Origin: Dermatophagoides farinae
Taxonomy: Eukaryota; Arthropoda; Arachnida; Sarcoptiformes; Pyroglyphidae
DNA length: 64,000 nt
Direction: 5' to 3'
Assembly: GCF_024713945.1 (NCBI RefSeq)
Contig: NC_134681.1
Span: 1,116,001 to 1,180,000, forward strand
The notes below the pieces were generated by a model. It was not told where the DNA came from, did not search any database, and was given only the letters and a program-made list of their open reading frames with translations. Position numbers and translations under genes: made by a program. Below, piece by piece: positions 1 to 64,000 of the stretch; the first letter of the stretch is position 1, and every line of letters begins with the position of its first letter.

Positions 1-119
1 TGCATATGGGAATCATAAACATTGGAAACAATCATCATCATCATCACCACCACAACCACCTTCATCATCATCATTATCATTATCACCCACATCATCATCA
101 TCATCATCGTAGAAACTAA
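1..119 (+). CDS. Possible 3' end of a plus-strand gene with a His-rich tail (partial)
   Basis: The first 119 bases are open in the frame starting at base 3. They would encode a tail with His runs, ending Arg-Arg-Asn and a TAA stop at 117-119. A second frame is also open and Ser/Pro-rich, ending TAG at 111-113 or nearby, so the frame is not certain. His-rich tails made of CAT/CAC repeats are seen in the certain genes of this window. The sequence directly after it drops into AT-rich non-coding DNA, and the next gene runs toward it on the other strand. It could equally be a CAT microsatellite in non-coding DNA. No function can be given. Confidence 0.25.
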   Translation, partial: HMGIINIGNNHHHHHHHNHLHHHHYHYHPHHHHHHRRN

Positions 120-514
120 ATAACTTTTTTTAACGAAAAAATTATTCACACATCTTATTTAATTATCTTATCAACTTGTTTGTTTTATTCCGGAAAAAAA
201 CTCAATTTAAAAAATTTATTTAAATTTTAAAAAATCATATTGTTTGTAATTGTACACATTGTGATATAATTGAAATTAAAATTTTGTCTACTTTTTTTTC
301 TCTTTTTTTAAAAATTCCACAATTTTATTTTATATAATTGATTAAGTAATTAAAATTCAATTAATTTCATTTCAATTAATTTCAATACATGGAATTTAAA
401 ATTCTGCATTCTATTGTTATATATTGATCCACTGAGTTTGGGTAATATTTTGTGCCTGATTCAAATCATTATTGAAATATATATGGTAATAATCAAAAAT
501 TCTGATTTGTTTTT
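120..514. other. Intergenic, AT-rich
   Basis: No coding signal. A minus-strand AATAAA lies near 325-332, about 185 bases beyond the stop of the secreted-protein gene, and may be its poly(A) signal. Confidence 0.5.
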
Positions 515-1326
515 TCAAGCAAGGATAACTTTTTTATATAAATCACGTAATGGATTGAAAATATTTTGATCTTTATATTCAGCTTCAGTAATAGCCGGTA
601 CTTCAACATTTTCACATTGATCACGTTCAAAATCTGAACATACAACAGCCGTCATTTCTGCTTTAATATTTTGATGCATTTCACGGAAATAATCAATATT
701 TTTGGCTGAACAGACAGCATTGCCTTTGGATTTCATTGCTTCACCAATGCATGGAGCCACTTTTCGGCTTTTGCTATTGTACCAAAAAAAGAAAAAAAAA
801 ATTGATTTAAAATTTAAATTTTGTTTTTGTTGTTTGTTGTTTTTGTTCAATAAACTTACCAGCACAATATGCGCATAATTTTACTTTTATCGTTCAATTT
901 ATTTGCAGCAAATACCAACATTCGATAATTTTTCAAACATAATTTAGTATCTTGTACAACTGAATTGGCGCAGCCAACATTTTGAAGTAATTGTTCTTTT
1001 TTACTTTGTGAACGACATAATCGTTTCAGTACACGTTGAATGCCATCCAATAATGAATCTAGTGATCGTTTTTCATAGCTAGTTTCCGTACAAGTATCAA
1101 TGAAATTTCGAGCACATGTTTCAGATTTTTTCAATTCTTCACAAGCACGATTTAAATCTTCAATTGAATCAGGAAATTGATTGATTTTCTGTCCATCGGA
1201 ATAACGGAGCAGGCCATTCTTGAGACATTCACGAATCGGTTTTTCAACATCACAATCTTTGGTTTTTTTCAATGCTAATGTTGTACCAATCAACAACAAT
1301 ACTACGATAGCGATTGATTGCTTCAT
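515..1326 (-). CDS. Secreted cysteine-rich protein, 241 aa, two exons
   Basis: Exons are 1326-860 and 773-515 on the minus strand, joined across an 86-bp GT-AG intron (donor GTAAG, acceptor ATAG). The phase-2 junction restores a Cys codon, giving a Cys-Cys pair. The start at 1326 is preferred because it opens directly into a signal peptide (MKQSIAIVVLLLIGTTLALK). An in-frame Met 13 codons upstream would put polar residues before it. The mature protein has about 14 Cys, an even number that fits an extracellular, disulfide-bonded, mainly helical fold. I do not recognise the family. The Cys spacing is loosely like small arthropod secreted helical proteins such as the 27-kDa haemolymph glycoprotein type, but that is only a guess. 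A TATA box lies about 100 bp upstream. It probably acts outside the cell. Confidence 0.85.
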
Positions 1327-1420
1327 GTTTATGTTTATGTTTTTCTTGTTTTGTAGATTCTTCAATTTATGCTGCTGAATTCAATGATGATGATGATGGA
1401 ATATGAATAAAAATTCATTT

Positions 1421-1430
1421 CCTTTATATA
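1421..1430 (-). promoter_or_regulatory. TATA box of the secreted cysteine-rich gene
   Basis: The minus strand reads TATATAAAGG here, about 95-105 bases before the ATG at 1326. That spacing suits a short 5' UTR of roughly 65-70 bases. A strong TATA box is common for highly expressed secreted proteins. Confidence 0.5.
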
Positions 1431-2744
1431 CTGATAACGATTATATTCACGAGATTGTGAACACACACACACACACACACGATTGCATCGTGTACGTACA
1501 AATCCTTAACATACATACACACACACACACGTTATTAGAAAAAAGAGAAAAAAACGTACATTTTTTCTTCTCATCATCTTTATCTTGCATATTCAAACGG
1601 ACATAATGACAATAGAAGTTAGTGAGGAATTTTTAATCTGGTTACATAGGTACCTTTAATTGACGGATTAGTTACTGGGTGGGGGGAAAAAGAAAAAAAA
1701 TTGGCTACCAATCATGATTACCTTACCGGTGATAATAATGAAGGGAAAAAAAAGAATTTTGTTTTTTTTTCTTACAAATTCAAATCAACGATTATGTTGT
1801 CCAGTAACGAAAAGAAAAAACGTTAACGTTAATATTCAATTATCTCTTCCATCCTTCGATAATCATCATCATGATCATCATCATCAAGTAATTAAGATGA
1901 TAATCTTTATTTTTTTTTATTTTTTTATTTTTTTGAATAAATAAAATTCATTAATAATGATCATGAAAACAAGCAACATTCATTTTTTTATTAAATAAGT
2001 ACAACAAACCAGTTTTTATATTAATTTATTCAATTTACATTCATTTTTGATTGATACATTATACATTTACAATTGATTATTAAGATAAACAACAGCAGCA
2101 GCCACAATAACAAATAAATTTTGAGTACAACGATGACCACATTCATCATTGAACATAACATTGGTACCCGTTTGAAAATTTTGTTTTTTTATTTTTTATT
2201 TTTTTTTCTTTCTTCCTTTTCTGAAATTTTTTCTAGAGGTTCCTAAAATTTGACAGGTACACACACACAAATACACACACACACACACACAGACAGATCT
2301 GTTGAATTTAATTTCATCATCATATTTCTGAATGATCATTTGTGTGTGGAATTTTATTTTTCATTCCATTTCATATGAATTTTGTTTAATCAAATGATTT
2401 CAATTTTTTCTTTTTTTTTTATATTGTACAATAATCAACCATTTTTTTTAAATATATATACAAAGGAAAAAAAAGTTAATGATGAATATCAAGGCATTGA
2501 ATGAATGAATGGATGAATGGATGGATATCTGGGATAATAATTGGGAAAATAAAAATTCGTTGTATGTACAAAATCATTTTCACAGTGGCTAAATCTATAA
2601 ATGAACAACAACAACAAAAAAAATGATCATCAAAATAAATAAATAGATTATATGGACAACTGAATGAACATATTTTTTTCGTCGTTTTAGTTTTTTTTTC
2701 GTAATTATAAAAAACAAAAAACAAAACAAAACAAAATTGCACAA
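1431..2744. other. Intergenic, microsatellite-rich
   Basis: Holds (CA)n tracts near 1461-1530 and 2260-2292, poly-T runs and (ATC)n near 1860. Short open frames here are made of repeats. I see no gene. Confidence 0.6.
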
Positions 2745-5700
2745 TTATAATAATGAATGATCATCGGATAATTTGGCCACATCTTTTTTTCGTCCAGATT
2801 CAATTTCGGTTGTTTCATTTTGTTTTTCCAATGATAACGGATTGACTGTAATTTTATTTTTTTGTTGTTGTTGTTGTTGTTGATGATTGTTATTGGCCAC
2901 ATTTGATCCATTATCATCTGTTGCTGTTTGGCTAGTATCATTTTTATTATTCTCGAATAATTGTTCTAAACGTACAATTTCCATTGTACCACCAATATTT
3001 TGATCCTAATCATTAATCGAAATGAGATTAAAATTTTTTATTAATTTTGGTTTTGTAATTAATAATTGAATTTTGTTCAATTGTCATTCATTTTTTAAAA
3101 ACTTACTGTATGAGTAGGTGATGGACCTGTTGTATAGGCTGGTGAACCATCCGATAAGATGGTCATAACGGAACGTTTTGAATTAAAACGATTTGGAAAT
3201 GATCGATTATTTGTCACATTATTCGATGATGTTGATGTCCGATGACAATTATGATGATGATGATGATGATGATGATGACAATGGTGATGTTGGCAATGAT
3301 GATAACGTTGATTATTATTATGATGATAATGATGGAGATCTACAGTAGCTAAATTATTTTTTAGATTCAAATGTATACTTGGATCTGAATCACGATTTTC
3401 TTTTATATGATTGATATGATTATGATTCAATGAACAAAATGATGATGAACCACTTGAATGATCCATCATTGGTGGTGTATGACGATTTTGTGATGAAAAA
3501 TTATGCGTTATAAAACGATTTAAATGTTGTTTGAATAATTTTGTTGTCAATGTATAAAGCACTGGATTTAAGGCCGAATTTACGGGCAATAAAAATACAG
3601 CAACCCATGCATAAAGATCTTGATTGATTGGTATACCTAGATTTAAATGATGATTGAATTAGAATTAATTGATAGATTTTTTTTCACTAAAAATCACGTA
3701 ATACTGACCAGAAATAGCTGCTAATTTAATAAGTACAATAGGTAACCAACAAATACCATCAGTTGCTACGATGAATGCACAACGTTTAGCAATATTACGA
3801 TCATGTTGTTGTGTAGTACGTAGACCAATAGCCGAATTCATAATAGCCATTGACATTTTCATATATGCATGCATTATAAATAGAAATACAATGGAATTAA
3901 CACCACAGAATAGGAATGTTGAATAACCGATGCCAGTACCATCATGTAGCTGAAGACCAAGACATACACCATTATTGCCATAAAAACGATTTGTGAAATA
4001 ACGTTTAGCTATCAAAGGCAATAGAGCCAGAATGATTGATAATGCCCAAACCATAAACATGGCACCAATTGCAAATGACATTGAATGACGTTTAATTGAA
4101 AATGGATGCATTACCGATAAATAACGATCGATCGTAATTATAGCCAATATAAATACAGATGATTCAGATGAAATTGTCGATATAATACCGGCAAATGTAC
4201 ATTGCCAACTCATACGCCATTCTTCTTCATATAATATATAATGATTACGAAATTTTATATCATAATAAGCAATGATAAATAGATAAATGCCCATCAACAA
4301 ATCGGCCATTGCTAGATTTTTAATGAAAAATGAATGCACTACATTCAATTCATGCATCATCATACGACCAATAATGACCAAACAATTGCCAATCAAAGCA
4401 ATCATGGCTACAATCCATACGGCAATACGTAATATGACACTATCTAATAAATGTTGTACACTACTGATACCATCACCACGAGGTATACAAACACGAACAT
4501 TTAAGGCATATGTACAATGGCGAAAATCACTGAAATAACTAAACAAAACAAAACAAAAAAATGAGATGAGAAATAAAGCAAAAAAAAATAAATAAATCAA
4601 TCAATCAATCAATCAATCACTTTTGATACACTTACATATGTGTCAATTCTTTAAGCTCATTGAATATATCCTGCGGAAGTTTTTGGAAACGATTCCCTTG
4701 TAAAGCTCTGACGTCAGAATAATGAAAAAAAAACGTAAAAATAATAATAATAAATGTGTGTGTGTGTGTGTATCATATATGATTTTCAAATATTTCAACA
4801 ACTTACAATGATCGTAATTGTAGCATATTATTGAATGCATGTGATTGAATGGTTACGATCTGATTAAAGCTTAAATCTCTTCATTAAAAGAAGATGAAAA
4901 TAACAAAACAAATATAGAATAATGAAAATTTATAGTGAAAACAATTATAACTGCACATACAATTTAGCCAATGATGTCATTTGATTCAATTGATTTTCCG
5001 TTATAAATGTTAGTTTATTATAAGCTAATGAACTGGATGCAAATATATATATTGAGAATGTAAATGAAACAAGAAACAAAATGACAAAAAAAAGGGAACA
5101 AGGATTAAGTTAATGATGATCAATTCTTGTCATCAGTACGACATTAAGTTTAAAAAACATACAGTGACTTTAATCGTATAAGATCGATAAATATTGCTTC
5201 ATTCAATTCGTTTAATTGATTATGGGCCAATGATCTTTTTTTTGTTGTTGTTACATCAATTAACGAGCCAAACGACAACAACAAAAAGGATTTTTCCGTT
5301 TCCGTACAAAGTTTTTTTTCCAAAAAAAATGCATAAAAAAGAGAAAAAAAAGAAAAAACAATTATTCATGTTATTAATCTTTTTGTTGAAAAAAAAGAAA
5401 GGATTTAATGATCATAGGATAAAGAAGATCAGCACATGCAAACACACACACATGTGAGTTCAATCAATCAATCAATCAATCAATAATAATAATAAACAAA
5501 TTTAAATATACTCACAGTGTATCCAGATTGTTCAAATGAACTAATGCATCATTATTAATGAACCATATACGATTCTGTTGTAGCCATAATATTTGTAATT
5601 GATTCAATGGGAAAAATTGTCTTGCCGGTAATCGGATTAATTGACAAGCTCGTAGATCACTTAGATGGCCATCATCATTATCATCGTCATCAATAATTTA

Positions 5701-8700
5701 TTCATTTGTTTGTCATATGAATTTCAATCATCATCATTATCATCCGATCAATTATAATGGCCAACCCCGAGAAATGAATAAAATTTACGATCAATGAACA
5801 AGAAAAAAAGGCGATAAAGAAAAAATAAATAAAATAGAAATATTACACAAGTGGAAAGAAATGAACAAAGTTCGATTAGTAATAATATTGCCATTTTCAA
5901 AACAATATTGTTGTCGTTGATTTTTCGACCATTTTTTTGGCCGATTTTTTATTGTTTACAAACGGGCACGGTTTTATCATGTGAGAATATTTGATGAAAT
6001 ACATAGAAGAAAGAAAGAGAGAGAGAGGGAGAGAGAGAGAAAGAGAAACTAATTTCAAGAATTTTCGGATGAATAGATCGATTAGAAACGATTGGTAAAC
6101 GCCTAATGATTATTAATGAGAAAACGAAATGTTTAACTGATTGTTTCAAGCAACAACAGAATGAAACTTTTTTTTTTTTTTTTGTTCGGATTCAAGAATC
6201 TATCATTAACAAAAATAAATAACTGACGACTTTATAATTCTATATTGCAATGGATGAATTTCGATAAATTTTTGTTGTTGTTGTTGTTGTTATTGGGTGG
6301 GTGTTTTTTTTTTGTTATTTCGTCCTTGATCAAGAAAAATTACTTTAATTTATATTACAGTCGATTGTATTTTTTTTCAAAAGTTTTTTTTAAAAAAAAC
6401 ATGATCACACACACAGCACTTACAGTTCGATTAATCCATTCAAGCCATTGAATGCATTTAGGCCAATCATACGTATTGGATTATACGATAGATTTCTATG
6501 AAAGAGATATAAAAAAAAACATTAAATTCAAAATTTGAAAATTCAAATAAAAAAAAAACAAAAATCAATCATTGTCACTTACAATAATCGTAATTTTTTA
6601 TTTTTATGAAAAACAAAATCAACAATCACTTCCAATTGATTGCCAATAAGATGTAAATGTGTTAATTCAGTTAGATTACCGAATGCATCCGATTGTAGTG
6701 TATGGATATTATTGCTGGTCAATATTCTGAATATATGTGGAATGGAATGGAATTAAAGAAAAAAGTCTTGATAAAATGATGTGTAAAAAAAAATAATGAT
6801 GGTGACCATCATCATCATCATCATCATCAGCAGATAAATGATCAATGATTAATCGATATATAACATCAAAATCTTGAAATGGAAAAAAAAGAAAACTGAA
6901 CCAAAAAAAAAAAATATATATATCGATTTCAACCAAATTAACAATAATCCCAGACGATCATTTTGATTGGAAAAAATTCTAAAAATAAATTGTCCACATT
7001 AATGAACGCGAAAATTGAACCCAAAAAAATAAAAAAAAATTGTGTGCTTTATTATCGATACCATTTTAATTTTCGTTTGTCTCCAATCACCCCACGCATC
7101 CACACATACACATCCGTTCAAAAAAAAAATCAAACAAAAAGAAAAAAAAGAAGGAAAAAAAGAAAGAAAGAATCATGGGCAATTTTTTGAGTGCAAAATT
7201 TATCCTCAAACAAACATTCTAATGATGATGACGATGATCATTATCAGACAACTGTAACTGTATTTGATGAATGATTTTAGATGTTGTTCTTTTTTTCTAT
7301 ATGGTAAAAAAAATGATCCAAAATCTTTAGCTGAAAAAAAATAAAGAGTACCAATAATGCGATTTTGGGTTATAACTATTTCCATATATTTATTTTCACA
7401 CACACACACACACATACATGCCAGTAAATATCGAAGTTCCTAAAGGGAAGTGCATACGGTACTGTTCCTAATTAAATGGCATTTTGTACAAAGAAACAAA
7501 AAAAAAGAACGAATCAGGTACGTGATTATAGAATGTTTTTTTTTCTTTTTCCATCCATTTTCATTATAATCAAAATGATTTTCTATTACCAGTGTGTAAT
7601 TATTTTCTATTTAACAATAGCTGTCGGTGTTATTGTTGTTGTTGTTTGGTTTTCTATTTCATTTTTTTTTCTGGGTGACAATTGACAATAACCCTAATAA
7701 TAGTAGTATATACGAATGTCATTTCAATTTTTTATCAGTATTTTTTTTTCATGCTCCCTACCCATTATTAGTATTTTAGTTCTGTAGGCTAAATCATGTC
7801 ATATGATGACATTTGATAAACTTGAATTTAAAGAAGAACAAGAAATAAAAATAATAATAATAACAGAAATTGATAACGTCTAACACAATTGTCTAAAATG
7901 ATTTGATGATAATGAAAATGAACATTAAAAAGTCAAAAGGAAATAAAATGAAAAATAGAAACAAAATTCAAATAAACTTATCGTCATTATCATCATCATC
8001 TAAAGAGAGAAAGAAAGAAAACGAACCAAAAAAAAAGTTCCAATTTCTTTAATGTTTATAATGATAATCGATCCAAGTTTCAGTCAATTTTTTTCGATTA
8101 AAAAAAAATTTTGTGAAAAAAAACAAAATCTGTACTCAATCTTGCCTTGAAGGCAATTCTTTTGTTCGTTTTTCTACCAACATTTTCAAGTGCAAATTTG
8201 ACATCAACAAAAAAAAATGCATGCAATTCAATAATCAAATTGAATCAGACTTACAATGATTTTAGATGACGTAAACGTCGTGTAAAAGTTGTATTCTTTA
8301 TGATTGAAATTTGATTGCCACTTAAATCTCTGCAATTTTTTTTTTTTGGAAATTTCATTTGTTTATTATTTTTTTTTTCGTTGGAACGAATTTGTAATTT
8401 TGAAAAAAAAATCAATCATCAAATTAATTATAATCATTACATTATATATTCATCATTGAAAAACTTACAATACATTCATTTTTTTGGGCAAATCTTTTCT
8501 AGGTACATCATGTAGATTACGATTTACACAGAATATACCCATACCGGAACATGTACAAATAGCCGGTATTATTGTTAATGAACAATTAATTGTCAATTTT
8601 TCACGATCTTCATCCGGTCGTTTACTGAATAATTTATTATAATAACTTGAATCATATTTATCCGCTTTATTTTGAAATGTGTGAATAGAAAGAAACGAAA

Positions 8701-9612
8701 AAAAAATGAATTACAAAATTAATGAGAAAATTGTGGTTACGATCAGTGTGCGTGTGTGAGTGAGTGCATCTATAACAATGGAATTAACTTTAAATAATTG
8801 AATTCGATTCTACCAGAATGTTCGAGAATTCTGGATTAATACAAAAAAAAAAACAAAAACATCCACAAAAGTATTTTTATTCTATTATCATCGGAACAAC
8901 ACATGTTCACAGGTGAAAATTACATTTTCATTCACTTTACGTTGCACTAACCAAACTATCTACATACATGAAACGACAAATATATTCATTATATAACTTT
9001 TAGAACTGAAAATTTCGGGAGAAAAAAAAACTTTCACTCAATTTCATTATTAAAATGTTTGTAATCGAAAATTGTTGTACCATGATTTACCGTAATTAAG
9101 AAACCTTATTATTTTCTGTTGTTGTTGTTGTTGTTATTGTTATTGTTTGTTTACAAAGAATTTGATGAGATGTGTTAATATAAATAAACTGAAAATTTTT
9201 TTTTTCCTACTTACTACAATTAGATTCATCTGAACCATCTGGACAATCTTCATTATCATCACAATTAAATTGTTGTTTCACACAATAATCGCCAGAATCA
9301 CATTCAAAATAGCCAGGATCACATGGTGGTATTTTTAATGCATGATATTTACGTTGATAATGATCAAATAAATCAGATGATGATGATGACATTGACATTG
9401 ATGTTGATGATGATGATGATGATGATGATGGTGATGGTGATGTGAATGTATTAGAATCATCATCAAATTCAGTATCTAAAATGAATGGTAAAACGTATCA
9501 AAATCAAAATAATTATATATATATAGATTCAACAAAACTTACCACGATAAGCTAAGATTAATTCCAATTTCATATTCAAAATGACCATTAACCAAATTAA
9601 AATGGTCATCAT
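2745..9612 (-). CDS. Relaxin-receptor-like LGR (LDLa + 10 LRR + 7TM GPCR), 14 exons, about 956 aa
   Basis: Minus-strand exons: 9612-9543, 9475-9215, 8664-8469, 8329-8255, 6726-6583, 6495-6424, 5659-5516, 5234-5163, 5032-4961, 4878-4807, 4707-4636, 4538-3709, 3636-3107, 3005-2745. All are flanked by GT/AG and all phases close (2871 nt). Order: signal peptide (MMTILIWLMVILNM), Ser-rich linker, six-Cys LDLa module ending DGSDESNC, a DKY..SYY linker as in RXFP1/2, a Cys-rich LRR cap, ten LRRs encoded by phase-2 exons of 72, 75 or 144 nt, a hinge Cys region, seven membrane helices with IDRY after TM3 and NSALNPVLY in TM7, and a long His/Asn/Gln-rich tail. Type-C LGRs bind relaxin/insulin-like peptides and signal through G proteins. 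Introns at 6727-8254 and 8665-9214 are large; the others are about 60-760 bp. The start is the first ATG giving a clean signal peptide; an in-frame ATG also lies at 9687. Confidence 0.93.
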
Positions 9613-12600
9613 TAAATTCGACCATTTTAAACAATGATGATGATTTTTCAGATATTTGATAATGATTGTAATAAATATCGATAACATTGTAACAAAGATG
9701 ATTGTATGATTGCAGAATTTATGCAATTTATTAGCCGTAGTTTACAATGCAAATAATGATCATGATCATGATGATCATCATTATAATGAATTTATTATTA
9801 TTAACGATGACATCATTGTTATTTGTTCATATATGATGATGCTAAATATTGAAAATGTAGCAGCAAGCACAAACCACATATAACCATGCCGGAAATATGA
9901 GAAGAGAAATGGGAAAAAAAATCAATGAAAAATTCATTAATCATAAATTCATTTCATATCACTCACTCACACACACACACACACACTCGCACACACAGAG
10001 GTGCATAGCATTACAACAACAAATGGCAAAATGTCAATTGTTTATCGATTCCGTCAATTGGTTAAACAAAACGAAAAAAACCAAACGAAACCAGAAATTT
10101 TTTTTGTTGTATCATAACAATAAAAACAAGAAAACAAAATCAAAATGAACTTTAAAAATCAAAAATGGCCAAAAAAAACAACAACAACAAAGAGCAGTAT
10201 ATAACAAGCGAAAGATGAAAGTGAAACAGAAAAACAGTGACTAAATAACTCGTATTTTTTTGTTTCTTGACCTTATCATCATCATCATCATCATGGCATT
10301 GACATTTGTATGACAAATGATTCTTTTTTTTCCTACTCATTTGCTAATTTATATCGAAAACACAAAAATTACGCCTGTTTTTTTTTTGTTTATATTCTAA
10401 TCCTGTAATTAAAAAAAAAATGATGGCAGAATGATATTTATTTTTCAAATGACATATGAATGGTTGAAAAGAATTGTTGAATATATAATAATAATAATTC
10501 AGTTGTCGGTAATGAAAATTGACGATATTTGAATTGGTAACGGATATTATTGAACCACTCTTGTGATAATTGAAAAAAAACCACACATAATTAATAATAC
10601 CAGTGTGTATGAAAACAAAAACAAAAAAAAATTATTCATTTCCCACGAAATTCTCATGTTTACACTGTTGGCACTTGACAGAAATGAATTGAAAAAGATG
10701 GTCGAATAATTTTACTGAATGAATAGGCCCGATAATTGTTGGTTTGTATGATCTTGAAAATTTAATCGGATTCAAATGTGTAACATACGTAATTTTTTTT
10801 CACACATTCGCCTGTCAGTAATTCTGGGTTTTAGAATATAGAATTCTGTGTTTTAATCATCAAAAACAAGGAAAAAAAACTAGGCATCAGATAAAAAAAA
10901 GGCTTAACAACAATGAATTTTTCTTTGCCTATTTGAAATGTCGAAAAAAATTGAAATGAAATGAAATACACTTTACACAACCAAACACAATTAATTGATT
11001 GAAATGAGTGTTGAAAACTAAAAAAAAAAAAGAAAAAAAAGAATATTCTGGCAGCCAATGTTATATATAGTTATTTATGGCCATGTATTTTGTATGGAAA
11101 AAAAACTGCATAAATCATCTATATTTCTTTACACATGTACACAAAATTAAGAAAGCTGATTGAATAAATAATTTTTCATCAATTTAAAATTCTTGAAACT
11201 TTAAATAAATAAATACACGCACTGATTCATAATCGGTTCGATGTTTTTTTTTGACGCACGCATAGGAAAAAATGATGAATGAAAAGTTTTAAATTGAAAT
11301 GAAAAATGAATTTTAAAAATAAAAATTGGTAAAAAGATTGAATCATTGATCAATGTTTTCCGCGAATTTTTTTTTAGTAGAAGTGAATATAAAAATATAT
11401 CTCTTTTTTTGTTATCTTTTGAATTCAATTCAATTTATAGAATGTGAAATGGGCAAAAAAAAAAATTCACAATGCCACTTTTTCTCATCATTGAGTGATA
11501 AACAGAATTTCATATGAGCAGAATAATTGGAATCCAATTTTTTTTCTCGGTTCGTTTGTTTGCACTATAAATTCTAATAATTATTCGATGATAATAATAA
11601 TGATGATGATGATGATGATGATGATGATTATAATTGGATTCATGACAGAATTCTGATGTGTTGTGCGTATTTGGATAGGAGAAAAAAAATGGAAAGCCAA
11701 ATATTGCACTTGATTTTTGTTTCCATTTTGTTTATGGAACTAAACACAAATGATTTTCTTTTTTTTTCTCTTTTTCTGTCTCTTTATAAACGTTAAAAAA
11801 AATTCAACAAATACTGCCCGCACTCTATCAATGGCAAAAAAAATCCAAAAAAATCAATTTGATTTGTAGAATTTCAAGAAATTAAAAATTAAATATTCAA
11901 CTGAAAAAAAAAGATAAATTTGAACCATTCTAATACGAAAAAAAATTCTTATTCTTTTCGACAAATTTAATTAGTAATTCTATTAAATTCTATTAAATAA
12001 AAATAAAAATCAATCTTTGTTGCAATGAATGAATGGTTTGATTACATTGTTCAAATAACGACAATTAAGACACATACATTCACATCTTTATATACGGAAT
12101 TTGTTGTTGTTGTATTAAGCCAATTAAGTCAAAATCTTAATTGTTTGGTCTTTTTTTTGATTTGATTCGATAGATTTGCCTTTGGTTACCATATAATGTA
12201 ACTTTACCTTATGATTTAATGATAATTGATTTACGCACACACACACACATACACACAAATTGATGGATAATTGAATGGAATTCAAAATATCCGTTTTCCA
12301 TTGAATATTTACAACAACAGCAAAAAAGTTTTTAGAAAAGAGAAAAGAATTTTCATTGGAATTCTAGCTTAAACCGAAAAAAAATTTAGTTCAACTAGAA
12401 AATGTTAAACAAATCAAATAACCAAAAAAAAAAGAAAAATTAAATGAATAAACAATGCAAACAAATTCCTCTTTCACTGATTGCGTGCAAAACCTACATT
12501 TAGTTGGATTTTCAGTTTTTTTCCCCATACCCAAAAAAAGACGATGATCACTGAAATCTTGAAAACAAAGAAAAAAAACGGAACTTTCTTCTGGATAAAC

Positions 12601-13144
12601 AAACACACACACACACATTGAAAGAAAGAATCACGAACAAAATTGTTTTTACAATGGATGTATAAACTAGGTAGTAAAAATTAAAAAAAAAACTTTTTTG
12701 CCACATACACAACACACTCAATAGAGAAAGAATTCACAAGGAAATGTGATTAATATACCGGACATTGAAAACACCCAAAAAGTTGACACATGAATTAAAA
12801 CAATGATGATGATGATGATGATGAACCGGATGGTCGTAGTAAATTTTGTTGGATATTTTTGTTTCTGTCCGATTATAGATAGAAATGAATTTTTTTTTTT
12901 GTTAATGGTTTTTCATCATTTCAGATTTTTTATTTTTCATTCTTATTTTCAATGTCATGATGATGATGATGATGATGATATGAACACAGTGTTATGATAT
13001 AAATGATTGAATGATTGACTAACTTGTGGCTATTCTAAACCAATGACTAACATCGTCTGTTGGATTCACACACAGGTTTTTATGAATTTATTTATTTATT
13101 TTTTTTTTTTTGGCTTGTTGTATGCAACAATTCCAATGTGTTTT

Positions 13145-13175
<31 letters not shown>

Positions 13176-15047
13176 AAATTACAACGAAGAAATTGAGATC
13201 CAGTTTTTTCCAGTTCCATAATAAAAATAATGTTTTGAGTCGTCGCCAAAATAAAAAAAAAATAGAGAGGAATATAAAAAAAAAGTGAAATGGAAAATAA
13301 AAAAAAAACGAAATTGATGTTGCTATTAATGCTAGAATTCTAATTCTGCTATTAAATGTTTGGCCATTTGTTTCATTATTATCATCATCATTGTGGAAAC
13401 TATGAAAAAAAAAACTTAGCCATAGATAAATTAATAGAATTTGTTTGTGATTTGTTGTTAGAAAACAATGAAATTCAAATCATTCTCATCAAAGAATTTT
13501 TTTTAAATTCAAGAATTCGATACAATTTGCTTTGAATTGGAGAATTTGTGCTAACACTAACATTTCCTTGGATCATTTCAATGGAATTTATGGTTTTGGC
13601 AAAAAAAAAATTTTAAGGAATTTTTTTTTGGGAAGAATTCCAATGAAAATAAAAAAACTAATTCAACACCGGTCATGAATTCATCGAGATATTTTGATAT
13701 TTTGAAAGGATAAAATGAAAATGATGATTCTGATAACCAATCGACCATCATCGCAACCACAAACACTATATTGCATCATTTGTTAAATGAATTCTGATTG
13801 AATTTCTGATTTTTTTTTCATCTCTATAATTTAGTTAACAAAATTCTTGATGTTGTTGTTGTCGTTGTTGTTGTTGTTATTGTCGTTATGGCCGTTATTA
13901 TTATATTAACAACATTATTGTTGTAAACCCCATTCATACACTTGAATAAATATATTCAAGCACGATTTTTTTCAGTGCGACTATGGAATCAAAAAAAAAA
14001 AAAAAAATGAAAATGAAAATGAAAATAAAATTTGAAATTCAAACTAGAATTGTTAGTATGTGTGTGTGTGTGTGTGTGTGTGTGTATGAATAAAATACAA
14101 TGTAAAGATGGAAATGGAAATAAAAGAAAAAAAAATTCTCATTCACTTTTTATATGTATTCACATTCATCGTTTATATGTATATATTCCAGAATATTGAA
14201 ATGATTGATGAATTGTTATATATAAAAAAAAGAATCAAAATATATTGAAATGAAAGAAATTCAATAATAAAAACTGAAAATGTTAGTGATGATTGAATTT
14301 TTGCAAAAAACTACAAAACGATCGTTTTTCATTTGTTGTTAAAGGTGACATTTTTTTTTTTAAAAAATTTTTACTTGTGACCTTTTCATTATCAATTTGT
14401 TTTTTTTTATTTTTAGCTTTGCTTTAAATTATTCGGATTTTATGTTTAATTTATCATCATCAAATCAAAAAAAAAAAAATATAAATCAATAATAATGTTA
14501 TCGAAAATAAATTGATTATATATTAAATAGATAGATTTAATGAACAAAAATACGATTGTTGAATTGATTTTGTAATACTGTAAAACCAGTATATAGGATA
14601 TATATATGTGTGTGTACTATCAGCTGTATACAGCTCGTAAACAAACTGTCAATCTGGTTTTGATCTGTTTTTTTTTTGTTGAATCAATTTATCTTTTCTT
14701 GTTGTGTTTTTTTTCGCATCATGAAAACAACAACAACAACAACATCATCAATTTGAATTATTTATTTATTTTTTTATTTTTTATTTGCCATGTTTATTTT
14801 TTTTTTTTGGAGTTGAAATTCTATTGAAATTTTGTTGTTGAAATCGACTAATAATAACCAAATCACCAAATGACATTTGATGTACATATAGACATACACG
14901 TACAATGTCGTTGTTTCTATGTACATACGATCATCATCATCATCATTAGATTATATTAAAACAGAAAAATCAATCAATCAACATGTTAAATCGATACATT
15001 AGATGATTTTTTTTGTTCTGGATCAAATACAAATGTGTTCATCAATG

Positions 15048-15197
<150 letters not shown>

Positions 15198-15924
15198 GAT
15201 AGAGGAAAAAAATCTTGGATACAAATAAATTCCAAAAAAAAATAAAACAAACAAATCACAAGACATGAATAAATAACAAAAATAAAAACCAAAAAAAAGA
15301 TAATTTTTTTCAGCATTCTGTCCCATTTGAATTCTATCAGTCTAATATTCTGTTATGCTGGAATATTGATGATCGATTGCTGTCTACATTTATGATGCTC
15401 GCGTGTGTGTGTGTGTGTGCATGTGTTTTTGTGGTTTGGAAAAAATGACCAAAAAAAAAATTAATTTCGATTTCTATTTTTTGTTTCAATCTTTTTTTTC
15501 ATTCTATTCCATCTGTCCAATTCATTCAAGTTCCTCTTGGAATTTATTTGGAAAATATCAATAGCACATATTCTTTGTGCATGCGAATATATCATTTATG
15601 AATCTAATGATTATTATTGCACATTATCATCGTCATCATCATTATAATGAGCATATATATATAATTATTTAAGTGAACTATCATCATCATCATCATCATC
15701 ATCAAAATCATGGCTAAATCAATCGTTAAAATGCAATTTCAAAGAAAATAAGAAAAAAAAAACATTCGCACATTCACATTCATCTATATGAAAGAGAATG
15801 AACAAAAAAAAGCTGCTCATTTTTTTCAATTAAAACAAAATGAAATGTGATGAAATTATGATATGAACAAAAAAAAAAGATTTGAAAAATTATTTCATAT
15901 CATATCATCATCACAAATGATATG

Positions 15925-15974
15925 ATGATGATAACGATGATCATGATGATGATGATGATCATCGTTATCATCAT
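15925..15974. repeat. Perfect 20-bp inverted repeat with 10-bp loop
   Basis: The left arm 15925-15944 (ATGATGATAACGATGATCAT) is the exact reverse complement of 15955-15974. The loop is a GAT repeat. The arms contain non-repeat bases (AACG/CGTT), so this is not just a microsatellite effect. Function unknown. Confidence 0.85.
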
Positions 15975-16463
15975 AGTAGTTGTAGTTGCAATTGTAGTGG
16001 TAAAAATAAATCAAATGAACAAGAATCAAGTCACAAGATATGGATAGAAAGAAAGAATAAATTTTTCGTTCTTTTTTTCAAGTAAAAAAAAAAAAAAATA
16101 AATTCATCTCATCATCATCATCATCATCATTTTTTTTCTGATGCCAATCTCAATTAGTCGCTTGAGTACATTCATCATCATCATCATCATCATCAAAATG
16201 GTTTGACCAGTATAAGTAAAAGAAATGGATTTTTTTTTTTGATTTATGTGTGACATAATTAAAAAAAAAACACCATATAAAAATACAGACATAGATAGAC
16301 AAGCAGACAAGATGGCCAAAAATGAAACGAAATGATGTTTATTTTTCTGTGGTGATGATGATGAAAACAGAAAAAAAAATTCTGATGAATTTATTTCTCT
16401 TGAAATACCGAATATATATATATATGGAGAAAAAAGAAAACAATGTTCTTTTTTTTCCATTAA

Positions 16464-17313
16464 CCCTAGAAAGGTAACCTTATCGATATTGCGGGAAAGG
16501 TAACCTACGTAAATTTTACGTAGTTGATATGCCTAACTTATTTCCGCTATAAAAATTATTTATCTGATTATTTATGTTAAATTTTAACGTTTATTCATTG
16601 AATTCACACCTCTATTTTATATTAAAGAAGAAAAAATCATTTTTCAAAAGTGGAAAGTTCAAAAATATCAAATCAAAGATATGGTGTAAATTTTGAATTT
16701 TTTTTTATTGTCAATTTTAAAATTATCACAGCGTCAAGAAAAAATGAAAAATGATCCTGTAAATATGATTAATCAATCGATGATTGTGTTTCGAAACATG
16801 ATTGACAAATTTTTATCTGATATTCGCCACAGGGGCGGTGCCACAACGTTTACATCCGGTCGTTGTTAAACGCTTTTTGCAAGCATTTTAATTTTGAATA
16901 AAATGAAAAACATAAACAAATGAACAGAAAAGACGTTTATTTCAAAAAATATTGCGAGAAAAAACGTTTTTGACAAGTGAAAAGATAAAAAAAGAAAAAA
17001 ATTAAAATTATTTTTATTCATAAATGACGTTTTTTGGGAAAAATTCCCGAAACTATCGCTCTCAGCAAAATTTTCTAAGATTTTACTATGCTGATTCAGG
17101 CAACCATACGTAAATTTTACGTACAAGCTTTTACGCTTGAGCTTATAGATAACAGATAAAAGGCGAAAACTGGATCTTTCCTATTTCTAAAGGTGTAGAA
17201 ATATATTCTTGAGGAATAGAAAGGGGTTCCAGCTGTCTTAGCATCGTGAGTGTTTTTTTGGAACATTTTGAAGTGCAAAAAGCATAAATTTTACGTAGGT
17301 TACCTTTCTAGGG
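16464..17313 (-). mobile_element. piggyBac-type element, 850 bp, defective, flanked by TTAA
   Basis: Both ends carry the same 17-bp terminal inverted repeat (CCCTAGAAAGGTAACCT), and both are flanked by TTAA (16460-16463 and 17314-17317), the fixed target-site duplication of the piggyBac superfamily. The first ten bases, CCCTAGAAAG, agree with the start of the classical piggyBac terminal repeat. Inside, the palindrome ACGTAAATTTTACGT occurs near both ends (about 16507 and 17107). At the left end AAAGGTAACCT is repeated at about 16495. A degenerate stretch of transposase C-terminus is still visible on the minus strand. No intact transposase frame remains, so the copy is non-autonomous. Confidence 0.88.
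16775..16885 (-). pseudogene. Relic of the piggyBac transposase Cys-rich C-terminus
   Basis: Read on the minus strand, about 110 bases show two Cys pairs, Cys-Lys-Arg-Cys and then, in another frame, Cys-Gln-Ser-Cys-Phe shortly before a stop. Piggybac transposases end in a Cys-rich zinc-binding domain, and the original Trichoplusia protein finishes in the same CxxCF pattern. A frameshift lies between the pairs near 16820, so the stretch is dead. The position near one end of the element and pointing toward it fits the 3' end of a transposase gene. Short length limits confidence. Confidence 0.5.
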
Positions 17314-17317
17314 TTAA

Positions 17318-19190
17318 ATGAATTCAATGGAAAATATTTGATCACAATTTTGGTTATTGTTTTATTGGTTATTCAAGATATATTTATCATCTATGGAGAT
17401 TATGGTATAATGAAGAAAATGATTTTTTTTTCTCCATTTTAACTGTCATTACATTTTTATTAAGTGCAAAAAACAACATACCATTCATATGCAAAAACAA
17501 TGAATTAGAATCGGAATCCAAAAAAAACATATATAAGCCTCAAACCATAAACATTTATCAGGAATTTGTGATAAAATAATGAATAAATGATTCGATTGAA
17601 CTTTGAGCACTGGATTTTTAATCACTTCGACATATGTCCTGTATATGTAGTCATCATGTAAATCCACACACACACAACAGTGATTGTTTTATTCAGTTCC
17701 ATACCCGTGTTATTTTCCTTCATTCTCTCTTTATCTTTCTGTTTTTTTTTTATTATTACGAATTCATTTTAGTAATTCTAATATGATGATTAACGATTAT
17801 TACCATCTGTGATTTTTTTTTTTTTTTTGGTACCAACATCATACTTGACTCTATTCATTTGATTCATCAGTTATAGTGTTAAAATTTTTTCATTTTTTTT
17901 ATTCTGTTTATTTCATGGATTTGAAAAAAAACAGAACAGAAAAAAAGGAAGACAATATTTTTTGACAGATGAATTTTATCTTGGATTCACAACAACAACA
18001 ACAACAACAATTTAATTCCAATGATGATGATGAAGATGGCCAAAATTTTTAGTGTACACCATCATTATCAAAGATTATTATCAGAAAAAAAAACTTAATC
18101 TCCATCATCATCATCATCATTATGATTGATTGTTTCGAACGAAAAATAGCATTATTTATTTATTTGTTTCATTTCTATTTACAATTAATTTACTTCCTTG
18201 TTTTTTTCCATGTTTTAATAATTTTAGCCAACAACAACAACAGCAACAACAATTACAACAACAACAACAATAACATCAATTACAATTGAATACGACAAAA
18301 TGAATAACAGTGATGACAAAAACAAAACAAATGAACACGAAACAAAAAAGTAAAAATGATTTGGATGATCCATAAAAATTAATGAATGATGTTTGTATGG
18401 CAAACATTGTTTGTCAACCAGAAAAAAATAAAAATAAAAAACATCGGCAATAACAATATTATGATAAATAGTGATGATTTATCAAGTTTTTTTTTTGTTT
18501 TTTATTTTTTAGCTATAAAAGAATTGACCTAGATTCATGTTTTTTTTTCTCTCTCTCTTTCTCTCAATATTCTCCATATTCTTGTTATTGTCATAATAAT
18601 ACCAAAAGATTTCATTTTACATTTCAAAAAAAAAAAATTTCTCTCTCATTGATTTGTACCGGAAAAAAACAGGCTAACACAATAAAAACAAACCAAAATG
18701 AACAAATTGAATATTCTAGATATAATGATTCATTCGACAAAAATGTATTTTTTTTTTTTTTTTTTTGGTTATAATAAACAATGAATCATTATCCAAACAT
18801 GACCGAAATTGATTGATCAAATTCAATGATTGATAATTATCATAATATATTCTATATATATTGAACACCACAATTGCCAAATTGCGTCATAAAAAAAACC
18901 AACGAAATTCACTACATTAAATTCTGAATATATCGCAATAATAATAACACATGCACAGGTATACAGAGTTAAAAATATCATCATCATCATCATCATCATT
19001 ATCAATCAAATGGTAATAATAATGATAAAAATTGATTTTAGATTTCATGATAATAATAATCAATATAGATGAACATCTACATATTAGTAAATCATCATAG
19101 ATATAGTAGAGTAAATAATTCATCAATGATAATAAACAACGGTGCACACATTCATCATTATCACAATACGATGTAAAATCTGTGAAACTC

Positions 19191-19232
<42 letters not shown>

Positions 19233-20182
19233 AAGCTTCCATTTTCTCATTATCATAACGGAAATGTGTGGATGGAGAAAAATCAAAATCAACAAAGCAA
19301 AACAAAACAAAACAAAAAAATGTGAATCACAAAAGATTCATCACATACCATCATATTCAACAATTTATTATGTCAATATTATTATCCCATTCGATAAATG
19401 TGACATTTAAAAATCAAAGCAGATCAGAATAAAAAAAATGAAAATGAAAAGAATTCTGATCTTTATACTGATGATGATGATGATGACAATCATGAATTTC
19501 TCTCTTTTTTGGATTAAACAAACGAATAAACTAATCAAATGAATTTGTAAAAATATTCTCATCATCATCATCATCATCATATTATTAATATATGCCAATG
19601 GGTCTATTTTTTCCAATTTTTTTTTAAATTTAAATTCATGCCCTCATTTTGCACTAAAATTGTCCAATTCTTCATTTTTTTTTTTTTGGTCTCTCTTTTG
19701 TTTGTTTTTAATTATGTCAATAATAACAATACGTCAACGATGACAATAACAAACAACAAACAACCACCAGGACAACAACAATGAAAGATGAACAAATACT
19801 GGACAAACATGATGATGATGATAATGGTTAGGACCATTTTCAAATCTATTATTATTATTATATGAAATGAAATTATTAAAAAATTTTGTTTCATAATATT
19901 TATCATCATTGATACAATTGTTATCGGTCAGTGATGCCTGTGATTATTAGTCATCAAACACATTCAACAATAGGTGTGTGTGCGTAGGGATGTTTTTTCT
20001 TTTTTTTCTAGAAAAAAATTGGAATTAGAATCATATCATATGATTGAATATATGAGAAAAAAAGAGAAAGTGAAAAAAAAAATTCTATTAAAACAGAATC
20101 ATGTTCATTATTAAAATAGAAATAAAAATTGAAATGAATTTCACTATTCTATTATATAGATTATTTATTTGGATTTCGAATG

Positions 20183-20213
<31 letters not shown>

Positions 20214-20546
20214 AAAATTGAAAATAAAAAATTTGGCAAATAAATTCATAATGATAATCACACACAAACACACACACACACACAGAATATTCCAGAACAC
20301 AAACAAATACAGGCTTCACTTATCAATTTACACAATTTTGATTGTGTTATTTTGGGATGCAAAAAAGAAAGAAAGAAATGAAAATAGAAAAACTCTATCT
20401 CTAGTTGTCAACGACGACAACATGGAACTATACAAACATTTTTGTTGGTGGTTTCGTTTTGTTCACTATACCACTTGGACACAAAATTGATTATCAACAA
20501 TTCTTGTATTGAAAATGAAACGAAACAAAATATATTCGATCAAATA

Positions 20547-20578
<32 letters not shown>

Positions 20579-23500
20579 GATTTTCAATTGCAATGTTTGT
20601 CGATAAAAAAAAATAATGTCAGAATTTACTGAATTACAAATTGAAAATCAAAGATTAACCATTCTTTAGCCAGCAACATTCATTTCTTTTTTCTCTATTC
20701 TTTCAAATATTTATTCACCAGAAAATTAATCGTTTTCTAGAAATTTTTCGCCCTCATTTTTAATATTTTTATACAAAAAAAAAAAATAAAAAATAAAAAA
20801 AAATTCAATTTTAAAGTTCATGTGAATGTGGAATAACTTTTATCAACATTTATTATTGAAATTTTTCTGAACATTTTCCATATATGAATCGAATACAATA
20901 CAATATAATCGAATTCTTTTACTTTTCTAGTTTTTTTTTTATTATCATATTGTACTATAGTATTGACCCGTTAGCTATATAGTTTATTTAGTTGTTGAAA
21001 CTTTTTATTTTCGTTCCAGATAAAATAGATACGGTTGTAGATATGAATGTTTACAATTACGAACAAAATGTTGATTGTGTTCAAATACATTTCATATATA
21101 TATGGATTCTGATTTTATTTACAACAAGTAACAATAAAAAAAAAATAACTAAATAACTGGGAAAAAGACAAGAAAATGGAATCGAATGAATTAATCAAAT
21201 ATTATGGAACGAAAAAGCAAAAGCAAAAAAAACTTCAAGACAAATTCAGCAACAGGAACAATTTGTTGTATCTTTCTTGTAAGAATTCCATATGAATTGT
21301 AGCCATCATTTATTATCATTCGAATTCCATATGAATTGTAGCCATTGTCCAGTGTTTGTTTTTCTTCATTTTTTTTCAAAATCACAACCATTTATCGTTG
21401 TTTTTTTCTTTATTTTGTATATTTTTTCATTTATTATAATTCTGCCAATGAAAATAGATGAGTGCATGATGATGATTCCAGTGAAATCTGAACTACATTC
21501 ATACAATTCTCTGAAGAGAATGGGAAAAAAAACTGATTCGCTTTTTGCATCAAAAAGAATTTACATATAGCCAAAATGAAACAAATGATAAAGAATACAT
21601 AATCGAATATTTGTTGTCGTTGTTGTTGTTGTTGTTGATGGAACATCAAAACAAAAATTCTTTATTCAATTCAAAATGTAGAATTTTTTAAATGAACAAA
21701 AAAATATCATCTTTCATTAAAAGTTTATCATCATCATCATCATCATCATATTTCGCATAATTTATTATTGTATTCATTTTTTTTCTTCTTCTTTTGTTCT
21801 TAATTTGATGAATGTCAAATGAATATACACTAATGAATGGAATAAATGAAAAAAAAATTAAATTTCAAATGTCATCTATTAAATTAATAAGAGATATATA
21901 TTCAGTGAGGTGTCATTTAATTTGATAAAATAATTTATCGATTTTATCAAATGAAATGAAATCACAATATTCTGACACATTCTGATGAATGAATGAATGA
22001 AAGAACGAACGAATATAAATGATAAAAATGTTTACTTGACAATATGAAATAATCATGAATGATTTCAGGTGTAAGCTATATATAGATTTCTGTTAGCAAG
22101 ATCCAATTTCTTACATCAGACAAATTGTCGATCAACTACTATTGAGCAATTCAAATCTGTCATTGATGATTGGCCAATCGTTGGAATTCAAGAAAAAAGC
22201 TTCAATTTTCTTCATTTTTTTCACTCACTCACTAACTCACTTACTCTTTCTTTCTTGAATATAAACGGTTAGATGAATTTGACATTTATCAAAGCCTACA
22301 CCAAACAATGGAAAAAAAAGAATCGAATTTCTTCATTTTACGCCCAAATAGCTCTCAATCAAATGACAAACATCAAGTGTATTGTTTTTTTTCCATTATT
22401 ATTCTTTTTGCTTCCATGAAATTAACGTGAAAAACGAAACTTTTTTTTTCATCATCGAAACAGTTTTTCATCTCGTTTTCTTTTTTTTTTTTTTGTTCAA
22501 ATTACAATAAAGAGCAAAAAAAACAGAAGAATTTTCCACTTTATTTATTTAATTCTTATTTCTTATTGACATGATGACAAGTTCATTGTCAAATGAAAAT
22601 ATTGTGTTTAATGCCACAAGAGCCAAATAGAGGATAGATAGAATTAATCGTTTATTAAGGATTAAGAATAATTCTAATTGCGATCAATGAATCTGGTATA
22701 GAATCGATAATTATTGATTATGATGATGATGATGACGATGGAGATTATTACCGAAAAAAAAAATTCGTAATTGGAAAAATATTCAATTATGAAACAAATA
22801 AATGTGTCTGTGTGTGTGTGTGTGTAATTCCTTTTTCGTTCAAAAGCACATTCAGATATTACATAGAACTAACAAATTGTAGAATTCATTGAAATGGCCA
22901 AACAAACATTTTGTCTGTCACATATGATGATGATGATGATGATGATGGATATAATAGAAATTTTTCATTGAATGAATGAATAAACATGAATTATTTTTTT
23001 TTCAATTTTTGATCGATCATGTCATCAATATATTATATATATATATATATGTTCCATGTTTTCTAGTTCCTTTCAAGTGTATAATCTATTTCCGATCTCG
23101 AAATGAACAAAATTGTCACTATCTATCTATCAAAATCAAGAATCATTTGGTCATTTTCTCAACAAAACAATAAAATAAATAAAAACATTGTCCATTTGGA
23201 CAAAAAAAAATCATTGAAAATTCGTCATTGAATTGGATATTTTTCAAACATTATATTTTGTTTGCCATTATGAATGATGATGGAATGCTTGCTTATTTAT
23301 ATTTCTATTTGATTGATTTGCTATTTCATGATTCTTTATGTTCAAAGAAAATTCTGTGATCATGAAAATTTCCATTTCAGATCAAGATGAGGAAAAAAAA
23401 ATTATATTTTTATGTAAACTGAAATTTGGTAACTGGAAAAACAAAGAAAAGGAAAAAAAATCAATATTGACATTCAAATTGTTATTGTTGCCACTGTATA

Positions 23501-23796
23501 TATTGATGGCTGATTGAAACCTGATACCAATGAACTTTATGGAATCTATTCGAAAAAAAAAATTATGTATCCCATACTCAAAGTAGAAAATTGTTGACTT
23601 GTTTTTATTTTCGTTGTGGTAATACAATAAATTGAATGAATTTTGTTGTTGTTGTTGAATGTGGATGTTCCGGTTTTTTTTCATTCAAATTGTATGCAAT
23701 AAACAAAAAGGAAACGAAAAAATAAAAAAAAAATTATTGATGATCATGAAAAATCAGATATCGATATCAAGGATTGACCCATTATGTATATATATA
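17318..23796. other. Gene-poor, microsatellite-rich region
   Basis: Holds (CAT)n tracts (18970-18997, 19562-19580), (CT)n at 20549-20578, (GA)n at 19193-19227, AAC repeats near 17990 and 20188-20211, and a short 24-bp duplication at 21283/21322. I see no exon with protein-like composition and paired splice sites, and no RNA gene. Confidence 0.55.
21283..21345. repeat. Two copies of a 24-bp sequence, 39-bp period
   Basis: The 24 bases at 21283-21306 (beginning GAATTCCATATGAATTG, ending TAGCCAT) recur exactly at 21322-21345. The 15-bp spacer is not repeated. Likely a local duplication; no function is evident. Confidence 0.8.
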
Positions 23797-24368
23797 TGTA
23801 AGACTGGGCGGAAAGTTTCCTTACCAGAATTTTGCAACTAGGTCGAGTTGGTTGAGAATGATAATATTACTTACTATTTAGGCCACAAGAGTCGCGTTTT
23901 ATCCAGAATTTACTTGACTGAAGGTGATCACATTAAACGCAATCAAACTTAAATAAATGACACGTAACACACGTACTTTGACAAAAACAATTTTATTAAA
24001 AATGAATAAAGAAAAGAAATTTTGATTATTATTATGATGATGATTTTGGCGAATTTACGGATCCCAATGATCAATCTGTCCATGGTTTATATACGAAAGA
24101 AACAAGGAAATAAAATTTAGAAAAATGCAAAATTATAAAACAAAAGAAAAGAAAAATAAGAAAAGTAAGAGAAAGGAAAAATGATGAACTTTCGACCTGA
24201 GATAATCTATTTCCGCATTGACAAGATCTCAGAAAATCTTAATTAATTGATGTTAATTAATCACTTTCAACTTCAATCCACTTCCGCATTCGCCACTTCG
24301 ACCCAGATCAGATGACCCACAATAGCGAGTGATTAAAGAAAGTTAGGTGTGGATGCTTGGCCATTACA
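23797..24368 (-). repeat. 3' LTR of the retroelement
   Basis: 572 bp, bounded by TGTAATGG and CTTACA on the minus strand. It matches the 5' LTR along its length except for one base near 24280 (A here on the plus strand, G in the other copy). The final reading frame of the element stops inside it, at 24308. Confidence 0.95.
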
Positions 24369-25216
24369 TCCCCCCACTTTTTGTCGGAAATTAGGCCGGA
24401 AAGAACAGAAAGAAAGGAAAGGAATGGAAAAGATATGATTTGATATGTCTTACTTGCAACGAATGGATTGGTAACAATCTTATTTTCTTCATTTCGTACT
24501 TCAGTAGATTCATCAATTTTAATTAAAGATGTAGATATGTTCTTTTCAATATTAGTCATTTCTAATTTACGATATAGAACATATTCTTTCCATTCTTCTT
24601 TTATAGAATTCAACTTTTTCAATAAATAAATTAATTGAATAGAAATGATTAATCCAGTAATAAATGTTCCAATCATTTGAACAAAATCCATGATATTAAA
24701 TTTTGATTTTTCAGAAATTTCTTCAATCTTTTTCGTCAATAACTCTATTTCTTCCAAAATTTTCTGATTGATTTGTTGATTAATTTCATTTGATTCTTTG
24801 ATAAATAAAATAATTTGATTATTTTCATTTTCATCATTCAATGAATTTTCATCCATTTGATCATTTAAAATTCCACGTTTTAAACCAGTAGTACGAAACA
24901 ATTTTCGGCCATTACAAATTCGATTCTTTTTTTCACGATTAACATGATCATTAGATTTAATTTTAAAAATTGATTTCATAGTTGATGTTATATCAATATC
25001 TTTTGGATTCATTGTCGAAAATTTAAATATTGGTTGACCCAATTTTGGTTTCACTGTTGTTCGAAATGATTTCGATAAAGTTGTTCGGAATGGTTTTGAT
25101 GTAGTTCGAATTGATTTAGATGTTGTTATTTGGATTGGTTTCGATGTTGATTGAATTGGTTTCAATGATGTTTGGATTGGTTTCGATGATGTTTGGATTG
25201 ATTTCGATGTTGTCAA
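24308..25216 (-). CDS. Retroelement ORF3, distal part: Ser/Thr stalk, coiled coil, membrane segment
   Basis: This frame is open for about 300 codons and ends inside the 3' LTR. It starts with Thr/Ser/Lys/Pro repeats (about residues 1-57), has a heptad-like Glu/Ile/Leu-rich helix (about 143-170), then a hydrophobic segment (about 178-199, GTFITGLIISIQLIYLL) and a charged tail. It has no convincing start of its own. It overlaps the proximal part (25116-25991) in another frame, and both frames read through the same repeat. The likeliest reading is one protein whose frame changes near 25216-25240 by mutation, sequencing error or a recoding event. The whole would be a type I membrane protein with a mucin-like stalk. 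I recognise no homologue. Confidence 0.55.
   Translation of the reverse strand: MTTSKSIQTSSKPIQTSLKPIQSTSKPIQITTSKSIRTTSKPFRTTLSKSFRTTVKPKLGQPIFKFSTMNPKDIDITSTMKSIFKIKSNDHVNREKKNRICNGRKLFRTTGLKRGILNDQMDENSLNDENENNQIILFIKESNEINQQINQKILEEIELLTKKIEEISEKSKFNIMDFVQMIGTFITGLIISIQLIYLLKKLNSIKEEWKEYVLYRKLEMTNIEKNISTSLIKIDESTEVRNEENKIVTNPFVASKTYQIISFPFLSFLSVLSGLISDKKWGDVMAKHPHLTFFNHSLLWVI
24369..24382 (-). promoter_or_regulatory. Polypurine tract
   Basis: The minus strand reads AAAAAGTGGGGGGA directly before the TG of the 3' LTR. This is the expected position and composition of the plus-strand DNA primer of an LTR retroelement. It also lies inside the last open frame. Confidence 0.8.
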
Positions 25217-25991
25217 AACTGGCTTCAGGTGTTGTTGTTGATGTTGTTGTTGTCGATGTCAAGATTGATGTTATTGGATGATTAATTTTTGAAATGATCA
25301 CTTTTTCAGAATGTTTTGTTGAAATGATCGGTTCGACATTATTCCCAAGAATTGGTTTGTCTTCAATACATTCATAATCCACATCGTCATCATTTAAAAT
25401 TGACGTCTTAGACGCAGAAATAATTTTAGATGGAATCGATGAAGAATTATTTTTACGTTTCACAACTCGCAGATACAAAACATGATCATCACTAAAATAG
25501 CAACTTTCAATGACATTATCTCGAGTATCATTAAGTCGAAATATTTCACGCATAAATTCAGAATATAGCCATGGATTAGATTTAACAATACGAATCAATT
25601 TATCAATTAAATTTTTGAAATAGTTTTCAAATTGATTCATATCCTTGCCAATTCGTGATATAATTTGATAACGAATTTTACGATAAATTTCCAGTTCGGT
25701 TACACCTGAATCCAATTCAGAATTTTCACCCAATATTGTAATATATGATACCATTTGTTTTTCATTCAAAATTAATTTATCATCACAACGTTCTTGAAAA
25801 GTATTTATGATGCCAGTTTGAATTCTTTCTTCAATTTTAATTTGCATCCAAAAATTATTGATCAGGTCGGAATTAGAACCAATTGTATTCAAAATTTTAA
25901 ATTTTAAAATTATTGATTGACAATTTATGTTCACAGCCAATAACAACAATACCATAATGAGAGGAAATTTTCCCATTGTGAATATCTTCAT
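25116..25991 (-). CDS. Retroelement ORF3, proximal part: secreted/ectodomain-like protein
   Basis: Open on the minus strand between the env-like gene and the 3' LTR. Likely starts are Met codons at 25991 or 25976; the latter opens into a good signal peptide (MGKFPLIMVLLLLAVNINC). About 230 residues of folded-looking sequence follow with few Cys and two short acidic stretches, then a Thr/Ser run and Asn/Ile repeats to a stop at 25116. The end looks accidental: after the Thr/Ser run the neighbouring frame continues a Ser/Thr stalk and a membrane helix. It may be a second surface glycoprotein of the element, or a captured host gene. No family recognised. Confidence 0.5.
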   Translation of the reverse strand: MKIFTMGKFPLIMVLLLLAVNINCQSIILKFKILNTIGSNSDLINNFWMQIKIEERIQTGIINTFQERCDDKLILNEKQMVSYITILGENSELDSGVTELEIYRKIRYQIISRIGKDMNQFENYFKNLIDKLIRIVKSNPWLYSEFMREIFRLNDTRDNVIESCYFSDDHVLYLRVVKRKNNSSSIPSKIISASKTSILNDDDVDYECIEDKPILGNNVEPIISTKHSEKVIISKINHPITSILTSTTTTSTTTPEASFDNIEINPNIIETNPNIIETNSINIETNPNNNI

Positions 25992-26449
25992 GAATTCAAA
26001 AGAAATTACCGATATAGGTAAATATTCGTGATTTCCAAAATTCTTCACAAAACAAAACAAAAATTTTTCGTTGAAAAAAATTTCAATAATTTCCACGTGG
26101 TTTTCACACAATACTTGAAATGAGATGAGATGAGAGAGAGAGAGAGAGAGAGATCGTACGATGATCGTTGAATTTTCGTTGGAATTAGTAAGCATATCAC
26201 TCATGAAAGAAAGAAAGAGCGGGAAAAGGGGAGTAGGGGTATAAAATTATAGAGATTTGATTTAGACCACAAAGAAAGATAGAAAGTAAAAGAAAAATGA
26301 ATAGTGATCTAAATCGGTTCCCTAACTGAAATAGTATAAAACCCGACGGACTGTTCAAAGATACCGTAATCGCTTTTACACAAAAAAAAAAACAAATAAC
26401 AAATACATTAAACAAAAACAAATTAAATAATTACATCAATAATAAATTA

Positions 26450-27982
26450 TTATCTTCGTGTTGCAAGTTGGTAATGTTCCATTGCGACACGTCGATAATT
26501 TTGATGCGTAAAGTGTTGAATACAACATATAATAAACAAAAATATTGTTATTATTACAATAACAATAGTAACAATATAAAATAAATTCGAATGCAGAAAA
26601 TTATTTACAAGTTGTTCAACCAAGTGTTTTTCCTTTTCGACCATTGATGTTAAATCATGAAGATTCATTGATGAATTAAATGAATTGAACATTTTGATGA
26701 CAAGAATTTCATTCAATTCATCATGAAGGTTTTGCCAAGAATTGATTCTAATTGTTGGAAATGTTACCGTTTGACCATTAATCGTTAAATTTTGACCACG
26801 CTTCATACGATAAACTTGATTCTTACATGGAAACGTTGACCCATGAACCGTTATGTTTTGCATATAACAATAGAAATACACAAAACTATCATCACTTTTA
26901 ATCTGCACTATCTCCTCTGGAGTAATGAGATCCTTCTTCATACAACGGTAAGGTTTCCATGTAGCCTTTACATAATTAATATTCTCTTTGCAGTCAATCG
27001 AATGGAAGATTAATGGTGACTGGTAATCATTAATTGGATCGAACGTAATATCTCTTACACATTTTGATTCTTTGTTGATAACAGCATACTTGGGACCAGA
27101 ATATGTCGTAATACACAAATTATCCTTATTCGTCTGATCTGGAGCCACAATATGAAACGGATCAGCCCGAATAATATCATATTTTGGATCTATCTTCACC
27201 GTATTTACATTCAGCTGTAAGCGGCTATCCAATGGTGATTCCATAGATCTAAAATAACATTTCTCGAAATGCCACAAATCAGATGGACAATGTTCACAAA
27301 TTGAAATATTAGGGAACAATTGTTGAAATGATATTGGCAACGATGAATCAGCAATAAATGCTTCGTTGATAATTTGTTCAGCCTGAAGAAATCTGGCACT
27401 AAGTATAGATGTTAAGAAACGATTTTCAGAAACATGTTTAATTTGATCAATTTGATGTTGCATATTAATCAATTCATGAACCACTTTTTCATGAATCTGT
27501 TGGTCTAATTTTGAAATTTCTATCTCTGTCAATGAATGATCAGAGATCCCAATCTGGCTTTTGACATAAGAACCAAACATCACTGATGCTATGACGATGA
27601 TTGATGTAAACACTACACCAGACACAAATGACACAATATCACGTCGAGGTTTAGATGAACTTTGAAAAGGACCACACTTTTTATGCATCATTTCTTTTAC
27701 AAGCTTGTTGTATAACTTCTCACACGTTTCCTTTTCAAATTTATAGTTAAAACCATTTGAGATATTAGTTGGATTTAAAAACGACGATTTGATCACCTCA
27801 CATGGTGGTTTGAGATGAATGTCAATTTGTGCATTAACATAGTCGGTAGCAACACGATGTTTTGATCTTCTCCAAATTAACGGAAACACTGGCGAATTAA
27901 TCTGCGATTCTGAGAGGATGGGGAAAAATATAATGCTGATTAAATTAATACAGCAAAATATTTGATGGAGTTTTTTATACAT
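26450..27982 (-). CDS. env: Retroelement envelope-like glycoprotein, 510 aa, intact
   Basis: Starts at an ATG 139 bases after the gag-pol stop; stop TAA at 26450-26452. Layout: N-terminal hydrophobic signal (about residues 7-22); a dibasic site KPRR at about 111-114; a Gly/Val/Ile-rich hydrophobic segment right after it (about 116-138); a heptad-like helix (about 148-190); a Cys-rich middle with several N-glycosylation motifs; a membrane anchor near the C-terminus (about 460-485); and a short tail. Cleavage site, hydrophobic peptide, coiled coil and anchor is the plan of class I fusion proteins, as in errantivirus and baculovirus F-type envelopes. The sequence itself is not close enough for me to name a family. 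Expression would normally need a spliced subgenomic RNA; the junctions are not identified. Confidence 0.8.
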   Translation of the reverse strand: MYKKLHQIFCCINLISIIFFPILSESQINSPVFPLIWRRSKHRVATDYVNAQIDIHLKPPCEVIKSSFLNPTNISNGFNYKFEKETCEKLYNKLVKEMMHKKCGPFQSSSKPRRDIVSFVSGVVFTSIIVIASVMFGSYVKSQIGISDHSLTEIEISKLDQQIHEKVVHELINMQHQIDQIKHVSENRFLTSILSARFLQAEQIINEAFIADSSLPISFQQLFPNISICEHCPSDLWHFEKCYFRSMESPLDSRLQLNVNTVKIDPKYDIIRADPFHIVAPDQTNKDNLCITTYSGPKYAVINKESKCVRDITFDPINDYQSPLIFHSIDCKENINYVKATWKPYRCMKKDLITPEEIVQIKSDDSFVYFYCYMQNITVHGSTFPCKNQVYRMKRGQNLTINGQTVTFPTIRINSWQNLHDELNEILVIKMFNSFNSSMNLHDLTSMVEKEKHLVEQLVNNFLHSNLFYIVTIVIVIITIFLFIICCIQHFTHQNYRRVAMEHYQLATRR

Positions 27983-28120
27983 AGTTCGATTACAATGTTC
28001 ACAACGGATGAAATATTGATAAAATTTTAGTTGGTGTTCACTTTAACTGTTTATGATGTTATTGTTCAGTATTATATTAATTATACTGGGACGAAGATTG
28101 ATTCATACAATGGTAGGTGT

Positions 28121-31100
28121 TTATGATGGCGAATAGCTGATTCGTGGACGACGTTGTCGTTGGGAACGTCGAGATAGAATCTGGTTAGAATTCAAAGTAG
28201 ATGCTGAAGATCTAAGTGGAATTACAGGAATTAAAGCTGATACAGAATTTCTTTCATTAAAATTCTCTTCCATCTCTGTTTGCTCTAACTGTAGGTCTTC
28301 TTCTTCTACATCTGATTCTTCAGTATCTAACACTTGTGCATTTGCCGGTTTAAGATTTTCTATGTGAACAATAGCTTCATGATTATCAACTGATATTCCA
28401 TATACTACAGAAGAATATCTTGTAATGATTTCAAATGGACCTTCATATCTAGGATCTAACTTTCTTCTATTTAATTCATCTGCAATTTTAGCAAATACCC
28501 AATCTCCTGGTTCAAACTGTTTATCAACTCTTCTTCGATCATAATATCTTTTATTACGATTATGATCTTGACATGATCGTTCATATGCCATCATTCTTGC
28601 TTCAATCAGATCCTCCCCAAGATAATATTCATCAGGATCTTCACCACTCATTAGAAAACTTGGAGCATACCGAGTAACAGTATGTATTGTTGAATTATAT
28701 TCAACCAAAGTTTCCATAGCAAGTCTTGCCCAAGATCGGTTTGGCATAGATAACTTTTTACACCTCAATCTTTCAACCACAGTTTGAACAAATCTTTCAA
28801 TCATTCCGTTACTAGAAGGATGTGTAACTGGAATATAAATTATTTGAGTATTATTTAGCAATAAGAATTCTCTAAAACTTGAGGAATTCAATGCAGGATA
28901 CCTATCACAAACAATATGTTGTGGATGTCCATCTTGAGAGATTTTATTATATAGTTGTTGAAAATCACTCACGTTTTGGGTTTTAGAAGTGATTCCCCAA
29001 ACGTATCTAGAAAATGAATCAATTGCCACATGAAAATATCTTAATTGAGAAAATGATTCTCTAAAACCTCCAATAGTATCAATATGAATGAATCTAAATG
29101 GTTCATCTGCCGGGCCAAGATGGTGAAGTAACCCCATCTTTTTCCTAGGCTTCTTTGCTTGTAAACAAATCTCACACTGTCTAATACAATTTTGAATAAA
29201 CCTGTTCTGATTAGAATTATAATATTTTTGTGAAAAATGAAGAGCTGTTTGTTTTTGACCAATATGTCCTTGTTCCTCATGATACCTCTTAACAATTTCA
29301 ATCGCTATATTATCAGGAAGATAATATCGTCTTCTACTACCCGTATATTTAACATAACAACCGTTAAATAATACACACCCTGGAGGGATAACCGGAATAT
29401 TGGCATGAATATCAGAAATCTCTTGAAGTGTAAGCAGATTTACTTCAAAATTAGGATTTCTAGAAAGAAAATCAGCTTCAACATTTTCACTACCAGGAAC
29501 ATATTCAATCTTAAAATTGTACTGGCTTAACCTTAATGCCCAATTTAAGATTCTAGTGTTGGGTTTTGAAATTGAATTGATGTACTTCAATGGTTTATGA
29601 TCAGTTCGAATTAAGAACTCTTTTCCATACAGATAATGATGCCAGTAAGCAATCGACTCAACAATTGCTAAGCATTCTTTTTCTGTGGCAGAATAGTTAA
29701 CTTGGTAAGGTAGTAATTTCCGTGAAAAATATCCCACAGTAACCATATCTTGATCATCATCTAATTCAGTATCTTTTTGTTTAAGGACAGCTCCAATACC
29801 AACATTAGAAGCATCTGTAATAAGAATTACAGCTTTTGATGGATCAAAGATGTGCAATACAAGATCAGATGATAGAACTTCAATTACTTTATTAAATGCT
29901 GTTTCAGCTAACGCTGTCCAATTGAAGGCCTGATCTTTCTTCAATAATTCATATAATGGTGTTAATAATTCCGTTTTATTTGGAATGAATCGTTGATAAA
30001 AACCAATTTTACCAAGAAACCTTCTAAGAGATTTAAGATCTTTAGGTGGAGGAAAATCGACAATTGCTTGTTTATTACTTTTAAGAGGTCTTATTGTATT
30101 GAACGATATTTGATGTCCTAAATAACAAACTTCTGGTAAACCAAATTTACATTTTGAAAGCTTCAAAATGATATTATTGTTTTTCAATACCAAAAATAAC
30201 TTTCCCAGATGTTCAACGTGCTCATTGAAATCTCTGGAAAACACAATTATATCATCTATATAATTATGAGCAAAATCCGTCAACTTATTATGTTTCAGGA
30301 TATTATACACTATTCTTTGAAAAATTGCTGGTGCATTCTTTAATCCAAAAGGCATGACATTCCACTCAAAGTGTTCCGTCATAGTAGAGAATGCAGTTTT
30401 ATGTTTATCACTTTCCTCTATTGGAATGTGATGAAAACCGGAAGCAATATCAAAGGTAGAAAAGACTGAGGAATTTAACATTCTATCCTCTATGTCTTGT
30501 ATTAATGGCATTGGATAACATTCAGTTATTGTTATATCATTCAACTTCCTAAAATCAACACAAAGACGTGTTTTCTTACCATCATCCTTTTTATCGACTA
30601 AAACCACCGGAAAAGAATAATTCGAAGTAGATGGTCTGATCAATTCTTTCTCAAGTAAAACCTTGATTTGATCATCAACCTTTTTCTGATCTACCGGAGA
30701 TATACGGTAGGGTCTTAAATTGATTGGTACTTCATTCACCAAGTTAATTCGGCAGGTGTCTATGCTAATTGAACCAATTTCACCAGAATTAGTGAATACC
30801 ATATTAAATTTTAAAATCAATTTTTTTAATGGATCATCAATTTGAGATAAATCATGTAATTCTATTACATTAGCAGAAGGAGATCTTGGAATTGTTCTAA
30901 TCATATCTATTGGAACTACTCTATTTTCCAATAATTGATTTATTTTACCTCCAGGAATTCTCATTAATTTGAATCGATCAATGAGATCTAACCCAATAAT
31001 AATGTAATGAGCTTGAGGTAAGATATAAAATTGATGCTCCTCTGAAAGCTGACCAATCTTAGTTCTTAAGATTGCCTTTCCCATCAATGATGTCCATGTT

Positions 31101-33079
31101 ACCGCTTGTCTAACTAGATTATCACAAGGTTCAGGAGTAATTTGTAAAACATCACAAATATCACAGCTAATAAAAGAATGTGTTGCACCAGTATCATATA
31201 ACCCTTCAAATTCTTTACCGTTCAATGTAATCTTAATCTTTTCTATCATAGTTGGAGTAGAAACCATCATGTTAGTAATTGGGTTGGTATTATTATCCCT
31301 AGTATAACAAATGGATGTATTATGCCTACCATTACAAGTTCTACAAGTAAAAGTATTCCTACATTCATTTATCATATGAGCCATAGAAAAACATCTCAAG
31401 CATCTTTTTAAACTATTTAGAATCCTAATCTTTTCTCTACTAGGTCTGGGGCATTGAGTTGGAATATGATTTCCTTTACAGAAAAAACATTGTTTAACAC
31501 CAGTTGTACCAGCTGAGGATTGATTAGTTCTATTATTATTATTATAATTATTAGATGTTGAAGGGGTGTTATAAGTTATACTTGGTAATTGACTATTTGG
31601 ATAAGTAATAGCCGGTAATGCTTGTCTAGTTTGTGCTCTATTACTAAACCTATTCCTGTTCTGAAATAATGTCCTTCTGAACGGATTTGGTTGATTGTAA
31701 CTATTCCTATTTGGAACATTTCTAGTTCTAACAAATGTTTCCTGTTTGGGCCTATTCAAATTCATCATGCTATCTGTTCGACATAAAATAATTCTTTGCT
31801 GTTCAGACTGCTCTATATATGAATTTAAGTCATTCAAATACTTGCTAATGGTTAGATCTGAACCAAATCTTTGCATAATATTTGTAACTGCACCGTCAGG
31901 GAATTTCGCTGCTATAGTATAAAAGAAGTCAGTTTCTAGAAATGACCTATTGTTACCACTGGTTGCTAATGTGTTATACACATCTTTTATCACAGCAAGA
32001 TTGCTGCGCATGATATCCGTTTGATGCCAATGTTCTGCTCTAGGCAACGCTTCTACCTTGGATTTCAACTTCTGTTGTAATGGAAATGAAGCTGAATAGT
32101 ATCTAGTTAAAATATTATACGCCTGATGATATTGTGGGCCATCGATTCCAGCTATTAGTCCAAGAGAGAAAGGATCTAGTTTCTCTCTTAACAGCAATAA
32201 TTTGCCCGCATCTTCAGCATCAGTTTGATGTATAAACTGATTGAATGCGTTGATGAAAGTATGAAAGTTTTCAAACTTACCATCAAATTTTTGGACTTTA
32301 TCTGCCCATTTCATATTAAAAGATTTTCTAAAAACTGGTTCCATACCTGGTCTAACAAATTCAGACTGTGTCTGACCAGATGTTGATGGAAATGTATAAC
32401 CAGATGTAAATGGATTGATAGTCGAATGGACTATTGGAATCTCATGATTATTAGAAAACGTAACACCTGGTTGTTCAGGGAATTTGAAATCTAATTTCTT
32501 AATCACCTTTGGTGTCATAAAATCTAAAATATTGGGAGATGAAAATAATCTAGAAACGGATGGTCTAGCAGAATCATCTATCGTAAATGGCGCAGTAATT
32601 GGTGTTTTAATCATATCCGAGTGAGTAGTTCTTACAGTAGATGTAAAAACTGTAGTAATCGGATCCGTTAATTCTGGGTTTTCTCCAAAATGACTTGGTG
32701 ATACTGACCTAGTCAAAGGAATAGAGGTAACCCGAGTACCGTCATCATCAGCGGTCCTTATCGGTACTGAGAAAGATCTTTTAACAGATCTAGACTCTAG
32801 ATTAGAAACTAAATCTGCTATAATATGCAAACAGGAGGTGGCCAATTCACGTTTTGGGAGACCCGACTTTCCTTCTTTCTCCCATTTCTCAACTTGTGCC
32901 ATGGTGTCGACAATCATGACACGAAACTCTTTCAGTTGGACATACACCTGCTGCATACGACCGCTGTCCAGTTCTCCAGCGATCTCTTTCTGCAATTCCG
33001 ATAAGGCTGTGAATACGTAGTCAACCTTCGCCTTGGCAGTCTTAATAAGATCACGAGTCGATGATCTTGTTGTGGCCAT
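28121..33079 (-). CDS. gag-pol: Retroelement Gag-Pol polyprotein, 1652 aa, single open frame
   Basis: Order by residue: Gag capsid-like region (about 255-435, similar in layout to the DUF1759 Gag of BEL/Pao elements); three CxxCx3Hx4C-type knuckles (about 531-591), the third of form CRTCNGRHNTSIC; aspartic protease with DTG at about 629-631; reverse transcriptase with YIDD at about 940-943; RNase H (ITDAS about 1087, TDHKP about 1159); integrase with an HHCC finger (about 1267-1305) and catalytic D1334, D1392, E1428, the last pair 35 residues apart; a GPF motif near 1547. Protease-RT-RNase H-integrase is the Ty3/gypsy order. Gag and Pol are fused in one frame without frameshift or stop, so protein ratio must be set after translation. 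No disabling change seen; likely active until recently. Confidence 0.95.
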   Translation of the reverse strand: MATTRSSTRDLIKTAKAKVDYVFTALSELQKEIAGELDSGRMQQVYVQLKEFRVMIVDTMAQVEKWEKEGKSGLPKRELATSCLHIIADLVSNLESRSVKRSFSVPIRTADDDGTRVTSIPLTRSVSPSHFGENPELTDPITTVFTSTVRTTHSDMIKTPITAPFTIDDSARPSVSRLFSSPNILDFMTPKVIKKLDFKFPEQPGVTFSNNHEIPIVHSTINPFTSGYTFPSTSGQTQSEFVRPGMEPVFRKSFNMKWADKVQKFDGKFENFHTFINAFNQFIHQTDAEDAGKLLLLREKLDPFSLGLIAGIDGPQYHQAYNILTRYYSASFPLQQKLKSKVEALPRAEHWHQTDIMRSNLAVIKDVYNTLATSGNNRSFLETDFFYTIAAKFPDGAVTNIMQRFGSDLTISKYLNDLNSYIEQSEQQRIILCRTDSMMNLNRPKQETFVRTRNVPNRNSYNQPNPFRRTLFQNRNRFSNRAQTRQALPAITYPNSQLPSITYNTPSTSNNYNNNNRTNQSSAGTTGVKQCFFCKGNHIPTQCPRPSREKIRILNSLKRCLRCFSMAHMINECRNTFTCRTCNGRHNTSICYTRDNNTNPITNMMVSTPTMIEKIKITLNGKEFEGLYDTGATHSFISCDICDVLQITPEPCDNLVRQAVTWTSLMGKAILRTKIGQLSEEHQFYILPQAHYIIIGLDLIDRFKLMRIPGGKINQLLENRVVPIDMIRTIPRSPSANVIELHDLSQIDDPLKKLILKFNMVFTNSGEIGSISIDTCRINLVNEVPINLRPYRISPVDQKKVDDQIKVLLEKELIRPSTSNYSFPVVLVDKKDDGKKTRLCVDFRKLNDITITECYPMPLIQDIEDRMLNSSVFSTFDIASGFHHIPIEESDKHKTAFSTMTEHFEWNVMPFGLKNAPAIFQRIVYNILKHNKLTDFAHNYIDDIIVFSRDFNEHVEHLGKLFLVLKNNNIILKLSKCKFGLPEVCYLGHQISFNTIRPLKSNKQAIVDFPPPKDLKSLRRFLGKIGFYQRFIPNKTELLTPLYELLKKDQAFNWTALAETAFNKVIEVLSSDLVLHIFDPSKAVILITDASNVGIGAVLKQKDTELDDDQDMVTVGYFSRKLLPYQVNYSATEKECLAIVESIAYWHHYLYGKEFLIRTDHKPLKYINSISKPNTRILNWALRLSQYNFKIEYVPGSENVEADFLSRNPNFEVNLLTLQEISDIHANIPVIPPGCVLFNGCYVKYTGSRRRYYLPDNIAIEIVKRYHEEQGHIGQKQTALHFSQKYYNSNQNRFIQNCIRQCEICLQAKKPRKKMGLLHHLGPADEPFRFIHIDTIGGFRESFSQLRYFHVAIDSFSRYVWGITSKTQNVSDFQQLYNKISQDGHPQHIVCDRYPALNSSSFREFLLLNNTQIIYIPVTHPSSNGMIERFVQTVVERLRCKKLSMPNRSWARLAMETLVEYNSTIHTVTRYAPSFLMSGEDPDEYYLGEDLIEARMMAYERSCQDHNRNKRYYDRRRVDKQFEPGDWVFAKIADELNRRKLDPRYEGPFEIITRYSSVVYGISVDNHEAIVHIENLKPANAQVLDTEESDVEEEDLQLEQTEMEENFNERNSVSALIPVIPLRSSASTLNSNQILSRRSQRQRRPRISYSPS

Positions 33080-33384
33080 TTTGGAATAAATAATAATAAA
33101 AGAAACTAAATTTAAATAATAAGACTTACCAAGTGAAGTTTTATGGCGTCAGAATAAATAATAATTGGACTCGAAAAATACAATACACGTGTATAAAATA
33201 AACCACAGTAAATGGTCTTGACGCTATGTTTGAATGATTAATGTGTGTTGCAATATTTGGAGTTAACGTTGATATAGCAACAGCTCACAAAGAAAATACT
33301 GGAAAAACGTTCGTCTTTTAAGTATTATTACTTCTCAGACAACAGAATAAGATCCAAATAGAAATTAGACTTATCCTGTTGGCT

Positions 33385-33956
33385 TGTAAGACTGGGCGGA
33401 AAGTTTCCTTACCAGAATTTTGCAACTAGGTCGAGTTGGTTGAGAATGATAATATTACTTACTATTTAGGCCACAAGAGTCGCGTTTTATCCAGAATTTA
33501 CTTGACTGAAGGTGATCACATTAAACGCAATCAAACTTAAATAAATGACACGTAACACACGTACTTTGACAAAAACAATTTTATTAAAAATGAATAAAGA
33601 AAAGAAATTTTGATTATTATTATGATGATGATTTTGGCGAATTTACGGATCCCAATGATCAATCTGTCCATGGTTTATATACGAAAGAAACAAGGAAATA
33701 AAATTTAGAAAAATGCAAAATTATAAAACAAAAGAAAAGAAAAATAAGAAAAGTAAGAGAAAGGAAAAATGATGAACTTTCGACCTGAGATAATCTATTT
33801 CCGCATTGACAAGATCTCAGAAAATCTTAATTAATTGATGTTAATTAATCACTTTCAACTTCAATCCACTTCCGCGTTCGCCACTTCGACCCAGATCAGA
33901 TGACCCACAATAGCGAGTGATTAAAGAAAGTTAGGTGTGGATGCTTGGCCATTACA
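33385..33956 (-). repeat. 5' LTR of the retroelement
   Basis: 572 bp. On the minus strand it carries a TATA box (TATATAAA at 33681-33674) and, about 95 bases later, AATAAA at 33585-33580. This places U3, R and U5 in the expected order and gives the element its own promoter and poly(A) signal. A leader of about 305 bases separates it from the gag ATG. Confidence 0.95.
33674..33681 (-). promoter_or_regulatory. TATA box in the 5' LTR
   Basis: TATATAAA on the minus strand, 276 bases into the LTR. Transcription would start about 30 bases downstream, before the AATAAA at 33585. The same motif exists in the 3' LTR, where it could drive transcription into flanking host DNA toward lower coordinates. 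Confidence 0.6.
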
Positions 33957-34033
33957 TATATATGGAATGTAGTTATTGTTATATAATCAAACCGGCTGGG
34001 TCGATAAGTTTGTCTCTGCATATATCGATATGC

Positions 34034-34066
<33 letters not shown>

Positions 34067-36353
34067 TTGTTCTCATTTTTTTTTCTCAAGAAATGTTGAC
34101 CATTATTATGATAATTCTATTTTCGTATAAATGTCAATTTTCTTGTTGTCTCTCACTATTTCTAGTCGTTTCTTTGCTCCAAATTTGGTCATCCATATAA
34201 AACATGTATGTATATATTGCATGTATACATTCACCACTAATAATGTGATCAGCCTAGAAATATTCATGTTATCATTATGCTGTTGTTGTTGTTGTTGTTG
34301 TTGTTGTTGCTGTTATTATTGTTCACTTTGTAAGTATAGAGAAGAGAATAAAAAAAATATCTATGAATAGCCAAGGATATTCATTTGAATCCATATTTTT
34401 CTTTTTTACTTACGTAATTAGCAAAAAAAAAAAAAATATCTTCGAATATTAGAGAAACAACAACAAAAAAAATTTCTGCTGCCTTAGAAATGCTTGCATT
34501 GAATTACTAAGAAAAGTTACTTCACAAAATTCTTCATATTCATAAATTGATTCCATTCATATTTATTAAGATTTGTTTAAAAGTGCAATGCAGCGACAAG
34601 AATATTCTTGTTTGTTGCCTTTTGTTTGAATGGCCCAAATAAATTTTTTCTTATGTTTTTTTCTTTCTTTGTTCCCAAAAACCTACACACGCATACAAAT
34701 ACATGTGATACTTATCATCATCATTATATTAATGTCAAATAGTAATAGAAAAAAAAACTTAGGCCGAAACGAAAAAAAAGCCTGCAGGAGACTGTTTAAA
34801 TATATAAATATCGACTATCGAACATTTGTCAAAGATTATCGTAATGAAATGATCTCATACAAAAGATTGAACCTTAATTTCCTTTGAATAGCCTAGCATC
34901 GATCTACGTACATCAATCAAATTGATATATCATAACGCAAAACACAAGAAAGCATATTACAAAGTAGAGATGATGATGATGATGATGATGAAAAACTCAA
35001 ATTGATGTTTCCTTTGTGAAAAAATATCGATCGAATGTTTTTTTTTTGAATTCTGAATAAATCAAATAGTTGGTGTATATAAGATGGATGATGATTCTCA
35101 TTCTCATTTTTTATTTTATTTTTATTTTTTATTTTTTTTTTTGTTAAATTGAATTTGTTTGTTTGCTCGAATACAATTATGTTATGGAATGAATATATAT
35201 ATTACTTTTATGATGAAAAACAATGATTTATCATCACTGGATATTGTTAATATTGTTAATGGCGATTGCCACCAAACTAAATCCTCTTCCTCCTCCTCCT
35301 CATTTTTTTTTGGTTGTGTTTGATTATTTTCAAAATTTAATTTCAACATGCCAAAAAATTCTACGAATAGCGTAGGTGTTATTCCGGACGGACACATCAT
35401 TGGATCAAAAAGAGAATTGGTTTTTTTTTTGGATGGAAGAGAAAAAGATATCGAAATTGGTACACACACACACACAGGATAAACATCAGTAATTTTATTG
35501 TCTTTGCATATGTGTGTGTGTGTGTGTGTGTGTTTAGAAAAATAAAGAAAACACTAAGAAAAAAGATCAATTTGAAATTCGTTTCAAATTAATAATAAAG
35601 CAAGAAAATATCGATTGTTAAAATGAAGAATTTCTATGTTGAATAAATAGAAATTTTGTCAAGAATTTCTGTCTTCAAATCGAATTCGAATCCAAATATT
35701 ATGAAATAAGAATCTTTTAGATGATGATGATGATGATGATGATGGTCAATGAACCAGATAAAGATTATGTTCCCTGATGTGTTTGTTGTTGTGTGAATAA
35801 TTTGAACAAATATTCCAATGGACCGAAATTTCAATTCAATCGACCGCAAAGACAATAAAATAACAACAACAACAAGTCCTGTTTGTCGTCGTCGTCGTCG
35901 TTGTCGTTCTAACCTGATGGATTGATAGTGATCACATGAATGAAAATGTTTTGCAATATAGTGGAGGGTGTGTCTGAGCTTAATAAATTAAATATATAAT
36001 AAAAAAAAATCCATAGAATTGTCACTACAGTATATAAAGCCTGAAATATTCCATGTTGTTGATCCATTCTGGTTGATCGTTTAAATTAATCCGATGAGGA
36101 TTCAAGTATCGATATAACAACGAACAACAAAAAAAACAAATGAACCAATGATATTATGAAATCTCTCATTTAATTGTCATCCAAAGAATATTTGCACCCA
36201 TCACCAGCATCATCCTTATCGTCGTCATCATTAAATATCGATATATTATACGTTTTTTTTTCAATCATCATTAATAAAGAATATTCTTTTTTCTAGAATG
36301 ATAATCCCCTGAGCGCTTTTATTTATTTTTTTTTTGTTTGTTTGTTTGTTTGT
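33957..36353. other. Intergenic, microsatellite-rich
   Basis: The (TA)n insertion target of the retroelement is at its left edge. Holds (TG)n at 34040-34066 and 35510-35533, a TTG/CTG run at 34281-34316 and (ATG)n near 34970 and 35722. No gene seen. Confidence 0.55.
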
Positions 36354-37521
36354 TCATTTTTTAGCCAATTGCTTCAATTGTCGTTGCCGACGATGTTCAT
36401 TAAGACGTTGTTCACGACGTTGTCGTCGCATTGTTTCCAATTGTTGATCCGTATCAATCCATAATTCTTCATCTTCATTGGCCATTTCTTCCCAGCTAGT
36501 GATTTTCATGTCCATTTGACTAGGATTTACGGATATATCGATATCATCAAGACTACCAAATTGATTAGTGAATTTTGTTTCATCCAACATAGATGATGAA
36601 TGATTATTATTCATTTGATAAGGATCATTTTGTTGATGTTGATTTTGTTGCATAAAACGAAATTTTCGTTCAATTTTATTAAGCTCATTTTCGTCATTAT
36701 TATGGATATCGGCCATTGGATGATCATGTTTATTCACATAAATCTATCAGGATTTAGGATTTTAATTCCAATGATGATGATGATGATGATGATGATTTTT
36801 TTCAAAAAGAAATTTAATCCAGGAAACAAAGAAAAAAAAGAAACAAAATGAATGGATTAATATAACATTAACATGACTACTTCTATTCGCCAAAGGGATA
36901 GTACCGTTTTAGGTTTTTTAAATTCGGGCACCATATCCTGAAAATAATCGGGCTCTTCTTTTTCATCAATTTCCGTTTGATTCGTTCCAGAATTTTGTGA
37001 TCGATTTTTTGAATAATTTAAATCATAACTATAATTCTGTTGCTGTTGTTTAGCCTTAATTGATGTGAGGCTATAATTGGAATAATTGTATATATCTGTA
37101 GATGAAAAAAAAACAATGAAGAATATTTAAAGAATAATTAGCCAAAATATAAATTCTTCATACCTTGTTCAGTATAACTTTGGACATTTGGAAATTTCGA
37201 ATGCTGTTGTTGTTGATGAAGATGATGATGATCGGATTTATTCAGAATGGAATCATTTGCCATCATCATCGATGATGATGTAGTTTTCGATGATGATATG
37301 GATGTGGCATTATCATTTATCAAAGGCTTATCGACGACAACAAAATCCAATGGATCATATTGTGAATTATTATTTTGAACATGTTGTTGTTGCAATTGCA
37401 ATTGTTGTTGATTTTGTCGACGAAATACAAACAAAATCAAACGTTTAAGACAATTGATCAATAACCATAGTGAATTTTTAAATTGTCTAAATACTACTTT
37501 AATGTATAAAAATAGGGACAT
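36354..37521 (-). CDS. EBAG9: EBAG9/RCAS1 homologue, about 312 aa, three exons
   Basis: Minus-strand exons 37521-37164, 37095-36905 and 36743-36354; phases close (939 nt). The N-terminus is a hydrophobic membrane anchor followed by a basic cluster (LLINCLKRLILFVFRR), as in vertebrate EBAG9. The middle exon holds the conserved EEPDYFQDMVPEFKKPK block, matching the EPDYFKDM.P block of the human protein. The C-terminus has SWEEMANEDEELW followed by an Arg/Gln-rich helix, as in the human Trp/Glu-rich and coiled-coil end. EBAG9 is a Golgi membrane protein that restrains regulated secretion. The insect/mite protein is longer because of Gln, Asn and Ser runs. The second donor (ACG|GTACTA) is weak but keeps the conserved block in frame. 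The ATG at 37521 is chosen by alignment to EBAG9; the frame is also open upstream to 37725. Confidence 0.88.
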
Positions 37522-38361
37522 TTTTTCCCCACTTTTAATCTTCTTCGTTGTGGTTATCGTTTGTTCAGCTACTTTGTTTGGCTGACAAAATTTTTTTTTT
37601 GTTCGAGTTTCGTTTTTGGCAATGAGAAAAATAACAGTTTTGTAATAATTGATTTTCACAAATTTCAATGAAAAAATACTCGTTTTACTCACAATTATTG
37701 TATATTTTGTAAGCCGAAATGGCATGACCAGATGATGATGATGATGATGATGATGACAACAGCCAAAATATTGGTGAGAAAAGTGAATGCACCACCACCA
37801 TCTAGTGGCCGGTGTTGAACTATTTTGAAAAATAATTTTTTTTGGATTTATAAAAAAAAATTTTTTTCAATTTTTAATCAGATAAAAAAGAAAAACAAAA
37901 AAAGGAAAACAATCAATTTTTTTTGTACGTGTATTTAACATAAAATTCTTTGACATTTTTAAATTATCAGTGACAATTGTTGTTGTACAAAATTCGATTT
38001 TAGTGCATTTGTTGCAGAGGGAAATTTTTTTTTTTAATTTTATTGATTATCAAAATAGCCCCATCACCAATCGGAGAATAAAAATATTGTACTTCAATAA
38101 CGAGAATGATGATGATTCAACGATGACTGATGACAATGATGACGATGATGGTGAATGATGAACGAGAAAAATCATAAGAATTTCGATTAAAAAATATCGA
38201 GAGGAAAAAAATCATTTCAATCGTTTTTTTTTGAATAAATATTGTTGGAATAATAATAATAATAATAATGACTTGAAGTTGAACATTAATTTAATATTTT
38301 AGAAAAAAAAATTCTGGAACAGATTCTGGCCACATAATCGATTCACTGTGGATTGGTTCAT
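37522..38361. other. Intergenic between EBAG9 and Pak genes
   Basis: Contains the presumed EBAG9 promoter and 5' UTR, an (ATG)n tract at 37733-37753, and a CTCF-like motif near 37797-37808. (AAT)n at 38252-38270. No other gene seen. Confidence 0.5.
37797..37808 (-). promoter_or_regulatory. CTCF-like motif
   Basis: The minus strand reads CCACTAGATGGT, 11 of 12 positions agreeing with the general CTCF core CCASYAGRKGGC. It sits about 280 bp upstream of the EBAG9 start. One motif of this length can occur by chance. Confidence 0.25.
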
Positions 38362-40420
<2,059 letters not shown>

Positions 40421-43400
40421 GATGATTGTTGTGTGTGGTTTTGTTGATTTATTAATTTTATAAATTCAAATTCAAAAAAAAAATGTGTCAACGAAAAGAA
40501 TAAAAATAAATTCTCCAAACGAGGAGAAGAAAACTGATGAATCACAGACGAATGTTTTTCTTTTTTTTGTCTTGATGAAAATCTTTACTGATGATGATGA
40601 TGAATTATATAATTAGTTAACCTTGAAAAAAAATGAAAAAAAAGAATATAAAAAAATTAAATTCAATCAAAATGAGAACAAACAGGAAAAAAAAATTATG
40701 AAAAATCAGAAAAAAAACAAAACAAACAACAAATATATATATTTGTGCACCACGGTAACTGAATGTTTTTTCTTTTTCTTCTTTTTTCATTGATAAAATA
40801 AGTCCAAAAAAAAAATGAAATGAAATTTTTCATTAACAACAACAATAGCCACGCAAACAACAACAACAAATTGGAATGTTATTATTGTGAACACGAGCAA
40901 TGGCAAAATATATATTCAGAATGAGAAGGAAAAAAAACACTACATGATGATTATGAAATTGGGGAAAAAAAAGGAAATGTTCATTTCCTTCATTTTTTTT
41001 TCAATTTCAACAAAAAAAAAACACTAACACACACACAAACATTTTGGGTTATAGAAAAAAAAAAGACTTTTGGCTCCTTTTATTTCACATACCATTCACA
41101 TTTGATCATTCACAATTGACAATTACAATTCATTTGAACAAATTATTGATCATCATCATCATCATTATTTGTTTGTTTGTACGTTGTTGTTGTTGTTGTT
41201 CAATTATCTTATTGAAATATGATTTTGTCGTTTTTTTTTCATTTTCATTACAATTCATTGAGTGTGTGATTTGATCTAATGATGATCAATATACATATAT
41301 ATATAATGCTGACACACAAAACTTGTACAATATTCATGAACTAAACAGCAGAACCACTACAATATTTAATATTTAAAATTTGAAATTTAAAACCAAAAAT
41401 TGCGTCACAAACACAAAACAATAATGAAATTGATCCAAAGAATCATCATCATCAATCAATCAATCAAACAATTAATTAATAGAAATATTCAAAGTGATAA
41501 TGAACAAAAAAGAAGAAAATTTGATCCATTTTTTTCTTCTTTGGTTTGCTTCACATTGTTTGATGATTTTCAGTTTTTTTTTAGTTTTAATTGTTGAGTT
41601 GTCAGTGTTTATCTCTCACTCTCTCCCACTCTCTCTGTGTGTGTGTGTCAGTGGATTAAATTTTCAAAGACTTGTTATTATTTGTTGTTATTGATATTTG
41701 AATGATTGAAGATAGTAAAAGAGAGAGAGAGGGAGAGAAAAAAAACTGATTTCAATGTATCAAATATCAGTCGATCGATTGATTTGATTATAAATGATAT
41801 ATATGCTGCTGCTGATATGAATATAAACCATCGATTGTATGCAAAAAAAAAAAGATTGGGTGGATTTTTTCTGATGATGATGGTGATGATAAGTTAAAAA
41901 AAAAAGAAAATTTTTTTTTGTCTTCTTTAATGTGTGATAAAAACGTTGTTAAATTTTTTTTTTCTCTTTTTTTTCTTTTTTTTTTTTGATAATAACATGG
42001 TTTGATGTTTGATGTGATATATTTATTTTTCTATATTTGACATTCGATCAGAAAAAAATGAACTTGATTCCCATTTCTGTAGAAATGATTTTTTGAACTT
42101 AAAACATACAAAAAAAATTTTGACAAAAAATGGATGGTTGATGTATATGGGGTATGTGTGCTGTTAATGTTTAAAATTTCATTCATCATCATCATCACAT
42201 ATATAATAATTCAATCAAATCTGTAATATAATGTAATCGAAGATTCTGATGAATATTACCTTAGATCTTTGATTTTTGTATCACAATAAAATAGAAAAAT
42301 TAATCTCAATGATTGTATTTGATTCATCAGATTATCATCGTCATGGTTTCCAAAGAGATTTTTTTTTCTTTGTTGGTTAGCTATTATGGATGATTATTAT
42401 CATCAAATTATTGATGATTGTTACTAAGATGTTGTATTTTTTTTTTTTTTGCTATTTCATCACATTTATCTATGAAGAAAAATTAATAAAAAGTTGATCA
42501 TCGCCGGAAATCTGTGTTAATTAATCGATGCAAAATAATAAACATTTGATGATTCATTCATTTTAATTTGAAACAAGTATTGTTAATCGGAAATGAAAGA
42601 TTTTTTTTTTTTTTTTTGCTGGCAAAAAACAATAAATGCAAAAAAGAAAAATGACCGGCATGTAAATAATGAATGTATGTACAGGTGGTCGAAAATAATA
42701 ATTCAATCAAAAACAATGGTCAGATTCATTTCAATGGCAAAAGATGTCGCTCGATGTATTGTTTTTTATTTTGAAATTTTTTTTTTTTTTTTGAAAATCA
42801 AAATGATTCTGCTTACCATGTTTTTTTTTGTCTAGTATGACTATGTCATAAAGATCTTTTCATCATCATCATCATCATCTAATGAAATTTGAATACATTT
42901 GAACATGTACAATAGAAAAAAAATACCATAATGAAATTAAACACCAAAAAAGAGATATAGAGATGGAGAGATGTAATATATATTCAAAATACCGATCACA
43001 TTAATTTACTGGATTTTTTTTTGTTTCGTTTCGTTTGTTTGATCATTAAATTATAATATATATAAATCTAAATAATGAATAATTGACAACAACAACAACA
43101 GCAGCAGCATCGAAAACAAAACATGACGTCAGTAATGATTGGATTTTTTTTTCTTTGTTTTATTTCGTTGAATACATTGGAAACAACAAATTATATAAAA
43201 CTTTTAAATCTCACTTATTATTATTATAATGCAACATATCGAATGACAATGACGATATATATGAGAAATGAATGTACAAAATAAATTTCAACCACCCACA
43301 ACAACAGCAACAATTTTCACAACACACACACGGTCACAATATTATCGTTGACGACATAGGAAACGACAAATTCGAAATGAAAAAAAAATGCATGGATGGA

Positions 43401-44225
43401 TGGAATTTCTTGTGATAAAAAAAAGTGAAACGAAAAATTCCTAAAAAATTAATTCAAAAAAATTCACACACACACAAACACACACACACACACACAATTG
43501 AAAAGTGATGTCATATGATAAATTATTGTCAAAATTAATCGATGAAAAAAAAGTTATTAGAAATTTGAATATTTAATGATCATTTTTTTTTGCTTCTTAC
43601 CGTTGCTTTTTAATATCAAAAAAATGCAAGGATGTTTGTGTATTGATGTTTTTCTCCTTCTCATTGAAACAATTCAGATCCGGTTTTCAATTTCACCTAT
43701 AATAAGTATATATTATTATTATTATTATTATTAATCGATGTTTTTAACCATTGAGTTAATAATTGATAATTAAGTGATAATGATGATGACGATGATGATG
43801 ATTATGAGATCAGACAATCAGAATGATGATATTATATTAGTGGACATCGACACTATGGAAATTATTAACAACAACAATGACAATAAAAAAAAATAATAAT
43901 AATGAAAGAAAAAACACCGACAGAAAAAAAAAATTATTTGTATAATTAGATGCAATGATTTTTCCTGCTATTCATTCATTCATTCATTGACGAATCACTC
44001 AAATTGCAGAATCATCGTAGAATTCAATTCCAAAATCCAAACACATAGCAGCAGCTGTTTTGTATTGATGATTCTTGAATGTGTGTGTGTGTGTGTGTTT
44101 GGTTTGAAACCAAAACAAATAAAAAATCAAATTAGATGTATGATGAAGGATTCTGAACGGTTGAATGGATAGCAATACACGAATGGTTTTTTATTTCTAA
44201 TGATCATGATGATGATCCAAACTCA

Positions 44226-44258
<33 letters not shown>

Positions 44259-46174
44259 TTACCAGAACACATGTACGGAAAAAAATACATGATTAATAAT
44301 GATGATGATGATGATGATGTGAATGTCTGTCTGCCTGTTTGTGTTTATGTGCGAGGGTGTATATGTGTGATAATATATAATGAGGCAGAAAAAAAAAATA
44401 ATAATAATAATATCTATTCAAAAAATGCTGCCCATGCTGCTGTATGGATGTGTTTCATACACAATTTCATCAATATAAAATACGTGTATATTATTATACA
44501 CTATGACATACAGTAGTATAATATACGGTATATATACAGTTATATTATATTATTAACAACATACAACATGCAACAAAACATTGATGGATGAGGAGAAAAA
44601 AAAACAGAAAGTTTTTAGGGTTTGGCTGTTGTTGTTGTTGTTGTTGTTGTTGATGGTAATAGTGACAGTATATGATGATGATGATTGCTAGCAGTTTTAG
44701 TGGTTGTTTGGCTGGATGGATGGATGGATGGATACAAGTTGATGTTCATCTTGGATACAATTCTTTCATTACAAATGAATTTCTACATATTAAAGTTTTT
44801 TTTACATCAAAAAAAAAAATCTGAAAATTTTGGGCCTTGATACACGAAAAAAATGATTACATTCAATTTCAGTAGTCTGTGTGTGTGTGTGTGTGTGTGT
44901 CTGTCTGTATGTAAATATTTACCGAACTGGTACCGGCATTTTTTTTTTTTTTTTTTTGATTTGCAATATTTTGATTCATTGTGTCAGTCGTGTATGTAAG
45001 CCATGATTAGTCATCACATCATAAATAGTCGACGATGGTAATACCCAGGAAAAAACAAAAACGAAAAAAAAAATTTTTGATATTATACATGCGCAAATGG
45101 AAAAACCAAAAAAACAAAAAACCAAAACAAAAAAAAAAAAAAAAATCTGACCATCTGTCTGAACATCAACACGAATTTTTTTTTTCTTTAATTAGAATAT
45201 ATTCTACCATGAATCCTGCTACTATTTTTGGGAACTATTCTGGAGAATCGAACGTAGCAAAAGAAAAAATTCATCTACAATTCAAAAATGTAATATATTC
45301 GATTGCTACTACTACTACTACTACTTTTATTACCACTACCGTTGACAATCATTTGACAAATTCAAAAAAAAAAAAATATATTTTTACCATCATTTACTCT
45401 GTATTTAATCGATTGTAATATATCCATTGACTGATTGATTTTTTTTGTTTTGTTTTGTTTTTGTTTTGGCTATTCAAGTAAGAATGGCAACAAGCCAATA
45501 CATTGATGATGATTATCACATCGATAATATATCGATGAAAAATGTTGATGATGATGATGAGTGAAATTTATTTTCATAAGTATGTTTTGACTTGTTTTTT
45601 TTCAGTGGAAAAAAAACATGTGCGCGCGCCCAGATATTGCAATTAGGCGTGGCACACGTGTCTGACGAATTGCTTGTGGCTTTTTATATATTTATTTATG
45701 ATTTTTTTCATTAGTTGCTGGTTTTTTTTTCTGGTTTCTGGACAATCGATAGTTGCATCAAATTTCTATTCATTGACTAGAATGAATGATGATTGGGTAG
45801 AAAAAAAAATACCCGAAATAATCATGGGTCATTCCAAAGATGAAATCATCGGTAATCATCATAAATATTAACTGATTAAATAAAGTGAAAACAATTTTCA
45901 ATTCAGTGTGTATTGCCATCAATAGATGGCGATATAGTTGCAATTCAAATTTTTTTTCTACGGATTTTTTTTTCATATTTTGAAAACACGTATAAATCAA
46001 ATTACTTGCATTAGGATTAAAAAGTATAAAAAAATTTTTTTTTTCCCAAAGGTAAATAATTGAATTTGTCCACAAACAAAACTTGAACCAATATCAATCA
46101 ATACAACAACAACAACAACAAAAAATTTCCAGAAGAATAAAAAAAAACACAAAGATCATTTGTTTGAAGTCGAA
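40421..46174. other. Intergenic, low-complexity
   Basis: Upstream of the Pak start, so it may contain Pak 5' UTR exons and promoter; none could be fixed. Holds (CA)n at 43463-43495 and 44229-44252, (ATG)n at 44300-44318, (GGAT)n near 44715-44732, (TG)n at 44879-44900, and a GCGC-containing patch at 45618-45634. No convincing coding exon. Confidence 0.5.
45922..45937. promoter_or_regulatory. GCCATC/GATGGC inverted repeat with CTCF-like core
   Basis: The sequence GCCATCAATAGATGGC lies near here: 6-bp arms around a 4-bp loop. The right half (TCAATAGATGGC) agrees with CCASYAGRKGGC at 10 of 12 positions. Sits in otherwise featureless DNA. Tentative. Confidence 0.2.
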
Positions 46175-46323
46175 CTATTTTTTTTGAACAGTCAATTCAC
46201 GTACAAATGGATGAATTGTTTGTTGGTCGTTTAGTTTGTTTGTGGTTGGATGGCCATACATTTGTATGTGATCTGATATTTTACACTTGACTAATCTTGA
46301 ATCTTCATAACTTTGAACATTTC
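46175..46323 (-). CDS. Possible terminal exon of a small unknown gene
   Basis: After an acceptor-like CACTATTAG on the minus strand, about 49 codons run to a TAG at 46175. The residues are of mixed, non-repetitive composition (for example SRLVKCKISDHIQMYGHP), unlike the Phe/Lys-rich random frames around it. The same frame is open upstream to 46495 without a clear donor, so a first exon around 46390-46495 is possible but not established. I recognise no family. It may be a real short exon or a chance open frame. Confidence 0.25.
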
Positions 46324-46495
46324 TAATAGTGAAAACAAAACAAAACCACAAAAAAAAATAGAAAACGCACGCGCGCCTATTTTTTTCGCTCTTCTTTTCC
46401 TGTAATTCCTGGTAGTTAAGAATTTTCCATTTGCAAAATATCCAGAAGTGTATTACAAAAATATATGAATTTGATGTTATTCCATTCTTGTTCAC

Positions 46496-49371
46496 GTTGT
46501 TGGTTTGTTAGTTATATTCTGATATATGTTTATTATTTGGTCAGAATATTTTCATGCATCCATGAACAAATCAACCTATTCTTTCGTATATTTATCTACT
46601 AGTTCAAAGTTCTAGTTCAGAATTCTGAGTCCTGAAATCCAATTTTTTTTTCTTTTTCTCTCACTTTCTTTTTCTTTGCTCAGATATGTGAAACAAACAA
46701 ACAAACAAAAAGGTCAGAAATGATGTGATGGCCATGGTAGAACTAAAATTCGAATAATTTATGCATGCATACAAGTTGTATAATTGATTTATTCTGAATT
46801 TCCGGTTCGTTTATACGAATAATATATTCATTTTGATGATGACCACATGCTGTGTAGTACGTCTGTCTGTATGTTTAGTAGTGTATGTGCATTGATTCGA
46901 TTTATTTTTTCTTTTTTCATTTTCATTTTTTTTGGAAATTTTCTCAGAAAAACAGGAACAGATAAAAAAAATTCTTTTCATTTTTTTTCATTCTGGAAAA
47001 ATTCTCAATCTATCCATAACTAGCTGGTAAAAAAAAATACCTTTCTAAATAATAATATCAAACATCATCATACGAAACAAAAAAAAGGAAAGAAAAAAAA
47101 ATCGTGCAATGAATTTTAATTGAATCATAGCGGCAGAAAAAAAACCGCATCATCGAAACGGAGAGGAACACCCAACATGAACGAAAAAAAAACCCTTGGA
47201 GAAAAAGAGAAAAACACACACACACACATGCAAGCATGTATCGTCGTCATCGACATTTGACAACAACAACAACAACAAAATTTACATTTTAAATGAACAA
47301 ACACATGTAACGGCAAGCATAGAATTTTGTTCTATCCACGTTCCAGAAAAAAAAGGGAAAAAAAGAATTTTTCCGAACACAGAAACCAGGTTCCAGAAAG
47401 GAAGAGAACCATGATAACAACGACGTTTGGACAACAGCATTGAACAACTGGGAAAAAAAGACAAGTTAAAAAATTTTCAATAAAAAAAAAATTCTTAAAC
47501 CAAGCGAAAAAAAAATGAAATAAAATTAAAGAAACCCTTTCGTCATTTTCAAGTATAGAAACAAGAATAAAAAAAAAATTCCCCAAAGAGACAAAGACAA
47601 AGTAAAGAAAAAATTCGACCAGAATTTGCACGATTTTTTCCACAACAACAACAACAACAACAGCCAATGATTTTTGGTACCAAATTTCAAATGATCAAAT
47701 TCTATACACACACACACACACACACACATAGACACAAACATGAATGCATTCATTCAATGAAATAAAAGTTGAATTCCAACTAGACCAACAGGAAAAAAAA
47801 ATCAACCAAAACAAGAGTGTATTCATTTATAAACAAGATATATATAACAACATAATAATTCAATCCTGGCGGCAATATTATTGAATTATGTTGCTCCACA
47901 CACAACACACAAACTGAATAATTTTTTTTTCTTTTTATCGTTGTTACTGAAATGGCCAGGGTGGCAATTGATATTTCTGATATTCTGTATTCGTGTGTCT
48001 ATATATATATATGAATCTTGTAATGAACAAATGAAAATTGAATGAACAACAACGAAAAAAGAAAGAAATTCTACAATTCTACGATATACATAATATTTTC
48101 TTCATTTTTTTTCTTCGTTGTCGTGATTTTTTTCTCTGACTCTCTCAGTTTGTTTATTTGTCAAGAATTCAATGACAAATGACAATTCATCGATGGATAC
48201 AAATGGAATATGAAATTCATTGAAAATTATCGTTATTTCACCCTTTTCATTGGAAAAAAAACTTTTCATCCATATTGAAATCTCATCATTTGATTTACAG
48301 AAAAAAAAATTCTGTTGGAATGAAAGAAAACTTTTTAAACATTGGTAATAATTTACTAGCCAGAATTCATTTTAATTTGATAATCTCTTATGTAAATCTT
48401 GTTCATTCATTCATTATTCTAAATATTGTACTACATACAATGGCTATTGAAGAAAAAATAGAGAGAGAGAGAAAATTCAACACAAGTTTATTTTTCGCCT
48501 CAATAGACTTTTTTACATGAAATAGAAAAATTCAGATTCTAATTCTTTGGTTATGTATGTATTGTGTATTGCTTGGTGTTTTAGTTTTATATATATGAAT
48601 TCATGTAATATAGAGAGATTGTCGAAATAATTTAATTATATATCATTCTCTTTTGGGCATTCTATTTTTTTTTATATATCATATATATAGCAATAATACA
48701 GAATTGTACCGAATATCCGTAGTATATTTACATATTTTTCAACTGTGTGTGTGTGTGTAATACTACCAATCTTGTAAACAAGCAAAAAAAAAAAAAATAT
48801 TTAAAAATATCGATCAAACAAAATCCGAATGGTAATCAATTCAATTCATCATTTTGTTTGATTGATGATTTATAATCAAATTTTCACTCATCATCATCAT
48901 CATAATGCTCGTATGTAACGCCTTTTTTTCTGTTCATTTAATTTTGTGTTTGGTTGTTTGTTTGTCGTTTGGATTTTTTACATACACACACACACACAAA
49001 TAAACACTTTATGTGAAACTGTAATACATATGTCCCGAGGATGGTAACATGAAATAATCCACTTTTTTTCTACTTCTTTTTCTTCTTCTTTTATGTTTTG
49101 TTCCATTATTATTACACACGTATTACAACTTGTAATCGGATCAAAATGAAAATAAAAAAAAAAAATTTTCCACTGTTGTTATATTGATTAAGATATAACA
49201 CCGATTGTGATGAATTATTATATACCTACAACAAATCTCATTTTTTTTTGTTGTCTACATTTGAAGATTATCTCATTCATGTAAAAACAATACAATACAA
49301 AACAAAAAACAAACAGAAATAAAAAAAAAAAAAACATATGCGATATGAATTTATGAATTGAATGATGCGTC

Positions 49372-49402
<31 letters not shown>

Positions 49403-49912
49403 ATGCAGAATGTCCAATTCAATCAATGCAATTTTTTTTTGCTTTACTTTTTTTTATTATTAAATAAATTAATACAATATATATCCAGCAAAAAAAAAAA
49501 AAAAATGAGAGAATCGTGTGTGTATGTGTGTTTGCTTGAAAGTGGGCGTTTTCGTGTGTTTGTGTCGTTTTAATGTTGCTTTAGATGATGATGATGATGA
49601 TGATGATGATGATAAAAGAATTGTCCATTGGCTCATTTTTTGAATTCCTTTCCTTTCATTTCATTTTTTTTTTTTTTGCTATAGCTGCATTTTTATTCTT
49701 ATGATGATGATATGATTATGGTTTTTGGCTACTATTGCGCATGTGAAAGATGGATATATTTATATTTTTTTTTTCGTCGTTAATATATTGGCCATAAAAA
49801 CATCTCTTTCTTTTGGCTTTATCAATCATCAATTTTTTTTTATAGTGTTACATAATGTGACTAAATGAAGAAGAGAAAAAAAATATGTATATATTCATTT
49901 TCATCATTTTTC
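46496..49912. other. Intergenic, low-complexity
   Basis: Holds (CA)n at 47216-47228 and 47706-47728, AAC repeats at 47261-47278 and 47642-47661, a CTG/TTG tract at 49372-49401, (ATG)n at 49585-49613 and many poly-A/T runs. It lies downstream of the LIM-homeobox stop, so part is probably its 3' UTR. No gene seen. Confidence 0.5.
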
Positions 49913-52042
49913 TTAGTTATTATTATTCGATCCATGGTTGGGCGTTACCGATGTTTGTGGCTGTGGAGATGATGATGATGATGATGATGATGTTGAATTT
50001 GATGATGATTGTTCCAATAATTCTGAATGACATAGATTTGAATTATGATTATTCATTTTAACCTGTAATGATTGACTAGCTGTTGTAATAATTGAATTTC
50101 CATTTGTTATCATTGGTATTGGTAGTGGTGGTGGTAGTGGTGGTGTTGATGTAGATGTTGTCATCTTTGTTGTTGCTGTTGATGTTGAATGGCCCCATAA
50201 TGTAATTTTAGAACCATCAACAGTCGTTGTCGTTGTTGTCGTCGTCGTCGTCGTCGTTGATGATAATGATAATGATGATGATGATGTTGATGAAACACCT
50301 AGAATAAGATCAGCTATTGATCCATGATGACCTGATGATGAAAGTGTATCATTCGATATACCAATCATACCATTTTGACTACTTGTACTACTTGTTGTTG
50401 TAGCTGTACCTGGTGACCATAAACCATTGCCATCGGACCGTATGGACGTTGATTGTTGTGGTTGTTGACCATTCATAAGTAATGATTGTGTTGGACCGGA
50501 TATAGATGAATCAAATGTAGTAACATGTCTTGATAGTGATTGTTGTTCTTGTTGATGTGATGTATTTGCTGTTTGAATCACCGGATGTGAATGATGATGC
50601 TGAGAATGAGATAGTGTAGGAGAAGGAACAGAAGTATGATGATGATGATGATGATGAGAATGAGAATAATGATGTGTAGATGATGTTGATGAAGTGGATT
50701 TATTCATGAATTTTTTTTGTCTTGCACGTGAATTTTGAAACCAAACCTGTGTAACACGTTTGGAAAGACCAGTTAATGTTGCTATTCTTTCAAGATCTTG
50801 ACCATCAGGATTAGAATCTAATTGAAAATTAGCTTGTAATACGGATAATTGATCTTCAGTGAACGTGGTTCGTACACGTTTTGTTTTTGAATTACTATTA
50901 TTATTATTATTATTATTAGAGCTTGATGATGATGATAGACTAGAATTACTATGTATATTTGACGACGACGACGATGACGACGGTGGGGTTGATTGATTGT
51001 GTTGTTGGACATTACCATTTTTATTATTATTATTATTGGTGGTATTTAGATCCAATGATTCCGATGATGTTAATGTAGTCAATGTTTGTTGTTGATGTCT
51101 TTGATGTTGATGTTGATGATGATGATTTGTAGTATTTTTGGGCGTTGTAGCTTCTGTTGTTACAATTATTGAATCATTAATAATCACTGGTCCATTATTA
51201 TTAGTACATTTGTTACTATTATTATCAATCATCAATGTATTGCCATTTATCGATGATGGTGATGATGAATTGATTGATTGTGACTGTTGCTGTTGTGATT
51301 GTTGCTGATGCTGTTGTTGTTGTTGTTGTTGTGAAAGATTGACATTTGATATTGGCTGAGTGGATTGTGTTTCAATTGTAATCAATGATCCACGATGATT
51401 TTGGCGGTGTTGTCGTTGTTGATGTTGATGACGATGATGATGATGATCATCATCATCATTATTATCATCATCCATTTGTGTTTGATTGACTATTGATGAT
51501 GATTCATCTATTAAAATCAGATAAATTTTACATTTTTAAATTTAATTCAATTATAAAAAAAACAGAAAAAAATTTTAATCTACCTTCTTTGATACCAAAA
51601 TGAAGTTTACATACAAGACGATAACCATGTGATGATTGTTGATTGCCCATCGAAATTGTTGTCGATGAATTTGAATTTGGTGGCGATAATAATGATGATG
51701 ATGATGATGATTGTTGTTGTTGTTGTTGTTGTTTTTCCAATGTAAATTTTTCACCCGTTGATAATTGTCTTTGACATAGGTCACATGCAAAACAGGCAAG
51801 ATGATATACAAACATACCGGCACGACGTACCCAATCATTTGCCGAAATAGTACGATCACATTTAGAACATTTTATCATTAATTTACAATAATCATCTTTA
51901 CAATAAATACGACCATTACGTATGTAACAGGAACGTGATTGGCTCAATGATTGGCCACATTGTGAACAGCTAATAATAATAAAATGAAAAAAAAAAAACA
52001 AAACGAAAAGAAAATAAAATTCATGATGATGACCAAAACAGA

Positions 52043-52073
<31 letters not shown>

Positions 52074-52184
52074 AACAACAACCAAAACTTACCAAAGACA
52101 ATGTATATGCCAATTATGATAACCGGAAACAGAGGCAATGATTGGTGATGTTGAAAGTGTTTGATGGCAACCAAAACATATCAT
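49913..52184 (-). CDS. Awh: Arrowhead-type LIM-homeobox transcription factor, core exons
   Basis: Minus-strand exons 52184-52093, 51969-51584 and 51507-49913, phases closing. LIM domain 1 spans the first two exons (CFGC ... WHIHCLCCSQC ... CYI.. YCKDDY). LIM domain 2 follows (CSKCDR ... [19 protein letters not shown]). The homeodomain lies at about 50887-50700, with [10 protein letters not shown] and [13 protein letters not shown]. The sequence [20 protein letters not shown] is distinctive for Drosophila Arrowhead and related to vertebrate Lhx6/Lhx8. It is a nuclear DNA-binding regulator of neuronal or epidermal fate. A Gln run splits the end of LIM2, and long Gln/His/Ser/Asn runs flank the homeodomain. 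An ATG opens the first exon listed, but an AG acceptor immediately precedes it in phase 0, so a 5' exon probably exists (see 56564-58201). Confidence 0.93.
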
Positions 52185-53394
52185 CTATTTTTATTTGATG
52201 GATTGGAGTGAGAGAGAGAGAGAAAAAAAAATTAATTCAGATTATATATCTGGGGAATTGTATTATAACTACAAAAATAAAAATTTATTCCATAGTGACC
52301 AATGGTCACTCACATCACATAAACAACAATACAATTCATGTTACTTCTTTTTTTTCAGCTGTTAATTTGTATCTCTCTCTCTCTCTCTCTTGCTCTTGCT
52401 TTTGCTCTCGAACACATACACATTTCTTTTTCACTTTTCACATTTGTCAACAGTAATTTTTCAATAGAACAACAACGACAATAGCAAAAATCTCTACGTG
52501 CCAACACGTCACATCATCATCAATGATCATCATCAATGAAATGAGAATAAACAAGAAAAAAAAAGACCAAATGCAACTTTTATCTTGAAGAAAAGAAAAA
52601 AAATTTTTTTTTCTTCATTCTGACCGATGATGATGCATCGTATAAAGAAAACAAAAAAAAAAAAATTTGAATTGTCATTACATTCATTGACAGAAATAAT
52701 AAAATGTGTGTGTGTGTGAGGTGTGCATGTGCATGTCTAGCCTATGACTTAAAGTTTTTTTTTCTGTTATTCAAAAAAAAAACCATATCATATAAACGGC
52801 AACAATTTTTCGGATTGTCAAAATTTTTTTCCGTTGATTTCTTATTTTTTTGTTTTGTTTTGTTTCTTTCTCAGATTCAATGAAGAAAAGCAGAGCAAAA
52901 AAAAAAAAATATGCACAAAAACACAAAAAAAACGACAAATGAAAAAAATAAATCTCAACAACAACAACAACCGTAAACGATACACATATATATGAAGTAT
53001 AAAGAGAGAGTGAGAGAGAGAAAAATGTTGTCACAAAGTCATAAATATCCGAAATACAAAACAACAACAACAACAAAAACGAAAATAAAAAAAAAATAAC
53101 AACAAAAATAATTCTTGAATGGCCCACAGACAGACGGTGACGATTATTTTTGGTTTATATATATATACATTTTTTATTGTTCTAGGTCTATGTTTTCTTT
53201 TTTTTTGTTTTGTTTTGTTTCTATCAATTCGTGTGTGCTATTGGTAGTTTTGTGGATATCATCATCATCATCATCATCAATAAAACCAGCATAGGAACGT
53301 TCGATTTTTACCTAGGTATACTTCAATTTTTTTTTCTGTTTTGTTCCACCATATATATAGCCTAAACTTTGGTATTTCTCTGGTTGATACCAAC

Positions 53395-53429
<35 letters not shown>

Positions 53430-56400
53430 CGTATCAATAAAATTTTCACCACAATATACCCATATCTATGCCTATTTTTTTCGAGTACTAGTTCGTGTGT
53501 GTGTGTGTGTGTGTGGGTCTATTATTATTGATCAATTGAATTGAATTTGATTCACAGTTTTTCTTTCTTTTTTTTTTTGTATGTTGTCACTTTGTCACTT
53601 AAAACTTTCAGTCTCTCTTTGGTCTCGGTATGATTTTTTTTATGGATCATTTTTTTTCTCTATACAGGTCTCCTGTTTGTATTGCATCAAAATAGGATAT
53701 CCATACAAAGATTTCATAAAAATAGGAGGATATGGACATTATTATTATTATTATTATTATTGTTGTTGTTGTTATTGTTGTTCAATTCGGTGGAACAACA
53801 TTATTTCGACACCAAAATGTGTATTGTCTCGATTGTATGGATGTGGTCGGGTTTTTCTGATCGATCCACTATTATATTAGATATGTAAAAATAAAAATCG
53901 AGTGCCCTTAGAAGTCAATTTGTTGTTACTGTTTGTCATTGTCACAGTTTTTTTTCTTTCTTGCTTTTTAATATTTATATATATAAAAAAAAATGTTGAG
54001 TGGTAAATTTCAAGTGAGACGATTTTTCTCTGCTATCAAACCAATAACAACAACAACAACAGCAACCTAGTCATAGGGCCATAGGTTTTTGTTGTTTGTT
54101 TTTTTTGTCACACTCATGAAAAACGAGCAACCAACAACCGACAACAACAACAACAAAAACAACAACAAAAAAACTGTTGAATGAATGAATCAAAGATTCA
54201 AATAAATGTTTTAGTTGAAAAGTTTGATTGAAAATGAAAATGTTGTTGGCTGTTTTCCATACAAATTCGACGCCGGTTGTCATATATACAATAATAATTT
54301 TTATTTTTCACAGTAAAACAACACAGAGACCCTATGGTTCCATATAGACATTACAAAACAATCATCGAGTGAGTGAGTGAGAGACGCACACACACAAAAA
54401 AAATATGACAATGGTTGCGGTGGTGGTAATAATAATGGACTGATGTTTTATCTTTTTGGTGGTTTATTTTTCATTTCACTTATATGTTTTGATCGATTGA
54501 CTTTATACCGATAGATATGATATCGGATGTTTTGTGGATCGAGAAGTTTCGATCGAAAATAAAATCGAAATGAATATTTTCGTCGCCTATGATATGGTTT
54601 TTGAATGATTTTTTCTGTTTGTGTGTGTCGTTTGTTTATTTCAAATAGAAAAAAAATTGAATTTGAAAAAATTTTTTTTTATTCGCCACGAATTTCATGG
54701 AAACCAAAAAAAAAAAAAAAACAAAAAAAACGTGAAAATGAAATCAAATGTAATAAACACGTAGAATACTTGAACAAAAAAATTGATACATTTGAAAGAA
54801 TAGAGTAGAGTAGAAAAACACCAACCACGTGTTCATGAAAAAATGAAATATTCAAATTTATAGCTCCCTTTGTGTTGATAATAATCAAATTTTCCATCAT
54901 CATCATCATCGTCATCATCATCATCATCATCAATCGATATATAATTTTCATTTGAGTAGATTTGTTCATCACCTGAACAAATCATACATTTTATGAGAAC
55001 AGAACAACAATGAGATTGCGAATAACATTGTGATTTTTGTATGTTTTGTTGTTGTCGTCGTTGTTGTTGTTGTTGTTGTTGTTCACATAGGGCCCTTTTT
55101 TTGTTATCCTATTATTTATAATGTGTGGTTTTTAGTTCCGTTTGAATGTATATATTGGTCGTTATTATTTTCACTATTGTAAAATTTTTGCAACATTTTC
55201 TTTTCTTTTCTTTTATTTTTTTTTTTTTTTGATCAATTGACTTTCAGTGAAAAGAAAGAAAGAGAGAGAGAGAAAGAGAGAAAAAAAAATCCAGACCACT
55301 TGAATGAATGATGGGATGACAATCAAACAAAATCAACAACAACCACGGTAGATACACACACACACACACACAATGGAACCATTGGACACATTGGATTTGG
55401 ATTGTATGCTGGTTTTTTTTGGATATTTTCAAGCGAAAAAAAAGTGATTTTTAGGGCAATGATTTTCCATTCAAAAAAAAAAAAAATCATTCATTCATGT
55501 GAGAACAACAAATGAACAATCAAATAGAGACCAGCAAAATAAAATCAAATAAAATTTGACCGTAATGTTTTGTAACATGCAAAAAAAAAAAAATAAATTT
55601 CTGTTTGTAAGTCCGAACAAAACTGGAAATCGAATCATTTTTCCCGATTATTTTTTTTTTTGCGCCATCCAAGTGATGACAATATATACCACCAACAGCG
55701 TTTTTTTGTTTTGTTCTTTTTTTTTCGTTTTTCATCATTGTGAAAAATTTTTTCGAAAATTTTTTTTCTGGAAAATTTTCCATTTTTTCTGAAATTCAAA
55801 AATATGATTTTTTTACAGTGCTAAAAGTGGTATTGATGAATTTTTTTTCTCATTCTTTTGAATTTCAATAATTGGATTTATTATTATTTCGAGATCCAAC
55901 GGAATTAAACAACCAGAATAATCAATTGAACGGATAATCAACAGAATATAGTTATGGCTATAACTTTCAGGCACACACACACACACACACACACACACAA
56001 CGATCATCAACGACGATAAATTAATGTCCCGTATGTATAAATCCCGGACAAATGAATTGAGAAAGAATGAACGAATGAAATAAATCTCTAGAGAGAATCC
56101 AATGTTTCTATGAACAAACAAATTGACGAATATTTTTTTTTTTTGGATCGCGCGTGATATCCATCAACCAGCAAAAGCCAACGAAACAAAAAAAAAACGT
56201 GAAAAAAGAGAAAACGGGTATTTGTATTTTTCACACTTTCACACTTTACATTTTCTACATCAACATCAACATTGACGACAATAGTGAACACAATGATGAT
56301 GATGATGATGATGACGACGACAGCAACAAAAAAGAAAAAAAAATTCTTCGATTGTAACAAATTCAATTATTTTCAATTGTGAAAATAAAAAGATTCTGAA

Positions 56401-56563
56401 ATTCTTTTTCTCTGCCCTAAAGCTTTCATTCTATTTGGTGTATGTTGTGCGTGTAGGACAAATGGGGATAAATTGAAGGACACAAAAACATCACATACAC
56501 ACACAGAATGTATCAATAGTTTGTGTGAATGTTGTTTTTGTATTCGTGCAAACACGTACGAAC
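52185..56563 (-). other. Probable large intron of the LIM-homeobox gene
   Basis: About 4.4 kb between the phase-0 donor at 56564 and the phase-0 acceptor at 52185. Contains (GA)n at 53395-53427, TG/CA repeats, (CAT)n near 54896-54930 and poly-A runs. No other exon seen. If the 5' exon is wrongly assigned, this is intergenic. Confidence 0.45.
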
Positions 56564-58201
56564 CTTATCAAACGTTGTTGTTGGTGTTGCAGTTGTTGAT
56601 GTTGAATCGTTCATCATTCCAATTGTAGAATTTATTATTGTTCCATTCATAAATGTTGTATTATGATGATGATGATGATGATGATGATTATTATTATTAT
56701 TATTACCGATTGGTGATGTATCAATAGTTGTAGATGGTGAATATGATGATGATGTTGACAATAATAATGTTGAAGAATTTTTCATCATTGTCGCTGTTGT
56801 TGTTGTTGTTGTTGTGCGTAATAATGTTGATGTTGTTGATGATGATGACGATGATGGTGGTGGTGAAGATGGTAAGACACCACCACCACCACCACCATTA
56901 CCGATACCATTATTAATCATATCGGTAGCTAATACCGATGGTGGTGGTGTTATAGTCATCACTGTTGATTGCTGTTGTTGTTGATGATGAATATGATTCT
57001 GGTGATGATGATGATGATGGTTATGATGATTAAAATTCTGTGAATGAATTAATTCACCGGATGTAGAAACCATTGGTGAGCCTATCATATTATTCGTTTG
57101 ATTATGATGATGATTATCATTATATTTGGATGATTGCTGCTCATTTAATGATATTGATATCGATTGTTGTTGTTGATGATGATTTGATAACAATTCTGTA
57201 TGTCGATTATGATGATGATGATGATGATCGAACATATCGACATCATCTGCTATTGGCAATAATGGTGATAATGTATGTGGTTGTAATTGTTGTTGTTGAT
57301 GATGATGAGGCTGTATTGAACCATAAAGAACATTATGATGATAGTAAGATGATGACATAGGAGTGGCAGCTATAAGATCATTACCACCTGGATAGTGAAT
57401 AGCAGGTGTATATTGTTGTTGTTGATGATTACTACTATTATTTGCAATAAAATGATTTACATCAGCAACATCAGTAGAATGATTGTTAAAATTTAGTGAT
57501 TGATGCTGCTGTTGCTGCTGCTGCTGATGATGATGATGATGAGGATGATGATGATGATTATGAGAATGCTGTGGTGTTTCTAATATTGGTCCATTGATAT
57601 CCATCAATGATGATGATGGTTCATGATTGGTCAATGTCATTGTTGTTTTAGGATATTTATTAAAATTTTTTAAAAATTCATCTTTATGATGGCCATCATC
57701 ATTATCATCAACGAACATTGATATTGTAGAATGGCGATGAAATTTTTTCGGAATTTTCAATGAATGATGATGATGATTGAAAGCTGAAAATATTTCATCG
57801 TTTAATTTATTTTCATGATGATTATTAGTCACAGATCTATGGCCAACACCATCATCACTAGCAACGAAAACATCATCACTAACACCATCATCACCACCAC
57901 CACCACCACCCACCCGGCTACGATTATTGTTGTAACGTTTTCGGGATAAATTTTTCACTACAATATTGTTAATATTATGATTAATAATTTTTTTATTTTT
58001 CAAACTATGATTATATGTTCGTTGATGATGACAATTATGTGATTTATTTTTTATTATATGATGATTATTATTGATCATTAATTTAAATTTCTTTAAACCA
58101 TCCGATTTCTGATGACAATGATGATGATGATGATTGCAATGGAATTCTACAATTCTATCTACAAATATTGATGATTTTTTTGTCAACTTTTCACGATTCA
58201 T
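56564..58201 (-). CDS. His/Gln/Ser-rich 546-codon exon, probably the N-terminus of the LIM-homeobox protein
   Basis: Open from an ATG at 58201 to a phase-0 splice donor (GATAAG|GTTCGT) at 56564; without splicing the frame stops at 56513. Composition is dominated by His, Gln, Asn, Ser and Thr runs, but it also has non-repetitive stretches (for example near the start, FVDRIVEF and LKKFKLMINN) and proline-rich patches. The donor phase matches the phase-0 acceptor of the LIM1 exon, the next exon downstream on the same strand. The two would give a protein of about 1236 aa. Arthropod and vertebrate relatives have short N-termini, so this would be a lineage-specific extension. Alternatively it is a separate, unrecognised low-complexity gene. 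Confidence 0.55.
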
Positions 58202-60229
58202 TCAGTGATTCAGTTAGATGAAATTAGTTGATGCAATTTGATTTTCATATGTGTATAAAAATCATCATCGTTGTTGTTGTTGTTGTCATGTTGTCGCTAT
58301 TTTTTTTCGAAATGAATTCCAATGTTCATTTTTCCCGTTTCAAACGCACACACACACACACAAAAAAAAACCTAGAAACCAAACCGAAAAAAACTTTGAA
58401 TCAAAGAGTGAAAAATTGGTCTTTTTTTTCCAACAATATAGCCTATGAATGAAAAGGCGGAGTTTATAAATGTATAAAAAACTATCGGATTGGTTTATCG
58501 ATGAAACAAAAAAAAAATCATTGAACAACAACAACAACAGTGTACACACACAGTATGAATGAATGAATGAATCGAATATAAATGATGATGATTATTACAA
58601 AGTAAAGTTACAACCCATAAGGCGTGACTGTTTTTTTTTGGCAATATATAAGAAACACATATGTGCTTGTGTTGTAGGCATTTTGAATGAATGACTAAAT
58701 CCAAATTAAAAACAAAAAACAAAAACTACATACGAATCGACGTTTAAAAGCTTGTTCGAATGAAAACCAAACCATGTACTCAACAACTTCGAATAATAAT
58801 AATAATAATGAAATATAATAACCGAGTTACAAGAACAAGACTATAGTAGTAGTGTAGTTGTGTTTTTTTTTTCTCAGCATCTTTGAAAAAATGAAGAGAA
58901 AAAAATTTTTCTCTTCATTTTTTTTTGTTTTGTTTTTGTTCTCAATGTTTGTTTTATTTGTTCAAAGTCCAAAACAAAAATGTATTATCCGTGTGTGTGT
59001 TTGCTTATTTCCTTCCCTTTTTCACAAATATTCACATTTATGATGTGTTTACGAAGTTTTTATTTCTAGTTTTCAATAAGCTAAACTTTTTTTTCTGCTG
59101 TTGTTGATTTTTTTTCCTTTTTTCTTCTTCTCTTACTCGATCTTATTATCCATTATGGTCCATAAATTTCCATATACATGCAAAGAAGAATGATCGATGA
59201 AAACAAAACAAAACAAAACAAAACCAAAAAAAGTTTCAAAATCGATGATGAATTTATGAAATAAAGCATCATCATCATAATGAATCAATTTGTAAATTAT
59301 TTTTTTTTGTTTGTTTGGTTTTATCATAAATGTGCGTATAGATGATAAACAAAAAAAAAAAAACCAGCAACAACAACATTGATAATCAAAACAACAAGTT
59401 GATGAACTCTTAAAATCACAGAAAAAGTTTCATTGATTAAATTGAAGAATGAAACATTAGTTTTTCTTTTTTTTATTATTCATTCACAATATAATATTCT
59501 AAATGGCTAGAATTTGTATTCATAACCAAAAAAAAAAAAAAAAAAATACCATTTGAATGGGAGTTACACACAAACAGACTTTTACAACTGCAAAACAAAT
59601 ATAATCATTAATGATGGCCATTTCATTATCAAATTTACTAATAATCATCAGATAATTATTACACAAGACATACAAACAAAGATAGATGAAACAGATCAGA
59701 TATCAATATCAATATATATATATATATATTGTCATAGGAAATGTTTGTCTATGTAGTTTGATTGCAAACAACATCAACAATCACGATGCGGCAATATGGT
59801 TAGCCACACATCAATGGCATTTCATTAATGATGATGATGATGATTTGGTTTGGATCAATAATAGGATAGTAACGCTGGTAACGACAAACAAACCAAAAAA
59901 AAAAAAAAAAAAAAAAAAAAACAAAACACAATAATAATGATCATTATGTGTCTATGTCTATGTTTTTTTTTTTTTTTGATTTTCACAATTTGGTGATATA
60001 TGTTTAAAGATCAAAAATCATTATTATTAATCAGTTGAAATTGAATTTCCGATTTTTTTATATATACAGGTGTGTGTGTGTCTGTGTCTGTGTGTGTGTG
60101 TATGTATCATCTGATTTTTTTTCTCCATAAACATTCTCATAACGTACGTTGGTTATTTTTATTTTGTTGTTGAAAATATCGTTTACTTATTTTTTCCCTT
60201 GGGAATTGATTTTTCGATTATTGATTGTA
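58202..60229. other. Intergenic between divergent genes
   Basis: Lies between a minus-strand start (58201) and a plus-strand start (60230), so it should hold both promoters. Contains (TTG)n, (CA)n at 58348-58362, poly-A runs at 59528-59546 and 59890-59921, and (TG)n at 60070-60102. No clear TATA box could be tied to a start. No gene seen. Confidence 0.5.
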
Positions 60230-61190
60230 ATGATGATGATGATGATGATGTCGATGTCGATGATGACTATTACATCATTATCATCATTATTATTAATTAT
60301 ATCTATGGTTGATTTGTTGTTGATTCATCAAATCTCATCATCATCATCATTCTCATCATCAACAATGGCAACAAATACGAATATTTTATTTGAATGTTTA
60401 CAATTTTCACCATCATCAACAAACGGTTCTTGTGGCCAATCAATACCAATGAATCGTTGGATTATACATAAAACTGATGATCTAATAGATGTTATGTCTC
60501 ATGATCCAGATAATCTTATTGAATATGTATTATTTCTTGAAGATGAACAAGCTCAATATCGTCTTTATTGGCCACAATATGTAAATAATGGATTGAATGC
60601 TAATGCCAATGTATTTTGTCTTCATTTTGATTATATTCAATCAAATCAATGTAACTTTAATGGTTATCATTGTTTAATTAATGCAACATTCACTGATGAA
60701 CGTATCAATATAAATCCAAATATTACTTTTGAATATATTGATTCAAATGGTTGGCTACAAATGTTCATGCAATTTGATTTAACACATCAATCGTATATTG
60801 ATAGGCCATTATTGACCATTAATGGTCAAATTTATCGACAAAAATCTACGGAAAATATAGAAAACATTTTGAAATTAAATACAGGTGCATATTTTGCTAT
60901 TAAAATGATTAAAGTTCTTGATGGCAAATGTCCACAACGTATTGATCCAAGAAGTGAGTACTGTCTCTCTTTTTTTTGCACATTTATCAAATCTCCTCTT
61001 CATATTCATTATAATAGAAAGTTTTTGGATAAGTATAATGGTCATATTCAGTATCATGACGTTATCACCATTCATCTATTTAATTATGCAAAAAATAATG
61101 GAAGAATTTCGTAAACGTAATCCATCATCATCATCAAACAAGTTAAATGTATGTTACACAAAAAAACCATCACATAGCGGCATCTTGTGA
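60230..61190 (+). CDS. Single-pass type I membrane protein, about 298 aa, unknown function
   Basis: Exons 60230-60953 and 61018-61190, joined in phase 1 over a 64-bp GTGAGT...AATAG intron (897 nt). After a Met run comes a hydrophobic signal (SSLLLIISMVDLLLIHQ), then an ectodomain of about 200 residues with several Cys (ECLQF, NGSCGQ, FCLHF, QCNFNGYHC, GKCPQ) and N-glycosylation motifs (NGS, NAT, NIT). The second exon supplies a membrane helix (FWISIMVIFSIMTLSPFIYLI), a basic stop-transfer (EEFRKRN) and a short Ser/Lys-rich tail. That the intron joins an ectodomain to a membrane anchor in frame supports the model. The exact start is uncertain because the frame is open upstream to 60149. I recognise no family. 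It converges with the LRR gene: the stops are 270 bp apart. Confidence 0.7.
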
Positions 61191-61459
61191 TTGGAAAACG
61201 AAACAAAATTCAATTATTCAAAATATATCTTTTCTATGGATCAAAAAAAAAAAAAAAAAAAAAAATTGCCATTTCAGTTTGGTTAATAATAATAATCATA
61301 ATCATTTTTATTATTGTTTTATTATCATAACACACTCAATCTTGGTGTATAATGAGTTTTTTTTATTTTCAAAACAAAAACACGTGTTTGCATGTATGCG
61401 CGTGTGTGTGTGTGTGCGAGTTTGTGTAATTCAAAAGATGGGAGTTATTTTTTGATCAT
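61191..61459. other. Short intergenic region between convergent genes
   Basis: Poly-A run at 61241-61264 and a TG-rich patch at 61397-61426. The 3' ends of two convergent genes must lie here or overlap. Confidence 0.5.
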
Positions 61460-64000
61460 TCAATCAGATTTAGCTCCCAATTCTAATGAACTATGTCCAA
61501 TACTGCCAGCAGATGAACATTGTGAATGTGTATCACCGGCACCATTTTCAGCTAATGCAGCTGTTGTAAGTGATTCTAATGATGAACAATTTTCATTCGT
61601 TTCTTGTTGTAATGTTGGTGGTGTTTTATTATTATTTGATTGATGACGATTATTACGTTGTTGTGACATGGCTGGCAATTCTGTTGGTGGTGATATATCA
61701 ATAGAACCGGATGGTGATGGTTCACGTGAATCAGAATTATCATCATCATCATCATTATCATCATCATCATTGGAATCATGTTCAACTTCTTCATATGGAC
61801 ATAATGTTTGTGGTAAATCATCGCCATCATCCGAATCATGGCGGCCACTCTTACCATGATCACCATCATTGTCTGAATCTTGATCATGATGATGACCTGA
61901 TTTAGATGTTGAAGATGATGAACTTTGAGATGATGATGATGATGATGAAGACGTTGAGGAGGAAGAAGATGATGTAGATGTAGGTGGTGGTGGCGGTGGT
62001 GGTGTTAATGGTGTTGATTTACTTGTAACGATAGCTGAACGTTTTTTTCTTGTTGATGATTTCGGTTCATTGGAATCTTTACTACCATCACCACCACCAG
62101 CAAAACTTGATTGATTCGATGATAGTGATAATGATTTAGATTTACTTGCCGATGATGTTGTCGATGGTTTTGATGGTATCGATTTGGTTTTTTTACTATT
62201 CATCGATAATGATGATGGTTCAGAAAGTTCGATCGTTGGTTGACTATTCAACATGATCACTTTTTTTCCACCACCACGTTTCAATGTCGATGTTGATGTG
62301 GATTCAATCAATGGTTCTTCCATCGATTGATTACTTGATTGTGACCGTTGTTGCCGTAACATAGATGCAGAACGACTTTTAGCCATTTGATTTGTGATGG
62401 ATGTTTGATTACCACTTGCTAATCGTTCACGACGTAATGTTGCAATCGAACCGGCAGAGGCATCCGATGTAAGCCGATTTAATTGTCCACTGGTTTTTAC
62501 TCTTGGTGTTGTTGAACTTTCATAGCTTGCTTGACGTTCATTATGAGATGGACGATTTACCTGTGCATACAATTGTCCATTCACAGGTTTATGATCAACA
62601 ATTGTTGTTATTGATCGTTGTTGTTGTTGTTGTTGTTGTTGATGTGGATGTTGATGTAAAGAATTACGATGTTGATAATGATGATTATGATGATAAGAAT
62701 GATGTGTAGAATTTGGATGATATAATGAATCCATCGATGTTACCGACATTGAATCAGGTGGCGATGCTGTTGCATCAGCAAAATATCTTATAGCATTCGA
62801 TATATTATATACGGATGATTTATGATGTGGATGATGCATAATACCGCCAACACCGCCACCACCACCACCAATACCGGGACCAGTTGTTGTTCCATCATCA
62901 TAACCTGATGTACGGCCATATAATAGCTCTTCATTTGTGAAATAAATGGCACCACGATTTCTATAATAAACAATCACACCAACTATTACAATTATCAATA
63001 TAATGATGATCAATAATGCCAATACAAGGCCAACATTTGGTTCAGTTGTTGATACACGTAACTGTACAGTTGGATCTGTACACCATTCCTATCAAAAAAA
63101 AAAAAATTCAAAAATAGAATAATTCATCTAAAAATATCGATCATCACACTTACTAATTTCCAATCTTCCAAAAGATCAACACGAATACCATCTAGATTCG
63201 GTGGATAACGACAGATGGCACAACGATCATAGATTTGACATGATTTCTGATATGGATTTAATAAAATTGGTGAACGAAAATTTTCATCAAACATCAAACC
63301 ATCATTGGTCATCATTATTGTATTGTTGCTATTATTATTGAATTTTAGATTTTCTACAGCCACGTTACGTTTTGGTTGATAACTAGATGGTGCTGTAATC
63401 CAATTACGAAAATACAACAAATGACAACGATAACATGACCATGGATTTTGATCGAAAAAAATCAATGATAAATTTCGATATTGATTCAATATGTATAGGA
63501 ATTCAGAGCTAAGCTCATATAATGAATTGTGTGATAAATCTAACACTTCAATCTGATACAATTCATCCAATAGACGGATACTAATGTTGACAAATGAATT
63601 ATGGCTTAGATTAACAAAACGTAATGTTTGTCGATTCTGTGCAAAAAGATCTGGCGTTAAACCACTTGAATCCAGACGTAAATATGATAGCTCAACATGT
63701 TCTAATTGACGTAGTGGTGATAATAATTTTGATACTGATGCCGATGGTTCTTTCAATGTGGTTATATTGTTCAATGATAATTTACGTAGTTCATTATTTA
63801 ATGGTTCAAAAATTTTTGAATCAAACATTGTAAAATTATTTGCCGATAAATCCAATTCAATAATCGTACAATTGGCAAATGTTTGTTCCACCAATTCAAT
63901 TAGATAATTATTTGATATGGTCAAACGATGAAGATTAAGACCAACAAATGCATATGAATCAATCTGATTAAGATGATTATAATCCAAATATAAATTGATC
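61460..64000 (-). CDS. LRR single-pass receptor-like protein (partial, 5' end outside window)
   Basis: Minus-strand exons: window end to 63154, and 63088-61460, joined in phase 0 over a 65-bp intron. The visible ectodomain has at least five LRRs (patterns such as LRFVNLSHNSF and IEVLDLSHNSLYEL) and a C-terminal LRR cap with NPWSCYRCHL and later Cys. After EWC comes a short stalk, a transmembrane helix (LVLALLIIIILIIVIVGVIVYY) and a cytoplasmic tail of about 480 residues. The tail opens with a non-repetitive juxtamembrane stretch (IYFTNEELLYGRTSGYDDG) and continues with Ser, Gln, His and acidic runs. It has no kinase or TIR domain. LRR proteins of this plan act in cell adhesion, axon guidance or synapse formation. 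I cannot assign an orthologue. The frame is open to the last base. Confidence 0.88.

What the first reader, a model, noticed from the sequence alone, without database searches (positions are those of the whole stretch)
24308..25991. Third coding region between env and 3' LTR: possible second glycoprotein
Beyond gag-pol and env the element has about 1.6 kb of further coding potential: a signal peptide, an ectodomain-like stretch, a Ser/Thr/Pro stalk, a coiled coil, a membrane helix and a tail that crosses the polypurine tract and ends in the LTR. Gypsy-type elements usually have only gag, pol and env. Two membrane-protein genes would be unusual and could mean an attachment protein separate from the fusion protein, or a captured host gene.
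Basis: partly seen in the sequence, partly recalled or inferred. Interest (0 to 1): 0.8.

Follow-up and report, generated by a model that had tools for sequence, protein, structure and literature searches.

The report
Mite retroelement with second membrane-protein gene
A retrovirus-like element in a dust-mite genome carries, after its envelope gene, what looks like a real and conserved extra gene for a second membrane protein, matching no known family found here, that may act at the particle or cell surface.

Summary
A Ty3/Gypsy-type provirus lies on the minus strand (LTRs 33957-33385 and 24369-23797, identical at 572 of 573 positions). After gag-pol and env it has a third coding region, 25976-24308: signal peptide, ectodomain, Thr/Ser/Lys/Pro stalk, helix, membrane helix and a tail running through the polypurine tract into the 3' LTR. 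In this assembly it is two overlapping frames (362 and 302 aa). A deposited Dermatophagoides farinae gene model reads nearly all of it as one 527-aa protein, so the break belongs to this copy or assembly.

Relatives were found at six other places in the genome. Two share the order env, third gene, polypurine tract, LTR; a third keeps it in truncated form. All 13 codon comparisons give dN/dS below 1 (0.12-0.65). Against the best copy, divergence follows codon position (p about 1e-7); four non-coding controls do not. Thirteen of 16 env stretches examined showed no trace of the region.

No relative was found in Pfam, PDB sequences, viral contigs or, beyond D. farinae, the protein database. Env itself looks F-like. 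I think the product is a type I surface protein working with Env, possibly in attachment; function is inferred, not shown.

The parts
33385..33957 (-). 5' LTR (TG...CA; 33957 itself is one base outside the TG)
   Evidence: 572 of 573 positions identical to the 3' copy; termini and TA-rich flanks
33124..33129 (-). candidate splice donor GTAAGT in the leader, just before gag
   Evidence: sequence; present in copy L053, whose leader aligns at 79%; use not tested
28121..33079 (-). gag-pol, one ORF of 1652 aa
   Evidence: Pfam: protease, RVT_1, RT_RNaseH, Integrase_H2C2, rve, in that order
26450..27982 (-). env, 510 aa: signal peptide, RR cleavage-like motif, hydrophobic segment, coiled-coil-like stretch, membrane helix
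   Evidence: model resembles paramyxovirus F; an 87% identical full-length relative exists
26271..26405 (.). conserved non-coding block between env and the third gene
   Evidence: 74-76% identical to L051 and L052, aligned, no codon periodicity; role unknown (splice acceptor or promoter?)
25116..25976 (-). third gene, first frame: signal peptide, ectodomain (3 NxS/T sites), start of stalk
   Evidence: relatives L051, L052, L056, L057
24308..25216 (-). third gene, second frame: stalk, basic conserved motif, helix/coiled-coil-like stretch, membrane helix, tail
   Evidence: relatives L051, L052, L053, L058
24370..24382 (-). polypurine tract, read through by the third gene
   Evidence: aligned with L051 and L052 (one difference) and with L053 (2-base insertion)
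23797..24369 (-). 3' LTR; the second frame ends inside it

Best explanation
The element is an env-carrying Ty3/Gypsy retroelement (errantivirus-like) of a Dermatophagoides mite with a genuine extra gene. Shown by computation: the region is coding, recurs in other copies in the same place, and its protein has been under purifying selection. Strongly suggested by sequence: the product enters the secretory pathway by a signal peptide, carries an N-glycosylatable ectodomain on an extended Thr/Ser/Lys/Pro stalk, and is held by one membrane helix with the C-terminus inside (type I). Inferred: it is made from a spliced subgenomic RNA using the GTAAGT donor before gag, reaches the same membrane as the F-like Env, and supplies a surface function that Env does not, most likely binding to target cells or helping Env act, while Env does the fusion.
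For: No comparable open frames in 1000 shuffles. Relatives at six other places in the genome. L051 and L052 are colinear from env through the third gene, PPT and LTR; L053 keeps the order with a deletion. dN/dS below 1 in 13 of 13 aligned stretches (0.12-0.65; nested and near-duplicate rows included). Divergence from L053 concentrates at third codon positions (22/8/48 differences, p=1.3e-7), against 4 non-coding control rows with p 0.14-0.87; first frame against L057 31/19/53, p=1.7e-4. The N-terminal hydrophobic segment and ectodomain recur in L057 at 41% identity. Env has an F-type layout and its model has paramyxovirus F at the top of both fold lists. The donor is kept in L053.
Against: No transcript, protein or binding data. 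Three of the five codon-position tests were not significant (L056 0.57, L051 0.74, L058 0.28); L058 gave 0.056, L056 0.32, L057 no row. The relatives are decayed, and L051/L052 share stop codons, so they are not independent. The structure model has mean pLDDT 37 and says nothing about the fold. The searches found one long copy of the region in this genome, and its frame is broken in this assembly. Long open frames also occur outside the element (28 of 167 windows). Passages of PMC12992720 describe F-type Env as the third ORF of insect elements and the words 'additional ORF' do not occur there, so such a partner is probably not needed in general.
Confidence: 0.4

Rival explanations
1. A membrane accessory protein acting in the producing cell, not in entry: for example removing the receptor, blocking superinfection, aiding egress or countering mite RNAi.
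For: Its 3' place and its reading through the PPT into the LTR recall accessory genes such as nef and sag (recalled, no call). No hydrophobic fusion-peptide-like segment follows its basic motif (sequence). House dust mites are reported to silence transposons by a rewired, siRNA-based pathway (PMC5805368 and PMC5886382, titles and abstract starts in listing).
Against: Signal peptide and long glycosylatable stalked ectodomain are more than such a role needs; no match to any accessory family.
Confidence: 0.3
2. A factor for direct cell-to-cell transfer, comparable in role to the sORF2 proteins of Drosophila MDG1-group elements.
For: Precedent that LTR retrotransposons of this kind carry extra membrane proteins for transmission (PMC11952523, abstract and sections 7 and 8).
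Against: sORF2 is about 70 aa, encoded upstream of gag and serves env-less elements; here the deposited protein is 527 aa, lies after env, and the env frame is open over 510 aa.
Confidence: 0.1
3. A captured host or other-virus gene that now serves the element (origin, compatible with any role above).
For: No resemblance to Env; of 16 env stretches examined only 3 have it.
Against: No relative outside the element family seen in the own genome, none in Pfam or PDB sequences.
Confidence: 0.15
4. Fortuitous open frames or a decaying remnant with no protein function.
For: Frame broken in this copy; other copies decayed; 3 of 5 codon tests not significant; long open frames are not rare in the window.
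Against: Shuffles, codon-position pattern with clean controls, deposited uninterrupted gene model.
Confidence: 0.05

Closest known systems
Insect errantiviruses (gypsy, ZAM and kin; Metaviridae)
   Same: LTR, gag-pol, F-like env, TA-rich target, spliced env (target and splicing recalled)
   Different: Described with env as the third ORF (PMC12992720 passages); here a second membrane-protein gene follows env. Env here gives no Baculo_F Pfam match
Bdelloid rotifer LTR elements with varied ORF3 (PMC5408684; abstract and passages)
   Same: Extra 3' ORFs, some with membrane helices and coiled coils; one lineage has a paramyxovirus-type F
   Different: In the abstract and passages I saw one ORF3 type per element, and no F-type env together with a second membrane gene
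Drosophila MDG1-group sORF2 (PMC11952523; abstract, sections 7 and 8)
   Same: Extra membrane protein of an LTR retrotransposon
   Different: About 70 aa, before gag, env-less elements, FAST-like layout
Paramyxovirus F plus attachment protein
   Same: F-type fusogen with a second glycoprotein (works-like, hypothetical)
   Different: Attachment proteins are type II (PMC3347325, abstract start); this reads as type I, with no detected homology
Retroviral sag/nef-type genes (recalled)
   Same: 3' position overlapping PPT and LTR
   Different: No homology found; signal-peptide, long-stalk type I layout

Membership tests
Ty3/Gypsy (Metaviridae) LTR retroelement | LTR pair with TG...CA ends, PPT | tested here: met
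Ty3/Gypsy (Metaviridae) LTR retroelement | pol order protease-RT-RNase H-integrase | tested here: met
Errantivirus-like: F-type Env | signal peptide, basic cleavage motif, hydrophobic segment, membrane helix, conserved Cys | tested here: met
   read from the five-sequence alignment A4
Errantivirus-like: F-type Env | F fold / Baculo_F profile | tested here: inconclusive
Paramyxovirus-type attachment protein | type II membrane topology | tested here: not met
   hydropathy: N-terminal signal peptide, membrane helix in the C-terminal part
Paramyxovirus-type attachment protein | receptor-binding head fold | tested here: inconclusive
   model pLDDT 37, no fold search made with it; no PDB sequence match
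FAST-like sORF2 | small protein (about 70-200 aa) | tested here: not met
   527-aa gene model with signal peptide
Second copy of Env | homology to Env | tested here: not met
   hhalign probability 1%, 26 columns only
Captured host gene | host relative outside the element | tested here: inconclusive
   none at E<=0.001 in own genome; other mite genomes not searchable here

The most novel reading that the evidence does not exclude
A Ty3/Gypsy retroelement with a two-glycoprotein entry system: an F-type fusogen plus a separate type I attachment protein of unknown origin, convergent with the F-plus-attachment-protein division of labour in paramyxoviruses.
Probability: 0.25. Interest if true: 0.85.

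Novelty: new variant of a known kind. Interest (0 to 1): 0.6.

Why it matters
How F-type Env proteins of invertebrate retroelements find their target cells is, as far as I know, poorly understood. A conserved second surface protein beside an F-like Env would be a direct handle on that question, and would show that an invertebrate retroelement can divide attachment and fusion between two genes. Even in another role, it is a conserved protein with no relative found, in a mite reported to control transposons by a rewired RNAi pathway (title of PMC5805368).

Tried and rejected
Structure of the third protein: AF2 on five sequences gave pLDDT 37, so no fold search was made with it. Homology to Env: rejected. 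Viral contigs: six pattern matches, none a relative. Pfam on both frames, P0001 and L057: best E 0.03, all below the curated cut-offs. PDB sequences: two matches at E 0.94 and 0.95. Env against PDB by sequence: two at E 0.32 and 0.51. Programmed frameshift between the two frames: considered and set aside, because two deposited proteins (P0001, P0003) run on without a break. An antisense gene starting from the conserved block: no plus-strand ORF of 80 aa or more is listed there. Absence from other species: not claimed. The searches found only D. farinae entries, but env itself gave only two hits, both from unnamed contigs, so the database covers such elements poorly. Two multi-row alignments misplaced fragments and were not used for structure.

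Print: ten paper searches. Among the titles and abstract starts listed, which are capped lists, I saw none on this element or on a Ty3/Gypsy element with F-type Env and a second glycoprotein gene; only open-licence PMC papers are held. Passages also seen in PMC12440569 (Troyka, no envelope), PMC13172572 and PMC5805368 (no occurrence of gypsy, LTR or envelope in the text).

Full report
Setting. The window is G000:C5:1116001-1180000 of a 62.4-Mb, 22-contig assembly. The third region matches two deposited Dermatophagoides farinae proteins at 100% and 99% (P0001, P0002), so the host is D. farinae or very close. The element lies on the minus strand: LTRs 33957-33385 and 24369-23797, 572 of 573 positions identical, hence a young insertion; the flanks are TA-rich, so the target duplication cannot be delimited. 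Gag-pol is a single 1652-aa ORF with protease, RT, RNase H and integrase in Ty3/Gypsy order. Env is a 510-aa ORF.

The third region. Minus-strand frames 26204-25116 and 25216-24308 overlap by 101 bases in different frames. From the signal-peptide Met at 25976 the first gives 286 aa with three NxS/T sites; the second holds the stalk, a basic motif, a helix, the membrane helix (hydropathy 2.06) and the tail. Signal peptide and coiled coil are read from sequence and hydropathy; no dedicated predictor was run. Of 1000 shuffles of 24308-26204 none reached 302 open codons. As a caution, 28 of 167 windows of the same length outside the element also hold an open frame of 302 or more (presumably host genes and simple repeats); the case therefore rests on conservation.

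The frame break. D. farinae protein P0001 (527 aa) contains both parts without a break: 272 of 274 residues identical to the second frame, the two exceptions being its first and last aligned residues (the first a TTG read as Met by the tool), and identical to the first frame up to the junction. P0003 runs across the same junction. Uninterrupted sequences thus exist; the break is particular to this copy or assembly. P0001 ends before the PPT, so it does not support the last 28 residues of the second frame.

Other copies. Own-genome searches gave 5 places for the first frame and 9 for the second, the query itself, its 5' LTR and overlapping rows included (the tool calls such counts lower bounds). 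They reduce to six loci besides the window: L051, L052, L053, L056, L057, L058. I took 19 stretches: 16 around env hits, covering 21 of the 25 hits (one more is the window's own, three are a mirror-image copy on C6), and 3 around third-gene hits. Of the 16 env stretches, 3 hold the third region (L051, L052, L053). L051 and L052 (97.6% alike over 3434 columns, different flanks, shared stops) have env, third gene, PPT and LTR in the same order; L053 keeps the start of env, the C-terminal half of the third gene and parts of the LTR. L057 starts with this family's LTR edge and then carries a signal peptide and ectodomain 41% identical to the window's. L056 and L058 are fragments. The other 13 env stretches gave no tblastn match to the region; in two pairs, what follows env is short: L044 and L045 share only 231 bases after the env stop and L040 and L041 about 360.

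Selection. Of 13 aligned stretches, all have dN/dS below 1, from 0.12 to 0.65 (nested and near-duplicate rows included, simple counting method, synonymous differences often high, no likelihood test). By codon position, L053 (28/14/55, three stretches summed, p=1.5e-6) and L057 (31/19/53, p=1.7e-4) are significant; L056 (0.57), L051 (0.74) and L058 (0.28) are not. At DNA level L053 gives 22/8/48, p=1.3e-7, L058 p=0.056, L056 p=0.32 and L057 no row, while four non-coding control rows (leader, LTR twice, env-third gene spacer) give p 0.14 to 0.87. Constraint is therefore clear for the helix, membrane and tail part, and supported for the signal peptide and ectodomain. From the PPT-LTR junction the frame stays open for 20 codons in the window and 22 in L051, L052 and L057, but this part is also constrained as PPT and LTR.

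The third protein has no relative that I could find: Pfam, PDB sequences, viral contigs, protein database (only D. farinae entries). It is not an Env duplicate by profile comparison. Its fold could not be predicted (pLDDT 37).

How it likely works. A GTAAGT donor before gag is kept in L053, which fits spliced RNAs for env and the third gene; acceptors are not established. The layout suggests a type I surface protein with a stalked ectodomain. Beside an F-like Env the simplest role is a surface partner, possibly attachment; accessory roles in the producing cell are nearly as likely. I put being a real, selected membrane-protein gene at about 0.9, and the surface-partner mechanism at 0.4.

Known and new. 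Extra ORFs in LTR elements are known: bdelloid rotifers (PMC5408684; abstract and passages) and the sORF2 membrane proteins of Drosophila MDG1-group elements (PMC11952523; abstract and two sections). F-type Env of insect elements is described as the third ORF (PMC12992720; passages). A second, larger membrane-protein gene after an F-like env did not turn up in the listings of my ten searches. I rate it a new variant of a known kind.

Noticed in passing
window 26271-26405: Non-coding block between env and third gene, 74-76% conserved in L051/L052, with pyrimidine-rich tracts nearby on the minus strand and a TATAAAA-like motif on the plus strand; splice acceptor or antisense promoter are possible.
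   Followed up: partly
L044 and L045 (G000:C3:2715000 and 4780000): Two copies identical over 2207 bases in which env continues an open frame from a pol part without a stop; no third gene seen.
   Followed up: no
L040 and L041 (G000:C7:2782 and 2882 kb): A 479-codon open env-type frame in L040 and a 90-99% identical relative in L041 that is interrupted by other sequence; could be a young element or a retained env.
   Followed up: no
L053 (G000:C9:405700-411700): Third gene, one LTR, then leader and gag start: two element bodies share one LTR, with U3 partly deleted.
   Followed up: partly
L057:4531-5380: Family LTR edge joined to the signal-peptide/ectodomain part and then an integrase fragment: a rearranged copy.
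   Followed up: partly
G000:C6:4349840-4352176 and 4370072-4372408: Env fragments in mirror-image order, suggesting an inverted duplication.
   Followed up: no
P0005: Full-length Env 87% identical, 10 member sequences, from unnamed contigs: a close relative lives in some other sampled source.
   Followed up: no
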